This document shows, piece after piece, positions 1 through 64,000 of a stretch of 64,000 nucleotides of DNA. The stretch covers positions 6,731,001 to 6,795,000 of the forward strand of contig NZ_CP015136.1 of NCBI RefSeq assembly GCF_001618865.1. The letters are read 5' to 3'. Numbering within the stretch: position 1 is the first letter of the stretch; every line of letters starts with the position of its first letter. Source of the DNA: Luteitalea pratensis (lineage in GTDB: Bacteria > Acidobacteriota > Vicinamibacteria > Vicinamibacterales > Vicinamibacteraceae). The position numbers were made by a program, and so were the translations under genes. The notes under the pieces are model-generated. The model searched no databases and was not told where the DNA came from. It saw only the letters and a program-made list of their open reading frames with translations.

Positions 1-456
1 AACTCGCTCTGGACGCTCGAGAACCCCGTCGACGCCCTCGAGACACTTGCGCCGTACATCGTCACGACCAGCCTGCGCGATGGCGTCATCACCGAGATTC
101 CCGCCGGCTGCCGCGTCAAGTGGACGGCGATGGGCGATGGCCAGGTCGACTTCGTGCGCTTCATGCCCCGCTTCGCCGAGCTGTGCCCGGGCATCCCGAT
201 CCACATCGAGACGATCTCCGGCGTCGGCCGCGACGTGCCATTCCTCGAGGACGCCTTCTGGACTGCCTGGCCGCGGCTGGAAGCCCAGGGCCTGGCGCGC
301 TTCATCCGCGTGATGCGGCGCAAAGCGCCCATCGCGCCGACAACGACCAAGCCGAACGATCCGCTGGAGCAGCGCCGCGAACTCGAACGCAGCCTCGCCT
401 ACTGCAAGGCCACACTCGGCCTTGGCCTGCGTGCCACGAAGGTGTCGCCGATATGA
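1..456 (+). CDS. Sugar phosphate isomerase/epimerase, C-terminal part (5' end outside window)
   Basis: The frame is open from the window edge, so only about 151 C-terminal residues are present. The fragment resembles the end of xylose-isomerase-like TIM-barrel proteins: a beta-strand plus acidic segment (GDGQVDFVRFM), a strand carrying IHIETISG near residue 78, and a basic C-terminal helix with tandem Arg/Glu. Such proteins isomerise or epimerise sugars or related polyols; substrate cannot be told from this piece. Its stop codon overlaps the ATG of the sulfatase gene (ATGA), so the two are almost certainly co-translated. The family call is by overall resemblance only. Confidence 0.6.
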   Translation, partial: NSLWTLENPVDALETLAPYIVTTSLRDGVITEIPAGCRVKWTAMGDGQVDFVRFMPRFAELCPGIPIHIETISGVGRDVPFLEDAFWTAWPRLEAQGLARFIRVMRRKAPIAPTTTKPNDPLEQRRELERSLAYCKATLGLGLRATKVSPI

Positions 457-1967
457 CCTCGCGCCTGCTTCTGCTCGTCTTCGCGCGGTTGGCCCTCGCC
501 GTTCTCGCGCTCGCCCCGTGTGCCTCTCTCGCACAGGCGCAAGCGACCAGGCCGCGCAACATCGTCTTCATCCTCGCCGACGACCATCGCTACGACGCAC
601 TCGGCGTCATGGGACATCCGCTGGCGCGGACGCCCAACATGGACGCACTTGCGAAGGGCGGCGCGCATATGCGCAACGCGTTCGTGACGACGGCCCTGTG
701 CTCGCCGTCGCGGGCGTCGATCCTGACCGGCACCTACGCGCACACGCACGGCGTCGTCGACAACTTCACGCCGATTCCGCCGGTGCTCCCCAACGTCGGC
801 CAACAGCTGAAGACAGCCGGGTATCAGACGGCCCTGATCGGAAAGTGGCACATCGGCAACGAAGACGATGCGCCGCAGCCGGGCTTCGATCACTGGGTGA
901 GCTTCCGCGGCCAGGGCGAGTACCTGCCGCGCGCGGGCGCCACGATGCTCAACGTGGATGGCAAGCGGGTGCCGCAGAAGGGGTACATCACCGACGAACT
1001 GACCGATTACGCGATCGAGTGGCTCGGGAAGACCTCGCGCGACAAGCCGTTCTTCCTCTACCTCTCTCACAAGGGCGTGCACGCCGATTTCGTGCCGGCC
1101 GACCGCCACAAGGGCTCGCTGAAGGACGTGCCCGTGCCCACGCCCGCGACAATGGCGCCAGAGGCCGCAGTCGCGGGCAAGTTTCCGACATGGGTGCGCA
1201 ACCAGCGCAACAGCTGGCACGGCGTCGAGTACCCGTACCACTCGAGTTTGGACGTGGCCGAGTACTACCGGCGCTACATGGAGACGCTGCGCGCCGTCGA
1301 CGACAGCGTCGGACGTGTCGTCGCATGGCTGCGAGAGACGGGTCAACTCGAGAACACGCTCGTCATCTACATGGGCGACAACGGGTTCGCGTTCGGCGAG
1401 CACGGGCTGATCGACAAGCGGACCGCGTTTGACTGGTCCATGCGTGTGCCGATGATCGTGTACGCGCCCGGACTCGTCGCGCCCGGGCAGCAGATCAACC
1501 GCCTCGTGGCCAACATCGACATCGCGCCGACGATGCTCGACCTGGCAGGCGTGGCGCGCCCGTCGCACATGCAGGGGATGAGCATGCTGCCGCTGTTGCG
1601 CGACGCGACGACGCCGTGGCGTGACACGCTGCTGTACGAGTACTACTGGGAGTGGAGTTTCCCGCAGACGCCGACGCAGTTCGCGCTGCGCGGCGAGAAG
1701 TACAAGTACGTCTTCACGCACGGCGTGTGGGATGCCGACATGTTCTTCGATCTGCAAGCCGATCCCCAGGAAGCGCACAACCTGGCCGACGACCCCGCGC
1801 AGCAGAAGACGATCGCGGCCATGCGCGCCCAGTTGTTCGAGACACTGGAGAAGACCGGCGGGCTGACGATTCCACTCTACATGCCACGCCTCGGCCAGAT
1901 GCGCCTGCGCAATCCCGAGGGATCGAAGGCGCAGCCGTTTCCGGATGCTTTCGTGAAGAAGCCGTGA
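453..1967 (+). CDS. Secreted type I sulfatase
   Basis: A 504-residue arylsulfatase-family protein, predicted to remove sulfate esters from sulfated glycans in the periplasm. Residues 1-28 form a signal peptide (leucine/alanine-rich core ending AQAQA). The metal-binding aspartates lie in LADDHRYD (residues 41-48). The formylglycine site is CSPSR at 83-87, a cysteine-type site needing a maturase. GKWHIG and YMGDNGF, two further conserved sulfatase segments with a metal ligand, follow. Length is normal for the family. The start was chosen as the ATG overlapping the upstream stop by 4 bp; the open frame continues upstream without an initiation signal. The pairing with a sugar isomerase suggests use of a sulfated carbohydrate, which is inference. 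Confidence 0.92.
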   Translation: MTSRLLLLVFARLALAVLALAPCASLAQAQATRPRNIVFILADDHRYDALGVMGHPLARTPNMDALAKGGAHMRNAFVTTALCSPSRASILTGTYAHTHGVVDNFTPIPPVLPNVGQQLKTAGYQTALIGKWHIGNEDDAPQPGFDHWVSFRGQGEYLPRAGATMLNVDGKRVPQKGYITDELTDYAIEWLGKTSRDKPFFLYLSHKGVHADFVPADRHKGSLKDVPVPTPATMAPEAAVAGKFPTWVRNQRNSWHGVEYPYHSSLDVAEYYRRYMETLRAVDDSVGRVVAWLRETGQLENTLVIYMGDNGFAFGEHGLIDKRTAFDWSMRVPMIVYAPGLVAPGQQINRLVANIDIAPTMLDLAGVARPSHMQGMSMLPLLRDATTPWRDTLLYEYYWEWSFPQTPTQFALRGEKYKYVFTHGVWDADMFFDLQADPQEAHNLADDPAQQKTIAAMRAQLFETLEKTGGLTIPLYMPRLGQMRLRNPEGSKAQPFPDAFVKKP

Positions 1968-1968
1968 G

Positions 1969-2277
1969 CTAGAGCCGTCCGGCGGCCAGCATCAGCACCG
2001 ACACGATCTCGAATTCGCGTTCGTCGCCAGGCGCCCACGAGCCACCGGCCAATTCACGCAGGAGACGGGCGCGGGCCTGCAAATCCATCCCCTGGGTCAG
2101 GTTGAGGAAGCGCCGCCACTCGGCGGACACTTCTCGGCCCTTGTCGGCTTCCACCGCGGTCAGCGCTGCCTGCACGGCTCTCGGTGCGGAGCCGTACTCG
2201 GCCGTGAAGTCCTGGTGCAGGTAGCCGCCGAACAGCGACGCGAGGTGCGGCCATCTCCTGCTGCTCATGGGGCTCAT
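1969..2277 (-). CDS. CdiI-type immunity protein
   Basis: A 102-residue acidic/helical protein that looks like the contact-dependent growth inhibition immunity family (CdiI_2 type): an N-terminal segment LFGGYLHQDFTAEYGS is the family's hallmark YxHQDxxxEY stretch, followed by helical repeats. It should bind and neutralise the RNase encoded directly upstream. The start chosen is the ATG whose ATGA overlaps the toxin stop; a longer frame to 2328 exists but would overlap the toxin by 55 bp. It is convergent with the sulfatase gene with only one base between the two stops. Confidence 0.72.
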   Translation of the reverse strand: MSPMSSRRWPHLASLFGGYLHQDFTAEYGSAPRAVQAALTAVEADKGREVSAEWRRFLNLTQGMDLQARARLLRELAGGSWAPGDEREFEIVSVLMLAAGRL

Positions 2278-2969
2278 CGGACGTCCTCCGGATACGACGT
2301 CAGCACGAACCAGCCCTCGTCGCGCCACCGCAGCACGACAACGGCGCCACGTGCGTCATGCGACGCAATGTCGCCGCGATCGAGAACGCGACCGATAGGT
2401 ATCCCCTCCCGCGCCCGGTACCGGATCGCCAGGTTGGGCTTGGGCGCGCGGCCGCCGACCCACACCTGCACGCGCGTCGCGTCCGCGTCGAGCGCGCGCG
2501 TGACAACGCGCGCGGCCGTCTCGGCGTCGGGATATGTCGATGCCGCGGAAATCGATTCGCGGCGCAGACGCGCCTGCAACTGTGCGTCGGTGCGGCCGAC
2601 ATGCTTCGCGAGAGTGTGCCCACCACGGCGCTCGTCGCGCTGAAGGTCGACATCCCACCTGTCCGAGGCTTGTGGTGTCCCTTGCGGCTGACTCGCACGA
2701 GGTGCTGCGCCGTTCGTCGCGTCGTCGATCGGTGCCGGCGGCGCAGGCGTGCTCGTGACAGGAGGTGTGGCCTGAGCGGGCGGTTCCTGCGGCTGCGGTG
2801 CACACGCCGCGAAGCTGACGCCGCATCCGAGCGCCAACGCCCGCAGTACACGCCACGCCGTTTGGCGCAGCCCGTTCTCGCGACCCGGCGCGAAGATTCC
2901 TTCAGCTTGTCCAACGGCGTTCAGCGTTCTGCGTTCAGCGTTGGTCGCTGCTGTCTTGAGCCTTGCCAT
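2274..2969 (-). CDS. Exported RNase A-like toxin (CdiA-CT type), free-standing
   Basis: A 231-residue protein with three parts: a leader (about 1-58) holding a hydrophobic stretch and a near-lipobox FAAC at 53-56; a Pro/Ala/Gln-rich linker (57-105); and a C-terminal domain (about 106-231) that resembles the bacterial RNase A-like toxin domain known from CdiA C-termini. Seen hallmarks are GGHTLAKHVG (His118, His123), a YPDAETA helix, IGRVLDRG and the terminal strand VLTSYP, giving the T-x-Y pair 224/226. The family cleaves RNA, often tRNA, in a target cell. Unlike CdiA there is no large filamentous part, so delivery is unknown; a lipoprotein or surface-shed form is possible. Residues 10-18 are encoded by an intergenic repeat, so the extreme N-terminus may be secondary. 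The immunity gene overlaps its stop. Toxin domain call is fairly firm, export less so. Confidence 0.7.
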   Translation of the reverse strand: MARLKTAATNAERRTLNAVGQAEGIFAPGRENGLRQTAWRVLRALALGCGVSFAACAPQPQEPPAQATPPVTSTPAPPAPIDDATNGAAPRASQPQGTPQASDRWDVDLQRDERRGGHTLAKHVGRTDAQLQARLRRESISAASTYPDAETAARVVTRALDADATRVQVWVGGRAPKPNLAIRYRAREGIPIGRVLDRGDIASHDARGAVVVLRWRDEGWFVLTSYPEDVR

Positions 2970-2985
2970 ACTCGAATGCCATAAT
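2956..2985 (+). promoter_or_regulatory. Predicted vapBC promoter
   Basis: TTGAGC (2956-2961) and CATAAT (2980-2985) are spaced 18 bp, a reasonable sigma-70 type pair. Transcription would begin at about 2992-2994, right at the vapB ATG, and no Shine-Dalgarno sequence precedes that ATG, so a leaderless mRNA is predicted. Based on sequence resemblance only. Confidence 0.4.
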
Positions 2986-2995
2986 CATATGGCAT
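2976..2995. promoter_or_regulatory. Perfect palindrome, likely VapB/VapBC operator
   Basis: Arms ATGCCATA (2976-2983) and TATGGCAT (2988-2995) are perfect inverted repeats around ATCA. The palindrome covers the predicted vapBC -10 and the first bases of vapB, and lies 7 bp from the ATG of the divergent toxin gene. A further TGCCATA half-site sits at 2964-2970. VapB antitoxins usually bind such palindromes to repress their own operon. Confidence 0.6.
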
Positions 2996-3212
2996 GAAGA
3001 AGACACTTCACATCGACGACGACCTCTTGCGAGAGGCGCGATCGGTCAGTGGCGCCCGGAGTGACACGGATACGGTCCGCCTCGGGCTCGAGGCGCTGGT
3101 GCGGCAAGGCGCGAATGAGCGACTGCGGGCACTTCGGGGGAAGGAGCCGCGGGCTACTGATGTTCGGCGTCGACGTGAAGTCTCCTCGCCAACGAAACAC
3201 TCTGCAGCCTGA
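2994..3212 (+). CDS. vapB: VapB-type antitoxin
   Basis: A 72-residue protein starting MKKTLHIDDDLLREA, the ribbon-helix-helix-like N-terminus typical of type II VapB antitoxins of the DUF2191 group, followed by a helix (TDTVRLGLEALVRQ) and a basic, probably disordered C-terminal tail that would wrap around the toxin. It overlaps vapC by one base (TGATG). It should bind DNA as a dimer at the palindrome covering its own start and inhibit VapC. It has no ribosome binding site, consistent with leaderless translation. Confidence 0.85.
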   Translation: MKKTLHIDDDLLREARSVSGARSDTDTVRLGLEALVRQGANERLRALRGKEPRATDVRRRREVSSPTKHSAA

Positions 3213-3580
3213 TGGTTCTTGTCGATACGTCGGTCTGGATACGCTTTCTTGCCAACCGGGCACCGTTTGCCCGGCAGCTCGATGAGCTGCTCGGTCAGGG
3301 CGAGGTCTGCGGCCATGACTTCGTGATGGGTGAACTCCTGATTGGCGACAAGGGCGGCCGTAAGCAGCTCCTGGCCGACTACGCGCTCATGCGCCAGGCG
3401 CCTGTCGTGTCGCACCGCGAGGTGGTCGAGTTCGTTCGCCAGCGCAGACTTCACGGCCGTGGCATCGGATGGATCGACACGCACCTCCTCGCGTCGGCAC
3501 TCGTGTCGCACATCAAGTTGTGGACCGCCGACCCTCGGCTCGGAGAGGTCGCGCGCGACCTGGGGATCGATTACGAATGA
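3212..3580 (+). CDS. vapC: VapC-type PIN-domain ribonuclease toxin
   Basis: A 122-residue PIN-domain protein. The acidic metal-binding residues expected for an active nuclease are all visible: Asp5 in VDTSVW, Glu41 in MGELLIG, Asp89 in GWIDTHLL and Asp107 in TADPRL. Length is typical of VapC. The start overlaps the vapB stop, so translation is coupled. VapC toxins cleave tRNA or rRNA and stop translation when VapB is degraded; the exact target here cannot be told. Confidence 0.9.
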   Translation: MVLVDTSVWIRFLANRAPFARQLDELLGQGEVCGHDFVMGELLIGDKGGRKQLLADYALMRQAPVVSHREVVEFVRQRRLHGRGIGWIDTHLLASALVSHIKLWTADPRLGEVARDLGIDYE

Positions 3581-3603
3581 GGGCCGATAAGGCGATGGAC
3601 GAC

Positions 3604-3791
3604 GAACGCCGAACGCCGAACGCCGAGGTTGCGGGCCGCACAGCGCTGGCACGATAGCGCTTGGAGCCTCCGCCCTTGGCCTGAGACCTGAGACCTGAAA
3701 CCTGAGACCTGAAGCGTTAGACCGACCGTAGCCCGTAGCCCGTAGGCCGTAGGCCGTAGGCGTCAGGCGTTAGCGTCAGGCGTCAGGCGTT
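3604..3791. repeat. Cluster of three short tandem arrays
   Basis: Three arrays lie side by side in one 226-bp gap: three perfect GAACGCC heptamers (3604-3624), about five TGAGACC-type heptamers (3682-3715), and CGTAGCC/CGTAGGC units grading into GTCAGGC units (3727-3791). The same unit types recur elsewhere in the window. No gene is seen between them. Confidence 0.85.
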
Positions 3792-3805
3792 GGTACGATC
3801 GCCCC

Positions 3806-4672
3806 ATGCGCATCGCCTTCATCGGTCTCGGCATCATGGGCGGCCCCATGGCCGGTCACCTCCAGCGCGGCGGCCACGACGTGGTTGTCTTCAACCGCAC
3901 CCAAAGCAAGGCGGAGGCATGGGTGGCCGAGTATGGCGGGCGGTCCGCTTTGACGCCGCGCGAGGCCGCGGCCGATGCCGACGTCGTCTGTGCCTGTGTC
4001 GGCGCCGATCACGACGTGCGCGAGGTGACGGTAGGCGATGAGGGCGCCTTCCCGGCCATGAAGGCGGACGCCATCTTCGTGGACCACACGACCGCCTCCG
4101 CGGCGGTGGCGCGCGAACTGTACGGGGCCGCACGGGCGCGCGGGCTGCATTTCATCGACGCACCGGTGTCCGGGGGGCAGGCCGGAGCGCAGAAGGGGCA
4201 GTTGAGCGTGATGTGCGGCGGCGACGCCGAGCCGTTTGCCCGCATCGAGCCGGTCCTGCGTGGCTACGGCAAGTCGGTCGTCCGCATCGGCGACAGCGGC
4301 GCCGGGCAGCTCTGCAAGATGGTCAACCAACTGTGCATCGCCGGCCTCGTGCAGGGCCTGGCCGAGGGCCTGCATTTCGCACAGAACGCGGGCCTCGACG
4401 TGCCCGCCGTGATTTCCGTGATCTCGAAGGGCGCCGCCCAGTCCTGGCAGATGGAGAACCGCTGGCAGACGATGGTGGACGGCAAGTTCGAGTTCGGTTT
4501 CGCGGTCGATTGGATGCGCAAGGACCTCGGGATCGTGCTCGAAGAGGCGCGCCGCAACGGCTCGCGCCTGCCGGTGGCGGCGCTCGTTGACCAGTTCTAC
4601 GCACAGATACAGGCACGCGGTGGCGCACGCTGGGACACGTCGAGCCTGATCGCTCTACTGGACAATCAATAG
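3806..4672 (+). CDS. NAD(P)-dependent beta-hydroxyacid dehydrogenase
   Basis: A 288-residue member of the 3-hydroxyisobutyrate dehydrogenase / tartronate semialdehyde reductase family, which oxidises or reduces small beta-hydroxy acids with NAD(P). The Rossmann glycine motif is GLGIMG at 7-12, the substrate-binding signature DAPVSGG at 118-124, and the catalytic lysine K171 in QLCKMVNQL. Asn30-Arg31 after the second strand hints at NADP preference. Length is standard. Start: the first ATG after the repeat arrays. It stands alone; the exact substrate is not determinable. Confidence 0.88.
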   Translation: MRIAFIGLGIMGGPMAGHLQRGGHDVVVFNRTQSKAEAWVAEYGGRSALTPREAAADADVVCACVGADHDVREVTVGDEGAFPAMKADAIFVDHTTASAAVARELYGAARARGLHFIDAPVSGGQAGAQKGQLSVMCGGDAEPFARIEPVLRGYGKSVVRIGDSGAGQLCKMVNQLCIAGLVQGLAEGLHFAQNAGLDVPAVISVISKGAAQSWQMENRWQTMVDGKFEFGFAVDWMRKDLGIVLEEARRNGSRLPVAALVDQFYAQIQARGGARWDTSSLIALLDNQ

Positions 4673-4710
4673 GAGCACCCTCGCCGCCCGGCGGGCCATC
4701 GTCTCACCTG

Positions 4711-4822
4711 GCAATGCGGAAATGCCGATTGCTGCAATGGTCGAGCGCATTGTCGCCCTCGACACTCCAGCATTCCGCATTCGAGCCCTGATTCCACGCC
4801 GCACGTCAGGCATCAGGCATCA
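4711..4822. repeat. Degenerate ATGCCGA / GGCATCA repeats
   Basis: The gap holds degenerate GGAAATGCCG and GCATTCCGCATT units and ends in GTCAGGCATCAGGCATC (4806-4822), which runs straight into the ATG annotated for the next gene. These belong to the same families seen at 23.9, 29.3 and 54.6 kb. Confidence 0.7.
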
Positions 4823-5952
4823 TGGAGACGATGGTGATCGCGCGAACGTTGATCCTGCTCGTGGGGCTCGTGCACGCCAGTGCCCTGATGGCTGTCGCTC
4901 AGCTGCCAGAACCCGATCCGGTGTTCTCCGCGCCACCGCCACAGTCCGTCCCGTTCCCTGCATGGCTGCAGGGCGTGCGCGAAGAGGCGCTCGCGCGCGG
5001 CATCTCCGCCCCGACCGTCGCCACGGCGCTGGCCGACATCACGCCGGTGGAGCAGATCCTCAACCGCGATCGGACGCAGGCCGAGTTCAAGGAGACCCTC
5101 GACGAGTACATCGCCCGGCGGATCGGTGTGCCGACGATTCGCCTCGGCCGCCAGATGCGGGATACCCACCGGCCCGTTCTCGAGAAGGTCGCGGCCGCGT
5201 ACAAGGTGCCGCCGCACGTACTCGTCGCGGTGTGGGGACTCGAATCGAACTTCGGCCGCTTCAGCGGCGTGCGCCCCCTGATGCCGACCCTCGCGACGCT
5301 TGCCTACGACGACCGACGCGGCCCGATGTTCCGGTCGCAGCTGTTCGATGCGCTGACGATCCTCGACGCCGGGTATATCGACCTGCCACGGCTGAAGGGT
5401 TCGTGGGCGGGCGCGATGGGGCAACCCCAGTTCATGCCGTCGAGCTATCTCAAGTACGCGGTCGACTTCGACGCTGACGGGCGCAAGGACATCTGGTCGT
5501 CCCAGGCCGACGTGTTCGGCTCGATCGGCAACTACCTCTCGACCAACGGGTGGACGGCCGGGCAGACGTGGGGACGCCAGGTCACGTTGCCGACAGACAC
5601 GACAGCACTCACCAAAGACGCTCCGCTGCGGACGGCAGGATGCAGGGCCGCGAAGGAATTGACCGAGCCACGGCCGCTTGGGCGCTGGCAGGCGCTCGGC
5701 GTGCGTACGATGGACGGCGGGGCGCTGCCGCAGGCCGACATCATGGCTTCACTGCTGCGCACCGACTCGGGTGCGTTCCTCGTGTATCCCAACTACGAGG
5801 TCCTGCTCAGCTACAACTGCGCGCATGCCTACGCGATGGCCGTCGCACGACTGTCGGACCGTGTCGTCGACACGGATCCGCTGCCTGTCGCGAAGGCTCC
5901 TGCGAAGAAGACGAAGAAGAAGGCGACGACAGCCAGGAAGCACAAGCGCTAG
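4822..5952 (+). CDS. mltB: Lytic murein transglycosylase, MltB family
   Basis: A 376-residue peptidoglycan lytic transglycosylase, which cuts the MurNAc-GlcNAc bond to give anhydro-muropeptides in the periplasm. A signal peptide spans about residues 1-27 (ending MAVAQ). The SLT_2 domain covers 45-350, with catalytic Glu141 in VWGLESNFGR and the family segment WAGAMGQPQFMPSSY near 196-210. The C-terminus is a lysine-rich tail (KKTKKK and more) which may contact the wall or DNA/RNA nonspecifically. Start is ambiguous: ATG 4822 abuts a repeat, and ATG 4831 follows GGAG by 3 bases; both give a sensible signal peptide. No neighbour is clearly linked. Confidence 0.9.
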   Translation: METMVIARTLILLVGLVHASALMAVAQLPEPDPVFSAPPPQSVPFPAWLQGVREEALARGISAPTVATALADITPVEQILNRDRTQAEFKETLDEYIARRIGVPTIRLGRQMRDTHRPVLEKVAAAYKVPPHVLVAVWGLESNFGRFSGVRPLMPTLATLAYDDRRGPMFRSQLFDALTILDAGYIDLPRLKGSWAGAMGQPQFMPSSYLKYAVDFDADGRKDIWSSQADVFGSIGNYLSTNGWTAGQTWGRQVTLPTDTTALTKDAPLRTAGCRAAKELTEPRPLGRWQALGVRTMDGGALPQADIMASLLRTDSGAFLVYPNYEVLLSYNCAHAYAMAVARLSDRVVDTDPLPVAKAPAKKTKKKATTARKHKR

Positions 5953-6010
5953 CGTCGCGTCGCGCGCGTCTGGAGAGCGCGCCGACCCCTCGCGAGGCGT
6001 CGGTCACTGG

Positions 6011-6502
6011 TCACTGCCCCTGCAGGCGGCAGATCGAGCTCGCCGACGAAGCCTCGGCGAGCCACGGCTTGTCATCCACCCTGATCTCCGTGACGACACC
6101 GTCCTCGACGATGGCGGCATAGCGCTGGCTTCGGAACCCTTCGCCGACGATGGTGGCGTCGAGTTCCATGCCCGCGGCGCGCGTGAACTCGAGGTTCCCG
6201 TCCGACAGCATGAGGACCTTCCCCGCAGCTCCATGCTCCCGGGCCCAGGCGTCGAGCACCCACGCGTCGTTGGCTGAGACGCACGCGATCTCGTCGACAC
6301 CGCCGGCCTTGATGGCATCGTGATGCGCGACGTAGCCGGGCAGGTGCGTCTGGCTGCACGTCGGCGAGAACGCCGCCGGCACGGCAAACAGCACGACCTT
6401 CCGGCCCCCGAACACGTCGGCGGTCGTGAGTGTCTTCACGCCCTCCGGCGTGCGCGTGCGGAAAGTGGCGGCGGGCAGGCGGTCACCGGCATGCAGCGGC
6501 AT
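6011..6502 (-). CDS. Peroxiredoxin, Prx5-like
   Basis: A 163-residue thiol peroxidase resembling the Prx5/AhpC-TSA redoxin group, which reduces peroxides at the expense of thiols. The peroxidatic site is PAAFSPTCS with Cys49; the usual Thr four residues before it is replaced by Ser46 in the Thr-x-x-Cys element. A second cysteine close to the C-terminus (about residue 158) may act as a resolving residue. No signal peptide, so cytoplasmic. Length matches Prx5. It is convergent with mltB and probably a single-gene unit. Confidence 0.88.
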   Translation of the reverse strand: MPLHAGDRLPAATFRTRTPEGVKTLTTADVFGGRKVVLFAVPAAFSPTCSQTHLPGYVAHHDAIKAGGVDEIACVSANDAWVLDAWAREHGAAGKVLMLSDGNLEFTRAAGMELDATIVGEGFRSQRYAAIVEDGVVTEIRVDDKPWLAEASSASSICRLQGQ

Positions 6503-6609
6503 ATCCGCCGATCCTATCGCAGCGTCGCAGATGAACTCGTCAATGGATCAGGCGAGGGCAAGGCGGAGAACGGCGCGAATCGCATGGACTCGCGCCCATC
6601 GTGACAACA

Positions 6610-6659
6610 GGTCGACCTGATTTGTCCGCCGTAGCCTTGACGAAGGTGGAAGGTCGACC
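6610..6659. repeat. Inverted GGTCGACC repeat (REP-like)
   Basis: GGTCGACCT at 6610-6618 is mirrored by AGGTCGACC at 6651-6659, followed by GCTAC. The same pair, closely spaced and again followed by GCTAC, occurs at 30861-30885. It probably marks a dispersed palindromic element; function unknown. Confidence 0.45.
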
Positions 6660-6686
6660 GCTACACCGCGGAGGTCGTCGGCGAGA

Positions 6687-7631
6687 TCAGGCGACGACCG
6701 GCATGCAGGCCGAGGCGATCGCCTCGATATGCCGATGGTCGGTGCCGCAACACCCGCCCAGGACCGTGAGCTGCGGCAGACGCCGTCGCAGTTCCGCGTA
6801 GGACGCGCCGAGCCCCAGGGGATCGCCGGTATCGAGGTCGGCGCACTCATTGAGCTCCGCGTGGCTCCGGCACGACGCGTTGGCACGAATCCCGCGAATG
6901 CGCCGCACCCAGTGCTCCTCGGGATCGAGCAGGTGAGCGAAATGCGTCGGGTGCGCGCAGTTCACCATGTAGTAGACCGGATACCCGCTCGTGGCGCCGT
7001 CGACGATGCGGATAGCCGAGCCGAGCGACTGGCCGGTCGGCAGCTTGCCGTTGGTCTCCACCGTGAACGCGATCGCGATCGGCATGCCGGCGGTCCGCGC
7101 CGCATGCGTCACGCCGATCGCTTCCTCGACGTAGTTCAGTGTCAGCGCGCACAACATGTCGGCATTGGTCGCCGACAACGCGTCCACCTGTGCCTGGTGG
7201 TAGGCCTCCGCGTGACGCACTGTCATCATCGCGTCGGGAACGTAGCCGTCGCCACGTGGCCCGATGCAGCCGCTGATCACGACCGGTACCGGGGCGAACT
7301 CATCGCGCAGTTCCTCGAGCAGCGACACCGCCCGGCCGTTGACGCGCACCAGCGCATCCGCGTCGAGGCCGTGGCGCGCGCCCCAGTCCGCGCTCGCGCG
7401 CCAGGTCGGCGTATCCAGGACCATGCCGGTGCCGTACCGGCGCGCGATGCCGGCATAGGCACGGAAGTACGCGCGGATGGCCTCCTCGCCCTCCGGCGTC
7501 TGCAGCAGGTGGAAAGAGGCGAAGTCGGGCAGTTCGAGGCCCTGCTGGAAGATCAAGTACGTCTCCATGCCGCCGTCGGTCAGGAACAGCTGGTCACGGA
7601 GTTGCGGAAGATTCGAGCGATTGTGTGACAT
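6687..7631 (-). CDS. Homocysteine S-methyltransferase family protein
   Basis: A 314-residue protein of the homocysteine S-methyltransferase (Pfam S-methyl_trans) family, which transfers a methyl group to homocysteine or a related thiol to give methionine. The zinc-thiolate triad is visible: Cys225 in YMVNCAHP and Cys294-Cys295 in LGGCCGTD. TDGGMET at 18-24 is the usual N-terminal signature. The start ATG at 7631 has a strong GGAGG about 5 bases upstream, which decides against the longer open frame. Methyl donor (S-methylmethionine, SAM or betaine) is unknown. The 170-bp leader was inspected for a SAM or SAH riboswitch and none was recognised. Confidence 0.9.
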   Translation of the reverse strand: MSHNRSNLPQLRDQLFLTDGGMETYLIFQQGLELPDFASFHLLQTPEGEEAIRAYFRAYAGIARRYGTGMVLDTPTWRASADWGARHGLDADALVRVNGRAVSLLEELRDEFAPVPVVISGCIGPRGDGYVPDAMMTVRHAEAYHQAQVDALSATNADMLCALTLNYVEEAIGVTHAARTAGMPIAIAFTVETNGKLPTGQSLGSAIRIVDGATSGYPVYYMVNCAHPTHFAHLLDPEEHWVRRIRGIRANASCRSHAELNECADLDTGDPLGLGASYAELRRRLPQLTVLGGCCGTDHRHIEAIASACMPVVA

Positions 7632-7804
7632 GACATCCTCCATGCCCGGCTGGCGCGCTCGTGCGCCGCCCGGCACGTGGTCAGAGACGGAGGCCACCGG
7701 CGGTCCGTTCCCAAGGACGAGCTCTTTTCTGCGGCATGCTTTCGAGGCGTTCGATCGATGCCCGCGCGACGTTATCGCAGGTCGCAGAGCCGGGCGCGCG
7801 TTAC

Positions 7805-8422
7805 TTACACGCCGTCGATCGATCGAGTCATCCTGATGCACGGCAACGGACCCGATGGCGTCGGCACCGCCACGCGTTCGTGCGGTTCGAAGCCGAGGGC
7901 CGTGTAGAGCGGTACTCCGGGCAGCGTCGCCATGAGTTCCAGCGTGTGGAAGCCCGCGGCCCGCGCGGCGTCAGCGCAGACCTCGTACAGCCGGCGCCCG
8001 AGGCCACGGCGGGCATGCTCGGGGTGTACGAAGAAGGCGCGAATGCGGGCGGGAGCGATCGACGGGTCGAGGCGATCGTCAGCGCCGGACTTGTGTTGGT
8101 CGCCCCCGAACAACGTCCGCCGGCCGCTCCACCCACCACAGGCTACGGCCGCATCATGATGTTCGATCAGGTAGTACGTGCCGTCGGTGACAAGCTGTGT
8201 GTCGACGCCGAAGACGTGCCGCAACCCTGCCTCGATCTCGCTCGGCGTGTAGTGGCCGGGACCGAGGCCGCGCACCGAGTGGTCGATCAGGACGTCGAGC
8301 ACGGCGACGTCAGCCAGGGTCGCACGGCGCAACGCGTAGTCGGATGTGCTCACGACAACCTCAGCCGACACGGCCTGCAGCCTGTAGCCTGGTGGGGCGC
8401 GCCTGACGCCCGCGCGGATCAT
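7805..8422 (-). CDS. GNAT family N-acetyltransferase
   Basis: A 205-residue acetyltransferase. The acetyl-CoA binding core is visible as FFVHPEHARRGLGRRLYEVC with the R-x-x-G-x-G/A type P-loop (RRGLGRR), and the C-terminal strand motif LYTALGFEP. An N-terminal extension of about 30 residues precedes the domain; a GTG inside it is an alternative start. The ATG chosen overlaps the stop of the upstream GNAT gene (ATGA). It is the last gene of a three-gene overlapping operon. Substrate unknown. Confidence 0.85.
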   Translation of the reverse strand: MIRAGVRRAPPGYRLQAVSAEVVVSTSDYALRRATLADVAVLDVLIDHSVRGLGPGHYTPSEIEAGLRHVFGVDTQLVTDGTYYLIEHHDAAVACGGWSGRRTLFGGDQHKSGADDRLDPSIAPARIRAFFVHPEHARRGLGRRLYEVCADAARAAGFHTLELMATLPGVPLYTALGFEPHERVAVPTPSGPLPCIRMTRSIDGV

Positions 8423-8940
8423 CGCGGCGTCTCGCCCGACGCCGACAGCAGGCGTTGCCAGAACCCGACGTCGATCCAATTGCCGAACTTCAGGCCGACT
8501 TCGGTGAGGTGCGCCACCTTGCGGAATCCGAACTTCTCGTGCAGGGCGATGCTCGCCGCGTTCGGGAGCGCAATGCCCCCGAGGGCCGCGTGCAGACCCA
8601 GGGCCTCGAGTTGCCCCAGCAGATCGGCGTACAGGCAGGACCCGATGCCGCTGCGCGTGATGCCAGGATCGAGGTAGACCGTGGTTTCGACGGAGAACCG
8701 GTAGGCACTCCGTGGCCGCCAGGGGCTCGCGTAAGCGTATCCGCACACCTTGCCGTCGTGTGCCGCGACGAGCCACGGCAGGCCACCGACCGTGATCGCG
8801 GCGAGGCGCGCGCCCATCTCCCCGAAGGACACCTCCATTTCCTCGAACGTCACGATGGTTTCGCGGACATAGTGGTTGTAGATGCGCGCGAGGGCCGGGG
8901 CATCACCGGCCTCGGCGGCCCGGATCGTGACTCCGGTCAT
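8419..8940 (-). CDS. GNAT N-acetyltransferase, phosphinothricin acetyltransferase-like
   Basis: A 173-residue GNAT resembling the Pat/Bar/MnaT group: N-terminal ALARIYNHYVRETIVTFEE, central GYAYASPWRPRSAYRFSVE, the P-loop RSGIGSCLY, and a C-terminal EKFGFRKVAHLTEVGLKFGNW, all usual for that group. These enzymes acetylate small amines such as methionine sulfoximine or phosphinothricin; natural roles vary. Both ends overlap neighbours by 4 bp (ATGA), so it is co-translated with a DUF6933 gene before it and another GNAT after it. Confidence 0.87.
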   Translation of the reverse strand: MTGVTIRAAEAGDAPALARIYNHYVRETIVTFEEMEVSFGEMGARLAAITVGGLPWLVAAHDGKVCGYAYASPWRPRSAYRFSVETTVYLDPGITRSGIGSCLYADLLGQLEALGLHAALGGIALPNAASIALHEKFGFRKVAHLTEVGLKFGNWIDVGFWQRLLSASGETPR

Positions 8941-9479
8941 CGCCGACCGCCTCCTGTCGACGACGCGCGCCCGGCCGTTCCCGGTCGCGCAGTCAGCAAG
9001 GCCACGGCGCGAGCGGCCGCCGTTTGCGGACCCGCGGCGCGACTTCGGTACTCGCCGAGATGGGCGTACAGTGCGGCCACGTCGAGGTCGCCCCGCGACG
9101 CGGCCAGGAAGGCGCACGCACGGGTGGCGAGGCCACGCATCGATCCCAGGGTCGACCGGTCGCGCGCCGCGCCGACGTCGCCACTGGTCATCCCGTCGAT
9201 TTCGCGCGCCACTGCCTTCCGGGGCACGTCGAGCCGATGCAGCACACCCACGAGGGCCACGGCGAGGTGTTCGGGCAGGTCCCCCAGGTGCTCGGCCGGC
9301 AGCACCACCGACAACAGGCTCGTCTCGCTCGTGCACAGAAGCAGCGCCCGCCGCTTCGCAAGCACAGGCGCAACGTACCAGTCGCCGAGCGCCGTCGTCG
9401 GCGGCGCCTCGGCCGTGTCGTCGACGCGCCCCGGTGCCACGTCCGCGAGGAGTCGGCGGGTGAACCGCAGCGTGTACAT
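8937..9479 (-). CDS. DUF6933 family protein
   Basis: A 180-residue protein matching the DUF6933 pattern: MYTLRFTRRLL at the start, then LGDWYVAPVLAKRRALLLCTSE and a strand LLSVVLPAEHL. The family is small, of unknown function, and often found singly in varied bacteria. No export signal or membrane segment is seen. It is the first gene of an operon with two GNAT acetyltransferases through ATGA overlaps. The last 40 residues are Ala/Arg-rich and probably disordered. Confidence 0.7.
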   Translation of the reverse strand: MYTLRFTRRLLADVAPGRVDDTAEAPPTTALGDWYVAPVLAKRRALLLCTSETSLLSVVLPAEHLGDLPEHLAVALVGVLHRLDVPRKAVAREIDGMTSGDVGAARDRSTLGSMRGLATRACAFLAASRGDLDVAALYAHLGEYRSRAAGPQTAAARAVALLTARPGTAGRASSTGGGRR

Positions 9480-9504
9480 GCGCGAAAGTCTACCGGCCCT
9501 CGCA

Positions 9505-9593
9505 AGGACGGAGGACGGAGGACCGAGGACGGAGGACGGAGGAGGGAGGACGGAGGAGGTAAGGCGGAGGAGGTAAGGCGGAGGACGGAGGAG
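9505..9593. repeat. GGACGGA tandem array
   Basis: About ten units of GGACGGA or close variants (GGACCGA, GGAGGGA, GGAGGTAAGGC) run head to tail just upstream of the DUF6933 operon start and ahead of the MOSC gene. The strand is strikingly purine-only apart from single C/T positions. No coding potential is evident. Confidence 0.85.
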
Positions 9594-9688
9594 TCGGGGC
9601 GGACTGAGGAAAAGACGGATAGGGCCAACGCGACTCGACCCCAGTGGATGTTGCTCGTGCGTTCCGGGGAGGATTGTGCGACGTTGTC

Positions 9689-10288
9689 ATGGACATGGCG
9701 CAGGAATCTGCTCAAACGGCTCAGGTCGCGCACCGCACGATGGACGAGCTTCGCGCTTCCGTCGGCACCATCCGGCAGGCACCATCCGACAACGGCACCG
9801 TGGCACTCGTCGTGCGTCGACCGGACAAGAACCAGCGTGAAGTCCTTGACGAAGGGCACTTCGACCAGGCCGAGGGCCTCGCCGGCGACACGTGGCGGCT
9901 CCGGCAGTCGAGCTTCACACCCGACGGGGCACCCCATCCCGACACGCAGCTCACGGTGATGGGGGTGCGCGCCATCGGCGCGATCAGCCCGGACGAGACC
10001 CGCTGGCCGCTGGCCGGTGACCAGTTGTTCGTGGATCTCGACCTCACCTACGCCAACCTGCCGCCGGGCACACGACTGCAGATTGGCGAAGCGGTGCTGG
10101 AGGTGACCGAGCAGCTGCACACTGGTTGCGGCAAGTTCGTCGAGCGCTTCGGGCTCGACGCGATGAAATGGGTGAACTCGCCGGAAGGCCGCGAGCTGAA
10201 CCTGCGCGGCATCTACGCGAAGGTCGTCACACCCGGCCGCATACGCCCCGGGGACACGATCACCAAGGTCGCGGCGCTTGTGCCTTGA
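9689..10288 (+). CDS. MOSC domain protein
   Basis: A 199-residue protein with a MOSC (molybdenum cofactor sulfurase C-terminal) fold. The conserved cysteine region is HTGCGKFVERFG near residue 149, followed by LRGIYAKVVTPGRIRPGD, a typical MOSC end. Such proteins bind Moco-linked sulfur or act in amidoxime/hydroxylamine reduction and detoxification. The start was set at ATG 9689; the frame is open to 9644 with another ATG. The window also encodes a molybdenum hydroxylase at 32-35 kb, but the two are far apart. Confidence 0.85.
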   Translation: MDMAQESAQTAQVAHRTMDELRASVGTIRQAPSDNGTVALVVRRPDKNQREVLDEGHFDQAEGLAGDTWRLRQSSFTPDGAPHPDTQLTVMGVRAIGAISPDETRWPLAGDQLFVDLDLTYANLPPGTRLQIGEAVLEVTEQLHTGCGKFVERFGLDAMKWVNSPEGRELNLRGIYAKVVTPGRIRPGDTITKVAALVP

Positions 10289-10333
10289 GCGCCGCGACCA
10301 TGATCAAGGGAGCAGGGACAGGGAATAAGTCAC

Positions 10334-10436
10334 AAGGGCGTCAAGGGACAAGTTGTGCCTTCCTCGGCGAACCGTTTCTTGCCCCTCGTCCCTTGATAGC
10401 CCTTCTGACTTCTTCGTTCTCCCTTGTCCCTTGTTC
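10334..10436. repeat. Inverted AAGGGACAAG-type repeats
   Basis: An arm at 10334-10352 (AAGGGCGTCAAGGGACAAG) is nearly complementary to 10385-10404 (CTCGTCCCTTGATAGCCCTT); a further CTCCCTTGTCCCTTG copy follows at 10420. The pair lies between two convergent genes, so the hairpin could end transcription from both sides. Confidence 0.6.
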
Positions 10437-10454
10437 GCCCGTCGGTCCGCGCTC

Positions 10455-10847
10455 CTAGCGTCCGACGGCGAAGTGGGGGTTTTCGATGAGGCCGATCACG
10501 TTGCCGAACGGGTCGGCCACGCGTGCGACCTTGATGCCCTCGCCCACGTCCTGCGCGCCCGACACCAGCGTCGCGCCGCTTGCGAGGAAATGCTCGAGCG
10601 CCGCGTCGATGCGGGCGACGCGCCAGTAGGCGACGCTGCCCCCCGGCCCGGGCTGTCCCTCGCTCACGTCGGGATGCAACCCGAGTTCATAGCCGCCAAT
10701 CTCGAACCCGACGTAGAACGGCTGATCGAAGTACGGCGCCTGCCCGAAGGCGCGCGCGTACCAGGCCTTGGCGGCGCCGATGTCGGGCACCTGGTAGATG
10801 ACGGTGGCGAGGCCGAGCGTGGTGGTGGACTTCTGATCCTGGGTCAT
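10455..10847 (-). CDS. VOC (glyoxalase/bleomycin resistance) family protein
   Basis: A 130-residue vicinal-oxygen-chelate fold protein. It shows the paired beta-alpha-beta-beta-beta layout: VIYQVPDIGAAKAWYARAFG in the first half and a strand VADPFGNVIGLIENP at the end, where the terminal Glu is a usual metal ligand. Members are lyases, dioxygenases or binding proteins; substrate unknown. The start ATG at 10847 was preferred to an upstream one (10877) because homologous proteins begin near the first strand. Confidence 0.8.
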   Translation of the reverse strand: MTQDQKSTTTLGLATVIYQVPDIGAAKAWYARAFGQAPYFDQPFYVGFEIGGYELGLHPDVSEGQPGPGGSVAYWRVARIDAALEHFLASGATLVSGAQDVGEGIKVARVADPFGNVIGLIENPHFAVGR

Positions 10848-10988
10848 TGCACACGTCTCCCGTGTGCTCGCTGACACCTGCGTCCGCCTTCGCGCGCTTC
10901 ACGAAGTCGAACCCGCCCCGCGCTTCGGCGGGACGAGTCCACGGCCCGGCGAGTGACGGACCGCAGGTAGGGGCTCCTCTCAGGCTCC

Positions 10989-11012
10989 CGCCTTCGCCGA
11001 CGGCTTCGGCGC
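10989..11012. repeat. CGCCTTCGCCGACGGCTTCGGCGC element
   Basis: A short GC-rich element with the order CCTTCGCCG-ACGG-CTTCGGCGC. Two near copies in the opposite orientation lie at 34271-34331, where they form the first codons of the molybdenum hydroxylase large subunit. Probably a dispersed repeat. Confidence 0.5.
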
Positions 11013-11099
11013 GGCAGGCCCGGGACCCCGCCAGGAACGCCGACACGCTACCCAGAAACGTGGCGGAAGGCAAGCCCGAGCACTACACTCCACGGCGAG

Positions 11100-12869
11100 G
11101 TGCTGCCCGTGACCGACGTCCGCTCCCGTGTCCTTCGTCTCGCTGGTGCGTTCTGCGCGGCGTTGCTCATCGCCGGCTTGCTGATTCGCGTGTCGCCAGA
11201 GGCCGCGCAATCGACTGGCGTACAGATCCGCGTCTCCTTCCCGGGCTCCCTCGAGGCCCAGCGCATCGACGGCCGCCTGCTCGTCATGCTGTCGACCGAT
11301 GCGAAGGCCGAACCGCGCTTCCAGATCACCGACGATGCCGCGACGCAACTGGTGTTCGGCATCGACGTCGACGGACTGGCGCCAGGCACCCCCGCCATCG
11401 TCGACGCCACTGCCACCGGTTACCCGATGCGCAGTCTTCGCGATCTGCCTGCCGGCACGTACACGGCGCAGGCGCTGCTGCACCGCTACGAGACGTTCCG
11501 CCGCGGCGACGGTCACGTCGTCAAGCTGCCGATGGATCGCGGCGAGGGGCAGCAGTGGAACCGGGCGCCGGGCAACCTCTACTCCACGCCCGTGCAGGTC
11601 ACGATCGGCAAGGACGCGACGGTCGATCTCACGCTCGACAAGGTGATCGCGCCGATTCCGCCGCCGCCGGCCACCAAATACATCCGCCACGAACGGATCC
11701 GCAGCGAGAAGCTCTCGAAGTTCTGGGGACGCGACATGTACCTCGGCGCGCACGTGCTGGTGCCGGAAGGCTTCGACACGCATCCCGAGGCCCGCTACTC
11801 ACTGATGATCGATCACGGGCACTTTCCGTCCACGTTCGAGGGATTTCGCGAGGAGAAGCCTGACCCGACACTGAAGCCGGACCATAACGCGCGCTTCAAC
11901 ATGGACGGCTACAACCGGTATCAGCAGCAGGCCGCCTACGATCTCTACAAGGAATGGACCGGCGCCGGCTTCCCGCGCGTGTTGATTATCCAGATCCAGC
12001 ATCCGACGCCGTTCTACGACGACTCCTACGCGGTCAATTCGGCCAACGCCGGGCCCTGGGGCGACGCGATCGTCGAGGAGTTGATCCCGTACATCGAGAA
12101 GAAATACCGCGGCATCGGGCAGGGCTGGGCGCGGTTCATGTATGGCGGCTCGACGGGCGGCTGGGAGGCACTCGCGGCCCAGGTGTTCTACCCGGACGCA
12201 TTCAACGGCGCCTATGCGGCATGCCCCGATCCGATCGACTTTCGCGCCTACACCGTGGTGAACCTGTACGAAGACGCGAACGCGTACTACGTGGACAGCC
12301 GCTGGAAGAAGACACCGAGGCCGGGCCATCGCAACTGGCTCGGGCACGTCAGCACCACGCTGGAGGACATGAACCTGCGTGAGCTGGCGCTCGGCACCAG
12401 GACGCGCTCGGGCCAGCAGTGGGATGTGTGGGAGGCGACCTACTCGCCGGTCGGCGCCGACGGCTACCCGAAGCGCATCTGGGACAAGGTCACCGGCCAG
12501 ATCGACAAGGATGTCGCGGCCTACTGGAAGCAACACTACGACCTCGTGCACATCATGCAGCGCGACTGGGAGAAGGGGCTCGGCAAGAAACTCGCGGGCA
12601 AGGTCAACCTCTACGTCGGCGACATGGACAACTACTACCTGAACAACGCCGTCTACCTCGCCGAGAATTTCCTGCGCGCAACGACCAACCCGTGGTTCGA
12701 CGGCGAGGTCACGTACGGCGACCGCGCCGAACACTGCTGGAACGGCGACCCGGTGCGCCCGAACTACGCCTCACGCCTCCGCTATCACCAGATGTTCGTC
12801 CCGAAGGCGGTTGCGCGCATGGAGAAGACAGCGCCGAAGGGAGCGGACCTGAAGAGCTGGCGGTACTGA
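11100..12869 (+). CDS. Secreted esterase-family (alpha/beta hydrolase) protein
   Basis: A 589-residue exported protein. A hydrophobic leader (about 11-37) is followed by an Ig-like beta-rich region (40-190) and a putative-esterase (esterase D-like) domain from about 210. The nucleophile elbow is GGSTGGW, with a later DNYYLNN and DRAEHCWNG that may supply the acid and histidine. Start codon is GTG; 11100 is annotated, but GTG 11109 has GAGG about 8 bases upstream and may be the true one. Related long proteins act on acylated carbohydrates; that substrate is inferred from family knowledge. Its neighbours give no clear link. Confidence 0.78.
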   Translation: MLPVTDVRSRVLRLAGAFCAALLIAGLLIRVSPEAAQSTGVQIRVSFPGSLEAQRIDGRLLVMLSTDAKAEPRFQITDDAATQLVFGIDVDGLAPGTPAIVDATATGYPMRSLRDLPAGTYTAQALLHRYETFRRGDGHVVKLPMDRGEGQQWNRAPGNLYSTPVQVTIGKDATVDLTLDKVIAPIPPPPATKYIRHERIRSEKLSKFWGRDMYLGAHVLVPEGFDTHPEARYSLMIDHGHFPSTFEGFREEKPDPTLKPDHNARFNMDGYNRYQQQAAYDLYKEWTGAGFPRVLIIQIQHPTPFYDDSYAVNSANAGPWGDAIVEELIPYIEKKYRGIGQGWARFMYGGSTGGWEALAAQVFYPDAFNGAYAACPDPIDFRAYTVVNLYEDANAYYVDSRWKKTPRPGHRNWLGHVSTTLEDMNLRELALGTRTRSGQQWDVWEATYSPVGADGYPKRIWDKVTGQIDKDVAAYWKQHYDLVHIMQRDWEKGLGKKLAGKVNLYVGDMDNYYLNNAVYLAENFLRATTNPWFDGEVTYGDRAEHCWNGDPVRPNYASRLRYHQMFVPKAVARMEKTAPKGADLKSWRY

Positions 12870-12875
12870 ACAACA

Positions 12876-12909
12876 TCGGCCTTCGGCATTCGGCCTTGGG
12901 CCTTCGGTA
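12876..12909. repeat. GGCCTTCGGCATTC-type repeats
   Basis: TCGGCCTTCGGCATTCGG followed by CCTTGGGCCTTCGG sits just after the esterase stop. It is a member of the degenerate GGCATTC family seen also near 24.1 kb. Confidence 0.6.
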
Positions 12910-13038
12910 AGAGCGCCCTCTCTGAAGCGCCTGACACGAAGGTTCATTGAAGCGGAGATCACGGCACCGCTTGCGGCGTTGGACTGGGTCATGACTATGC
13001 AGAACACCGATCACGGCCGGCGCGCCTTTCTCAGGCTA

Positions 13039-13067
13039 GTGTAGTGTCCAGCAAATAGATGGACAAT
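13039..13067. repeat. IS630 left inverted repeat
   Basis: Tip GTGTAGTGTCC (13039-13049) and inner block GGACAAT (13061-13067); it pairs with 14213-14241. Confidence 0.88.
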
Positions 13068-13094
13068 CTAAGCGGGTCCGCGTATGGTGGGATC

Positions 13095-14225
13095 ATGCCC
13101 GCTGCGGTTCCGGCGCTCAGTCTCAGTGTCACCGACCGGGACCAGATCGAACGCTGGCTGTGCGCCCAGAACACCCCACAGCAGGTCGCGTTGCGAAGCC
13201 GCATCGTGCTGGCGGCGGCAGCCGGTCAATCCGACTCCGCCATCGCCGCTGACCTCGCCATCAATCGCAAGACCGTGATGTTATGGCGCGCGCGATTCGC
13301 GGCCCAGGGCCTCACGAGTCTGTGGGCGATCGCGCCCGGGCGGGGCCGGAAGGCGACCTATGATGGCGCCAAGATCAAAGCGATTGTCGATACCACCCTG
13401 CAGACCCGGCCGGAGGGGATGACCCACTGGAGCTGCCGGCGGATGGCCGCGCGGCAGGGCGTCAGTAAGTCCACGGTCAGCACCATCTGGCGCAGCCATC
13501 ATCTCCAGCCGCATCGGGTCACGCGCTTCAAGTTGTCGCGGGATCCGCACTTTCTGGAGAAGCTCACCGATGTCGTGGGGCTCTATCTGAATCCGCCGCA
13601 GCAGGCGTTGGTGCTGTGTGTCGACGAAAAGAGCCAGATTCAGGCGCTCGATCGTACGCAGCCGGGTCTCCCGTTGAAGAAGGGCCGCTGCGGCACGATG
13701 ACGCATGACTACAAGCGCAATGGCACGACGACGCTGTTTGCCGCCCTGGAGGTCTTGGAAGGACGGGTCGTCGGCCAGTGTTACGAACGCCATCGGCACC
13801 AAGAGTTCGTGAAGTTTCTTCGCACGCTGGAACACGAATTTCCCGGCACGGTGCCGCTGCACTTGGTGTTGGACAACTACGGCACGCACACCCATCCCAC
13901 GGTCCGCGCCTGGCTCGCCCGGCATCCGCGCTTTGTCCTCCACTTTGTCCCGACCAGTTCCAGTTGGCTCAATCTCATCGAGCGGTGGTTTGGGGAACTC
14001 ACCGGCAAACGCGTCCGGCGCGGATCGTTCGCCAACGTTGATGAATTGCAACAGGCCATTCAGGAGTTTCTGGCCGCGTGGAACGAGCACCCGAAACCGT
14101 TCGTGTGGACGGCCACCGTGCAACGGATCCAAGAGAAGCTCGCGCGCTGCCGCCAAACGCTCGAGCAGATTCAGCCCGGCTCCACGCAGCCGCGCCGCAG
14201 ACGGTCCAATGCGTTGTCCAGTTAA
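13095..14225 (+). CDS. IS630-family DDE transposase
   Basis: A 376-residue transposase. The N-terminal helix-turn-helix (about 45-70, SDSAIAADLAINRKTV) and a second one (about 120-136, VSKSTVSTIW) bind the ends. The DDE_3 catalytic domain shows Asp177 in CVDEKS, Asp260 in VLDNYGTH and Glu296 in NLIERWF, with 35 residues between the last two, as expected for IS630. No frameshift is needed. An upstream ATG at 13059 is also in frame but lies within the left terminal repeat. The stop lies inside the right repeat. The element looks complete and potentially active. Confidence 0.95.
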   Translation: MPAAVPALSLSVTDRDQIERWLCAQNTPQQVALRSRIVLAAAAGQSDSAIAADLAINRKTVMLWRARFAAQGLTSLWAIAPGRGRKATYDGAKIKAIVDTTLQTRPEGMTHWSCRRMAARQGVSKSTVSTIWRSHHLQPHRVTRFKLSRDPHFLEKLTDVVGLYLNPPQQALVLCVDEKSQIQALDRTQPGLPLKKGRCGTMTHDYKRNGTTTLFAALEVLEGRVVGQCYERHRHQEFVKFLRTLEHEFPGTVPLHLVLDNYGTHTHPTVRAWLARHPRFVLHFVPTSSSWLNLIERWFGELTGKRVRRGSFANVDELQQAIQEFLAAWNEHPKPFVWTATVQRIQEKLARCRQTLEQIQPGSTQPRRRRSNALSS

Positions 14226-14241
14226 TTCTCGGACACTACAC
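14213..14241. repeat. IS630 right inverted repeat
   Basis: Complement of the left end: GTTGTCC (14213-14219) and GGACACTACAC (14231-14241). The transposase stop codon (14223-14225) falls inside it. Confidence 0.88.
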
Positions 14242-15447
14242 TAGCGGGTGGAGTCTGCGCGGGCACTGCAATGCCCTTTTCCATCGATTCGACGCCAACG
14301 CCTTCGCCACCCATCGACCTGCCGACCGCTACGCTATGGGAGGCGAGCGAGCTCGTAAGGACGAAAAAGGCTTCGCCGAGAGAACTGACCGCCTCATGCC
14401 TGGCGCGGATTCAGCGCTTGAACCCGAGCTTGAACGCGTTCATCACCGTGACTGCCGAACAGGCGACAGCGGACGCGCAACGCGCGGAAGAGGAGATCAT
14501 GAAAGGCGGCTGGCTGGGTCCGCTGCATGGAATTCCTGTGGGCCTCAAGGACTTGTTCGATACGGCGGGCGTGCGGACGACGGGCGGAAGCGGGCAGTTT
14601 GCCGATCGCGTCCCGACCGAAGACGCCGAAGTGGTACGGCGACTGAAGGCAGCAGGCGCGGTGATCGTCGGGAAACAGAACTTGCATGAGTCGTGCTGTC
14701 GAAGCTGACCGCGGGCGTGCGGGACGTTGTCGTACCGGTGAGACCGGAAGTGAACAGCGCCGTGATGTTGGCCGAAGGCGCTGCCTTTCACGCGGCCCGA
14801 GTGCGAGAAGGGCCGCAGTTGTTTCAACCACCCGTGCTGGGACGTCTGCGCGGCGGTGAGGCCGTGGGCACGGCGACGCATATCGACCGGCGCCGCGAGC
14901 TCGATCAGATGCGTCGCGCAGCGCCAAGCCTGTTCACGCATGTCGATCTGCTCGTCACACCCACCATCCCCCAGTTGCCGATAGCTATCGCCGAAGCGCA
15001 GGACGACCAGGCCGGAACGGCCGTGTTTGCGCGCAACACGAGACCGTTCAACGACTACGGGCTGCCCGCCCTGTCCGTGCCGTGCGGGTTCGCGAAGAAC
15101 GGCCTTCCGATCGGCCTGCAAATTGTCGGGCCACCATGGGCACAGGAGTCCGTTCTCCGCCTCGCTCACGCCTTCGAACAGACGACCGACTCGCGGACAC
15201 GACGTCCGACGCTGTGATGCACTCAGCGACCACGGCCCAACAAGGCGATGGTCTCGAATCCCTGCTGACCTCCGGGCGACCTTCGGACCCAAGAGATTCT
15301 TGAAGGAATGGCCGCGGAGGTCCACCTCGGCGTGCTGAGTACGAGAAGCGGTCGCGCCGACCAACATCACCCAAGGGCTGCGAAAGCATCTCGATGGCCG
15401 AAGGCCGAACGACGACGGCCGGTAGACGTGGCTCCCGGCGCCCGCGC

Positions 15448-16527
15448 TCACGGCGCCGCCAGGCCACGCTGCGACGTGAGATAGACCGCGAACGTACCGA
15501 GCCAATGGCCGCCGGCGTAGGGTGCGCCGGTCACCGCGGCGAGACCGAGTTCGCGATGCCGTGACGCGGCGGCCGTCAGTGCGGGGCGGCGCGGATCGTC
15601 GGCCGGCAGCGCCGAGAGGATCCCTTCCAGCATCCACGCGCGGCTCAGGTTAAGGCCGTCGAGATGCGCGAGCTTGCCGTCGGTCTTGTCGAGCACGACG
15701 CCTGGCTCGAGCCACGAGGCGTCAGCCTTCGTGAGCGTCGGCACCTGCGGCAGGAAGTCGGCGAACCATCGGGAGAACTCTGCAGGCGACAGCACGCGTC
15801 GCATCAGGTCGGCCTCGGCGAGGCACGGCGACACGAAGTCCTGCCCGGACGGTTCGTAGGCCATCGGACACGCCCTGTCGGCGAGGTAGAACGCCCGCGA
15901 CCGTTCGACGAGCAATCGCTCGAACTCCGCGTGCTTCGCGTGCCGCGCCCAGTCCAGCGCCAGGCCGAACGCGAAGGCCGTCTGCGAGTGCTCGCCGGTA
16001 CGAATCGGCCGCGTGAGCTTGGGCAGCCAGTCCATGAAGCGCGCCACGGCTTCGACCTCCATCGGCGCCAGCGACTTCGCCCAGCCGCGTGCCTGCGGGC
16101 TGTCCCACTCACGCAGCTCCATCGTCAGCTGCAGCAGCCAGGCGAGCCCGTACGGTCGCTCGAACTCCTGCCGTCCAGGCACGCGGAGATAGGCCATTTC
16201 GCCGGCCACACGCTCGGCCGTGAAGCTCGTCGCCAGGGCCGCTTCCGCTTTTGCGGCAAGCGGTGTTACCGGATGCAGGCGCGCGACGCGCGCGAGCAGC
16301 CAGTGCCCGTGCACCGACGAGTGCCAGTCGAAACAGCCGTAGAAGACGGGCGTCAGCGCCCGCGGCACCTTCGCGTCGGCATCGGAGGCGAGCGTGTGCG
16401 CCACCTTGTTCGGGTACTCCTGGTGCACGCATGCCAGTGCCAGCGCCGCGAGTTGCTCCGCTTGAACGAGGTCCATGGGTGTCGGCGCCATCACCGCCTT
16501 CGTCATCAGCACCAGTGCGAGCAGCAT
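15448..16527 (-). CDS. DUF2891 family protein
   Basis: A 359-residue protein that matches the DUF2891 pattern very well: EYPNKVAH near the start, then the hallmark PVFYGCFDWHSSVHGHW near 61-76, and a helical (alpha/alpha toroid-like) body with WDARHAKHAEF-like repeats and a terminal GAPYAGGHWLGTFAVY. The family is uncharacterised; the fold resembles glycan-active toroids and the conserved WHSSVHGHW suggests a catalytic or binding site. A short hydrophobic N-terminus may be a signal peptide. Transcribed away from the isomerase gene across an AT-rich inverted repeat. Confidence 0.85.
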   Translation of the reverse strand: MLLALVLMTKAVMAPTPMDLVQAEQLAALALACVHQEYPNKVAHTLASDADAKVPRALTPVFYGCFDWHSSVHGHWLLARVARLHPVTPLAAKAEAALATSFTAERVAGEMAYLRVPGRQEFERPYGLAWLLQLTMELREWDSPQARGWAKSLAPMEVEAVARFMDWLPKLTRPIRTGEHSQTAFAFGLALDWARHAKHAEFERLLVERSRAFYLADRACPMAYEPSGQDFVSPCLAEADLMRRVLSPAEFSRWFADFLPQVPTLTKADASWLEPGVVLDKTDGKLAHLDGLNLSRAWMLEGILSALPADDPRRPALTAAASRHRELGLAAVTGAPYAGGHWLGTFAVYLTSQRGLAAP

Positions 16528-16539
16528 GCTGCACAGTCT

Positions 16540-16629
16540 AATTTCAGGATTTCAGAATTTCAGAATTTCAACACCACCTCAGTACTTCGAAGGTTGGCGG
16601 TGTGAATGAAGTTCTGAAATTCTGAAATT
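16540..16629. promoter_or_regulatory. AT-rich ATTTCAG repeats forming a 17-bp inverted repeat
   Basis: Left copies (16540-16570) repeat ATTTCAG; a 17-bp part (16549-16565) is a perfect complement of 16612-16628 (TTCTGAAATTCTGAAAT), with 46 bp between. It fills the divergent promoter gap between the DUF2891 gene and the isomerase gene and is far more AT-rich than its surroundings. It may be a shared operator or another tandem-repeat family. Confidence 0.6.
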
Positions 16630-16645
16630 GTGCAATTCTCTCCCC

Positions 16646-17521
16646 GTGCCCCAATCCAGACGTTGCTTTCTCGCCCTCGGCGCGGCCGGACTCGTGTCGG
16701 CCGCTCGGCCCGTCTTTGCCAGCCGGCTGGTCGCGCCGGCGGCGGCGTTCAAGGTCGGCATCACCGACTGGAACCTGCGCAAGGAGGCCAATCCGGAGTC
16801 GTTCGCTCTCGCAAAACAACTCGGCTTCGACGGTGTGCAGGTCAGCCTCGCTGCAGGCCGTGGCAAGGACCGCGGTCCGATCTCGTCCGAGGTCGTGCAG
16901 CGGTACCGTGCCGAGTCGAAGCTACACGGCCTGCCGATGACCTCGACGTGCCTCAACATCCTGCACACCAACTACCTGAAGTCGGATCCGCTCGGGCCCC
17001 AGCGCGTGTCCGAAGGGATCGCGCTCACGAAGGCGCTCGGCCTCGAGGTGATGCTGCTGCCGTTCTTCGGCGACGGCGCGATGAAGACGCCCGCCGAGAT
17101 GGACAGGGTCGGCGACTTGCTGCGCGAACTCGGTCCTGATGCACAGAAGGCAGGCGTGATCCTCGGCCTCGAGGACACGATCTCGGCCAAAGACAACGTG
17201 CGCATCATGGATCGCGCGAAGTCGCCCGCGGTCCTGACGTACTACGACGTCGGCAACTCCACCGGCAATGGCTTCGCGGTCGTCGACGAGATCCGCTGGC
17301 TCGGCCGCGATCGCATCTGCGAAGTGCACCTGAAGGACAACCCGCACTTCATGGGCCAGGGCAGCATCGACTTCCCCGCGATCGTCGACGCGCTCGCGGA
17401 CCTGCAGTTCAAGCGGTGGGCCGTGCTCGAGACGCAAGCCCGGCCCGATTCGCTGGACGACGACCTGCGCAAGAACCTCGCGTACACCCGCGGGCTGATG
17501 GCGGCGCGAGCGAAGGCATGA
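16646..17521 (+). CDS. Tat-exported sugar phosphate isomerase/epimerase-like protein
   Basis: A 291-residue TIM-barrel protein of the xylose isomerase-like AP endonuclease family. A Tat-like leader is seen at the start (SRRCFLALGAAGLVSA), so the mature protein is periplasmic. The barrel shows GVQVSL, TSTCLNILH, GLEDTISAKDN, a DVGNSTGN strand and a metal-ligand type EVHLKDNPHFMGQG-DF near the end. GTG 16646 is chosen since it starts directly before the Arg-Arg. The stop overlaps the start of the heme dehydrogenase gene (ATGATG), so they are co-translated. Probably acts on a sugar or keto-sugar in the periplasm; substrate not known. Confidence 0.85.
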   Translation: MPQSRRCFLALGAAGLVSAARPVFASRLVAPAAAFKVGITDWNLRKEANPESFALAKQLGFDGVQVSLAAGRGKDRGPISSEVVQRYRAESKLHGLPMTSTCLNILHTNYLKSDPLGPQRVSEGIALTKALGLEVMLLPFFGDGAMKTPAEMDRVGDLLRELGPDAQKAGVILGLEDTISAKDNVRIMDRAKSPAVLTYYDVGNSTGNGFAVVDEIRWLGRDRICEVHLKDNPHFMGQGSIDFPAIVDALADLQFKRWAVLETQARPDSLDDDLRKNLAYTRGLMAARAKA

Positions 17522-20274
17522 TGCGGGGTGCACGCCGCGCGGCCGTCGTGGCGATGATGCTGCTCATCGCGATGACGACGCCGCGCGGCGAGCAGGTGCG
17601 CCAGGGGACCGCCCCCTCCCAGCCAGCGGCGAAGGCGCCGCAGGCACCGCTGCCCCGTCTCGACAGGACGACAGAAATCCCGCTGGCGTTGTTCACGGTG
17701 CCGGAAGGCTTCGAGGTCACGTTGTGGGCCGGCGCGGACATGGTTCGCAACCCGACCAACATCGACGTCGACCGCGACGGCCGCATCTGGGTGGCCGAGG
17801 GCGTGCGCTACCGCAAGCACCACGCCCGACAGCCCGCCGGCGATCGCATCGTCGTGCTCGAGGACACCAACGGCGACGGTCGCGCGGACGCCTCGCACAC
17901 GTTCGTGCAGGAACCCGCGCTGGTCGCGCCACTCGGCGTGGCCGTCATCGACAACAGGATCGTGGTGTCGCAACCGCCGGACCTGATCGTCTACACCGAT
18001 GTCGATCGCAACCAGCGCTTCGACCCCGCCGTGGACCGCCGCGAGGTGCTGCTGACGGGATTCCAGGGCATCAACCACGACCACTCGCTGCATTCGGTGA
18101 CCGTCGGCCCCGACGGCAAGTGGCTCTTCAACTCGGGCAACATGGGGGCGCGGTTCACGGACCGCTCCGGCCGGACGTTCACGTCCATCGGTCCCTATCG
18201 TGCCGATCCGATCGGGCCCTGGACGTGGCCGCACGACGCCGCGAAATGGGCTGGCACGCGCAGCGACGATGGCCACGTCTACGTTGGCGGCTTCATGGCG
18301 CGGATGAACCCCGACGGCACCCAGGTCGAGATCATCGGGCACAACTTCCGCAACAGCTACGAGCAGTCGATCACGTCGCTCGGCGACGTCTTCCAGAGCG
18401 ACAACGACGACCCGCCCGCCTGCCGCGTGAGCTGGGTCATGGAATACGCGAACTTCGGTTTCGCCTCCAACGATGGCCAGCGGACGTGGCAGGCCGACCG
18501 GCGTCCCTGGCAGTCGGTGCCGATGGCCGAGTGGCGCCAGGACGACCCCGGCTCGACACCGGCGGGCGACATCTACGGCGGCGGCTCGCCGACGGGCACC
18601 GCGTTCTACGAGAACGGCGCGCTCGGCGAGGCGTGGCGCGGCACGTTCTTCGCCGCCGAGCCGGGACGCAACGCGATCTTTGCGTACCAGCCGGTCCGCG
18701 ACGGCGCCGGCTTCCGCCTCGAACGGCGCGACTTCTTGACCTCCAATCGCGAAGAGCGGTACGCCGGCACCGACTTCTCTGGCGGCCCGGGGACCACCAC
18801 CGCCGAGATCGCGACGTTGTTCCGTCCTTCCGACATCGCCGTCGGCGCTGACGGCGCGCTCTACGTGAGCGACTGGATCGACCCCATCGTCGGGTTCCAC
18901 GAGGACCTGGACGACGCGGTGTCCGGGGCGATCTACCGGATCGCGCCGAAGGCATTCGCCGCGCGGACACCGGCGCTCGATACCGCGTCGATCGACGGAC
19001 TCGTCTCGGCGTTGCGATCCCCGGCCGTGAACGTGCGGGCGATCGGCTTCGAAGGACTGCAGGCACGAGGGGCCGCCGTCGTGCCCGCGGTGGCGGCACT
19101 CCTCGACGACTCGAACGTGTACATCCGGAGCCGCGCCCTCTTCCTCTTGTACCAGCTCGGTCCCGAAGGGCGCGCGAAAGCCGGTGCACCGGATGCCTAC
19201 GCCGACGCGTCGCTGCGGATCGCGGCATACCGCGCGATGCGCCGGGCCGGCGAGGACATCACGCCGATCGCCGCGCGGCTCGCGCGCGACACCGATGCAG
19301 GTGTGCGTCGTGACGTCGCCTTGTCGATGCGCGACCGCGCTGCGGAGCTGGCCCTGCCGATCCTCGCCGACGTCGCCCGCCGCTTCGACGGCCTGGACCG
19401 CAGCTATCTCGAAGCGCTGGGCACAGGGGCGACGCACAAGGAGGCGGCGCTCTATGACCTGCTGCGCCGCGAGATGGGCACCGGCGATCCGCGCGCGTGG
19501 TCGGACGCCTTCGCGTGGATCGCGTGGCGGCTGCATCCACCGACGTCGGTCGACGCCTTTGCCCGCCGGGCCGCGGCAGCGGCGTTGCCGATCGACGCGC
19601 GGCGCCGCGCCATGGATGCGCTCGCATTCGTGCACACACGCGCGGCAGCCACGGAAATGGTGGAACTGGCGGCCTCGGAGGGCCCACTGAAGGAGTCCGC
19701 CACGTGGTGGGTGCTGAACCGGACATCCAACGACTGGGCGGATCACGACCTGCTGCCCACCCTCAAGCGCCGCGGCATCTTCGACCCTGATACGGTCAGG
19801 CTGCAGAGCGTGATCGTCCCGCCACGCGATACCGCCGTTCCTGTCGTCTCGCTGGCCGACGTGACCTCGCGGACCGGTGACCCAGCTCGCGGCAAGGATG
19901 GATTCGCGCGCTGCATGATGTGTCACGCGATGGGCGGTGTCGGCGCCGAGGTCGGTCCCGCGCTCGATGGCTGGACGCGTGGCAAGTCACTTCCCGTGAT
20001 CGCCGCGGCGATCATCGACCCCGATGCGGGCATCGCCCATGGCTATGCGGGGACCACGATCAGGACGACAGACGGGCTGACGATCCAGGGCCTCCTCATC
20101 AAGGAGGGCGACCCGCTCATGGTGCGCAGCATGGGCAACGTGACGCAGGTGATCCCGGCGTCACGCGTCAAGGCCCGCGAGCGGCTCACGCGATCCCTGA
20201 TGATGGACGCCGCGCAACTCGGCATGAGCGCGCAGGACGTCGCTGACGTCATTGCCTTCCTGAAGGCCCACTGA
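17518..20274 (+). CDS. PVC-type membrane-bound dehydrogenase with HEAT repeats and cytochrome c domain
   Basis: A 918-residue exported protein. After a signal peptide (1-30) it has a beta-propeller glucose-dehydrogenase-like domain (about 50-480; FEVTLWAGADMVRNPTNIDVDRDG and NTNGDGRAD-type calcium motifs), a HEAT-like helical region (about 490-760), and a C-terminal heme-binding domain with CMMCH (residues 801-805). This is the domain order of the Planctomycetes-type TIGR02604/TIGR02603 proteins, thought to oxidise sugars and pass electrons to a cytochrome c. It overlaps the isomerase gene by 4 bp and is followed after 1 bp by an alcohol dehydrogenase gene. Confidence 0.9.
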   Translation: MMRGARRAAVVAMMLLIAMTTPRGEQVRQGTAPSQPAAKAPQAPLPRLDRTTEIPLALFTVPEGFEVTLWAGADMVRNPTNIDVDRDGRIWVAEGVRYRKHHARQPAGDRIVVLEDTNGDGRADASHTFVQEPALVAPLGVAVIDNRIVVSQPPDLIVYTDVDRNQRFDPAVDRREVLLTGFQGINHDHSLHSVTVGPDGKWLFNSGNMGARFTDRSGRTFTSIGPYRADPIGPWTWPHDAAKWAGTRSDDGHVYVGGFMARMNPDGTQVEIIGHNFRNSYEQSITSLGDVFQSDNDDPPACRVSWVMEYANFGFASNDGQRTWQADRRPWQSVPMAEWRQDDPGSTPAGDIYGGGSPTGTAFYENGALGEAWRGTFFAAEPGRNAIFAYQPVRDGAGFRLERRDFLTSNREERYAGTDFSGGPGTTTAEIATLFRPSDIAVGADGALYVSDWIDPIVGFHEDLDDAVSGAIYRIAPKAFAARTPALDTASIDGLVSALRSPAVNVRAIGFEGLQARGAAVVPAVAALLDDSNVYIRSRALFLLYQLGPEGRAKAGAPDAYADASLRIAAYRAMRRAGEDITPIAARLARDTDAGVRRDVALSMRDRAAELALPILADVARRFDGLDRSYLEALGTGATHKEAALYDLLRREMGTGDPRAWSDAFAWIAWRLHPPTSVDAFARRAAAAALPIDARRRAMDALAFVHTRAAATEMVELAASEGPLKESATWWVLNRTSNDWADHDLLPTLKRRGIFDPDTVRLQSVIVPPRDTAVPVVSLADVTSRTGDPARGKDGFARCMMCHAMGGVGAEVGPALDGWTRGKSLPVIAAAIIDPDAGIAHGYAGTTIRTTDGLTIQGLLIKEGDPLMVRSMGNVTQVIPASRVKARERLTRSLMMDAAQLGMSAQDVADVIAFLKAH

Positions 20275-20275
20275 G

Positions 20276-21391
20276 ATGGCCGTCACGCGCGCGGCGATCG
20301 CGGACGGCGCCGGCGCATTCGTCATCGACGACATCGACGTATCGCCGCCACGAGACGACGAGGTCCTGGTCGAGATCCGCGCCGCGGGCATCTGTCACAC
20401 CGACCATGCCTCGCTCTGGTGGACACGACCGCTGGTGATGGGTCACGAGGGCGCGGGCGTCGTGCGTGAGATCGGGTCTGGCGTGTCGCACGTCCTGCCC
20501 GGCGACGCTGTGGTCCTCAACTGGTGCATCCCGTGTGGCGAATGTTTCCAATGTCGTCGCGGCGAGACGGTGCTGTGCGAGCGGAGTCGACCCGCCCATG
20601 TAATGGAGCGATCATCTGGGCACGCCCATGCCGAGGGCACACGATGGCGCGGACGGCCCATCGACCGCTCGTTCAACATCGGCACGCTCTCGGGTCTCAC
20701 GCTCGTGCGCAAGGAGGCCGTCACCCGGATCCCTGACGGCGTGCCGTTCCCCGTGGCGGCGATCACCGGGTGCGGCGTGATCACAGGGGTGGGATCGGCG
20801 TTGAACGTCGCACACGTGCAGCCTGGTGAGAGCGTCGCGGTGCTCGGATGTGGGGGCGTGGGGTTGAACGTGATCCAGGGCGCGCGGTTGGCCGGCACGA
20901 GTACGATCATCGCGATCGACTCCAACCCGGCGGCATTGGCGCGTGCGCGACAGTTCGGTGCCACGCACGCGGTGCTGGCGGCGAGGCTGGACAACGGCGA
21001 GGAACTGGACATGACCGCCACCGTGCGGGCGCTCACAAGCGGCCGGGGCGCCGATTACGCGTTCGAGGCGACCAGCGTGCCTGGCCTCGCTTTCAAGCCA
21101 CTACAGCTGGTGCGCGATGGCGGCATGGCGCTGCAACTCAGTGGGATCAACGACATGGTGCAGGTGCCGATGCCGTGGTTCATGTGGAACAAGCGCTACG
21201 TCACGCCCCTCTACGGCGGCTGCGTGCCGGCGCGCGATTTCCCCCGCATCTTCGGGCATTACCTGGACGGAACGCTGCAACTCGACGCGCTGGTCACGCG
21301 CACCTACCGCCTGGAGCAGCTCGGGGAAGCGCTCGACGACATGCTCGAGGGACGCAATGCCAAGGGCGTCATTGTCATGCCTGATGCCTGA
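20276..21391 (+). CDS. Zinc-dependent alcohol dehydrogenase, class III-like
   Basis: A 371-residue medium-chain dehydrogenase. Catalytic zinc ligands are in AGICHTDH (Cys39) and GHEGAGVV (His56-Glu57); the structural zinc loop is CIPCGECFQCRRGETVLC (93-110). The NAD site is VLGCGGVGLNVIQGA near 190, with acidic Asp in IAIDSNP indicating NAD. Class III-like enzymes oxidise alcohols or glutathione-formaldehyde adducts. Only one base separates it from the heme dehydrogenase upstream. An esterase follows across a repeat array; a formaldehyde detoxification pair is possible but unproven. Confidence 0.88.
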   Translation: MAVTRAAIADGAGAFVIDDIDVSPPRDDEVLVEIRAAGICHTDHASLWWTRPLVMGHEGAGVVREIGSGVSHVLPGDAVVLNWCIPCGECFQCRRGETVLCERSRPAHVMERSSGHAHAEGTRWRGRPIDRSFNIGTLSGLTLVRKEAVTRIPDGVPFPVAAITGCGVITGVGSALNVAHVQPGESVAVLGCGGVGLNVIQGARLAGTSTIIAIDSNPAALARARQFGATHAVLAARLDNGEELDMTATVRALTSGRGADYAFEATSVPGLAFKPLQLVRDGGMALQLSGINDMVQVPMPWFMWNKRYVTPLYGGCVPARDFPRIFGHYLDGTLQLDALVTRTYRLEQLGEALDDMLEGRNAKGVIVMPDA

Positions 21392-21559
21392 GGCCTGATG
21401 TCTCAGGTCTCAGGTCTCAGGTCTCAGGTCTCAAGCCTCAGGTCTCAGGTCTCAGGTCTCATGTCTCAAGCCTCAGGTCTCAGGTCTCAGGCGTCAACCC
21501 GGTTCCCGGTTCCCGGTTCCCGGTTCCCGATTCCCCATTCGCGACTCCCGATTCCCGAC
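21391..21559. repeat. TCTCAGG array followed by GGTTCCC array
   Basis: A long TCTCAGG/TCTCAAGCC heptamer array (21401-21490) follows GCCTGA units that overlap the dehydrogenase stop, then about four perfect GGTTCCC units (21500-21530) with degenerate tail GATTCCC/GACTCCC. The ADH stop lies in the first repeats. Confidence 0.9.
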
Positions 21560-21567
21560 CGAGCAGC

Positions 21568-22365
21568 ATGCCGCCCTTCCGCACCATCGACATCTCCGAC
21601 CCGCGCTTCGAGGCGGAGGGACTTCGGCACGTGACGGTCAAGAGTCCGTCGCTGCGCGGTCGCGGCGATCTGACGGTCTGGGCGCCGGCGGGGGTGACAC
21701 CGGTGGCACTCGTGGTTCTCCTGCATGGTGTCTACGGCAGCCACTGGTGCTGGGCGCTCAAGGGCGGCGCGCATCGGACGGCGAGCCGGTTGATTGCCGC
21801 TGGCCTCGTCCCACCGCTCGCGTTGGCCATGCCGAGCGACGGCTTGCGCGGCGATGGCACCGCCTACATGCGGCATGGCGACGGCGCCGACTACGAGCGC
21901 TGGATCCTCGACGAAGTGCCGGTCGCGGCACGCGCGGCGTTACCCGGCCTCGACGCATCCGCGCCGCTCTGCCTTGCCGGCCTGTCGATGGGCGGATTCG
22001 GGGCCTTGCGGCTCGGTGCCAGGCACTCCACACGCGTGCGGGCGATCTCGGGTCACTCGTCGATGACACACTTCGGGCAGATGGCACGGTTTGTCGAGGA
22101 GGATCCGGCCGCGTTCGGGACGTCCGCCGCGGAAGCGTCGGTACTCGACGCGATCACCGCCGCCGGCAGGCAGCTGGCGCCGCTGCGGTTCGACTGCGGC
22201 CTCGAAGACGCACTGCTCGAGTTCAACCGCGACCTGCATCGCGCGCTGCAGGCGCGCGGTATCGGCCACACGTACGAGGAGTTCCCCGGCGGCCACACCT
22301 GGCCGTACTGGGAAGCGCACCTCGATGACACGCTGCGTTTCTTCGGAAAGGCTGTTCGCCCATGA
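21568..22365 (+). CDS. Esterase, alpha/beta hydrolase
   Basis: A 265-residue putative esterase of the esterase D / S-formylglutathione hydrolase-like group. The nucleophile elbow GLSMGGFGA holds Ser137; VVLLHGVYGSHWCW forms the oxyanion side near 50-63; a late GGHTW (residue 247) supplies the histidine and CGLEDALLEFN the likely acid. No signal peptide. The ATG at 21568 follows the repeat array closely. The stop overlaps the next gene by 4 bp (ATGA). Substrate is unknown; it may remove acyl groups from sugars or act on a thioester. Confidence 0.85.
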   Translation: MPPFRTIDISDPRFEAEGLRHVTVKSPSLRGRGDLTVWAPAGVTPVALVVLLHGVYGSHWCWALKGGAHRTASRLIAAGLVPPLALAMPSDGLRGDGTAYMRHGDGADYERWILDEVPVAARAALPGLDASAPLCLAGLSMGGFGALRLGARHSTRVRAISGHSSMTHFGQMARFVEEDPAAFGTSAAEASVLDAITAAGRQLAPLRFDCGLEDALLEFNRDLHRALQARGIGHTYEEFPGGHTWPYWEAHLDDTLRFFGKAVRP

Positions 22366-23879
22366 CGATCCCGCGTCGCGAGTTCCTCAGCCGCCTGGCC
22401 ACCGCATCGGCAGTCACCATCGTCCCGCGCCGCGTCCTCGGTGGTCGCGGCTACATCGCTCCGAGCGACATGCTCCTGATCGCCCAGGTAGGCTGCGGTA
22501 CGCAATCGTTCCGCCAGGTGAGTACGAACCTGGCTCGCCGCCCCGACCTGCAGTTCGTGGCGGTGGTCGATCCCAACCGCAGCAGCGACGACTACGTGGA
22601 CTGGAGTCCCTTCGGCGTACGGGCGACGGTCCGCCGCTTTCTCGGCGATCCCACATGGTGTGAAGGCGATCGCGCCACACGCTGCGGGCGCGAGGTGGCC
22701 AAATCGGTGATGGAGACCTGGTACCGCAAGGAGAACCGGCCCGCCGCCGGCATCCGCGCCTACGAGGACTTCCGCGAGATGCTCGATCGCGAGACCGACC
22801 TGCAGGGCATCGTCAACATCACCCCCGATCACCAGCACGGCCCGATCAACATCGCGGCGCTGCGTCGCAATGTCGCAGCCATTTCGCACAAGCCCGTCGC
22901 CGCGACGATGCACGAGGTACAGCGCACGCTGGCGGCCGCGCGCGAAAGCCGCGCCCCGTCGCACCTGCTCGCGTACAGCAACAGGCCTGACCGCCACACG
23001 CTGGCAGCATGGATCGCGGCTGGAGCGATCGGGACCGTTCGCGAGGTACACAACTGGACCGATCGCCCGTTCTGGCCGCAGGGCATGCAGGGCTATCCGG
23101 TGGACACGCCGCCCGTGCCGGACGGTTTCAACTGGGCGCTCTGGCAGGGCGCCGAGCCGGATCGGCCCTACAACCCTGCATACACGTTCTCGGTGTACCG
23201 CGGCTGGTATGCCTATGGGACCGGCTGCCTTGGCGACATGGGGCACTACAGCCTGTGGCAGCCGTATCGCATCCTCGAGCTCGCTGTGCCGGAATGGGTC
23301 GAGGCGCGTCCGAGCAACGACGCAAGCGTCGGCGCGAACCGGGTCAGCGGCGGCGGCGAGGTGTCGCAGGTCGCCTTTCCCAAGGCGAGCAGCGTGCGCT
23401 GGCGGCATCCCGCGACAACCCGGAGGCCCTCTGTCGATACGTTCTGGTACGACGGCGGCATGAAGCCGCCGACGCCGGACGCACTCATCGAGGACGGTGA
23501 GGATTTCGCCGCGGAGGGCATGCTGATCGTCGGCGACGCGGGGGCCATCCTGTGCGACTTCCGCGCCAACGCGCCGCGCCTGATTCCGAAGAAGCGCCAC
23601 CAGGCGTTCGAGGGATCGGTGCCGGTGCCGTCGTTCGACGCGACGAGCGCCGACGACGAGTGGGTCGGCGCGATCAAGCGTGGTGGGAAGTCCAAGGGGA
23701 GCTTCGAGGCGGTGGAACCGCTGGCGCAGGCAGTGGCGATGGCCGGGATCGCATTGCGGGTGCCGTACAAGCGCCTGTCGTGGGATGCCGGTGCCGCCCG
23801 CTTCACGAACTCGGAGGAGGCCAATCGACTGCTGCGGCGGCCCGCGTGGCGCCAAGGCTGGGACACGCTGGTCGGCTAG
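22362..23879 (+). CDS. Tat-exported Gfo/Idh/MocA family oxidoreductase
   Basis: A 505-residue NAD(P)-dependent oxidoreductase. The N-terminus PRREFLSRLATASA is a Tat signal. The Rossmann strand is IAQVGCGTQSFRQV, the second strand VAVVDPN, and the family site for lysine/histidine is NITPDHQHGPINIAAL with SHKPVAATMHEV. C-terminal beta-sheet domain covers 200-460. Exported Gfo/Idh enzymes are thought to use tightly bound NAD(P), often on sugars or glycans. Its start overlaps the esterase stop. A small decayed fragment of a related gene lies at 36.3-36.5 kb. Confidence 0.9.
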   Translation: MTIPRREFLSRLATASAVTIVPRRVLGGRGYIAPSDMLLIAQVGCGTQSFRQVSTNLARRPDLQFVAVVDPNRSSDDYVDWSPFGVRATVRRFLGDPTWCEGDRATRCGREVAKSVMETWYRKENRPAAGIRAYEDFREMLDRETDLQGIVNITPDHQHGPINIAALRRNVAAISHKPVAATMHEVQRTLAAARESRAPSHLLAYSNRPDRHTLAAWIAAGAIGTVREVHNWTDRPFWPQGMQGYPVDTPPVPDGFNWALWQGAEPDRPYNPAYTFSVYRGWYAYGTGCLGDMGHYSLWQPYRILELAVPEWVEARPSNDASVGANRVSGGGEVSQVAFPKASSVRWRHPATTRRPSVDTFWYDGGMKPPTPDALIEDGEDFAAEGMLIVGDAGAILCDFRANAPRLIPKKRHQAFEGSVPVPSFDATSADDEWVGAIKRGGKSKGSFEAVEPLAQAVAMAGIALRVPYKRLSWDAGAARFTNSEEANRLLRRPAWRQGWDTLVG

Positions 23880-23901
23880 ATACAACCAGGCCGACAGGGA
23901 G

Positions 23902-23945
23902 AATGCCGCAATGCCGGGAATGCCGGGAATGCCGGGAATGCCGAA
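23902..23945. repeat. ATGCCGGGA tandem array
   Basis: AATGCCGCA followed by three perfect ATGCCGGGA nonamers and ATGCCGAAC after the Gfo/Idh stop. A degenerate relative (GGCATTCGGCATCGCAGC units) is at about 24090-24120 in the same 278-bp gap. No gene is seen in the gap. Confidence 0.85.
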
Positions 23946-24156
23946 CACGGCCGCCGGCCTGGTCGGCGCTCAGGGTCTTGCCACGGAAGAGCCTCGCTTG
24001 TCCACACCGACTCGGCGCAGCTTATTGGCCTTCGGTTGAACCAGACAATGACGGCACGGGCCGACAAGGCCCGTGGCGATGTTCGGCATTCGGCATCGCA
24101 GCATCGCGGCATTGGCACTCGGCCTGACGCGAGGCGAAGTCCACGCGTCAGGCCGA

Positions 24157-24771
24157 TCAGTCGTCCAGCCTCGCGACAGTCATGTCGATCAGCGAGAACG
24201 TCGCCCAGACCAGGCCGAATGTCATCAGGATGTCGCTGGGCCAGTGCGCGCCCATGCGAATGCGTGCCCATCCGCCGAGCAGCAGCGCCACCCAGGCGGC
24301 GATGCACACCGCCAGCCCCGCGCTGCGCTGTCGCGTGCGGCACGCGTAGATCGCGACGGGCAACCACACGCTGAACCACGTGGTGGCAAACGTCGAGGGG
24401 AACGAGAACCCGCTCGACGGACGGACAACCTCGACGAACTCCGCGGTCGGTCGAGGTCGATGCACGACCTCCTTCAGCGGCTCGCCCGCATACCACCAGG
24501 CCGTGACGAGGATCACTGCGGTCACGAGTCCCCGCAGCCGTCCGCGCCACGTCGCAAGCATGACGCCGACAACAATCACGCCGTAGAGGGCCGGTCTCGT
24601 GCCCAATGACGTGATCGCGGCGGCAGGCCATGGCGGAATGCCCAGTTGCTGGACGAACCGCGCGACTTCAGGGTCGCCGGGCAGCCTCGACGTCAGCATG
24701 GCGAGCGGCAACACGAGGGCAATGACGATCAACGGGAGCAACCAGAGAGGGCGCGAGGACGATTTCGGCAC
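24157..24771 (-). CDS. PAP2-family membrane phosphatase with altered motif 2
   Basis: A 204-residue integral membrane protein with about five or six hydrophobic segments. PAP2 motif 1 is K100-x6-R107-P108 (KEVVHRPRP), and motif 3 is R170-x5-H176-x3-D180 (ARIRMGAHWPSD), including the nucleophile His. Motif 2, normally PSGH, reads PSTF (125-128), so the acid-base His is absent. It may be a poor or non-catalytic enzyme or use another residue. PAP2 proteins remove phosphate from undecaprenyl diphosphate or lipid phosphates. GTG 24771 was chosen because the upstream extension is unlike the family. Confidence 0.78.
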   Translation of the reverse strand: MPKSSSRPLWLLPLIVIALVLPLAMLTSRLPGDPEVARFVQQLGIPPWPAAAITSLGTRPALYGVIVVGVMLATWRGRLRGLVTAVILVTAWWYAGEPLKEVVHRPRPTAEFVEVVRPSSGFSFPSTFATTWFSVWLPVAIYACRTRQRSAGLAVCIAAWVALLLGGWARIRMGAHWPSDILMTFGLVWATFSLIDMTVARLDD

Positions 24772-24975
24772 GGCACATGGTAATTCCTCGTGGCCCTGAA
24801 CGTCCCCGCCGCTCCTTGACGGATGCCTCGCACCGGCGTAGAAGAAGACCGTCCCACTTCGCGCAGTTTGCAACGAGCTCGAACGGTTCTTCAGAGCCCG
24901 ATCCGGCGATGAAGAGCATTCGCCGCCTGGCGCCCCCTCCACGCCTACGGTCAGGATGCAGTCCTCCGTGCCCTT

Positions 24976-25007
24976 GGCAGGGCCCGCTCTCCGAGCGCGG
25001 CCCTGCC
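24976..25007. repeat. GC-rich hairpin (REP-like)
   Basis: GGCAGGGCC-CGCTC, loop TCC, then GAGCG-CGGCCCTGCC: a near-perfect 14-bp stem with one bulge, about 50 bp before the start of the SBBP gene. Its GGCC..CTC..GAG..GGCC core is shared with hairpins at 42909 and 49068. Confidence 0.65.
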
Positions 25008-25055
25008 TGGTTCAAGCAGCGCGGTCCGATCCAGGCGTTCGTAACGGGAGGCGTG

Positions 25056-28000
25056 ATGAGCAAGCGACGACAGGCAGGAAAGTGGCTGGTGGTGAGCTCG
25101 TGCTGTCTTGTCGTCGGGGCCTCGGGAATCTGGCGTCTATCCGCGACCTCCCCTAACGATCGACCGGGCACCACGAGCGGTGCCCGTGCCGAAGGCCACC
25201 GCCCCGATCGAACGCCGGTGCCAGCCAGGACCTTGATGCAGGTGGCCGCCACTCCACTGCACTTCGAGCGCAACGATGGGCAGGGGCCATCCGGCGTTCG
25301 CTTCATGGCACGCGGCGCCGGCTACTCCGTCCACCTGTCCGACACGGACGCGTCCATCCTCCTGACCAACACGCCGCGCGAGGGAAACGCGGACGCCAGG
25401 CATACCTCGGTCGTCCGAGCCAGGCTCGTCAGGGCGTCGGCGCCCTCGGCCGTCACTGGCGAGGCCGCCCTGCCGGGCACCGTCAACTACTTCCGTGGCA
25501 GCGACCCCTCGCGGTGGCAGCAGGACGTGCCGACGTTTGGCCGGGTCAGGGCTGCCGCGGTCTATCCCGGCATCGACGCCGTCTACTACGGTAGCCAGCG
25601 ACAGCTGCAGTACGATTTCGAAGTCGCGGCGCACGCCGACCCATCACAGATCGCGATGGCCTTCGAGGGTGTGGAGCAGCTCGAGGTCGATCCCGGCGGA
25701 GACCTGTTGATCCACGTCGGTGGTCGCGTGCTCCGCCAGCAGCGTCCGTTCACGTACCAGGTTGGGCCGAACGGGCGACAGGAGATACCCAGCCGCTTCG
25801 TGATCGACGGCGAACAGGAGGTGCGCTTCGCGCTCGGCTCGTACGACACCGACCGGCCGCTCGTCATCGATCCGGTCCTGACGTACTCCAGCTACTTCGG
25901 CGGCGACAGCGAGGAGCGCGCGTACGACGTGGCACTCGGTCCGGGCGGCAGTGTCTACATCACCGGCATCACGGCCGCCCTGCCGGCGCTGCCCACGCAG
26001 AACCCATTCCAGCCGGGCACGGGCGGACAACCGGACGCGTTCATCGCCAAGTTCGAACCCGCCGGCGACTCGCTGTCGCTGGTCTTCTCGAGCTATCTAG
26101 GCGGCAGCGACCAGGAGAACAACGCCGGGCTCGACTACACAGGTGACATCGCCGTCGACGCGCCGGGACGGCCTACCTCACCGGCTCGACGCGGTCGGCC
26201 GACTTCCCGGTCACGCCGGGCGCCCAGGACCCGACCTTCGGCGGCAACAACACGTCGGACGCGTACTTCGCGCGCGTGAGCAGCACGGGCGCTTTGCTCT
26301 ACGCCACGTACCTGGGCGGCCTCGACACCGACGTCGGCTCCGGCATCGCGCTGGGATCGGGAGGCTCGGCCTACATCTTCGGGTACACCAGTTCCGACGC
26401 CGTCACCGAACAGTCTCCGGTCACGGCCAATGCCTACGATCAGGTCATGACCGGTGGCAGCGATGCGTTCGTGGCCAGGTACACGGCGGCGGGTGCGCTC
26501 GACTACTTCACGTTCCTCGGAGGCAACGGCGGCGAAGCCTCCTTCTACAACGGCGGCATCGACGTCGATGCTGCGGGCAACGTCTATGTGGCCACCGACA
26601 GCAGCAGTGGGGCGGGCTTCCTTCCCGTGAACGGCTTCGACGCGACTCTGGGCAGTTCATCGTCGAGCGGGTTCTTCGTGAAGTTGGACACGACCCGTGT
26701 CGGCGCCGCGCAGGCCGTGTATTCGACCTACATCACCGGTACCAACGGCCAGAACTTTGTCTATGGCGTGGCCGCGACCGACACCGGCCTCGCATACATC
26801 GTCGGTGAAACCAGCACCACTGCGGGGTTCCCGATCAAGAACGCGGTTCAGCCCGCATATCAGGGTGGCAACCGGGATGCCTACCTGATCAAGGTCGACA
26901 CGACCCTGACAGGCGCCGACTCGCTGGTCTTCTCGACCTACCTTGGTGGTGATCAGTCCGAGGCCGCCTACGACGTCGCAATTGACAATGCAGGCCGTGC
27001 CGTGGTCGCCGGCTACACGAACTCGGCGTCCCCGCAGGTCGTCACGAAGTTCCCGCTCGTGCAACCGGTGGCCAATTGCCCGACGTTCGTCCGGCTGACG
27101 CCGTTCGTGACCGTGATCGCCGCGGCTGGCACCGCCGTCGATTTCTCCACGTGCTACGCCTCGAGCCAGGGCTTCCATGGCGTCGCCACGACAGCGACCG
27201 GTGACATCTGGGCCGTCGGAAGCACCAACGACGACAGCACCAACCCGCCGACCGCCACAGGCGTGCCGATGGTCAATCCGGAGCAGGCGACCTACGGCCG
27301 TGGCTTCCCCGGGACCGGCGGCGGCATGGACGCACTGATGGTCAGGATTTCGCCTTCCACCGACATGGCGATCGCCAAGACGGCCGGCCCCAATCCCGTG
27401 CTCCCGGACAGCATCCTCACCTATACCCTGACGGTCACCAATACCGGCACCGAGGCCGCGGCCAGCGTCGTCGTCACCGACGCGCTGCCGGCAACGGTGG
27501 CGTTCGTGTCGTGCGTCGCCACCAATGGCGGCAACTGCGGAGTGGCTGGCAACACGATCACAGTCACGTACGGGACGATCGCCGTTGGCGCCGGTTCGGC
27601 CATCACGATCGTGGCCCGGGTGAATGCGAATGCCGGCGCCGCCACAACCATCTCCAACACGGCAACGGTCGCCAGCGCGACACGCGATTCCAATCTCGCG
27701 AACAACTCGGCCACCGCGCAGGTCTCCACGCCGACGCTCACGCCGACCGGCGACGCGGACGATGACGGCCTCACGAACGACTTCGAGACGCGCTACGGCC
27801 TGAATCCCTTCTCGAACGGCCCCGGAAACGGGCCGAACGACGACCCCGACGGAGACGGCCGCACCAACCTCCAGGAGCAGCAGGACGGCACGCATCCGCG
27901 CGGGTTCGTGATCACATACCTTGCCGAGGGCGCCACGACCGCGTCCTTCGAGACGCGGCTCGCCATCGCCAATCCGACATTGCTGCCGGCGCTGGTCGCG

Positions 28001-29245
28001 ACGCGCTTCCAGAGGAGCGACGGCACGACCATCCGCGACTACCGCGTAGTGCCGCCGATGCGGCGCACGACCATCGACGTCAAGGCCGTCGCGGGCCTCG
28101 AAGCCGCGGAGTTCTCGACATTGATCGAAGCTGACGTCCAGGTGGTGGCCGACCGCACCATGACCTGGGGGAACGGCTACGGCAGCCACGCCGAACGCGG
28201 CATCCTGACCCGAACGGCAACGAAGTGGTACTTCGCCGAGGGCGCGACCCTGCCGAATTTCAACCTCTTCTACCTGATCCAGAATCCGAACACGCAGGCC
28301 GCGCAGGTGAGGGTCACCTACCTGCTGCCGTCGGGCGCGCCCCTGGTCAAGGACTACACCGTCGGTCCGCAAAGCCGGTTCAACATCTGGGTGAACAACG
28401 AGGGCCGAACCGACCCCACGCTCGGGCGGCTGGTGAACGCGGAGCTCTCTGCTGTCCTCGAATCCATCAACGGCGTGCCGATCATCGCCGAACGGGCGAT
28501 GTATCTCGATCAACCCGGCCGCGCGCTCGGTGCGGGTCACGAGAGCGCTGGCGTGACCGCGCCGTCCACGCAGTGGTTCCTCGCCGAAGGCGCCACTGGC
28601 GACTACTTCGACGAGTTCATCCTGATTGCGAATCCACAGGCCTCGCCTGCCGCCGTGCAGGCCGAGTTCCTGTTCGCTAACGGCCAGGTAATCACGAAGA
28701 CCTATACCGTCGGCGGCAACAGCCGCTTCAACATCTGGGTGGACATCGAGGACCCGCGGCTTGCCGACGCGGCGGTGTCCACGCGCATCACGTCCACCAA
28801 CGGTGTGCCGATCATCGTCGAGCGCGCAATGTGGTGGCCGGGGCCGAAGTCGGACACCTGGCAAGAGGCGCACAACAGCCCAGGCGAAATCACGACGGGA
28901 ACGCGCTGGGCGATCGCGGAGGGCGAGGTCGGCGGACCGCGCAACATCGAGACCTACGTGCTGATCGCGAACACGTCGGCGTTTGCCGGCACGGCGCGCG
29001 TGACGGTGTTGTGGGAAGACGGCACGGCGCCCTTGACGCGGACGTTCCCGCTGGCGGCCAACAGTCGTTCGAACGTGGCGCCCGCGGCCGACTTCCCCGA
29101 GACAGTGGGGAAGCGGTTCGGGATGCTGATCGAGAGCATCGGCACCACGCCGGCGCAGATCGTCGTCGAGCGGGCGATGTATTCCGATGCCGACGGCGTG
29201 CGCTGGGCCGCCGGCACCAACGCATTGGCGACGAAACTGCAGTAG
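25056..29245 (+). pseudogene. Giant secreted SBBP/DUF11 repeat protein gene with one frameshift
   Basis: Start ATG 25056 follows GGGAGG. About 1396 codons in two frames encode a signal peptide; an N-terminal SBBP-associated domain (to about 270); SBBP beta-propeller repeats (YSSYFGGDSEERAYDVALG and relatives); a DUF11 domain (TYTLTVTNTG) near 27360-27720; a calcium-type DADDDGLTNDFE / DDPDGDGRTN segment; and four C-terminal repeats of about 105 residues beginning W-x-x-AEGAT and ending with ERAM. The frame breaks at 26161-26172: reading GACGG(G)CCTACCTC with one added G restores VDAPGRAYLTG, so one base is missing. It may be a real lesion or a sequencing error. Likely cell-surface or adhesive; function unknown. 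Confidence 0.85.
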
Positions 29246-29249
29246 CAGA

Positions 29250-29322
29250 ATGCCTGATGCGTGATGCCTGGTGCTTGGTGCTTGCAACATCCGGCATTAG
29301 GCATCAGGCGTCAGGCATCAAC
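29250..29322. repeat. GCCTGAT / GGCATCA repeats, both orientations
   Basis: ATGCCTGATGCGTGATGCC units (29250-29275), then GGTGCTT units, then the reverse complement GGCATTAGGCATCAGGCGTCAGGCATCA (29295-29320, here split into its heptamers GGCATCA). They fill the gap between the SBBP gene and the ATPase. Confidence 0.8.
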
Positions 29323-29343
29323 CGATGTGCGATCCTCGGTGCC

Positions 29344-30507
29344 GTGCTCCAGGCGCTCGCTGTCGGCGACTACCGCTCCTTGCGCGACCTGGTGCTCGGC
29401 CTGAGACCGCTGACGCTCGTCACGGGCCCCAACGGTAGCGGCAAGTCCAACGTCTACCGCGCGTTGCGGCTGCTGGCCGGTGCTGCGCAGGGGCAGTTGA
29501 TTACGTCGCTGGCGCGCGAAGGCGGGCTGGCATCCACCCTCTGGGCGGGTCCCGATCAACCCTCGCGGAGCGTCAGGGCCGGTGAGCATCCGCTCGAAGG
29601 CACCACGCGCAAGCGCGTCGTCAGCCTGCGCCTCGGCTTTGCGGGTGACACGTTCTCGTATGCGATCGACCTCGGCCTGCCGACGCCCTCGTTGTCAGCG
29701 TTCGCGCGCGAGCCCGAGATCAAGCGCGAAGTGATCTGGACGGGTGCGACCTATCGACGTGCATCCGTGCTCGTCGACCGCCGCGGTGGACTCGTGCAAG
29801 GACGCAACGCCGAAGGCGAGTTCGACGTCATCCTCCAGGACTTGCCCAGCTTCGACACGATGCTCACGCACTACGCCGACCCGCTGCGCGCGCCAGAGGC
29901 GCTGCAGCTGCGTGAGCAGATGCGTGGCTGGCGCTTCTACGACCAGCTGCGGACCGACCGTGATGCACCGGCACGACGGCCACAGGTCGGCACGCACACG
30001 CCGGTGCTCGGCGACGAAGGCGCCGACCTCGCGGCGGCCCTGCAGACCATCGACGAGATCGGCGATCGTGACGCCCTGCACACCGCGATCGACGATGCGT
30101 TCCCCGGCGCTCGAGTCGAGGTGCTGACCGGGGACGGGGCGTTCGAGGTGACACTGCGCCAGCAGGGACTCCTCCGCCCGCTCCGCGCGGCGGAGCTGTC
30201 GGACGGCACGTTGCGCTACCTGCTGCTGACGGCCGCGCTGCTCACGCCGCGACCACCGGAGCTGCTGGTGCTGAACGAACCGGAGACGAGCCTGCACCCG
30301 GACCTGCTGCCGGCGCTGGCCCGTCTGGTGACGGCGGCGTCGGCCTCCTCGCAGGTCATCGTCGTGTCCCATGCGCCGCGCCTGATCGACGCCCTCGCCT
30401 CCGAACCCGCGTGCGACCTCGTGGCGCTGGAGCGCAGGCACGGAGAAACCGTCGTATCAAACATCGCCTGGCAGGAGCAGCCGCCGTGGAAGTGGCCGGG
30501 CAGGTAA
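29344..30507 (+). CDS. AAA-family ATPase (RecF/SMC-like)
   Basis: A 387-residue ABC-type ATPase of the AAA_21 / DUF2813-like group. Walker A is GPNGSGKS at 28-35, the signature helix LSDGTLRYLLL near 290, Walker B LLVLNEPETS with D-loop LHPDLLPAL after it, and a switch histidine in VIVVSHAP. No nuclease or TOPRIM domain is fused. Such single-gene ATPases often act in DNA repair or phage defence, but no partner gene adjoins it. Start is GTG 29344 (VLQALAVGDYRSL), which is where homologous proteins begin; a longer frame is only repeats. Confidence 0.85.
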   Translation: MLQALAVGDYRSLRDLVLGLRPLTLVTGPNGSGKSNVYRALRLLAGAAQGQLITSLAREGGLASTLWAGPDQPSRSVRAGEHPLEGTTRKRVVSLRLGFAGDTFSYAIDLGLPTPSLSAFAREPEIKREVIWTGATYRRASVLVDRRGGLVQGRNAEGEFDVILQDLPSFDTMLTHYADPLRAPEALQLREQMRGWRFYDQLRTDRDAPARRPQVGTHTPVLGDEGADLAAALQTIDEIGDRDALHTAIDDAFPGARVEVLTGDGAFEVTLRQQGLLRPLRAAELSDGTLRYLLLTAALLTPRPPELLVLNEPETSLHPDLLPALARLVTAASASSQVIVVSHAPRLIDALASEPACDLVALERRHGETVVSNIAWQEQPPWKWPGR

Positions 30508-30540
30508 TGCCTGATGCCTGATGGCTGATGCCTGGCGGCA
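30506..30540. repeat. GCCTGAT array
   Basis: TAATGCCTGATGCCTGATGG and CTGATGCCTGGCGG overlap the ATPase stop codon. Confidence 0.75.
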
Positions 30541-30560
30541 GTGCCCAGACCCACTTGCTT

Positions 30561-30656
30561 TCAGAGTGAGCCGCGGTCGCGCCTTACGAACGCCCACAAC
30601 AGCAGGGCGCCGAAGAAGAGCAACACCAGTTGAGGTATCTCGATTGGTTGCGTCAT
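30561..30656 (-). CDS. Possible 31-residue single-pass membrane microprotein
   Basis: An ATG at 30656 with GGGAGA about 8 bases upstream opens a 31-codon frame: a short polar start (MTQPIEIPQ), a hydrophobic span LVLLFFGALLLWAFV, then a positive end RRDRGSL and stop. This is a convincing one-helix topology with positive-inside end. Nothing else explains the stretch, which otherwise has no gene for about 450 bp. Too short for a family call. Confidence 0.4.
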   Translation of the reverse strand: MTQPIEIPQLVLLFFGALLLWAFVRRDRGSL

Positions 30657-30792
30657 TCAGTGGTCTCCCGAGATCGTCCAACCACAGCGCGATGGCCGGT
30701 TTCGCCGCAGCGCAAGGACGCGGCATTCAACCGTCGACATCAAGACTACATGGTGATTTTACGCTCGCATGACGTCGACGCAGGCTCCCTGA

Positions 30793-30822
30793 ACCAACGC
30801 CCTGGTCACGAAGCTGCAGTGG
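30793..30822 (+). pseudogene. Remnant of an SBBP-type protein C-terminus
   Basis: The bases encode TNALVTKLQW, close to the TNALATKLQ ending of the SBBP gene (29216-29245), with about 22 of 30 bases identical. Only this last piece remains. A GGTCGACC hairpin (30861-30880) follows. The rest of the gap up to 30957 shows nothing further. Confidence 0.4.
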
Positions 30823-30956
30823 GCCCTTGAAGGTGGCACCGCGCCGAGCGGGTGCGAGACGGTCGACCTGAAGGTCGACCGCTACGTGTGGACTGCAGCC
30901 TACAATGGCGACGCGAAGGCCGGCGTCTTGCCAGGCTCGCGCAGCGAAGGACACAC

Positions 30957-32108
30957 ATGCAGCCAGTAACCCGGCGCGGATTCGTTGAGGCGGTGGGTGC
31001 CGCGACCGGTTTCACGGCGCTGTCGCCAACCGATGATCTGGCAACCGTGACAGTCGCTCCGGAGAGGACCGTCCACCTCTCCGGCGACGGCGTCGCGATC
31101 ACGCCAGGTGAGTACACGGCACTGCTCGACGCCCTGTGCCGGAAGGTCACGCCGGCGCAGGACACATACCTGCTCGGGGGCGAGGTGGAGGCGTTCGAGC
31201 GGCATTGGGCCCAGCTGCTCGGCAAGGAAGCGGCGGTGTTCATGCCGTCGGGCACACTGGCCAACCAGCTGGCACTGCGCGCCCTCGCCAGCACCAGGCG
31301 CCGCGTCATCGTGCCGGAGATGAGTCACATCTACAATGACACCGGCGACGCCTGCCAGACTCTCTCCGCGCTGACGCTGATCCCCCTTGCCCCGGGTACC
31401 GCGACGTTTACGCGCGCCGATGTGGAGGCCGTCCTCGCGCGGACCGCCGGCGGACGGGTCGCCACCGACGTGGGCGCCATCGTGATCGAGAGTCCCATCC
31501 GCCGGTTGACGGGGCAAATGTTCGATTGGGACGAGGCCAGGCGCATTTCTGCCCTCGCCCGCGAGCGCGGTATCGGCATGCACCTGGACGGCGCACGGCT
31601 GTTCATCGCGTCGGCCTACACGGGGATAGCGCCGTCCGAATACGCGGCGGCCTTCGACACCGTGTACGTGTCGCTCTGGAAGTATTTCAACTGCGGCATC
31701 GGGTCCATCCTCGCGGGGCCGAAGCGTGTGCTCGACGGCATGTTCCACGTGCGGCGCATGTTCGGCGGCAACCTTGCCGTCGGCTGGCCGGCTGCCCTGG
31801 TGGCGCGACACTACATGGACGGCTTCCTCGATCGCCTCACCAATGCCGTCCACGTGTCCGAGGCGTTCTACGGCGCCATGGCGAGACATCCGATGGTGGC
31901 CGTTGAGCGGATCTCCAACGGTACGAACCTGGCCCGCATCACCATCAAGACTGCCGATCCCACGGTCGTGGCACGCCGGCTCGCCGATCGCGGCGTGCTC
32001 CTGCCTGCCGCCACGGCCGGAGGCGTGATCACTCTCGGCGTCAACGAGACCTGGAACCGCACCACGGCGGCGGACCTGGTGCAGGCCTTCGCACAGGCAT
32101 TGGCCTGA
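30957..32108 (+). CDS. Threonine aldolase-like PLP enzyme with possible Tat leader
   Basis: A 383-residue fold-type I PLP enzyme of the beta-eliminating lyase / low-specificity L-threonine aldolase family (cleaves threonine to glycine and acetaldehyde or relatives). Seen are FMPSGTLANQLALR (cofactor phosphate site), GMHLDGARLFIAS (Asp binds the pyridine ring) and SLWKYFNCG, whose lysine carries PLP. The N-terminus TRRGFVEAVGAATGFTA resembles a Tat signal, unusual for this family; export is inferred only. Start ATG 30957 has GAAGGA upstream. Confidence 0.85.
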   Translation: MQPVTRRGFVEAVGAATGFTALSPTDDLATVTVAPERTVHLSGDGVAITPGEYTALLDALCRKVTPAQDTYLLGGEVEAFERHWAQLLGKEAAVFMPSGTLANQLALRALASTRRRVIVPEMSHIYNDTGDACQTLSALTLIPLAPGTATFTRADVEAVLARTAGGRVATDVGAIVIESPIRRLTGQMFDWDEARRISALARERGIGMHLDGARLFIASAYTGIAPSEYAAAFDTVYVSLWKYFNCGIGSILAGPKRVLDGMFHVRRMFGGNLAVGWPAALVARHYMDGFLDRLTNAVHVSEAFYGAMARHPMVAVERISNGTNLARITIKTADPTVVARRLADRGVLLPAATAGGVITLGVNETWNRTTAADLVQAFAQALA

Positions 32109-32121
32109 CGCGCAACGGCTG

Positions 32122-34335
32122 TCAGGTCAGCAGCGACACGGGAAGCGCGTCGGCGACCTGGCCGAGCCCGCGCACGGCCGAACCTATGGCTGGCGCCACG
32201 CAGACGATGGGCGTCTCTCCCGCGCCGGCCGACGGCAGGTCGTGCCGATCGAGCACGACGACATCGATACGCGGGACGTCCTTGAAGCGTGGCACGCGGT
32301 AACGAGCCAACGTCCCATTGGTCAGCTTTCCCTCACGGAACTCGAGGGCCTCGAACAGCGCACCGCCAAGCCCTTGCACGACGCCGCCTTCGATCTGGTT
32401 GCGAATGCCGTCGGGATGGACGACCGCGCCACACTCGAACACCACGACAAGGCGCTCGACGCGGAAGCCAGTGCGGTCGCGCGAGACCTCGGCCGCCGTC
32501 GCCACGTATCCGCCCTTCTCGGCGCCGCAGGCGATGCCGAGCGTCCGGCCCGATGCCGACGGCTTTGGCCATCCCGCCTGCTCCGCCGCCTTCTGCAGGA
32601 CGGCACGCATGCGCTCGTCGGACAGGTGCGTCAGCCTGAACGCGACGGCATCGACCCCGAGTTCGCGCGCGATCCGGTCCATGTGCATCTCGCGCGCATG
32701 GTGATTGGCGGTGGCGGCCAGCCCCCGATAGGACCCTTGCCGGAGTGGCGACGCCGACGGATGGAAATCGATTCGCTGGTTGGGGATGTCGTACGGCGTG
32801 CGGATGCCGGACGCGCCGGAGTTCCAGTTGTCGAACTCCCAGGTGACGATCCGGCCGCCCTCGTCGACGCCGGCATGGACGTCGATGACGCCGGCCGGAC
32901 GGGCATAGCCGAACGAGAACTCCTCGGCACGGGTCCATACCAGCTTGACGGGAAGGTTGGCGGCCTTCGCAAGCCGGGCCACCTCGATCGCATGCTCGCC
33001 CGTGTGCTTGCCGCCGTAGGCCGATCCGGTGTCGGGGACGATGACGCGCACGCGGCTCTCCGGAATCCGGAACGCCTGCGCCAGCTCGCCGCGCACACCG
33101 AACGGCCGCTGCGTGCCGCACCAGACCGTCAGCGCACCGTCGATCCATTCGGCGACCGCGGCGCGCGGCTCGAGCGGCACGTGCGCGATGTACGGGATGC
33201 GGTAGCTCGCGCTGAAGGTGCGGCGTGTCGCCGCCTTCGCGGCGGCGAGGTCACCGACCACCACGCCGGGTGTCTGACGACCAGCGGCGCCTGGCGCGAG
33301 TCCGCGCTTGAGGTGCTCGTACAGGGTGTCCGACGACGGCTGGTCAGGCTCGGTGCGCCACGTGGTGCCAATCGCGGCCGCGGCGCGGCGCGCCGCGCGC
33401 TCGGTACTCGCCACCACGCCCACGAAGTCCGCGTCCCGCACGACGGTGACACCCTGCATCTCCCGCGCCCGCGCATCGTCTACCGACTCCAGCGTGCCAC
33501 CGTAGCCCTGCGGACGCACGACGCATCCGTACTTGAGCCCCGGCCGGACGAGATCCGGAGTGAACAGGTGCTGCCCGGTCACGAACGCACGGCCCTGCAC
33601 CTTCGGCGGAGCGGTGCCGCGCACGCGCCATTCGGCACGTGGGGTCAGGGCACGGTCGGCGGGCACGACGCCGGTCAGCGTCTCGCCGCGAACCAGCTCG
33701 CCGTACGCGAGCGAACGGGAGCCGTCGGTGACACGTCCGTCACGCGCGGTCAGCGCAGCTCCGCTCACCTGCCAGCGCTGCGCCGCGCGATCGATCAGCA
33801 TCTGGCGCGCGGTCGCTGCCGCACGACCGAGTACCGGTGCCATCCGGGGCGTCGACAGGGATCCGAAGGTCCCGGCATCCCAGGGCACGAGGGCCGTGTC
33901 GGCCATGACCATGGTCACGACGTCCAGTCCCACGTGCAGTTCCTCGGCGACGGCCTGCGCCAGCGACGTGCGGATGTTCTGCCCGATCTCGGTCTTCCCG
34001 GTGCACGCCGTGACCCGGCCGTCCTCGCCGATGTGCAACCACGCCGACACATCCGCGGAGATACCCTCCGCACCGCCACGGCCCGATTCCTGCGGCATGG
34101 CCTTGGGCCCCGAAGCCTTGGCGGAGGCGGCCAGCACTGCAAGGCCTCCGCCCATCGCGGCGAAGACGCGGATGAAGTCGCGTCGCTGCAACTCGAACCG
34201 ATACCGCGCCGGCGCGTCGAGTTCGTAACGCTCGACGTCGATGGCATCGTCGTGTTGTGGGCCAGCCTGGCGCGCCGAAGCCGTCTGGCGAAGCCGGGCG
34301 TGGGGCGCCGAAGCCGTACGGCGAAGGCGGCTCAT
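32122..34335 (-). CDS. Molybdenum hydroxylase large subunit, IorB/aldehyde oxidase type
   Basis: A 737-residue xanthine-dehydrogenase-family molybdopterin-binding subunit resembling isoquinoline 1-oxidoreductase beta. The Tat motif RRDFIRVFAAMGGG is at 51-64, after an odd 50-residue extension. Conserved segments include GKTEIGQNIRTSLAQAVAEEL (Moco site), GSAYGGKHTGEHAIEVA and the terminal GAGETP (active-site Glu near residue 710). Such enzymes hydroxylate N-heterocycles or aldehydes in the periplasm. The start overlaps the iron-sulfur subunit stop (ATGA); residues 4-25 are encoded by an intergenic-type repeat. Confidence 0.9.
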   Translation of the reverse strand: MSRLRRTASAPHARLRQTASARQAGPQHDDAIDVERYELDAPARYRFELQRRDFIRVFAAMGGGLAVLAASAKASGPKAMPQESGRGGAEGISADVSAWLHIGEDGRVTACTGKTEIGQNIRTSLAQAVAEELHVGLDVVTMVMADTALVPWDAGTFGSLSTPRMAPVLGRAAATARQMLIDRAAQRWQVSGAALTARDGRVTDGSRSLAYGELVRGETLTGVVPADRALTPRAEWRVRGTAPPKVQGRAFVTGQHLFTPDLVRPGLKYGCVVRPQGYGGTLESVDDARAREMQGVTVVRDADFVGVVASTERAARRAAAAIGTTWRTEPDQPSSDTLYEHLKRGLAPGAAGRQTPGVVVGDLAAAKAATRRTFSASYRIPYIAHVPLEPRAAVAEWIDGALTVWCGTQRPFGVRGELAQAFRIPESRVRVIVPDTGSAYGGKHTGEHAIEVARLAKAANLPVKLVWTRAEEFSFGYARPAGVIDVHAGVDEGGRIVTWEFDNWNSGASGIRTPYDIPNQRIDFHPSASPLRQGSYRGLAATANHHAREMHMDRIARELGVDAVAFRLTHLSDERMRAVLQKAAEQAGWPKPSASGRTLGIACGAEKGGYVATAAEVSRDRTGFRVERLVVVFECGAVVHPDGIRNQIEGGVVQGLGGALFEALEFREGKLTNGTLARYRVPRFKDVPRIDVVVLDRHDLPSAGAGETPIVCVAPAIGSAVRGLGQVADALPVSLLT
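34271..34331. repeat. GCGCCGAAGCCGT-GGCGAAG element, two copies, inside coding start
   Basis: Two near copies of GCGCCGAAGCCGT-NN-GGCGAAG lie in tandem and encode RLRRTAS and RLRQTAS at the N-terminus of the molybdenum hydroxylase. The reverse complement lies at 10989-11012. Confidence 0.65.
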
Positions 34336-34820
34336 CGCGACACTCCGGCGCTCGACGTCGCGCGGGTACGCTCCGCCGCGATCTGCACCGCCTTGACGAT
34401 GCGGGAGTAGGTCCCACAGCGGCACACGTTGCGGTCCATGGCGCGCGCGATGTCCTGCGCCGAGGGCCTGGCGTTGGCGCGCAGCAACGCGACGGTGGCC
34501 ATCACCATGCCCGGCGTGCAGTAGCCGCACTGGAACGCCTCCGCGTCGAGAAACGCCTCCTGGACCGGATGCAGGCGCTCACCCTGCGCGAGGCCCTCGA
34601 TGGTGGTGACCTCCTTGCTGGCGAGCGCGTCGACGCGGAGCACGCAGGAGCGCATGGCCTGCCCGTCCACAAGGACCGTGCAGGCACCACACTGGCCTTC
34701 ACCGCAGCCGAACTTCGACCCCGTCAGTCCCAGGTCTGATCGCAGCACCGAGAGCAGCGTGTCCTCGGGCTCGACGTCCACGTCGTGCATCCGGCCATTC
34801 ACCCGCAGCGTGACTCGCAT
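34332..34820 (-). CDS. Molybdenum hydroxylase iron-sulfur subunit, IorA type
   Basis: A 162-residue protein with two [2Fe-2S] clusters. The plant-type ferredoxin cluster ligands are Cys39, Cys44, Cys47 and Cys59 (KFGCGEGQCGACTVL), and the second cluster ligands are Cys98, Cys101, Cys133 and Cys135 (FQCGYCTPG, NVCRCGTY). It passes electrons from the Moco subunit to a cytochrome c in this enzyme type. It precedes and overlaps the large subunit gene by 4 bp. Cytochrome c and Yip1-type genes lie upstream on the same strand across a 268-bp gap. Confidence 0.93.
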   Translation of the reverse strand: MRVTLRVNGRMHDVDVEPEDTLLSVLRSDLGLTGSKFGCGEGQCGACTVLVDGQAMRSCVLRVDALASKEVTTIEGLAQGERLHPVQEAFLDAEAFQCGYCTPGMVMATVALLRANARPSAQDIARAMDRNVCRCGTYSRIVKAVQIAAERTRATSSAGVSR

Positions 34821-34894
34821 GGGCCGATTGTACGGAAACCTCGGTCGGACGGTCGGATGAATCTATGCGCTGTCGAGCTGTCCCTCTGCAGGCG

Positions 34895-34950
34895 GCAATT
34901 TGGCATCGCAGCATTGCGGCATCGCGGCATTCCACCATTGGCAATGCCGG
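34895..34950. repeat. GGCATCGCAGC / GGCATTCC degenerate repeats
   Basis: TTTGGCATCGCAGC, ATTGCGGCATCGCGGC and ATTCCACCATTGGCAATGCC lie in the 268-bp gap between the iron-sulfur subunit and the Yip1-type gene. No gene is seen there. Confidence 0.6.
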
Positions 34951-35088
34951 CGAACGGGCTGACCCAAGACGGCACGCCGATGAGGCTGGCGCGACGTCGT
35001 TCGATGAAGCGAAAGGCCTCAACCGGATCATCGTCGATCGTGACGAACACGCGGTCGCGACGGCAACAGCGCCGGACGTCCTGGGAGA

Positions 35089-35622
35089 TCAGGACAGCGC
35101 AGGTCCCCACACGACGCCCAACGTCACGGTCAGCGTGATGACGATGGTCATGGCGACCAGGCACACCGCCAGCGCGCGCCACGGACTTGCGTAGTCCAGC
35201 GCATGCTGGACGGCGACGATCATCGTCGCCAGCATCCACAGTCCCGTCGCCACGAACACGGGAACACTCATGCCGTGCACCACGGCTACAGAGAGCAGCA
35301 GGCCTGGAGCGGCCGAGAAGCCGGTGGTGCGGAGCAGTTCGTCGAGCGTCACGCGCGTGTCGGTCGACGGCAGGATGCGGGTGCCAATGTGGAAGATGAG
35401 CACCGCCCAGACGACCCAGACGGCGCACGCCACGACGCTCACGGCGACCAGGGTGAACGGGTGCGCGCCATACCAACCGCTGGCGCCGATGCCCGCCGCG
35501 AGGCTGGCAAGCAGTACCGTGATCGCGGCCTGGACGGTCGTGCCCCGGTCCGCCTCGATGCTCTCGTACATGCCCGCATCGAGCGTGGCGGCACCCATGA
35601 GGCGATACAGGTAGAGGGTCAT
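35089..35622 (-). CDS. Yip1-domain-like integral membrane protein
   Basis: A 177-residue protein with about five hydrophobic segments (around 28-46, 50-72, 91-110, 118-140 and 150-172) in a Yip1-like layout: LYRLMGAATLDAGMYESIEADR at the start, then helices. Function is not known. ATG 35622 lies 10 bp after the stop of the cytochrome c gene, so they are probably co-transcribed. The long upstream extension is the shadow of the cytochrome gene. Confidence 0.65.
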   Translation of the reverse strand: MTLYLYRLMGAATLDAGMYESIEADRGTTVQAAITVLLASLAAGIGASGWYGAHPFTLVAVSVVACAVWVVWAVLIFHIGTRILPSTDTRVTLDELLRTTGFSAAPGLLLSVAVVHGMSVPVFVATGLWMLATMIVAVQHALDYASPWRALAVCLVAMTIVITLTVTLGVVWGPALS

Positions 35623-35632
35623 GGCAGTGGCG

Positions 35633-36052
35633 TCACGGCGCCTGACGTGCCTGGAGGGACTCGAGGTGTCGGACGATTGCGCCCACCAGGTCGCGGAAGG
35701 CCTTCTCGCCACCCTGAGCGAGCGCCGATGACATGGCGTCGCCCCACACCGGCATGTCCGACGGGCCATGCGGGCCGATGCGCGTGCGACCATCGATGGC
35801 CCTGGCCACCGCTTCGGCATCGAAGGTGTCGCCATGGCGCCGCGTCAGCATCGTCAGGTCGGTGGGCGGAACACGCAGAAAATCCACCATCGGGCCGTCG
35901 CCACGCCCCGACAGGCCATGGCAACTCGCGCAGTACGAGCGGTAGAGCGCGGCGCCGTTGGGACCCGACGACTGGGCCGGCGGCCGCGCGAGGCCGCCGA
36001 CGAACACGCCACACGCACACACGAGCAGCAGGCCGAACGGCGTTCGCGACAA
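35633..36052 (-). CDS. Periplasmic mono-heme cytochrome c
   Basis: A 139-residue class I-like cytochrome c. After a signal peptide (residues 3-22) the heme site is CASCH at 41-45, and HGPSDMPVWG near 96-105 offers the axial Met. Start is a TTG at 36052, with GGAG about 8 bases upstream; the longer frame lacks a signal. It probably accepts electrons from the IorAB molybdenum hydroxylase encoded downstream on the same strand, by analogy with other IorAB-cytochrome arrangements. Confidence 0.8.
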   Translation of the reverse strand: MSRTPFGLLLVCACGVFVGGLARPPAQSSGPNGAALYRSYCASCHGLSGRGDGPMVDFLRVPPTDLTMLTRRHGDTFDAEAVARAIDGRTRIGPHGPSDMPVWGDAMSSALAQGGEKAFRDLVGAIVRHLESLQARQAP

Positions 36053-36342
36053 CGTTGTGCTCCATTTCCCTGGCCGGGCTGAGATCGACACTCCTGGATC
36101 ACGCTGGCCCGAGCCTGGCGCGGACCCTTCCGGGATAGTGCAAGGCGTGCACCAGCCGTCGACGCGCGTAGGTCCTCGCCACTGCGTGAAGCCAGGAAAG
36201 ACGTATCGAGCCCTGCCACGTGAAATTCCGGCCGTCCACGGGAAATCTCCCGCGGTGGCCGGCGCCGGACAGGTTGCCGCCGGCGCATGGCGCGCCTGCC
36301 CTCGCCGCGGCCCCCAGGCTCTGGCATACTCGGCCCCACCCC

Positions 36343-36475
36343 AGCAACAGACCCGACCGGCATACCCCGCCGCGTGGATCGCGGCTGGCGCGATCGGAGT
36401 GCGCGAGGGGCACAACTGGACGCAGGGCATGCAGGAGTACTGTGCCTCCGGGTCCCCGGTGCCCGACGGTTTCAC
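36343..36475 (+). pseudogene. Decayed Gfo/Idh-family gene fragment
   Basis: In two frames this stretch encodes SNRPDRHT, then AAWIAAGAIG, VREGHNWT, QGMQEY and PVPDGF, matching in order residues about 206-257 of the intact Gfo/Idh gene at 22362 (SNRPDRHT, AAWIAAGAIG, VREVHNWT, QGMQGY, PVPDGF). Small deletions and a frameshift separate the blocks. The whole gap 36053-36590 holds no intact gene. Confidence 0.75.
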
Positions 36476-36590
36476 CCGGTGCCCGATCTCGGGAATCGGA
36501 GAGGCCGGGTGCGGCAGGCCAGGACCCGGCTCTCGGTTACCAGCACCGATCGAGGCACAATGGGGGGATGGCCATGCCCCGGAGACACCC

Positions 36591-37637
36591 GTGACCCGGC
36601 GAGACGAGCCTCGCAGCACCGCCGCGGTGCTCGAACGCCAGTTCGTCGCCGATCGCGGTGACGAGCGCTTGCGCCTCGACCAGTCCGTGATGCGTCATCT
36701 CGCGGATGAGCCGGGCGTGTCGCGAACACGTGTCCAGCGTTGGCTCGACGCGGGGCTGATCTCTGTCAATGGCGTCGGCGGCCGGCGCGCATCGTCGACG
36801 CTTCGGCTAGGCGACGAGGTCGTGGTGACGCTGCCGAAGCCGCGCGTCCGCAAGGTCCATGCGGCCGAGTCGCTCGACGTGCCGATCCTCTTCGAGGACG
36901 AGTGGCTCGTCGTGGTCAGCAAGCCAGCCGGAATGGTGAGCCACCCGACTGGACGCCTGCAGTCGGGCACCTTGTTCAATGCCCTGTTGCACCAGGCGCG
37001 CGCGTGGGAGGACACGACGTCGCGGCCGGGGCTGGTCCATCGGCTGGACCGCGACACGTCGGGCGTGCTGCTCGTGGCCAAGTCTCGCGCGGTGCACGCG
37101 CGTGCCGCGCGCATCCTTGCCACCGACCACGCGAACAAGACCTACCTCGCGGTGGTCATCGGCAAGCCACCCGAGGACGCGACGATCACGTATCCGCTCG
37201 GCAAGATCTCAGAGCGGCCACCGCGCGTCGGTGTCGTGGACGATGGCTGGCCCAGCGTCACGTGGGTGCAACGCCTGCGTTCGACGTGGCCGATGCCCGA
37301 CGGCCTCGCGTTGCTCGAGTGCACGCTCGGCACGGGACGGTTGCACCAGATCCGCGCCCACCTGCTCGCGGCCGGCTGGCCTGTCGCCGGCGACCCGATC
37401 TATCGCAGCGTGAAGGCCGAAGCGAAACTGCCAGCGGTGACGCGCGCGCAGGTGGATGCGCTGCAGGGGCAGGCCCTGCACGCATGGCGGCTGACGATGC
37501 CGCATCCGATGACCGGCGAGATCCTCGACGTCACGGCGCCGGTGCCGGCGCGCCTGCAGGCCCTCGGCGTCAACCCAGGTGGATCCTGGGACGCCAGTGC
37601 GGGTCGGGTTCGATCTGCCGTAACACCTCACGCGTGA
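36591..37637 (+). CDS. rluD: RluA-family pseudouridine synthase (RluD-like)
   Basis: A 348-residue RNA pseudouridine synthase. An N-terminal S4 RNA-binding domain (about 22-80, [33 protein letters not shown]) precedes the catalytic domain, whose signature HRLDRDTSG holds the catalytic Asp near residue 152. RLHQIRAHL follows. It modifies 23S rRNA (helix 69 in RluD), though the exact site cannot be told. GTG 36591 has GGAG 6 bases before it. Its last 23 codons overlap the convergent permease gene by 68 bp. Confidence 0.85.
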
Positions 37638-39474
37638 CCGGCGCGGTGTCGCCCTCGCCGAAAGCCATGAACTTCAGCAGGTAGGCAATCGGGTTGCCTT
37701 CGGTCCAGCCGAAGTAGGCATGCGGCACCCGGCCGGTCGCGTCCCGCACGTGCAGCAGCAGGGCCGCGATGGCATTGGGCACCGCCGGGCTCTTGCAGCG
37801 CAGCACGTGATACGGGCCGATCTGCACACCCTGTACATCGAGTACATCGTCGACGAACTCCGACGCATCGCCCGGTTGCACCTCGAGGAACAGCACGTTG
37901 TTCAGGCTCTCGATGTGGTGACTGCTGCGCGCCTCGCGCCATTTCGCGGCGTATTCGGCCTCGACGCCCTTGTCCGGGCGGTTGGCGATGACTCGCACCG
38001 TCGGCGCCGTGAGCGACGCCAGCCAGGCGCCGGCTTTCTCGTCGAAGTTCACGTGCTTGATGCGCAGTTCCGTGCTGCGCAGGACGCGCGAGGTGAGCGA
38101 GGACGCGATGATGGTGAGGATGAAGAAGCTCGCGATCTTGAGGCCGTCGGGCCGCTCGACCATGTTGACGACAGTCGTGTAGGCGAAGACGAGCGTGATC
38201 GCACCGAAGCCCCACACCGCGCCATGGTGTTTGCGCGCGTGGATGGTGGTGGCCAGCGCCGCCGACGTCATCAGCACGAGGACGCCGGTGGCATAGGCCC
38301 CGCCCTGGGCCTCGACGTTGGCATCGAAGATCAGCGTCACCACGCACGTGACGAGCAGGATGATCAGCACCAGCGGCCGCGTCGCCCTCACCCAGTCGGG
38401 TGCCATGCCGTACCGCGGCAGGTACTTCGGAATCAGCGTCAGCAGCCCGGCCATCGCGGACGCGCCGGCAAACCACAGGATGGCGATCGTCAGCACGTCG
38501 TACGCCGTGCCGAAGATGTGCCCCAAGTCGCGGTGGGCGAGGTAGGCGAGCGCCCGGCCTCGCGCCTCACCGCCTTCGGCAAACGCCGACGCTGGAATGT
38601 TCAGCGTCGTCGCGACACTGCTGGCAAACAGCAGGACGCTCATCATCAGCGCCGCGGTCGTGAGCAGGCGCCCCGTGTTCCTGATGCGCCCCTGCGGCGC
38701 CGCTTCGGTCTCGCCGGCCTCACCGCGGACCAGCGGCATCACGGCGACGCCGGTCTCGAAACCCGAGAGGCCGAGTGCCAGCTTGGGGAAGAGGAACAGC
38801 GCAACCGCCACCATCATCACCGGGTTGCCGTGAGTGGCGAAGAGTGCCGTTCGCCAGTTGGCGAGGTACTCGGGATGGTGCAGCACCGCCCACAGCTCGA
38901 CGGCGAGCACGACCGCGTTCAACGCCAGGTAGCCGATGACGATCACGACCGCGAGGCCGATGGCTTCCTTGAACCCCTTGAGGAAGACGGCGCCGAGCGC
39001 CGACAGCAACATCAGCGTCAGCCAGATCGGATGGTCCAGCCAGTTCGGGGAGAACGGGTTGTGGATGATGTGCTCGGTCGCGTCCGCGGCCGAGAGCGTG
39101 ATGGTGATCACGAAGTCGGTGGCCGCGAACCCGAGCAGGATCAGGACCAGGGCCTTCCCGCGCCAGCGCGGGAGCAACTGCTCGAGGAGCGAGATGCTGC
39201 CCTGGCCATGTGGGCTCAGTGCGGCAATACGCCGGTAGACGGGCAGCGCGCCCGCCAGCGTCAGCGCGATCAGGACCAGCGTGGCCAGCGGCGAGAGCAC
39301 GCCGGCGGCGAGGAAGGCGATGCCGGGCTGGTAGCCGAGCGTCGAGAAGTAGTCGACGCCAGTCAGGCACATCACCTGCCACCAGGGCGCCGTGTGCGCG
39401 GGAGCGTGGTGAGCGGCCGTCGATTCCGGAGCGAGGTCCGACAGGAGCCAGGTGCGAATGTTTGTCGTGGTCAC
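37570..39474 (-). CDS. APC-superfamily permease, large (KUP/amino acid type)
   Basis: A 634-residue transporter with about 12 hydrophobic segments. It resembles the amino acid/polyamine/organocation group: [14 protein letters not shown] near the start (KUP- or APC-like first helices), [20 protein letters not shown] in the middle, and a cytoplasmic C-terminal domain of about 190 residues. A potassium or amino acid symporter is likely; substrate unknown. GTG 39474 was chosen because the frame beyond is shadow. Convergent with rluD with 68 bp overlap. Confidence 0.75.
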
Positions 39475-39674
39475 GAGTGTTCTGCGCCGCTCGGCCGGGA
39501 ACCTGGCTTCCGGGGCGAACGTCAACACTACGCCGCCCGCGGGCGCACGGCAAGGCCGCCCGCCCCATCGCCGCGGCCGGCGACGCTGCCGCAGAAGCGG
39601 CGAGACAAGTACAATTCGGCTATCCGGCGTCCGCACCGCCATCCCGTGCGGCGCGACGCGGGAGGAGGCCTCTC

Positions 39675-40757
39675 ATGTCCGTCAGTGCGTCTGCGCCCGT
39701 GATCCCGGTCACCAGGACCTCGTCGCCCCGGCCCCACCCGGCCGAGGACGCCCTGGGGTTCGGCAAGTACTTCGCCGACCACATGCTGGTGGTCGATTAC
39801 ACCGAGGGCCAGGGTTGGCACGACGCGCGGATCGTGCCCTACGGCACCCTTGCACTCGACCCGGCCGCGTCGGTCCTGCACTACGGGCAGGCGATGTTCG
39901 AGGGCCTGAAGGCGTACCGGCTCATGGACGGCCGGATTTCGCTTTTCCGGCCCGATCGCAACGCGCACCGGATGGCCACGGGCGCGGGTCGCCTGTCGAT
40001 TCCGGCGATCGATCAGTCGCTGTTCGTGCAGGGCATCGCGCAACTCGTGGCTACCGATGCCGATTGGGTGCCGTCGGCGCCGGGCACGGCGCTGTACATC
40101 CGGCCCACGATCATCGCGACCGAGCCGTTCCTCGGCGTGCGGGCATCGAGGACATACACCTTCTACGTGATCACCGGACCGGTCGGCGCCTACTACGCGG
40201 GCGGGCTGAAACCGGTGAGGATCTGGGTCGAGCGCGAACGCGTGCGCGCGGTCAGGGGCGGCATCGGCGCAGCCAAGGCCGCGGCCAACTACGTCGCCAG
40301 CCTGCAGGTGGCCGAGCAGGCGCGCGAGCGCGGCTGCGACCAGGTGCTGTGGCTCGACGCGATCCAGCACGAGTACGTCGAAGAGGTAGGCACGATGAAC
40401 CTGTGCCTGGTGATCGACGGCACGCTCGTCACGCCGCCGCTCGGCGGCAGCATCCTCCCGGGCATCACCCGCGACACCGTGCTGACGATTGCGCGCGACT
40501 GGGAGATGCCGGTCGAGGAGCGTCTCGTCTCGATGACCGAAGTACGGGACGCGCATGCGAAGGGCACGCTGCAGGAAGTCTTCGGCGTAGGAACGGCAGC
40601 CGTGGTGTCGGTGGTCGGAACCCTCGCGAGCGAGGACGGCGACATCGTGATCAACGGCGGCGAGCCCGGGCCGGTGGCGCAGAAGCTGTACGACGCCATC
40701 ACGCGGCTGCAGTACGGCCTCGATCCCGACCCTCGCGGCTGGCGCATGGTCCTCTGA
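39675..40757 (+). CDS. ilvE: Branched-chain-amino-acid aminotransferase
   Basis: A 360-residue fold-type IV PLP aminotransferase that interconverts branched-chain amino acids and their keto acids. The PLP lysine lies in IGAAKAAANYVAS near residue 205; EVGTMNLCLV, LPGITRDTVL and GTAAVVSVVG are usual BCAT segments. Group II length with N-terminal extension. ATG 39675 has GGAGGAGG upstream, a very strong ribosome site. Its stop overlaps the next start by one base (TGATG). Confidence 0.93.
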   Translation: MSVSASAPVIPVTRTSSPRPHPAEDALGFGKYFADHMLVVDYTEGQGWHDARIVPYGTLALDPAASVLHYGQAMFEGLKAYRLMDGRISLFRPDRNAHRMATGAGRLSIPAIDQSLFVQGIAQLVATDADWVPSAPGTALYIRPTIIATEPFLGVRASRTYTFYVITGPVGAYYAGGLKPVRIWVERERVRAVRGGIGAAKAAANYVASLQVAEQARERGCDQVLWLDAIQHEYVEEVGTMNLCLVIDGTLVTPPLGGSILPGITRDTVLTIARDWEMPVEERLVSMTEVRDAHAKGTLQEVFGVGTAAVVSVVGTLASEDGDIVINGGEPGPVAQKLYDAITRLQYGLDPDPRGWRMVL

Positions 40758-41554
40758 TGCGGCTGCCCCTCTATCAGGTCGACGCTTTCACGGACGAGGT
40801 GTTCCGCGGCAACCCGGCAGCGGTCTGCCCACTCGAGACGTGGCTCCCGGACGCCACGATGCAGGGCATCGCGTCCGAGAACAACCTCGCCGAGACGGCC
40901 TTCTTCGTCCAGACCGGGCCGGCGCAGTATCACCTGCGCTGGTTCACGCCGGAAGTGGAAGTCGACCTGTGCGGACACGCGACCCTCGCGTCGGCCGCGG
41001 TGCTCTACGAGAAGCTGCGACAAGACGCGCCGGCCGTGACGTTCGACACGAGAAGCGGCGCCTTGAAGGTGACCCGCGACGACGGAGCGTACACGCTCGA
41101 CCTGCCTGCGCGCCGCGCCAGGCCCCTGCCGCCGGATCGACACGTCGCGGTGGCGCTCGGTGGCGAGCCGGCCGAACTCTGGCTGGCGCGCGACTGCATG
41201 GCCGTCTACACGACGGAGGCCGAGGTCCTCGCGCTCACGCCCGACATGTCGAAGCTGAAGGCGCTCGGGGTGTTCGGCTTCATCGCCACGGCACCGGCAG
41301 ACCAGACCCGCTCTCCGGGCGCCGACTTCGTGTCGCGCTTCTTCGCACCTGCTGCTGGCGTCGCCGAAGACCCGGTCACCGGTTCGGCGCACTGCACGCT
41401 GGTCCCGTACTGGGCCGACCGCCTCGCGAAGACCACGCTCGAGGCGCGCCAGGTGTCCAGGCGCGGTGGCGCCATGCGGTGCGTGATCGACGGAAACCGT
41501 GTCCGGCTGACCGGCCGCGCGGTGTGCTACTTCGAGGGCACAATCACCGTCTGA
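40757..41554 (+). CDS. PhzF family isomerase
   Basis: A 265-residue PhzF/diaminopimelate-epimerase-fold protein. The catalytic glutamate is Glu46 in NNLAETAFF, followed by VDLCGHATLAS near 70-80 and the late DPVTGSAHC. Such enzymes isomerise small unsaturated acids; most hosts lack phenazine genes. Its start overlaps the ilvE stop, so the two are coupled. Confidence 0.9.
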   Translation: MRLPLYQVDAFTDEVFRGNPAAVCPLETWLPDATMQGIASENNLAETAFFVQTGPAQYHLRWFTPEVEVDLCGHATLASAAVLYEKLRQDAPAVTFDTRSGALKVTRDDGAYTLDLPARRARPLPPDRHVAVALGGEPAELWLARDCMAVYTTEAEVLALTPDMSKLKALGVFGFIATAPADQTRSPGADFVSRFFAPAAGVAEDPVTGSAHCTLVPYWADRLAKTTLEARQVSRRGGAMRCVIDGNRVRLTGRAVCYFEGTITV

Positions 41555-41743
41555 CGCGCTGCCGACGACCGGACAAGTCCGGCGGCTGCAGGGCTCAGCT
41601 CTGCTACGGTCGAATGCTTCCTGTCGCGTCCGCAGGACGAAGAAAGGCGATGAACCCGCGCACCACGTACGGCGACGCGCGTCCCTTCGTCAAGTCATCA
41701 CGCCCCGTGACCTTCCACCTCACAGCAAGAAGGTAAAAAAGGC

Positions 41744-42910
41744 ATGCCCGTCACACTCGGTCTCACTCGCCTGCTGGCGTCCGGCCGCCTGAAGGGGGCC
41801 CGCGTCGGCCTGGTCGCCAACCCCTCGTCGGTCGACGCGCGCTTCGTGCACGCCGTCGAGCAGGTCACCGCGACCGACGACGTCACGCTGGCGGCAGTCT
41901 TCGGTCCACAGCACGGCTTCCATTCGACGCTGCAGGACAACATGATCGAAACGCCCCACGCCGAGGATGCGACGCGACGGGTGCCGGTCTACTCGCTCTA
42001 CAGCGAGACGCGCGAGCCAACCGACCCCATGCTCGAGGGCCTCGACGCGCTCGTCGTCGACCTGCAGGACGTGGGCACGCGGGTGTACACGTTCATCTAC
42101 ACGATGGCGTATTGCCTGAAGGCCGCCGCGCGTCGCGGCCTGCCGGTGATCGTGTGCGATCGCCCGAATCCGATCGGTGGACGGATCGTCGAAGGCCCGA
42201 CGCTGGCGCCAGGCTTCGAGTCGTTCGTGGGGCTGTATCCGATCGCCCTTCGTCACGGGCTGACCATTGCGGAACTGGCGCGGCTGTTCAACACACAGTT
42301 CGGCATCGGCGCGCCGCTCGAAACGATCGCGATGGAAGGCTGGTCTCGTGGCGACTGGTGGGACGCAACCGGTGTGCCGTGGGTCATGCCGTCGCCCAAC
42401 ATGCCAACGCTGGACGCGGCGGTCGTCTATCCCGGCATGGTGCTGTTCGAGGGCACGCTGATGTCGGAAGGTCGAGGCACGACCAGGCCGTTCGAGCTCG
42501 TGGGCCATCCGGGCATCGACGCCGAGCGCTTCGCGAGCGGCCTGAACGCGCAGCAGTTGCCGGGTGTGCACTTCCGGCCTGCGTACTTCGAGCCCACGTT
42601 CCAGAAGCACGCGCGCGTCACCTGCGGCGGCTGCCAGTTGCACGTCACCGATCGCGAACGATTCCGATCGGTAGATGCGGGGATCGCGCTGCTCTGTGCG
42701 TTCAGGGACGCCTTGCCCGGGCGCGTGCTGCCGTGGCGGCCGCCGCCGTACGAGTACGAGTACGAGAAGATGCCGATCGACATCCTGGCCGGGTCGGACG
42801 GATTGCGCCGCGCGGTGGATGCGGGCGCGAGTCCGCAGGAAGTCAGCGTGGCCTGCCGGCTGGATGCAGGCTCGTTCGACGTGATGCGCACGTCGTCGCT
42901 GTTGTACTAG
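41744..42910 (+). CDS. DUF1343 / NamZ-like exo-beta-N-acetylmuramidase
   Basis: A 388-residue protein of the DUF1343 family, now linked to exo-beta-N-acetylmuramidase NamZ, which removes terminal MurNAc from muropeptides. Visible family segments are FGPQHGF (about 53-59), VDLQDVGTRVYTFIYTM, CDRPNPIGG, and SPNMPTLD. AAGGT about 11 bases upstream is the likely ribosome site. There is no clear signal peptide on this copy. It could act with the MltB-like transglycosylase in cell wall recycling, which is inference. Confidence 0.85.
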   Translation: MPVTLGLTRLLASGRLKGARVGLVANPSSVDARFVHAVEQVTATDDVTLAAVFGPQHGFHSTLQDNMIETPHAEDATRRVPVYSLYSETREPTDPMLEGLDALVVDLQDVGTRVYTFIYTMAYCLKAAARRGLPVIVCDRPNPIGGRIVEGPTLAPGFESFVGLYPIALRHGLTIAELARLFNTQFGIGAPLETIAMEGWSRGDWWDATGVPWVMPSPNMPTLDAAVVYPGMVLFEGTLMSEGRGTTRPFELVGHPGIDAERFASGLNAQQLPGVHFRPAYFEPTFQKHARVTCGGCQLHVTDRERFRSVDAGIALLCAFRDALPGRVLPWRPPPYEYEYEKMPIDILAGSDGLRRAVDAGASPQEVSVACRLDAGSFDVMRTSSLLY

Positions 42911-42975
42911 GGCCGGGCTCGGAGAGCCGGCCCTACCACTGGTCCAATGTAGCGCCGGGCTGTCCCAGCCCGGCG
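42909..42975. repeat. Paired REP-like hairpins
   Basis: First hairpin 42909-42934: AGGGCCGG(G)CTC-GGA-GAGCCGGCCCT. Second 42953-42975: CGCCGGGCTG-TCC-CAGCCCGGCG, 10 bp perfect. The same two-part arrangement recurs at 49068-49160. It lies between the DUF1343 and DUF1080 genes and includes the DUF1343 stop codon. Confidence 0.8.
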
Positions 42976-43000
42976 TCGGGTTCGCACAAGGAGTCCACCC

Positions 43001-43666
43001 ATGCGTCGTCTGGCCCTCTCGTCCGTGCTCGTTCTCTCCCTCGCCGTCGCGCCCGCGCTCGTCGCCCAACAGGCCGAGGCCGGCTTCACATCGCTGTTCG
43101 ACGGCAAGTCGCTCTCTGGCTGGACGCTGGTCGGCGGCAGGGGTGAAGGGTACGGCGTCAAGGATGGCGTGCTCTTCTGCGCCAAGGGTGGCGGCGGCAA
43201 GCTGCTCACCGACAAGGAATACAGCGACTTCGTCCTGCGGTTCGAGTTCAAGATGCCGCCCGAAGGCTCCAACAACGGCCTCGGCATCCGCGCGCCGCGC
43301 GAGGGGGACGCCGCGTACCAGGGGATGGAACTGCAGATCATCGACGAGGCCGCGGCACTGTCGGGCAAGTGGGGCACGCTGAAGGACGCGCAGTACCACG
43401 GCAGCGTGTACGGCGTGATCGCGGCCAAGAAAGGCGCGATGAAGCCCGCCGGCCAGTGGAACGTGCAGGAAGTGACCGCGAAGGGCAAGCAGATCACCGT
43501 GGTGCTCAACGGCCAGACGATTCTCGATGCCGACCTGTCGACGGTCACCGATCCCGCGGTGCTCAAGCAGCACCCGGGCGTGCTCCGCACGAGCGGCCAC
43601 ATCGGCTTGCTCGGGCACAACGACTACATCGAGTTCCGGAACATCCGGATCAAGGAACTTCGGTAG
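43001..43666 (+). CDS. Secreted DUF1080 (3-keto-glycoside hydrolase family) protein
   Basis: A 221-residue exported protein. Signal peptide 1-23 (ends ALVAQQ). The jelly-roll DUF1080 domain begins [18 protein letters not shown] and runs to the end with [22 protein letters not shown], the family's usual terminal strand. Members include 3-keto-disaccharide hydrolases and glycan-binding proteins in polysaccharide degraders. It could assist glycan breakdown with the other carbohydrate genes in the window. Length is standard. Confidence 0.9.
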
Positions 43667-43716
43667 GGGCAGCTCTCTGAGCTGCCCAGGGCGCCTCCGA
43701 GAGAGGCGCGCCTACC
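43662..43716. terminator. Two hairpins between convergent genes
   Basis: GGGCAGCTC-TCT-GAGCTGCCC (43667-43687, 9 bp perfect) is followed by GGCGCCTC-CGAGA-GAGGCGC, and the block is bounded by GGTAGG and CCTACC. It fills the gap between two stop codons and could end both transcripts; no U-tract is present. Confidence 0.55.
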
Positions 43717-43717
43717 C

Positions 43718-44269
43718 TTACTGCGCGGCGGTGGTCGTCTCGAGGCCCAGGAAGGCCTCGAGCGACCCGTGCACCGCATCGGCGCCCCACATGGCGTTGT
43801 ACACCGCCACCAGTTGTCGCCGGGTCACAACGCGCATCGCGATGCGATTGGCCAGCTGCTCGGTCTGCACGTACGGATGGTGCGTGTAGATCCACACGTG
43901 ACCGAGCTCGTGCGCGAGCGCCGCTTCCAGCTGTTCCGCAGTCAAGCCGCCGACGAACCCACGCTCGACTGACAGCGCGAACGCCGAGTTACCCGGCTCA
44001 CGACGGACAGACACGCGCCGATCGTCGTGCTCCACGATCGTCACTGTCACCACGGCGGTGATGCCGAGTTTCTCGCTCAACGAATCGACCACCAGTTGTA
44101 CGGTCGCGGCCTCTCCCAAGCGCGGTTCACCAGGCTCGGCGTGCTCACGTTCCATTTCACCGGCCCTGAGCGTCGGGGCCGACGCCATCACGAGCGTCAG
44201 CGCGAGGCCGACAATGAAGCGATCGCACCAGGATGAGTAGAAGTTACGCGACGGCCGCCCCTCCGGCAC
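43718..44269 (-). CDS. Secreted HELGH zinc metalloprotease-like protein
   Basis: A protein of about 183 residues. The N-terminal part holds a hydrophobic leader (FIVGLALTLVMASAPTLRA). The zinc site is HELGH, followed 12 residues later by TEQLANRIAM, where Glu is a likely third ligand as in M48-like peptidases. Size is small for a peptidase. GTG 44269 is annotated; a GTG at 44344 is an upstream alternative. Divergent from the next gene. Role unknown; perhaps envelope protein turnover. Confidence 0.65.
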   Translation of the reverse strand: MPEGRPSRNFYSSWCDRFIVGLALTLVMASAPTLRAGEMEREHAEPGEPRLGEAATVQLVVDSLSEKLGITAVVTVTIVEHDDRRVSVRREPGNSAFALSVERGFVGGLTAEQLEAALAHELGHVWIYTHHPYVQTEQLANRIAMRVVTRRQLVAVYNAMWGADAVHGSLEAFLGLETTTAAQ

Positions 44270-44429
44270 ATGTGCGCCGTGGCTCCGTTCCGTGGGCAAG
44301 CGCTGCCCTGTTAACGACTTGCATGGCTGAACTCGAAAGGGCACGCCGCTTGCTCCTTATGGATGCGAGCCGGGATGTCCGGCCCCGAACTAACAACGCG
44401 CCACACGGAACGACATAGGGAGACACGTA

Positions 44430-44855
44430 ATGAAGACACTCAATACCGCGCTCGCATCGTTCGTCGTGATTACCGCACTCGGGACGCCGGCTTTTGCCCA
44501 GGACCAGAAGCCACAACCGGAGCCGGTTCCATTGCCGGCGCCAACTCAGCAGGCCCCGACCGTGGACGATCGGCAACGCCCGCCTGTGGACATGAAGACC
44601 GAGGCGAGTGAAGAGAAGACCATGGCGACCGGCCGACTGGTCAAGGTGAACACCGATGAGATGACTATCGTCATCAAGGGTGCCGACGACCAGGAGCAGT
44701 CGTTCCGCTACACCGATGCCACCAAGGTCATCGGCGCGCAGGAGCAGGTGTCCGGCCTCTCGACAAAGGCCGGGTCGCTCGTGACGATCCACTTCACCCA
44801 GGGTACGGGCGAGACGCGCATCGCCACCAAGGTGCTGTTCGACACGAAGAAGTAA
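44430..44855 (+). CDS. Small secreted protein, unknown
   Basis: A 141-residue protein with signal peptide 1-22 (ending PAFA-Q), a Pro/Gln-rich linker (24-57), and a C-terminal beta-rich domain (ATGRLVKVNTDEMTIVIKGADDQEQSFRYT) resembling the DUF5666-like OB-type fold. GGGAGA about 9 bases upstream is the ribosome site. Likely periplasmic; function unknown. Confidence 0.7.
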   Translation: MKTLNTALASFVVITALGTPAFAQDQKPQPEPVPLPAPTQQAPTVDDRQRPPVDMKTEASEEKTMATGRLVKVNTDEMTIVIKGADDQEQSFRYTDATKVIGAQEQVSGLSTKAGSLVTIHFTQGTGETRIATKVLFDTKK

Positions 44856-44995
44856 CGACGTCGCACGTGACGTGCGGTGCGCACGCGCGGGCTCACGTCG
44901 AGCCGGCGCGGACAGGCTCGGTCCCTCGCGGGGCCGGGCCCTTGTCGCATTATGCGAACATGCCCCGCGGCGAGACAAGCACAGCCACACAAAAA

Positions 44996-45112
44996 CCGGA
45001 CCCGGGCACCGGGATCCGGGTACCGGGTACCGGGCACGAAATCGGGCACCGGGCAACGGCACCCCAAGAGCCACAGGCTGAGCTCCTGAGCTCCTGAGTT
45101 CCTGAATTCCTG
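44996..45112. repeat. CCGGGTAC / GAGCTCCT arrays
   Basis: CGGACCCGGGCACCGGGATC and CCGGGTACCGGGTACC units (44998-45060), then GAGCTCCT, GAGTTCCT, GAATTCCT units (45080-45110). They lie between a secreted-protein gene and the zinc-ribbon gene stop. The rest of the gap 44856-44995 shows nothing. Confidence 0.8.
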
Positions 45113-45116
45113 TGAT

Positions 45117-45353
45117 CTACTCCTGCGCGTCGCGAATGGTCTGCCTGACGGGATCGGGCAGCATGCGCGTGGCAAACTTCCAGCAGGTTCCGCAGGCGGG
45201 GCAATCGTAGTAATGGATCGGCAGCTGCGGCATCGACGCGGCCTGGGTGCGGAATGCGCCGGAGGAGATCTCCGTGTGGACGTGCACCAGTGTCTCGTCG
45301 CAGTCGGGACAGGCCGGATTGTCGGGGCGTGGCGGAACGATGGACAGCGCCAC
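45117..45353 (-). CDS. Small zinc-ribbon protein
   Basis: A 78-residue protein with two cysteine pairs, CPDC at 15-18 and CPAC at 51-54 (plus Cys57), spaced as a zinc ribbon. It begins 4 bp after the LOG gene stop and ends the diaminopimelate gene run. No further match recognised. Confidence 0.65.
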   Translation of the reverse strand: MALSIVPPRPDNPACPDCDETLVHVHTEISSGAFRTQAASMPQLPIHYYDCPACGTCWKFATRMLPDPVRQTIRDAQE

Positions 45354-45357
45354 GGGG

Positions 45358-46227
45358 TCAGCCCTGGGTCTTGGCGATGTCGGGCGTGCGCGTCACCACG
45401 TGCGGTGGTTCCGGGCGCAGGTGATGCACCTGGAGGTGGTCGCGCAGCACACGAAACGCACGCTTCGGCGTATCCACCTTCTCCATCAACGTCAGGTCGT
45501 CTTCGTGGATCGCGCCCCACTCGACCAGCGGCTGCAAATGCAGGATCTGGTCCCAGTAATGCGAGCCGTACAGGATCACCTTGAGCTGCTTCGAGAGCTT
45601 CTGGGTCTGCACCAGGGTCAGGATCTCGAAGACCTCGTCGAGCGTGCCGAAGCCGCCGGGGAACACCACGAGCGCCTTGGCCAGGTACGCAAACCAGAAC
45701 TTCCGCATGAAGAAGTAGTGGAATTCGAAGTGCAGGCGATCGCTGACGAATGGGTTCGGGCCCTGCTCGAACGGCAGCTTGATGTTCAGGCCGATGCTCT
45801 TGCCACCGGCCTCGTGCGCACCGCGATTGGCCGCCTCCATGATGCCGGGACCACCGCCGGAACAGACCACGAACCGGTGCATGTCCGAGTCGAGTTCGGC
45901 CGTCCACTCCGTGAGCATCCGGGCGAGCGTCCGGGCATCCTCGTAGTACTTCGCCCACTCCACGGCCTTCTCGGCCCGCTTGAGTTCGTCCTTCGACGCG
46001 CGAAGCTTCGCGGTCGACTTGCCGCGCACCTTGAGCACCTGCAGATCGCGTCGCGTCTCGGCCCGGCTCTTGACACGCGCCGACCCGAAGAACACCACCG
46101 TGTCCTTGATCCCTTCCTGGGTGAACCGTCGATGCGGCTCGAAGTACTCCGACAGGATGCGCAGCGGCCGCGCATCGTCGCTCTGGAGGAACTCGGCGTT
46201 CAGGTAGGCCAGTGGTTGGCTGCTCAT
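45358..46227 (-). CDS. LOG family protein (Rossmann, cytokinin-riboside-monophosphate hydrolase type)
   Basis: A 289-residue LOG/TIGR00730-type protein. The nucleotide-binding signature is PGGFGTLDEVFE, preceded by VCSGGGPGIMEAANRGAHEAGG. Family members cleave nucleoside 5'-monophosphates to base and ribose 5-phosphate. The long form (with N- and C-terminal extensions) is common in bacteria. ATG 46227 is 13 bp after the M20 peptidase gene stop. No link to lysine synthesis is known. Confidence 0.88.
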   Translation of the reverse strand: MSSQPLAYLNAEFLQSDDARPLRILSEYFEPHRRFTQEGIKDTVVFFGSARVKSRAETRRDLQVLKVRGKSTAKLRASKDELKRAEKAVEWAKYYEDARTLARMLTEWTAELDSDMHRFVVCSGGGPGIMEAANRGAHEAGGKSIGLNIKLPFEQGPNPFVSDRLHFEFHYFFMRKFWFAYLAKALVVFPGGFGTLDEVFEILTLVQTQKLSKQLKVILYGSHYWDQILHLQPLVEWGAIHEDDLTLMEKVDTPKRAFRVLRDHLQVHHLRPEPPHVVTRTPDIAKTQG

Positions 46228-46240
46228 GGGGTCTCGAGGG

Positions 46241-47242
46241 CTAACCAGCGAGCAGGTGGCGGGCAATCCGCTGGTAGTCATCGACGGCCCGGTGCAGATC
46301 CGCGATGGCGACCGACTCGTGGTCGGTGTGTGCGACGTGAATGGATCCCGGTCCGTACATCAGGCGCGTTCCCCACGCATTGAGCAGCGGAGCATCGGTC
46401 GTGTAACCCACCACTTCCTTTTCGAAGCCGTCGAGGGTCGCCATGTGGAGCGAGGGCACATGGTAGACGTACTCGATATCGACCAGCGGGCGGATCGGCT
46501 CGAGCACCGCCAGCACTTCTTCGTAGGGCGTGACGATGCGAAAGAGGAGATCGGCCGTGGCCGAGGGCGGAATCACGTTGGGCGCGAGGCCGCCGTTGAT
46601 CGCGCCGATGTTGAACTGCGTGGGCCCGAGCACGCCGTCGATCGGCAGCGCCATCGCGCGCACCTGCTGCAGCGCGTCGAGCAGTTTCTCGATCGCCGAC
46701 TCGCCGAGGTGCGGGTAGCCGGAATGGGCCGCGCGGCCCTTCGCGTGCAGCTTCACGCGCACCACGCCGCGATGCCCGAGCGCGAGCCGGCCCTCGGTCG
46801 GCTCGCCGTTGACCAGGAAGCGGGTGACTCCGCGGGAGAGTTCGTCGGCGATCATCGCCCCGTCACTGCCCCGCTCCTCGCCGACCAGGAACAACAGGCC
46901 CACGCGCGTCTCGCCGGCGGCGCGCATCGCCTCGACTGCGGCGAACTGGCTGACGAGGATGCCCTTGGCGTCGCAACTGCCCCGTCCGTGGATGCGATCG
47001 CCCTCGACCCGGCTCGGCGTGAAGGGCGGTACGCAATCCATGTGCGTGGAGAAGATCACCTCCGGCGTGCCGACGGTCGCGAGCACGTTCACACGCGCGC
47101 CGGTGACGGTCTGGCGGGTCACGGCGTACCCACGCTGCTCCAGTTCCTCGCCGACCATCACGCAGACCGCGGCCTCGTCGCCGGTCGTGCTCTCGACGTC
47201 CACGAGCCGACGCGTCAGCGCGACGACGTCTAGCGGATCCAT
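46241..47242 (-). CDS. dapE: M20 peptidase, DapE/ArgE-like (probable succinyl-diaminopimelate desuccinylase)
   Basis: A 333-residue zinc amidohydrolase. Metal ligands: STHMDCVPPF (His-x-Asp near 66-68), GRGSCDAKG (Asp), GEERGSDGA (catalytic Glu pair) and a late HTDHESV His. It lies directly after dapD, overlapping by 13 bp, which fits the desuccinylase step after DapD and the transaminase. It also resembles acetylornithine/LysK deacylases, so the DapE role is from context. Confidence 0.75.
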   Translation of the reverse strand: MDPLDVVALTRRLVDVESTTGDEAAVCVMVGEELEQRGYAVTRQTVTGARVNVLATVGTPEVIFSTHMDCVPPFTPSRVEGDRIHGRGSCDAKGILVSQFAAVEAMRAAGETRVGLLFLVGEERGSDGAMIADELSRGVTRFLVNGEPTEGRLALGHRGVVRVKLHAKGRAAHSGYPHLGESAIEKLLDALQQVRAMALPIDGVLGPTQFNIGAINGGLAPNVIPPSATADLLFRIVTPYEEVLAVLEPIRPLVDIEYVYHVPSLHMATLDGFEKEVVGYTTDAPLLNAWGTRLMYGPGSIHVAHTDHESVAIADLHRAVDDYQRIARHLLAG

Positions 47243-48081
47243 CGTTCGAGCTCGGTGCGGGTGTCGGTGCGGCTGTCTCGGTACTTGACGATCACCGGCG
47301 TGGCCAGCGAGAGTTTCCACTCGACGCCGGGCCCCTCGGTGACGGCACGAGCGCCCGGGACGACGACCGCGCCTTCCGGAATCACGAGCGGTTGCCCGTT
47401 CTCCGGCCGGATGATGCGGCCGTTCGGCAGGTCGTAGACCGGCGTGGACCCGGTGAGGATGGTGCCGGCGCCGATCACCGCACGCGCCTTCACCACCGCG
47501 CCCTCGTAGATGCCGGTGTTGCCGCCGACGAGCACGTCGTCCTCGATGATGACGGGCATTGCGCCAACCGGCTCGATCACGCCCCCGATCTGGGCAGCGG
47601 CACTGAGGTGCACGCGAGCGCCGACCTGCGCACACGAGCCGACGAGCGCGTGCGAGTCGATCATCGAGCCCTCGCCCACGTAGGCACCGATGTTGACGTA
47701 CATCGGCGGCATCGCAATCACGCCCCTGGCCAGGTGCGCGCCGTCGCGCACGGACGAACCGCCCGGAACGATGCGGATACCGCTGCCGGCGCCGAATCGC
47801 TGCAGCGGCAGCGTGTCCTTGTCGAAGAACGGCCACCGGCCGTGATCCATCGACGCATCGACGAGGTCACCGAAACGGAACCCGAGCAGGATCCCCTGCT
47901 TCACCCAGCTGTTCACCACCCAACCGGTGGGCGAATTGGCATCCGGCGAGGCGGCACGTACGCTGCCCTCCGACAATGCGGCGCGCAGGCGCCCGAACAG
48001 TTCACGTCCTTCTTCGCGGGAGGCGTCGGCGCCGGCGGCCCAGAGCCGCTCGACGTCCTGACGCAAGGCCTCGATGCTCAT
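47230..48081 (-). CDS. dapD: 2,3,4,5-tetrahydropyridine-2,6-dicarboxylate N-succinyltransferase
   Basis: A 283-residue left-handed beta-helix (hexapeptide) acyltransferase that succinylates tetrahydrodipicolinate. N-terminal helical part (1-100, ALRQDVERLWAAGAD), then hexapeptide repeats with RGVIAMPPMYVNIGAYVGEGSMID and SHALVGSCAQVGARVHLS, both usual DapD segments. Start overlaps the dapA stop (ATGA). It directs the succinylase branch of the diaminopimelate pathway. Confidence 0.93.
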   Translation of the reverse strand: MSIEALRQDVERLWAAGADASREEGRELFGRLRAALSEGSVRAASPDANSPTGWVVNSWVKQGILLGFRFGDLVDASMDHGRWPFFDKDTLPLQRFGAGSGIRIVPGGSSVRDGAHLARGVIAMPPMYVNIGAYVGEGSMIDSHALVGSCAQVGARVHLSAAAQIGGVIEPVGAMPVIIEDDVLVGGNTGIYEGAVVKARAVIGAGTILTGSTPVYDLPNGRIIRPENGQPLVIPEGAVVVPGARAVTEGPGVEWKLSLATPVIVKYRDSRTDTRTELERWIR

Positions 48082-48986
48082 GCGGATGTGGTCTCTGCCA
48101 GCAGGCCCAGATCCAGGGCGATGCGGCGCAAGGTCTGCAGGCTGTGACTCGTCGGCGCGACCATCGGCAGCCGGTACGTGGGTTCGAGCAGCCCGGCCAA
48201 CGCCATGACCGCCTTCACCGGGCCCGGGTTGGACTCGAGGAAATTGGCCTGCAGCAACGGCAACAGCCGCTGGTGGATCACCCGCGCGGCGGCGAAGTCG
48301 CCACGCTCGCAAGCCTCGACCAGCCGCGCCATGTCGGACGGCACCTCGTTGCCCGCCACCGAGATGACGCCCTCACCACCGAGTGCCATGACCGGCAGGG
48401 TCAGCGTGTCGTCGCCCGACAGCACGAGGAAGTCCGCGGGGACGCGGCGGCGGACGTCCGCGATCTGGAACACGTTGCCAGATGCTTCCTTGATGCCGAC
48501 GATCTGCGGCAGCTGCGCGAGCCGCTCGGTGGTGGCCGGCTCGATGTTGCTGCCGGTGCGCGCGGGCACGTTGTAGAGCACGATGGGCAGGTTCGTGTTC
48601 GACGCAATCGAGGCGTAATGCTGGAACAGCCCTTCCTGCGTCGGCTTGTTGTAGTACGGCGATACCGACAGGATGCCGTTCGCGCCCGCAGCGGCCATCG
48701 CATGCGCGGACTCGATCACCTCGGCGGTGTCGTAGCCACCCGCACCGGCGAGGACCGGCACCACGCCCTTGACCTCGTCCACGACAAGCTCGACGACGAC
48801 GCGTTTCTCGGCCGCCGACAGCGTCGGCGCCTCGCCCGTGGTACCCACGGGAACGAGGAAATGCATGCCGGCCTCGATCTGCCGGCGCGCCAGGCGACGT
48901 ACCGCCGCCTCGTCAATCCGTCCGCTCACGGTGAATGGCGTCACCAGGGCGGTGCCACAGCCGGTGAAGGGTCGTCGTGGGGTCAT
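48078..48986 (-). CDS. dapA: 4-hydroxy-tetrahydrodipicolinate synthase
   Basis: A 302-residue class I aldolase-type TIM barrel. It joins pyruvate to aspartate semialdehyde. GTTGEAPTLS, SPYYNKPTQEGLFQHY, YNVPARTG (Tyr) and the Schiff-base lysine segment IVGIKEASGN are all seen. Start ATG 48986 is preferred; an ATG 12 bases upstream is also in frame. The gap to dapB is 193 bp and holds repeat arrays and hairpins, so separate expression from the genes before it is possible. Confidence 0.95.
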   Translation of the reverse strand: MTPRRPFTGCGTALVTPFTVSGRIDEAAVRRLARRQIEAGMHFLVPVGTTGEAPTLSAAEKRVVVELVVDEVKGVVPVLAGAGGYDTAEVIESAHAMAAAGANGILSVSPYYNKPTQEGLFQHYASIASNTNLPIVLYNVPARTGSNIEPATTERLAQLPQIVGIKEASGNVFQIADVRRRVPADFLVLSGDDTLTLPVMALGGEGVISVAGNEVPSDMARLVEACERGDFAAARVIHQRLLPLLQANFLESNPGPVKAVMALAGLLEPTYRLPMVAPTSHSLQTLRRIALDLGLLAETTSA

Positions 48987-49000
48987 GGGGTCAAGCATAA

Positions 49001-49067
49001 TCGGGAATCGGGAGTCGGAATCAGTACCGGGTTCCGGGTACCGGGTACCGGGTACCGGGTACCGGGT
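49001..49067. repeat. GGGTACC tandem array
   Basis: GGGAATCGGGAGTCGGAATC then five consecutive perfect GGGTACC units (about 49033-49067), each a KpnI site, after GGGTTCC. It lies between dapB and dapA. Confidence 0.9.
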
Positions 49068-49160
49068 ACCGGGCCGGGCTCGGCGAGCCGGCCCTACCAT
49101 CTGCGGCCGGCGTCTGGCGTTGCTGTTGCGACGGTAGCGTCGGGCGGTCCCAGCCCGACG
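49068..49160. repeat. Second copy of paired REP-like hairpins
   Basis: GGGCCGG(G)CTC-GGC-GAGCCGGCCCTACC (from 49070) and CGTCGGGC-GGTCCCA-GCCCGACG (49138-49160) match the arrangement at 42909-42975, with a 30-bp insert between the parts. A GTAGCG sequence precedes the second hairpin at both sites. Confidence 0.78.
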
Positions 49161-49179
49161 TCCCCTCGACGTCCGGCGT

Positions 49180-49881
49180 TCAGCGTTCAGCGTTCTCCGT
49201 GATGCCGAGGACGTCGCGCATCGAGTACCAGCCCGATCGCCCGTGCACCCAGCGTGCGGCGCGCAGGGCGCCATGCGCGAACGTGGCACGATCGCGCACG
49301 GTGTGTGTCAGCGTGACCGTCTCCGCGGGGCCGTCGAACCCGGCCACGTGCGTGCCCGGGATGTGCCCGGCACGCGTCGACGACACATCCACGTGGCGGG
49401 TCAATCCTGCCTGGCGCATCGCATCGAGCAACAGCAACGCCGTCCCCGACGGCGCGTCGCGTTTCTTCGAGTGATGCGCCTCGTGCAGGAACGCGTCGTA
49501 GTCGTCCAACCGCTCGACGGCCGCACTCACGACGCGGACGGCCGCCTCCATCAGGTAGGCACCGACGGAGAAATTCGAGGCCACTACAGCGCCGGCGCCG
49601 CGACGCTCGACAATGGCCCGTGCCGTCGCCTCGTAGTCGCCCCAGCCAGTGCTTCCGAGCACGAGCGTCGGTGCCAGCGTGCTCAAGCGCTCGAGGTTGA
49701 CGCGCAGTGCGTCGCCGGTGGCAAAGTCGATCACCACGTCCGCACCCGTCGACGCCGCCGCCGCCCACGTCTCGTCGACACTCGCACTCGTCAACACGCC
49801 GACGACCTCGACGCCATGCGCGGCCGCGTGCAGTCCCACGAGCCGTCCCATGCGGCCGTGCCCGAACAGGACAGCGCGCAT
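49180..49881 (-). CDS. dapB: 4-hydroxy-tetrahydrodipicolinate reductase
   Basis: A 233-residue NAD(P)H-dependent reductase. The glycine motif is GHGRMGR (8-14), the catalytic segment HEAHHSKKRDAPSGTA near 134-149. Length is slightly short. Its last residues ENAER come from the GTTCAGC repeat seen at other gene ends, so its C-terminus has been re-made by a repeat. It starts on the lysC stop (TGATG). Confidence 0.93.
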   Translation of the reverse strand: MRAVLFGHGRMGRLVGLHAAAHGVEVVGVLTSASVDETWAAAASTGADVVIDFATGDALRVNLERLSTLAPTLVLGSTGWGDYEATARAIVERRGAGAVVASNFSVGAYLMEAAVRVVSAAVERLDDYDAFLHEAHHSKKRDAPSGTALLLLDAMRQAGLTRHVDVSSTRAGHIPGTHVAGFDGPAETVTLTHTVRDRATFAHGALRAARWVHGRSGWYSMRDVLGITENAER

Positions 49882-51266
49882 CAGGCCACGACTCCAGCCG
49901 GTTCGACCTCGAGGCAGAAACGCTCATGCACCCGCGACATCGCCGCCTGCAACTGCGACTGCGGCAGGACGACGGTGAGGTTGCGGCGCGCGCCCGCCTG
50001 CGACACCATCCGCAGCGGGAACTCGTCGAGGGCGCCGAGCACGCGTGCGGCAAGGCCCGGCTCGAGCCGCAATCGTTCGCCCACCGCGCACAGCAGCGCC
50101 ATCTCGGACTCGACGCCGACCTCGGCAAACACCGACAGGTCGGCCACGATTTCGTCGAGGGCACGCCGATCCTCGATGGTGATCGACACGCTCACCTCGG
50201 AGGTCGTGATCACGTCCACCGACGTCCGGTAGCGCTCGAACACCTCGAACACGCGGCGCATGAACCCGTACGCGGCCAGCATCATCGTCGAACGGATGTC
50301 GATCACGGTGATGTCACGCTTGCATGCGAGTCCGGTGAGCGGCGCCTCGGGCAGCGGCGGGTTGGCCGTGATCGTCGTGCCCGCGACTTCCGGACGATGC
50401 GAGTTCAGGATGCGGACGGGGATGCCATCGGTGACCGCTGGAGCGATGGTGCTCGGGTGCAGCACCTTGGCACCGAAGTACGCCAGCTCGGACGCCTCGG
50501 CGAACGACAGCGATGGCAGCGGCCGCGCTCCCTCGACGATGCGCGGGTCGGCCGTCAGCATGCCGTCGACGTCGGTCCAGATCTGGATCTCGGCGGCGTG
50601 CAGTCCGGCGCCGAACAGCGATGCGGAGTAATCCGATCCGCCACGCCCCAGCGTCGTCGTGATGCCCTCGGCCGTTGCCCCGATGAAGCCTCCGAGCACG
50701 GCGACCACACCAGCCGACGTGATCGGTAGCACACGCTCCTTCAGCCGAGCCGCCGTGGCCGCCTGGTCGGGCAGGGCGTGGCCGTGGTCAGCACTGGTCA
50801 CGAGCACGCGTCGTGCGTCGACGCACTGGGCGGCCGTCCCGAGTTCGGTGAGAGCCGCGGCGACCAGACGGGAACTCGCCAGCTCGCCCATCGCGACAAC
50901 CGCGTCTCGCGACCGCGGCGATACCTCGCGCAGGACGGCCATCGCGTGCAGCAGCGCCGCCGCCTCGCGCCATTGGCGTTCGAGCGCGTCGAGCACGTCG
51001 CCTTGCTCGTCGGCCCGGGTGAGGAGTGCTTCGGCTGCCGCGCGATGACGATCGCGCATGACCGCGACCTTCTGCGACGCCAGTTCCGCATCGCCACGCT
51101 CGACCGCGGCGACCGCGTCGAGCAGCTGATCGGTGATGCCGGACATCGCTGACACCACGACGACCGGCGCACCGCTCGTCGCGTACTCGCGCGCGACGAT
51201 CCGCGCCAGGCGACCAATGGCCTCCGGGTCCTTGACCGACGTGCCGCCGAACTTCATCACGACCAT
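49881..51266 (-). CDS. lysC: Aspartate kinase, monofunctional with ACT domains
   Basis: A 461-residue aspartokinase that phosphorylates aspartate. KFGGTSV at 5-11, SRDAVVAMGELASS, TLGRGGSDYSA and WTDVDGMLTADPR form the kinase site; two ACT domains after about 300 (TVIDIRSTMML and NLTVVLPQS) bind lysine or threonine for feedback control. Nine bases separate it from asd. Confidence 0.95.
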   Translation of the reverse strand: MVVMKFGGTSVKDPEAIGRLARIVAREYATSGAPVVVVSAMSGITDQLLDAVAAVERGDAELASQKVAVMRDRHRAAAEALLTRADEQGDVLDALERQWREAAALLHAMAVLREVSPRSRDAVVAMGELASSRLVAAALTELGTAAQCVDARRVLVTSADHGHALPDQAATAARLKERVLPITSAGVVAVLGGFIGATAEGITTTLGRGGSDYSASLFGAGLHAAEIQIWTDVDGMLTADPRIVEGARPLPSLSFAEASELAYFGAKVLHPSTIAPAVTDGIPVRILNSHRPEVAGTTITANPPLPEAPLTGLACKRDITVIDIRSTMMLAAYGFMRRVFEVFERYRTSVDVITTSEVSVSITIEDRRALDEIVADLSVFAEVGVESEMALLCAVGERLRLEPGLAARVLGALDEFPLRMVSQAGARRNLTVVLPQSQLQAAMSRVHERFCLEVEPAGVVA

Positions 51267-51275
51267 GGCGTCACC

Positions 51276-52322
51276 TCAGAGCAGGCCTTGCGCCTGCATG
51301 AGCTCGGCATTGAGCAAGGCCGCGCCGGCCGCGCCGCGCACCGTGTTGTGACCCAACGCCACGAACTTGTGCTGGAGGACCGGGCACGGGCGCAGGCGCC
51401 CGAGGAAAACCGCCATGCCGTTCTCGCGCTCGACATCGAGACGCGGTTGTGGCCGGTTCTCCGCTTCCAGATAAACGAGCGGCCTGGGCGGCGCGAACGG
51501 CAACCCGATTTCCTGGGGCAGGCCGCTGAACGCGTCGAATGCTGCGCGGATGTCGGCTGCGGTGACGCTGGAGGCAAAGCCGACCGAGATCATCTCGCTG
51601 TGGCCGTCGATGACCGGGACCCGCGTGGTGTGGGCGCTGATGATCACCGGGTGTGGCTCGACATGGTCGCCGGCGAGCCTGCCGAGGATCTTCTGCGGCT
51701 CCATCTCGAGCTTTTCCTCCTCGCCACCGATGAACGGGACGACGTTGCCGAGGATGTCGAGCGAGGGCACGCCCGGGTAGCCCGCACCGGAGACGGCCTG
51801 CAGCGTGACGACGTTGCACGTGGTCAGGCCGAGCGCTCGAAGCGGCGCCAGCGCCATCGCCAGGAACATCGTCGAGCAGTTCGAGTTGGTGACGATGCCG
51901 CCCTTCCAGCCGTAGGCGGACTTCTGCTGTTCGAGCAACTCCAGGTGGTCCGGGTTGATTTCCGGGATCAGCAGCGGCACCAGCGGGTCCATCCGGTAGT
52001 TGCGCGCGTTGCTGACGACGATGTGTCCGGCATCGGCAAAGGCCTTCTCGAGATCGCCGGCGACGTTGGCGTCGAGAGCGGAGAACACGAGCTTCGGACC
52101 GTTGCCGGGGACGGGCCGCTGCACGACACGCGCGGCGGCAGCGTCGGGCATCGGGGTGGCGAGCTTCCAGTTGGCGGCGTCGGCGTACGTCTTCCCTTCC
52201 GAACGCTCGCTGCCGGCCAGCCAGGTGGCTTCGAACCACGGATGACCGGCAAGCAACCGCACGAACTGTTGACCGACCGTGCCGGTGGCGCCAAGCACGC
52301 CCACTGCTACTCGAGACGACAT
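51276..52322 (-). CDS. asd: Aspartate-semialdehyde dehydrogenase
   Basis: A 348-residue enzyme reducing aspartyl phosphate. GATGTVGQQF (11-20) binds NADP; catalytic Cys149 is in TNSNCSTM, and the acid-base His lies in ISAHTTRVP near 230. It is the archaeal/yeast-like group by these motifs (SNCST, not the GGN type). First gene of the operon; an attenuator lies ahead. Confidence 0.94.
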   Translation of the reverse strand: MSSRVAVGVLGATGTVGQQFVRLLAGHPWFEATWLAGSERSEGKTYADAANWKLATPMPDAAAARVVQRPVPGNGPKLVFSALDANVAGDLEKAFADAGHIVVSNARNYRMDPLVPLLIPEINPDHLELLEQQKSAYGWKGGIVTNSNCSTMFLAMALAPLRALGLTTCNVVTLQAVSGAGYPGVPSLDILGNVVPFIGGEEEKLEMEPQKILGRLAGDHVEPHPVIISAHTTRVPVIDGHSEMISVGFASSVTAADIRAAFDAFSGLPQEIGLPFAPPRPLVYLEAENRPQPRLDVERENGMAVFLGRLRPCPVLQHKFVALGHNTVRGAAGAALLNAELMQAQGLL

Positions 52323-52353
52323 CGAATCCTCGCTTCGTCCGCCTTCAACGACA

Positions 52354-52385
52354 AAACCCGCCTGCGCGGGTCGCGCGGCGGGTTT
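52354..52385 (-). terminator. asd: Attenuator-type Rho-independent terminator before asd
   Basis: On the minus transcript the stem is AAACCCGCC / GGCGGGTTT (9 bp, perfect), extended inside by GCGCG-ACC-CGCGC, followed by UUUUGUCGUU. It ends about 30 bases before the asd ATG. An ACCCGCGC in the inner stem (complement of 52364-52371) is fully complementary to GCGCGGGT in the leader (52446-52453), giving an antiterminator choice. Confidence 0.8.
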
Positions 52386-52425
52386 CTGTGGTGCACGTAC
52401 GCTTTGTGGAGATGAGCTGTTCTGC

Positions 52426-52512
52426 TCAGGACGCGTACACGAGCCACCCGCGCGCGGAGTCGAGCTCCCGCTTTCGAGTGGTCACGGTAATGGTGATGAT
52501 GGTGCGCGTCAT
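52426..52512 (-). CDS. Threonine/isoleucine-rich leader peptide (attenuation)
   Basis: A 28-residue reading frame starting MTRTIITITVTTRK: six Thr and three Ile codons (ACG, ACC, ATC, ATT, ACT) within the first 12 codons, then RELDSARGWLVYAS and stop. This resembles thrL of enteric bacteria. A promoter-like pair lies upstream and an attenuator stem downstream. No good ribosome site is seen just before the ATG, and a GTG 18 bases upstream is also in frame. Scarce charged Thr or Ile tRNA would stall ribosomes here and favour antitermination, inferred. Confidence 0.7.
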   Translation of the reverse strand: MTRTIITITVTTRKRELDSARGWLVYAS

Positions 52513-52543
52513 GGCCAGGTGCCGGATCACTCCGGCGGCCCAT

Positions 52544-52573
52544 AGATTAGCCTCCGGCCGCGCGGTCTGGCAA
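52544..52573 (-). promoter_or_regulatory. Predicted promoter of the asd-lysC-dap operon
   Basis: TTGCCA (52573-52568) and TAATCT (52549-52544) on the minus strand, with 18 bp between. Transcription would start about 25 bases before the leader peptide ATG. By resemblance to sigma-70 consensus only. Confidence 0.45.
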
Positions 52574-52599
52574 GGGTGGCCGCGTGTCATACTCGGCCC

Positions 52600-53097
52600 A
52601 TGTTTGGCTGCGCGTCTCCCGACCCCGCGTCGTTCGACTGCGTGATCGAAATCGCGGCCCCACCCGAGACGGTCTACTCGGCCTTCTTCTCCCGCGAGGC
52701 ACTGCAGCGCTGGTGGGGCGTCATCGCGTCGATCACCGGGCCGCGGCCGCTCGGCATCTACGCCCTGGAGTGGGCCAGGTCACCCGAGATCGACCCATTG
52801 CTCGGACCCTGGGGAGGCGTGTTCTACGGCGTGGTGATCGACGTCCGGCTCGGACGCGAGTTCTTCCTTGCCGACGCGTACTGGATGCCGCCCGAGGGCG
52901 ACCCGATCGGGCCGATGGCGGTGCACGTCACGTGCGAGCCCACCCACAGCGGGACCCGCCTGCGATTCCAGCAGAGCGGCTGCGACGACAACCCGCGCTG
53001 GCGCCGCTTCTACCGCGTGATCGCGAGTTCGTGGAGTGCAGCGCTCAGCCGCCTCAAGGAAGAGGTAGAACAAGAGCAGCTGCCGGATTTTGTGTAG
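52600..53097 (+). CDS. SRPBCC/AHSA1-type ligand-binding protein
   Basis: A 165-residue START-like protein: FDCVIEIAAPPETVYSAFFSREALQRWWG at the start, a long middle, and C-terminal helix SSWSAALSRLKEEVEQE. Such proteins bind hydrophobic ligands or act as Hsp90 cochaperone-like or polyketide-type proteins; function unknown. Divergent from the asd operon; its start lies within the operon's upstream region. Confidence 0.8.
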   Translation: MFGCASPDPASFDCVIEIAAPPETVYSAFFSREALQRWWGVIASITGPRPLGIYALEWARSPEIDPLLGPWGGVFYGVVIDVRLGREFFLADAYWMPPEGDPIGPMAVHVTCEPTHSGTRLRFQQSGCDDNPRWRRFYRVIASSWSAALSRLKEEVEQEQLPDFV

Positions 53098-53143
53098 CTG
53101 CGGGTTCCGTGGGGCTGCCGGTCACCGTTATCGCTGTAAAGGT

Positions 53144-54562
53144 CTACCCGACGCGGCGGATGCGGAGGAAGTTCGCGTCCGGGCGCGTCAGGTCCGCGTT
53201 GACGCTCACGAAGACGATCGGCTCGCCGGCCCGAAGGACGCCGAGCTCGACGAGGTGGCGTTCCACCTCGATGCCGCCGGCGCTGTCGAGCACCGACTTC
53301 TCGATGGCAATCGGCTCGATGCCGCGATGCAGCATCAGGCGACGCGCCACCCGCGGATCCGACGTGACCGCGTGGATCGGGATCTCCGGCCGCAGCGCCG
53401 CCAGCACGCGCGCGGTCTTCCCTTCGCGGGTCACGGCAACGATCGCCTCCGCCTTGCCGGCGTGGGCAAGCGTGACGGCCGCTTCGCAGAGCGCGCGGTT
53501 GTGGGGAACGCCGAGGACACCGGCGTTGAAGGCCGCGCGAGGCTTCGGATTCAGGCTCTCGGCGTCGCGGATGACGGCATCGAGCAGCTTCACCGCCGCC
53601 ACCGGATACAGCCCGCTCGCCGTCTCGCCCGAGAGCATGATGGCGTCCACCGAGTCGTCCGCGGCGTTAGCCGCGTCGCTGACCTCGGCGCGGGTCGGTC
53701 GCGGATTGGTTCGCATGGACTCGAGCACCTGGGTCGCGACGATGACCGGCACGCCGGCCCGCTGCGCGAGCTGGGTGATGACCTTCTGGGCGCGCGGCAC
53801 GCTGTGCAGCGGCACCTCGTTGCCGAGGTCGCCGCGGGCGACCATCACGCCGTCGCAGGCGCCGAGGAGTTCGCCGAGGTTGGCCACTGCCTGCGGCCGC
53901 TCGATCTTCGCAATCAGCGTGGTGGCTTCGGCGCCGGCCGCGCGCAGCTCCGCGCGCGTGCTCAGGAGGTCCTCCACCGTCTGCACGAAGCTGAGGGCGA
54001 CCATGTCGACGCCGAGCGACGCGCCGAAGCGCAGGTCGGCGATGTCCTTGTCGGTCAGCGCCGAGGCGGGCAGTGCGACGTCGGGGGCGTTGATGCCCTT
54101 GTGCTGGGCGAGGGTCCCGCCGACAACGACCGTCGTGTCGATGCTGGTGCCATCGGTGGCCTCGACGCGCAATTCGAGCGCGCCGTCGTCGAGCAGCAGG
54201 CGCATGCCCGGGCTCACCGAATGCGCGAGTCCGGCAAAGGTCGTGTAGACATGGCCCTCGCACCCCTCCTCGTCGCCGGTGGTGATCCGCAGGCGCGAGC
54301 CGGCCGGCAGCGGAATCGGCTGGCCGGAGGCCAGTCGTCCAGTGCGGATCTTCGGCCCGCTGAGATCCTGGAGGATCGCTACCTGCCGCGCCGCGGCCGC
54401 TGCTGCCTCACGTACCAGGGCGACCGACGCGGCATGTTGCTCGTGGCTGCCGTGCGAGAAATTGAGGCGAAAGATGTCGACCCCGGCAGCAATCAGGGCA
54501 GGAACGCCGTCGGGCGTGGCACTCGACGGGCCGAGCGTCGCGATGATCCGGGTCTTTCTCAT
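53144..54562 (-). CDS. pyk: Pyruvate kinase
   Basis: A 472-residue glycolytic enzyme (phosphoenolpyruvate plus ADP to pyruvate plus ATP). RKTRIIATLGPSS at the start, DLSGPKIRTG, the signature IAKIERPQAVAN with catalytic Lys/Glu near 220, VARGDLGNEVP, and MLSGETASG are seen; C-terminal allosteric domain follows. ATG 54562 is chosen over 54604 since the family starts with MRKTKIV-like residues. Standard length. Confidence 0.96.
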   Translation of the reverse strand: MRKTRIIATLGPSSATPDGVPALIAAGVDIFRLNFSHGSHEQHAASVALVREAAAAAARQVAILQDLSGPKIRTGRLASGQPIPLPAGSRLRITTGDEEGCEGHVYTTFAGLAHSVSPGMRLLLDDGALELRVEATDGTSIDTTVVVGGTLAQHKGINAPDVALPASALTDKDIADLRFGASLGVDMVALSFVQTVEDLLSTRAELRAAGAEATTLIAKIERPQAVANLGELLGACDGVMVARGDLGNEVPLHSVPRAQKVITQLAQRAGVPVIVATQVLESMRTNPRPTRAEVSDAANAADDSVDAIMLSGETASGLYPVAAVKLLDAVIRDAESLNPKPRAAFNAGVLGVPHNRALCEAAVTLAHAGKAEAIVAVTREGKTARVLAALRPEIPIHAVTSDPRVARRLMLHRGIEPIAIEKSVLDSAGGIEVERHLVELGVLRAGEPIVFVSVNADLTRPDANFLRIRRVG

Positions 54563-54593
54563 GGCTGGGTCAACTCTGAGCGAGTTTACAGTG

Positions 54594-54695
54594 TCATGCC
54601 TCATGCCTCACGCCTGATGCCTGCCCAGTCCCGAGGCCCGAATCCCGATCCGGTACCCGGTCCCCGGTACCCGGTACCCGATCCGCGATCCTGTA
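54594..54695. repeat. GCCTCAT and CCGGTAC arrays
   Basis: ATGCCTCATGCCTCACGCC (54597-54620) and CCGGTACCCGGTCCC, CCGGTACCCGGTACCCG (54648-54685), ahead of the AhpD-like gene. The first recurs as GCCTGAT elsewhere and the second is the GGGTACC family in reverse. Confidence 0.8.
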
Positions 54696-54706
54696 TCGTG
54701 TCCCCC

Positions 54707-55066
54707 ATGTCGGATCACCTCACGCGCTTTCGCCAGTTCCGCGAGCGGATGAACAGCCGGATCATGGAAGTCGGGCCGCTCGAGACGAAGCGATTCTTCG
54801 CGCTCGACACGCGCGCTTACGAGGGCGGCACGCTCGACGTGCCCACGAAGGAACTCCTCGGGCTGGTGGCGTCGCTCGTACTCCGGTGTGACGACTGTGT
54901 GACGTATCACCTGATCCGGTGCAAGGAGGAAGGGCTGTCCGACGTCGAGCTGCGCGAGGCCCTGCACATCGGCCTCGTGGTCGGCGGGTCGATCGTCATC
55001 CCGCACCTGCGCCGCGCCAACGCTACCCTGGACGACATCGCCGCCGAACGCGTGCCCGAGGCCTGA
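54707..55066 (+). CDS. Carboxymuconolactone decarboxylase / AhpD-like protein
   Basis: A 119-residue helical protein with the AhpD-type CxxC site RCDDCVTYH (Cys64, Cys67 approx.) and following helices LSDVELREALHIGLVVGG. Family members act as alkylhydroperoxidases or as gamma-carboxymuconolactone decarboxylases. It is followed 3 bp later by an amidase gene. Confidence 0.9.
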   Translation: MSDHLTRFRQFRERMNSRIMEVGPLETKRFFALDTRAYEGGTLDVPTKELLGLVASLVLRCDDCVTYHLIRCKEEGLSDVELREALHIGLVVGGSIVIPHLRRANATLDDIAAERVPEA

Positions 55067-55069
55067 CCC

Positions 55070-56398
55070 ATGCCGATCCGCGACACCGCCCGCAGCCTGC
55101 GCGACGGCACGCTGCGCGCACGCGACCTCGTCGAGCAGTGTCTCGAGCGCATCGACACCTGGCAGGCGGTGACCAACGCCTTCATCGAAATCGATGCCGA
55201 CGGGGCGCGGCGCGATGCCGATGCGGTCGATGCCGAACGCCAGCGGGGTGTCGATCGCGGTGTCCTGCACGGCATTCCGATCTCGCTGAAGGATCTCCTC
55301 GATCAGCGCGGCCACGTGACGACCGCCGGATCGCGGTCGATGACCGACGTCGCCGCGGCAGACGCACCAGCGGTCGCGCACCTGCGCTCGCAAGGTGCGG
55401 TGTTCGTGGGCCGTACCAACATGCACGAGTTCGCGTTGGGCACGACGAGCGAGGACTCGGGCTTCGGTCCCGTACGCAATCCTCGCAATCGGCTGCACTC
55501 TGCGGGGGGCTCGAGTGGCGGGTCGGCAGTCGCGGTGGCGACCGGCATGAGCCACGTCTCGATCGGCTCGGACACCGGCGGGTCGATCCGCATCCCTTCC
55601 GTGGCCTGTGGCCTCGTGGGCCTCAAGCCCGCATGGGGCGAGGTGTCGCTGTCCGGGGTGGTGCCACTCAGCCCGACGGTCGACTGCGTCGGCCCGCTGG
55701 CGACGAGCGTGGAGGACGCCTGGTACACGTTGCAGGGCCTCCGGAGGTCGGACGCCCTGCCGCCCTGTCCGCCGGCGACGGCGATACGAGACCTTCGTGT
55801 GGGCGTGTTGCGTGCCTTCGGCTGGCGCGCGGTAGACGACGCCATCGGTGGCCACACCGCGAATGCGCTCGCACGGCTCGCCGCCGCCGGAGCCGCACTC
55901 GAGGACGTCCCCTTCGAGTCCGCGCCGCTCGTCGTGCCGACGTACGGCACCATCATCTTTCGCGAAGCGCTCGACTTCCACGGGCCGCGGCTGCCCATCC
56001 ATGGTGCCGCGTACACGCCGGCCGTACGCGGCCGCCTGCAGACCGCCCCGCGTGCCTCGGACCAGGAGTACGCGCTGGCGCAGGAGGCGCGCGCCGCGAT
56101 CGAGGCAGACGTCGCTGCCTTGCTCGAGCGCGTCGACGTCCTCGCGCTCCCCGGCATGGCGATCACGCCGCCGCTGCTCGGGCAGTCTCACGTCAGGTGG
56201 CCCGACGGTGAGGAACTCACGCGCGCGGCGATGCTGCGCCTGACCCAGCCGTTCAATCTCTCGCGCCACGCCGCCCTCGTGTTGCCCGTAGGCACGACGC
56301 CGGACGGTTGGCCGGCGAGCCTCCAACTCATCGGGCGGGACACGTCGTCGCTCGTGGCCGCCGCGCTCGGTGTCGAAGCGTTCCTGGCAATGGCGTAG
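55070..56398 (+). CDS. Amidase (GatA-type signature family)
   Basis: A 442-residue amidase. The Ser-cisSer-Lys triad is seen: Lys74 in ISLKDLLD, SAGGSSGGSA (144-153), and GSDTGGSIRIPS (Ser172). Cytoplasmic, no leader. It resembles GatA but lacks the C-terminal extension and gatB/gatC do not adjoin, so a carboxamide hydrolase is likelier. Distinct from the broken Tat-amidase at 13-15 kb. Confidence 0.9.
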   Translation: MPIRDTARSLRDGTLRARDLVEQCLERIDTWQAVTNAFIEIDADGARRDADAVDAERQRGVDRGVLHGIPISLKDLLDQRGHVTTAGSRSMTDVAAADAPAVAHLRSQGAVFVGRTNMHEFALGTTSEDSGFGPVRNPRNRLHSAGGSSGGSAVAVATGMSHVSIGSDTGGSIRIPSVACGLVGLKPAWGEVSLSGVVPLSPTVDCVGPLATSVEDAWYTLQGLRRSDALPPCPPATAIRDLRVGVLRAFGWRAVDDAIGGHTANALARLAAAGAALEDVPFESAPLVVPTYGTIIFREALDFHGPRLPIHGAAYTPAVRGRLQTAPRASDQEYALAQEARAAIEADVAALLERVDVLALPGMAITPPLLGQSHVRWPDGEELTRAAMLRLTQPFNLSRHAALVLPVGTTPDGWPASLQLIGRDTSSLVAAALGVEAFLAMA

Positions 56399-56648
56399 CG
56401 GCCGGACTCCAACCGTGCCGAGGCGCTGACTGTCGGAGCTGGCCGCCGGGACGTGACCGCCGGACAAGAGGTCCATGGCGCACGCGCCACCGGCCCCAAC
56501 GAACCTGGCAAGCGTTCTCGACATTTTCCGCATTGCGGCATTCCAGCATGGCCGCTCGCGGGCGCTCGGCGGGCGTGCCCGCGAGATTGGTTGTTGGAGT
56601 CCGGCGGCTACCCGCGGGCCGGCCCCCCCTCTCTGCTACGCTGGCTGG

Positions 56649-57668
56649 ATGATCCGCTGGGCGTTCCATCGCTGGGAGGAAGCTCTCCACAAGCGCGGCA
56701 CCGACCGGCTGGTGCGCGACTTCGACTGGGGCCTCGACTGGCTCGATGATCTGCCGGACATGCCAGGATCCGCGGCGGCGTCGCCGGCCGCGAAGCTCGA
56801 AGCGTACGCGGCGTGGGCCGTCACCCACAGCGAGCAGTTCTTCGCGAGTACCGACGCTCCCGGCCATGACCTGGACCGGCACGGCCACCTGCGCTTCCCC
56901 AGCGAGATCGTGACGCCGCATGCCGAGAACAACATCGTGCACGCGCGCCTGTACCGCGCGAAGGAGGACCGCGGCCGCGCCGTAGTGGTGCTCCCGCAGT
57001 GGAACTCGGATGCCGACGGCCATGTCGGCCTCTGCAAAGTGTTCAACCGCGCCGGCTTGACGGCGCTGCGTCTCAGCAAGCCGTATCACGACTGGCGCAA
57101 GCCGCACGAACTGCAGCGTGCGGACTACATCGTGAGCAGCAACGTCGGCCGGACGCTGCAGGTGTGCCGCCAGGCCGTCCTCGACGCGCGACGTGCCGTC
57201 GGCTTCCTGCACGCGCAGGGGTACTCCTCCATCGGCATCTGTGGCACGAGCCTGGGTTCGTGCCTCTCGATGCTCACGGCGGCACATGAGCCGCGAATCA
57301 AGGCGATGGCGCTCAATCACATCTCGCCGTTCTTCGCCGACGTCGTCTGGGAAGGCCTGTCCACGCGCCACGTGCGCCAGGGCCTCGACGGGCATGTCGA
57401 CGTCGACACGCTCCGTCGCATCTGGGCGCCGATCAGCCCGCAGCCCTACCTCGAACGCGTGCGCCACATCCGCACGCTGCTCGTGTACGCGCAGTACGAC
57501 CTGACCTTCCCGTTGCGGCTGTCGCGGTCGTTCGTGCAGGAATTCCGCGATCGCGGCATCCCGCACCGGCTCGCCGTGCTGCCGTGCGGGCATTACAGCA
57601 CCGGCAAGTCGCCGTTCAAGTTCCTCGATGGCTACTGGTTGACGAAGTTCCTCGTCCGGGCGCTGTAA
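56649..57668 (+). CDS. ABHD18-like alpha/beta hydrolase
   Basis: A 339-residue hydrolase. The nucleophile elbow is GTSLGSCLS near residue 200; VVVLPQWNSDADGH is the oxyanion strand and LPCGHYSTG supplies the His. The pattern RWAFHRWEEALHKRGTDRLVRDFDWGLDWL at the start, given as RWAFHRWEEAL and onward, resembles ABHD18 relatives. ATG 56649 is chosen; the frame upstream is shadow. Function unknown. Confidence 0.75.
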   Translation: MIRWAFHRWEEALHKRGTDRLVRDFDWGLDWLDDLPDMPGSAAASPAAKLEAYAAWAVTHSEQFFASTDAPGHDLDRHGHLRFPSEIVTPHAENNIVHARLYRAKEDRGRAVVVLPQWNSDADGHVGLCKVFNRAGLTALRLSKPYHDWRKPHELQRADYIVSSNVGRTLQVCRQAVLDARRAVGFLHAQGYSSIGICGTSLGSCLSMLTAAHEPRIKAMALNHISPFFADVVWEGLSTRHVRQGLDGHVDVDTLRRIWAPISPQPYLERVRHIRTLLVYAQYDLTFPLRLSRSFVQEFRDRGIPHRLAVLPCGHYSTGKSPFKFLDGYWLTKFLVRAL

Positions 57669-57683
57669 GATCGCGCCGTCTGC

Positions 57684-57826
57684 TCGTGACTCAAGTCTCA
57701 GGTCTCAAGTCTCAGGTCTCAAGTCTCAGGTCTCAGGGAAGAACTGACCTGAGACCTGAAGCCTGAGACCTGCAGCTTGCAGCCTGAGGCAGCTTGAGAC
57801 CTACAGCCTGAGACCTGAGGCGTGAG
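57684..57826. repeat. TCTCAGG array that reverses orientation, with hairpin
   Basis: AGGTCTCA/AGTCTCA units (57688-57737) are followed by their complement TGAGACC/TGAAGCC (57748-57826). The junction is a perfect hairpin: CAGGTCTCAGG (57727-57737), 10-base loop, CCTGAGACCTG (57748-57758). It fills the gap between two convergent genes. Confidence 0.9.
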
Positions 57827-57827
57827 C

Positions 57828-58031
57828 CTAGAGATAGTCGAGCAACCCGCGAACCGCGCTGGCGAGGACGCCCGCGAGGGCGGAGACGAGCGGGGACACG
57901 TCGCCACGGGCCACGGCGTCGGCCACCGTCACCGGTTCGGTGAGCAGCAGCCACAGCGTAGCGACGGCGAGCGTCGTCGCGATGGCGAGTACGACGCCCG
58001 CGAGGCTGAGCGTGGTCCTCGCGAGATTCAT
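57828..58031 (-). CDS. Small membrane protein, unknown
   Basis: A 67-residue protein: one or two hydrophobic spans (TLSLAGVVLAIATTLAVATLWLLL) then a weak amphipathic part. GGAGGG sits about 11 bases before ATG 58031. No family recognised. Confidence 0.55.
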   Translation of the reverse strand: MNLARTTLSLAGVVLAIATTLAVATLWLLLTEPVTVADAVARGDVSPLVSALAGVLASAVRGLLDYL

Positions 58032-58214
58032 CGGGGTAGTCCCTCCACGACGAGGGGTGAGACGGAGCCCGGCCGCGCCGGGTTCAGTCCCAAGGATAGT
58101 AACCCCTCCTCCGCGTCGGAAGTCACACCTCCGGCTGAGACGCGAACGGCTGAGAATCCTGCGACTCCCGCCTTTCCTGTGTTGCTGTGGTCCTGTGTTC
58201 CTGTTTTCCTGCCG

Positions 58215-59582
58215 CTAGGCTCCGGCGAGCACGTCGTCGGCCAGCCGCTGTTGCGGCTCGCCGAGCCCCACCGCACCCAGGCCCGCAAGTGATGCGACGG
58301 GCTCACCTACGATGACGGCCTGCATGTCCTCGCTGCGCAGCCAGCGCCGGGCCATCTCGGTGACGTCGTCGGCCGTCACGGCCGAGATACGGTCCGAAAA
58401 GACGTCGAACGTGTCTTCGGGGAGCTCGTAGAGCGCCAGTTGCGCGGCGGCGCGGGCGACCTGCTCACCCGTCTCGAAGCCGCGCGCGTAGCCACGCGTG
58501 AGCGCGTCGCGGGCACTGGTGAGTTCCTCATTGGTGACCGGGCGGCTGCCGCCGAGCGCGTCGAGTTCCACGAGCACATCCCGCAGCGACTCGGCCGTGG
58601 CATCGGACTGGACGCTGGCCTGGACGGAGAACGGCCCGGCCAGGCGAAGGAACTGGAACGACGAGCGCGCGCCGTACGTGACGCCCTTCTCCTCGCGCAG
58701 CTTCATGTTGATGCGGCTGACGAATGCGCCGCCGAGCAGCATGTTGGTCACCACGGCTGCGTGGTATTCGGGCGAACGGCGAGGCAGGGCCACCCGACCG
58801 AGCCGCAGCTCGGACTGCGCCGCGCCATCCCGTGGCACGAAGAGCAGGCGGCTGCCGTCGGTCGAGGTCGGCGCCGGCGGATCGAGAAGGCCGACGCGAG
58901 GCTCTGCGGACAGGTGCCGTGTGACGAGCCGGACGGCCTGATCGTGCGAGATGTCGCCGACGACGACGAGCGTGACAGGGGTGGTGCCCAGCCGCTTGTG
59001 GAAGGCACGAACGTCGTCCACCCCGAACCGCTGCAGTGACGATTCGGTGCCGATACCGGGCCTGCCGTACGGGTGCGCCCCATACAGGCGCCGCATGAAC
59101 TGCAGATCCGCCAGTGCCGACGCCGAATGGCGCAACTGGCGCAGGCGATTCAGGCGAAGGCCCTTGACGCGCGCCGTGTCGGCCGGGTCGAGGCGTGGAC
59201 GCTCGGCCATGTCCACGAACAGCTCGATGGCACGTTCGCGATGGCTCGAGAGCGCGAGCATCGAGAGCACGGTGGCATCGTGTCCGATGTCGGTGTCGAG
59301 CTGGCCCCCGACGCCGGCCAGCGCCTCGTGCAGCGCCGTCATCGTCAGCGATGCGGTGCCTTCATCGAGCAGGTCCGCCGTCAGCGCGGCCAGGCCCGGG
59401 GTCTCGTCGCGATCGGACGCCGTGCCTGCGTGCCACAGCCACAGCAGGCTGACGAGCGGGAGCTCACGTCGCTCAACCGTCAGCAGCTGCAGGCCACGTG
59501 CGAGCTCGCTGCGCGCGAGTTCCGGGAACCGGATTCCCGGCGGCGGCTCCGGCACGGGCAGCGTGCGGCGGTCCACGCTCAT
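58215..59582 (-). CDS. M16 peptidase-like protein, non-catalytic partner
   Basis: A 455-residue M16-family protein. The zinc site of the family (HxxEH) is absent: the corresponding segment reads GLAALTADLLDEGTAS. The C-terminal half contains the R/Y pair motif GGAFVSRINMKLREEKGVTYG. In two-gene M16 sets such a partner binds substrate while the other unit cuts. It overlaps the active unit's gene by 4 bp (ATGA). Confidence 0.88.
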   Translation of the reverse strand: MSVDRRTLPVPEPPPGIRFPELARSELARGLQLLTVERRELPLVSLLWLWHAGTASDRDETPGLAALTADLLDEGTASLTMTALHEALAGVGGQLDTDIGHDATVLSMLALSSHRERAIELFVDMAERPRLDPADTARVKGLRLNRLRQLRHSASALADLQFMRRLYGAHPYGRPGIGTESSLQRFGVDDVRAFHKRLGTTPVTLVVVGDISHDQAVRLVTRHLSAEPRVGLLDPPAPTSTDGSRLLFVPRDGAAQSELRLGRVALPRRSPEYHAAVVTNMLLGGAFVSRINMKLREEKGVTYGARSSFQFLRLAGPFSVQASVQSDATAESLRDVLVELDALGGSRPVTNEELTSARDALTRGYARGFETGEQVARAAAQLALYELPEDTFDVFSDRISAVTADDVTEMARRWLRSEDMQAVIVGEPVASLAGLGAVGLGEPQQRLADDVLAGA

Positions 59583-60883
59583 GCCACCACCGCCTGGGTC
59601 GCGTCGACGAGTCCGAGCGTGCGCTGCCCGGTCGGCGTCATCCCGAGTGCCACGAACGGACGCGACAGCCAGTCCGACGTCACCTGCTGAATTTCGGCGG
59701 GTGTGGCGCGCCCGTAGCGCGCGAGGTCCTCGCTCACGTACCCGGGGTCGTCGCGGTACACGTTGTACGCGTTGAGCTGATCGGACTTGCCGGAAAAGCC
59801 ACCGATCGTCTGCAGGCGATAGATGAAGTGTGCCTCGGCCTGCACCTGGCTGCGGCGCAGTTCCTCCTGGCCTACAGGCGTCTGGCGTACGTCCGCGAGG
59901 CACGCATGCACGGCATCGGCAAGGCTGTCGAGCGTCACGCCGGGTGCGGCGGTGGCTACCACCTGGAACATGCCGCACAGCTCGCGCGAGTACTGCACCG
60001 CCGTGACTTCGGTGGCGATCTGCTGCTCGACGACGAGGGCGTGATAGAGGCGGCTGGTCTTGCCGCCGCCGAGGATATCGGCGAGCAGGTCGAGTTCGGC
60101 ATCACCGGCATCGAACAACGCCGGCGAATGCCACGCCAGGTACAGGCGCGGCAGCTCGACGCGATCCTCGAGGTGGAGTCGCAGGTTGGCTGCGAGCGCC
60201 GGCACGCCGGACCGTACGGGCGGTACGTCCGGTCCCGCAGCAAGGTCGCCGAAGTACCGCTCGGCGAGGTCGAACGCCCGATCGGCCGTGATGTCGCCCG
60301 CGAGCACGAGCGAGGCGTTACGCGGGTGGTAGTACGTCCGGAAGAACTCGTGCACGTCGTCGAGCGACGCGGCCCGCAGGTCCTCCGGGTAGCCGATCGT
60401 CGGCCAACTGTACGGATGATCGAGATCGTAGAGCGCGTCGGCGACCGCGATGCCGGCAAGGCCGTATGGCCGGTTCTCGTAGTTCTGGCGCCGTTCGTTG
60501 AGCACCACGTCGCGCTGGTTGTCGAACTTGGCCTGGGTGAGCGCGGGCAGCAGATGCCCCATGCGGTCGGACTCGAGCCAGAGCGCCAGGTCCAGGGCGC
60601 CGTTGGGCACGACCTCCCAGTAATTGGTGCGGTCAGCGCTCGTCGAGCCGTTGAGTGACGCGCCGGCACGCTGCAACGGCGCGAAATAGCCGTGGTCGTG
60701 GTGCGCCGAGCCCTCGAACATCAGGTGCTCGAACAGATGCGCGAACCCGGTGCGGCCACGCCGCTCGTTCTTGGAACCGACGTGGTACCACAGGTTCACC
60801 GCCACGATCGGCAGGTCGTGGTCCTCGTGGACGATGACGTCGAGGCCGTTGCCGAGCGTGCGGTGCGTGAAGGGAATGTGCAT
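59579..60883 (-). CDS. M16 zinc metallopeptidase, catalytic subunit
   Basis: A 434-residue peptidase. The inverted zinc site is HLFEHLMFEGS, i.e. H49-x-x-E52-H53, with a third Glu near 129 (NERRQNYENRPYG). GGGKTSRLYHALVVEQQIA is the usual C-terminal segment. Cytoplasmic by lack of leader. Pairs with the downstream M16 protein, as in mitochondrial processing peptidase. It overlaps the DUF3347 gene stop by one base. Confidence 0.92.
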   Translation of the reverse strand: MHIPFTHRTLGNGLDVIVHEDHDLPIVAVNLWYHVGSKNERRGRTGFAHLFEHLMFEGSAHHDHGYFAPLQRAGASLNGSTSADRTNYWEVVPNGALDLALWLESDRMGHLLPALTQAKFDNQRDVVLNERRQNYENRPYGLAGIAVADALYDLDHPYSWPTIGYPEDLRAASLDDVHEFFRTYYHPRNASLVLAGDITADRAFDLAERYFGDLAAGPDVPPVRSGVPALAANLRLHLEDRVELPRLYLAWHSPALFDAGDAELDLLADILGGGKTSRLYHALVVEQQIATEVTAVQYSRELCGMFQVVATAAPGVTLDSLADAVHACLADVRQTPVGQEELRRSQVQAEAHFIYRLQTIGGFSGKSDQLNAYNVYRDDPGYVSEDLARYGRATPAEIQQVTSDWLSRPFVALGMTPTGQRTLGLVDATQAVVA

Positions 60884-61377
60884 CAGCGAGTCGTCGAGAG
60901 CTTGCGCGTGCTGTTGCCGCAGGTGCGCATCGCCTTGCCGTAATACGGGTTGGCGATGGCGCCGTCGGCCTGCACCCAGGACTTGTTGACCATCGGGCAG
61001 AACGCGACGATTTTGCCTTCGATCGGCTGCTTCGTGTTGTCCGCGTAGGCGATCAGCGCGGTGCTGAGATCGCCGAACGCTGCGCGAGCGGCCTCGAGGC
61101 TCCCGGCGTCGGCGGCCTTGGCGGCCGCGGCGGCCAATGCCTTCCCATCGGTACCAAGCGCGGCGGCGCCCTTCTGCAGCGACTTCGCGGCAGCAGTGAC
61201 CGGCCCCAGTTCGTCGTTGACGAGCGCGGACTGGATGGCGAGGTAGGGACCGACCACGTCCGCGACGAAGTCCGCACCCATCGTCGATGCGGGATGGGAC
61301 GCACGCGGCTCAGCAGCCGTGGACAAGGTGGCCGTCGCTACCGCGAAGGTCAGGGCCGCCAGAAAGGTCTTCAACAT
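60883..61377 (-). CDS. Secreted DUF3347 (CusB/efflux-like) protein
   Basis: A 164-residue exported protein: signal peptide 1-22, helical DUF3347 domain, and a C-terminal IVAFCPMVNKSWVQADGAI-NPYYGKAMRTCG segment, whose Cys/Met pattern is known from metal-efflux adaptor C-termini, likely binding copper. It overlaps the M16 gene and may work apart from it. First gene of a three-gene run. Confidence 0.8.
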   Translation of the reverse strand: MLKTFLAALTFAVATATLSTAAEPRASHPASTMGADFVADVVGPYLAIQSALVNDELGPVTAAAKSLQKGAAALGTDGKALAAAAAKAADAGSLEAARAAFGDLSTALIAYADNTKQPIEGKIVAFCPMVNKSWVQADGAIANPYYGKAMRTCGNSTRKLSTTR

Positions 61378-61389
61378 CTCGTTCTCCTG

Positions 61390-62469
61390 TCAGGACACCG
61401 GGGTGAGCGGAATGGTCCGGAACGCGCGAATCGACACCTGGGCCGCCACCTGCTCCGCAGCGCTGTTGATGGCCTGGGCGACAACATGGTCGGGCGCGCT
61501 CAGCACGATCGGCATGCCGATGTCACCGCCGGATCGAACCGGCTCGGCCACAGGTACGGCGCCGAGGAACGGCACGTTCAGTTCCTCGGCAAGCCGTCGC
61601 CCGCCGCCGCGGCCGAACAGGTCGGTCTCGTGGCGGCAGGACGGGCAGGCGAAGTAGCTCATGTTCTCGATGACGCCAAGCACCGGGATGTTGAGCTTTC
61701 GGTACATGTTGATGGCGCGCCGCGAGTCGGCCACCGAGACGGTCTGCGGCGTGGTCACGACCACGGCACCGGTCACGGCGGTGTGCTGGCTGAGGCTGAG
61801 CGCCACGTCGCCCGTGCCCGGCGGCATGTCCACGATCAGGTAGTCGAGCGCGGGCCACGCGACCTCCTGCAGGAACTGCCGGAGCACGCCGTGCAGCATC
61901 GGACCTCGCCAGATGACCGGATCGGAATCGCCCGCCATGAAACCCATCGACACGGTCCACAGCCCGTGCTTCTCGATCGGCACGATCTTCTGGCCATCGG
62001 TCTCGAGCGGCGCCTGCACGCCGAGCATGATCGGCACATTGGGGCCGTAGATATCGGCATCGAGCAGGCCGACGCGGCTGCCGCGCAGCGACAATGCCAG
62101 CGCCAGGTTGACCGCCATCGTGGTCTTGCCCACGCCACCCTTGCCGGCGCCTACCGCGATGATGTTCTTCACGCCGGGCAACGCCTGGCGCTGCCCGGGC
62201 ACCGCGCCACTGCTGCGAACGCTCGATGTCATCTCGATGTCCACGGCCGTCACGCCGTCGAGCGCGGCCACGGCCTGGTGCGCCTGCTCCTTGAGCAGGT
62301 CCTTGACCGGACAGGCCGGGGTCGTGAGTTCGATGGCGAACGCCACGCGCCCGTCGTCCCCGATGACGACGTGCTTGACGAAATCGAGCGACACGATGTC
62401 GCGACGCAGATCGGGGTCCTGCACCACGCGCAGCGCGTCGAGGACCTGGGCAACGGAGGGAAGGCTCAC
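61390..62469 (-). CDS. apbC: Mrp/ApbC family Fe-S carrier ATPase
   Basis: A 359-residue protein for iron-sulfur cluster loading. N-terminal MIP18 (DUF59) domain, then the ParA-like ATPase with GKGGVGKTTMAVN (about 109-121) and the CPSC cluster-binding motif near residue 278 (FACPSCRHETDLFG). Start is GTG 62469. No ribosome site recognised. It ends 12 bp before the DUF3347 gene start. Confidence 0.93.
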   Translation of the reverse strand: MSLPSVAQVLDALRVVQDPDLRRDIVSLDFVKHVVIGDDGRVAFAIELTTPACPVKDLLKEQAHQAVAALDGVTAVDIEMTSSVRSSGAVPGQRQALPGVKNIIAVGAGKGGVGKTTMAVNLALALSLRGSRVGLLDADIYGPNVPIMLGVQAPLETDGQKIVPIEKHGLWTVSMGFMAGDSDPVIWRGPMLHGVLRQFLQEVAWPALDYLIVDMPPGTGDVALSLSQHTAVTGAVVVTTPQTVSVADSRRAINMYRKLNIPVLGVIENMSYFACPSCRHETDLFGRGGGRRLAEELNVPFLGAVPVAEPVRSGGDIGMPIVLSAPDHVVAQAINSAAEQVAAQVSIRAFRTIPLTPVS

Positions 62470-62482
62470 AAGGGGATTCTAC

Positions 62483-62520
62483 GAAATGCCGCGCTGCTGC
62501 GATGCCGGGAATGCCGCGAA
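62483..62520. repeat. ATGCCG degenerate repeats
   Basis: GAAATGCCGCGCTGCTGCG and ATGCCGGGAATGCCGCGAA, a small member of the ATGCCGGGA family, just upstream of the Mrp start. The rest of the 231-bp gap shows nothing. Confidence 0.65.
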
Positions 62521-62700
62521 TTGGTCAGACCAAAGGCCAGGGACGCAAGGCCGCCTCAATCAGGCGCCGTCAAACGGCGCGGAGCGCGACGAGTGGGTCC
62601 CGGTCGCGCCCCGTTGATTCTTCGCCGGGAGGGCCGACAACCGGCGCCTTGGGCGCCGGATCCTCTTGGCGGAGGCGGCCGGGGACTGCACGCTGCGGAT

Positions 62701-63057
62701 CTAGAGGTTGGCGCTCTGCTGTTCGGCGATGTTGCCGATGACGGGCAGTTTCCACCATTCGCCCTTGAACGCTTTCAGGAGGGCGATCAGCCAGACGACG
62801 AACATGGCGATGGCGACGAGCGGCCACAGCAGCAACGTGGCCCATCCGAGGACGGGGATCATGCCGATGATCCCGAGGACGAACCAGGTGGCCATCCACG
62901 CGACCAGCAGGCCGAGGGATTGCACGGCATGGAACTTGACGAGCCTGCTGCTCTTCTCGATCACCAGGAACACGATCGCGACGATCGGGATGTAGGTGAG
63001 GGCGGCGGCGATGTTGGCGTCAAGGCCCGTGGACGACTTCTCGGCAACCGTGTTCAT
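62701..63057 (-). CDS. DUF4870 (Tic20-like) membrane protein
   Basis: A 118-residue protein with three hydrophobic spans: ALTYIPIVAIVFLVIE, LLVAWMATWFVLGIIGMIP and LLLWPLVAIAMFVVWLIALLKAF. LVKFHAVQSLGL is the family's usual loop. Function unknown; small stress-associated membrane proteins belong here. Confidence 0.85.
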   Translation of the reverse strand: MNTVAEKSSTGLDANIAAALTYIPIVAIVFLVIEKSSRLVKFHAVQSLGLLVAWMATWFVLGIIGMIPVLGWATLLLWPLVAIAMFVVWLIALLKAFKGEWWKLPVIGNIAEQQSANL

Positions 63058-63130
63058 GCGTGCTGCGCTCCTTCTTCACATCAACGCGTGGGCGGGAGAC
63101 GACGAACGGCGAACCCGCAAGGACGCGGCA

Positions 63131-63529
63131 TCATACTCCCGAACGGTCGGGTTGCGGCCGCTCGAACATCCGCTTGCCTGCTTCCTGCAGCAGCACCCAG
63201 AAGGCGTAGGCCGACAACGCCGTGCCAAACGGAATCACGAAGACATTGACGATGGCGAGAATCAGTGCGGCGGGCCGCGCCCAGGGCTGGTGCTGCGGCA
63301 GCGCCCACCCGACGCCGAGGAGCACGCCACCCCACACGAGCGCGATGGCCGCGCAGGCAAAGAAGATGGCCGCCGCGAGGCTGGCCGCGACCTCCGGGCC
63401 GGAGCGCATGGTCAGGCTGACCGCGCCGATGCCGAGCAGCACGAGCGAGATCGCAGCAAGGGACGCGAGCCACCCGGCGACCACATAGAGGCGGCCGAGC
63501 AACTGGACGTGCAGCAGGATGCGCGTCAC
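63131..63529 (-). CDS. Multi-span membrane protein, unknown
   Basis: A 132-residue protein with about three or four hydrophobic spans from residue 6 to 118, ending in KRMFERPQPDRSGV. GTG 63529 overlaps the zinc-finger gene stop by 4 bp (GTGA). No domain recognised; it probably works with its upstream neighbour. Confidence 0.6.
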   Translation of the reverse strand: MTRILLHVQLLGRLYVVAGWLASLAAISLVLLGIGAVSLTMRSGPEVAASLAAAIFFACAAIALVWGGVLLGVGWALPQHQPWARPAALILAIVNVFVIPFGTALSAYAFWVLLQEAGKRMFERPQPDRSGV

Positions 63530-64000
63530 CGGACGGCGAGTCGCACGTCGAGGCGCACCAGCGGACCGTACGGCAGCGCCAGCCGGTAGCGCAGGGTCGT
63601 GCCATTCACGGTGTTGGCCGGCACGCGCACGACCAGGTAGCGCGTCGCGATCGCAGTGCCCACGCCCTCGCACGCGGCACAGGGCTCGTCCCACGCCTCA
63701 CCGCGTCCCCCGCAGGCATCGCACAGCGCCGGCACGTGCACGCACAGTGGCACGCGTTTGCTGCGACGGGCTTCGAGCGGCGTGAGCGTGACGTCCACGA
63801 GCAGGCGGACCGCGGGCCCATCCGCTTCGGCGAAATCGCGCCTGGCGTGGTCGATGGCCTGCTGGCCCGAGGGAAAGTCGAGTGCGACCTCGTCGCGCAA
63901 CGCCCCGTCCACCGGCCGCTCCGGCTCCAGCGCCCGCACCAGGTGGAGGCCCTGAGGCGGCGTGCGTGGCGCCGATGCCGGCATCGCGTGCGCAACGACG
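63526..64000 (-). CDS. DnaJ-like zinc-finger protein (5' end may be outside window)
   Basis: The frame runs to the window edge; an ATG at 63984 would give 152 residues. One cysteine repeat CDACGGRGEAWDEPCAACEGVG, seen as CDACGGRG and CAACEGVG, resembles half of a DnaJ central zinc finger, and the beta strands around it (RLLVDVTLTPLEA, VRVPANTVNGTTLRYR) match a DnaJ C-terminal substrate domain. The J-domain is not in view. Could be a truncated or specialised co-chaperone. Confidence 0.6.
   Translation of the reverse strand, partial: VVAHAMPASAPRTPPQGLHLVRALEPERPVDGALRDEVALDFPSGQQAIDHARRDFAEADGPAVRLLVDVTLTPLEARRSKRVPLCVHVPALCDACGGRGEAWDEPCAACEGVGTAIATRYLVVRVPANTVNGTTLRYRLALPYGPLVRLDVRLAVR

Follow-up and report, generated by a model that had tools for sequence, protein, structure and literature searches.

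A predicted leader-peptide attenuator before an acidobacterial asd-lysC-dap operon and its relatives with exchanged control codons across the order

The DNA directly upstream of asd in the window (the whole analysed stretch of 64,000 nucleotides, positions 6731001-6795000 of a 7,480,314-base single-contig genome) probably encodes a ribosome-mediated attenuator of an aspartate-family operon. It would belong to an order-wide family, sense threonine and lysine in the window, and be retuned elsewhere by codon swaps. Translation of the leader, stalling of the ribosome, the actual signal and the efficiency of termination are predicted for this attenuator. A broader proposal, to which we give an even chance, is that one and the same attenuator has been retuned between lysine (dap operons), threonine/isoleucine plus lysine (the genus of the window) and methionine (asd-(lysC)-(hom)-metY/metX operons), that it is translated near-leaderless in many lineages and paced by CGA codons, and that it would represent the first lysine- or methionine-responsive leader-peptide attenuator. 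Throughout, 'order', 'genus' and the families f1 to f15 are labels of kinship, f1b being a second genus of f1. The closest named relatives of the asd gene of the window come from Acidobacteria and Vicinamibacteraceae MAGs.

Organization of the operon and its leader

The sequence-only reading had placed the element before an asd-lysC-dap operon. This operon is confirmed by NCBIfam for asd, lysC, dapB, dapA and dapD, and runs on the minus strand into a dapE/argE-like gene:

51276-52322, minus strand: asd, with its start at 52322 (NCBIfam NF006416, 457.9 bits; TIGR00978, 428.6 bits)
49881-51266, minus strand: lysC, lysine-sensitive aspartokinase type (NF006570, 457.5 bits, cutoff 455)
49180-49881, minus strand: dapB (TIGR00036, 125.4 bits, cutoff 122)
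48078-48989 (approximate start), minus strand: dapA (TIGR00674, 324.3 bits), extent taken from operon comparison
47230-48078 (approximate start), minus strand: dapD (NF008808, 274.1 bits)
46241-47242 (approximate start), minus strand: dapE/argE-like gene, the last of the operon (56% identical by tblastn to its positional counterpart in G048)

The presence of asd, lysC, dapB, dapA, dapD and the dapE/argE-like gene, whose name we presume from context and recall, marks it by gene content as the diaminopimelate/lysine operon. Its lysC is nearest to lysine-sensitive aspartokinase 3 in NCBIfam. In the same genome, hom (L210, 4632000-4646000) is located after a LysR-type-regulator-like gene and near a second aspartokinase-like gene, both named by eye. 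No strict terminator was detected in the 14 kb scanned around this hom, nor in the 14 kb around ilvB.

The following elements are encountered upstream of asd:

52568-52573, minus strand: -35-like box TTGCCA, read directly
52544-52549, minus strand: -10-like box TAATCT, read directly, with an 18-nt spacer from the -35-like box
52426-52512, minus strand: leader ORF of 28 codons, MTRTIITITVTTRKRELDSARGWLVYAS, with its ATG at 52512; a leader is present in 4/4 congeners
52354-52385, minus strand: intrinsic terminator hairpin with AAACCCGCC/GGCGGGTTT arms and an inner hairpin, followed by TGTCGTTG

The 28-codon leader with six Thr and three Ile codons can be read directly as first described, all nine lying within codons 2-12. 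In a census of ATG, GTG and TTG starts with 12 open codons over the whole window, it stands alone among 4439 starts in having at least nine Thr or Ile in codons 2-12, and 20 first-order Markov windows gave no such start (maximum 6). The Thr/Ile density of the leader is far above chance. The leader has one Lys codon only, and an in-frame GTG at 52530 offers an alternative start.

The promoter-like boxes are both present at 52573-52568 and 52549-52544, but they are weak (4/6 and 3/6 of consensus) and a sigma-70 scan reports none. At the same places the four congeners carry TTGCCA (three) or TTGCAA (one), and TACTCT, TACTCT, TACGCT and TACCCT. The RNA is predicted to start near 52537. The ATG follows TAATCT by 31 nt and the in-frame GTG by 13 nt, while three congeners have a 3/6 -10 box 7-9 nt ahead of the start; the genus of the window has weak -10 boxes only. 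In congener G003, a second, short asd contig has just 51 nt upstream. As to the terminator, which had been called strong and U-tailed, the hairpin at 52385-52354 is strong (-23.2 kcal/mol without its outermost pair), but its U tract is modest and short (TTTTGTCGTT when counted from the arm onward). With a simpler terminator scan, only the inner part (52372-52355) is reported.

Conservation across the order

The asd gene was searched in 100, then 162 genomes of the order, and the upstream DNA of 100 of the better matches was fetched in addition to the own locus, partial matches at contig ends being mostly left out. Of these 101 loci, 25 have a lysC match ahead of asd (23 of them within 400 nt), and the remaining 76 were treated as asd-first. 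Among the latter, 66, including the window, have a strict terminator within 420 nt. The sequence-only reading had made its case depend on a conserved leader in homologues; such a leader was accepted in 67 of the 76 asd-first loci and in 4/4 congeners. These 67 comprise 64 loci with a strict terminator plus L157, L183 and L186, where the hairpin was accepted by eye only.

The nine asd-first loci without an accepted leader are L098 (terminator only), L101 (masked), L111, L114, L135, L150, L161, L163 and L166. A leader match in L111, beside a tRNA-like stretch, was false and dropped by eye. L135 (G070) encodes a Lys-rich ORF with tandem GPVKKC-like repeats whose end lies some 5 nt ahead of asd; a strict terminator was not found there, and this is perhaps a different, translation-coupled design.

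As a control, a strict terminator precedes one of 36 hom/dapA genes (up to 700 nt before the gene), and no leader was found before hom (30 loci) or the dapA-like genes of genomes with a Met leader (6 loci; 0/36 together). The layout is absent from 23 of the 24 lysC-asd loci that were scanned. The region upstream of lysC in these loci, 0.9-2.6 kb before asd, holds a strict terminator in one of 24; the sequence of the 25th locus, L117, was too short and fell outside the scan. The lysC-asd loci (25/101, e.g., L097, L108 and L124) carry a different lysC of about 27-36% identity and belong mostly to f8 and f14. In other orders of the same class, all 14 asd loci in 193 genomes yielded one hairpin (L213) and, by eye, no leader. 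The asd loci of other classes were scored for Thr/Ile only.

Translation signals of the leaders

The motif-chosen leaders were picked partly for K or M motifs and their starts partly for a good -10 box. As this choice partly selected Lys, Lys enrichment was tested solely by 43 leaders chosen by position and blind to composition: a -10 box of at least 5/6, an ATG or GTG 5-13 nt later, 15-45 codons, and a stop 10-75 nt before the terminator. Of the 66 terminator loci, 43 yield an ORF in this way, always the motif-chosen one. Lys occurs in 43/43 of these ORFs, and at least twice in 37/43. It accounts for 8.6% of their residues, compared to 2.4% for the 5' ends of asd in 99 fetched loci; part of this excess is nucleotide composition, since the same stretches have 5.4% Lys in frame +2 (0.3% in frame +1).

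The 67 leaders start with ATG (56) or GTG (11). In 44 of them, the genus of the window not included, an in-frame ATG or GTG is preceded at 5-13 nt by a -10 box of at least 5/6. Such a box stands before 46 of 268 in-frame starts; for the remaining ATG/GTG the figures are 4 of 557 (same strand) and 2 of 901 (opposite strand). The commonest distance from box to start is 9 nt. The 46 good-box leaders have a -35 box of at least 4/6 in 23 cases, against 5.1 expected, and a TGn extension in 20. Since RNA usually starts 6-7 nt after the -10 box, 5' leaders of 0-6 nt are predicted for these 44 leaders, which suggests near-leaderless translation in those lineages and not at the ATG of the window. In the f5 alignment (23 leaders), gap runs come in multiples of three in 107 of 111 cases within the ORF versus 7 of 88 between stop and terminator; this evidence is weaker than it appears, because runs repeat across related rows and the ORFs themselves were aligned. 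Leaders of this family consist of a short ORF with control codons for the product of the operon, and translation of this ORF is predicted.

Predicted switch between terminator and antiterminator

Folding of the leader RNA of the window defines four further elements:

52468-52482, minus strand: critical codons T11 T12 R13 (CGA) K14 (AAG) R15, from the fold scan
52444-52481, minus strand: hairpin 1:2 (CCACUCG ... CGGGUGG, with an inner hairpin), overlapping the critical codons
52446-52456, minus strand: segment 2 (CGCGCGCGGGU), predicted 5' strand of the antiterminator
52372-52383, minus strand: segment 3 (ACCCGCCGCGCG), predicted 3' strand of the antiterminator and 5' arm of the terminator

In the proposed mechanism, a ribosome supplied with sufficient charged tRNA-Thr and tRNA-Lys would pass TTRKR and reach the stop codon. 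The hairpin at 52385-52354 would then form and transcription would end before asd. Under shortage of Thr or Lys, the ribosome would wait at codons 11-14 and hairpin 1:2 would be blocked; segment 2 (52456-52446) would pair with segment 3 (52383-52372), no full terminator would form, and asd-lysC-dapBADE would be transcribed. Lys would thereby represent the core shared by the family and the Thr/Ile codons an enrichment in the genus of the window, while the family would be retuned to Met in f4 and f11, where the operon is a methionine operon.

The pairing between GCGCGGGT (52453-52446) and ACCCGCGC (52371-52364), put forward earlier as the antiterminator, is indeed complementary, but the fold prefers the neighboring register of 52456-52446 with 52383-52372. 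The energies are -44.0 for the former register, -50.8 for the preferred one and -43.8 for the terminator state; the former would also occupy the inner arm of the terminator.

The effect of ribosome position was modeled by leaving the RNA free to fold from a point 13 nt downstream of the first A-site nucleotide. In the window, the probability of the full terminator is 0.95 at codons 1-7, 0.62-0.65 at codons 8-10, 0.00-0.02 at codons 11-15 and 0.28 at codon 16, and returns to 0.95 from codon 17 to the stop. An offset of 10 or of 15 nt displaces this profile by about one codon. Only codons 11-15 (TTRKR) and, weakly, codons 8-10 fall in the predicted antitermination window, the early Thr/Ile codons 2-7 being outside it. 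The same contrast is seen in 5/5 members of the genus (0-0.1 at the TTRKR positions versus 0.92-0.96 at the stop), with a broader trough in congener L091. Antitermination in this genus may be partial, because the antiterminated fold of the window keeps a 6-bp hairpin (ACCCGC-GCAG-GCGGGU, -11.0 kcal/mol) beside the U tract; the local pairing of this residual hairpin amounts to 0.66-0.81 across the genus. The whole leader of the window folds no better than shuffles (z -1.36).

Over the 63 non-Met leaders, the mean terminator probability is 0.51-0.53 with the ribosome at positions -5 to -1 from the last Lys, 0.73 at this Lys and 0.94-0.97 from +3 onward. Within the six codons that end with the last control codon, the lowest value is under 0.5 for 42 of the 67 leaders, where shuffles predict 6.2, and under 0.1 for 29, where they predict 3.1; 25 leaders never drop below 0.5. 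The minimum is below 0.5 in 20/23 leaders of f5, the drop is clear in 5/5 of f1, and it is partial in other families. If the last control codon alone is considered as ribosome position, the terminator probability is below shuffles in just 31/67 leaders (p 0.14) and below the stop state in 57/67, which points to a modeled stalling effect situated mostly upstream of the last Lys. In the case of the four Met leaders, stalling is without effect; as the terminator probability stays at 0.85-1.0 at every ribosome position, only kinetics or another mechanism could work there.

As long as the 3' arm of the terminator is still missing, upstream pairing of segment 3 exceeds that obtained with shuffled leaders in 58/67 cases (p 1e-8). 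Likewise, own 2:3 duplexes beat cross-family swaps in 48/67 leaders (p 7e-6), with a mean of -23.9 versus -21.4 kcal/mol; in f7 and f11 the own pairing is weaker than the swaps. Covariation in f5 is uninformative, as its pairs hardly vary.

Leader type and operon content

Downstream regions were compared in 20 genomes and further genomes including the window, G008 and the loci found by model R1 (see below). In four genomes from two families, Met replaces Lys in the leader, and all four operons carry metY and/or metX and not dap genes. Their orders are asd-hom-metY-metX with only a short lysC match in G009 (hom, metY and metX by NCBIfam) and, by tblastn, asd-lysC-hom-metY-metX in G031, asd-lysC-hom-metX in G040 and asd-lysC-metY-metX in G067. 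Of the other 17 genomes, 15 have dap genes, and G014 and G063 are cut by contig ends after lysC. An accepted Lys/Thr leader precedes 14 of the 15 dap operons (G097 has none), and the window and G008 bring this number to 16. Altogether, 22/22 operons with a Lys/Thr leader have dap genes and 0/22 have metY/metX. G049 (f4) shows asd-metY, its leader being off the contig. Since Met leaders go with metY/metX operons and Lys leaders with dap operons, the control codons appear to follow the pathway.

Model R1, built from f5 only, located the element in G062, G023 and G017 ahead of lysC-dapB-dapA without an asd immediately following the element, and in G115, G015 and G059 ahead of a distantly similar asd-like gene followed by lysC-dapB-dapA. 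All six leaders have Lys (that of G017 was read by hand). As the element precedes lysC-dapB-dapA either without asd or with another asd-like gene, the switch follows the lysine operon and not one asd gene. In L303, L304 and L299 (G015, G059 and G115), a replacement of the first gene seems to have left the switch in place. R1 missed the genus of the window and the four Met-leader genomes. One of its weak matches, at G093:C61 (E 5e-5), is not accompanied by any related gene.

Model R2 was built from 32 diverse leaders without any Met leader; the window is among them and is matched by construction. R2 aligns over its full length to the Met leaders L177 (60.0 bits, E 3.7e-10), L186 (48.8 bits, E 7e-8) and L182 (44.2 bits, E 6e-7) and partially to L183 (26.2 bits, E 0.0025). 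On the 36 hom/dapA controls, its only strong match was L238, a locus where hom and asd are neighbors, so that it includes the asd leader of G014, and on eight of the 14 other-order asd loci the best E was 0.09. The alignment of a Met-free model to Met leaders supports a common origin of Met and Lys leaders, and the Met leaders of f4 and f11 may go back to a single event.

Control codons and competing explanations

The attenuator layout proposed on Thr/Ile is supported and conserved, but Lys is the order-wide core, Thr/Ile belongs mainly to the genus, and a Met form exists. Lys is the commonest control codon across the order, with RK..RKR as common core, and matches the lysine operon; Thr/Ile richness is a feature of the genus of the window, Thr being also abundant in some other families. 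The means per leader are:

f1 (genus of the window, n=5): K 1.0, T 5.2, I 2.4
f1b (n=2): K 2.0, T 7.0
f5 (n=23): K 2.3, T 2.3
f2 (n=17): K 2.2, T 2.7
f10 (n=7): K 3.9, T 2.0
f15 (n=4): K 2.5, T 2.8
f3 (n=1): K 2, T 1
f6 (n=2), f7 (n=1) and f9 (n=1): T 6-7, K 1-3
f4 (Met leaders, n=3): K 0, M 5.3
f11 (Met leader, n=1): K 0, M 2

In the 63 non-Met leaders, position -5 from the last Lys is Lys in 39 and Thr in 16, and Thr is commonest at -3 (20) and -2 (19).

The window could also be read as a pure Thr/Ile attenuator resembling thrL, the thr operon leader of enteric bacteria, with an incidental Lys codon. Nine of codons 2-12 are Thr or Ile, codons 11 and 12 fall in the critical window, and both amino acids are enriched in the genus (Thr z 4.9, Ile z 4.4), yet Lys is likewise enriched in the critical window (z 4.0, 5/5 members) and forms the core of the wider family. 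Moreover, the operon makes lysine, hom is located at another place in the genome and has neither a leader nor a strict terminator, and the Rfam Thr_leader model (RF00506) scores only 13.5 bits on the window (E 5.8), far below its gathering cutoff of 55 bits, like the other weak Rfam matches. We consider this reading unlikely and favor joint sensing of Thr and Lys.

The Lys codons of the leaders are AAG (133) or AAA (13). An Arg codon directly before Lys is CGA in 76/84 cases, compared to 29/220 elsewhere in the same 67 leaders and a CGA share of 9.1% in asd 5' ends. In the window this CGA is located at 52476-52474, and CGAAAG occurs in frame in 55/67 leaders. Three of the four Met leaders likewise have CGA ahead of their last Met, with CGG in an earlier MRM of two of them. 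According to PMC4046918, CGA placed in the his leader strongly de-attenuates. We hypothesize that CGA before a control codon acts as a slow, pacing codon; alternatively, its conservation could result from inherited sequence or an RNA motif.

If such a motif (CGAAAGCGG) were the functional unit, the element would be a structured RNA or protein-bound attenuator and the ORF its by-product, as the conservation of CGA-AAG at the nucleotide level (76/84 and 55/67 as above) might indicate. This is improbable given that -10 boxes precede in-frame starts (46/268) far more often than other ATG/GTG (4/557), that both AAG and AAA occur, that Lys gives way to Met in step with operon content, and that indels in the ORF keep the frame, an argument partly built in by aligning the ORFs. 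In addition, no Rfam family reaches its gathering score in the window and just tRNA does so in 15 related loci; the lysine riboswitch and T-box models presumably belong to the library scanned. Slightly less probable still is a regulatory arrest peptide, whose basic RKR nascent chain would stall the ribosome and sense a metabolite: Arg is found at -1 of the last Lys in 42/63 and at +1 in 57/63 leaders, a pattern favored by the motif choice, but the four Met leaders have no RKR, the residues around RKR are variable, and the part after RKR follows the pairing with the terminator.

Relation to known systems

The ribosome-mediated attenuator proposed here shares with thrL a Thr/Ile-rich leader, a terminator before the first gene and an alternative pairing, but differs from it by the asd-lysC-dap operon, the other phylum, the lack of a sequence-structure match and the Lys core of its family. 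Leaderless amino-acid attenuators have been described, namely trpL of Sinorhizobium meliloti (PMC7298713) and the cysteine short ORFs of mycobacteria (cited in PMC9031893). These resemble the present family in having a short control ORF at or near the RNA 5' end; the amino acids and operons are different, and the near-leaderless start is predicted here, though not for the ATG of the window. The cys leaders have no obvious terminators according to PMC1262725. The same paper gives predicted attenuators of trp, trpS and leuS in Actinobacteria and ilvB leaders with terminators, similar to our case in combining leader peptide and terminator outside Proteobacteria. It describes no conserved RNA structures before the threonine, lysine and methionine operons of Actinobacteria, and lists L-box (lysine) and S-box (methionine) riboswitches and threonine attenuators elsewhere (PMC1262725). 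A terminator survey of 2010 includes Acidobacteria among the groups with predicted attenuators, hardly any of which were assigned a function, and the words lysine, threonine and aspartate are absent from its main text (PMC2965389). Our search of open-licence papers returned no lysine or methionine leader-peptide attenuator, and none assigned in Acidobacteria.

Besides riboswitches, T-box control is usual for lysine and methionine operons. A leader-peptide attenuator for lysine or methionine in Acidobacteriota would thus widen the classical mechanism to operons that are usually described with riboswitches or T-boxes. The conservation of CGA ahead of the control codon hints at a pause built into the leader. 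The change of control codons together with the genes of the operon provides a natural experiment, in which the evolution of attenuator specificity would be testable.
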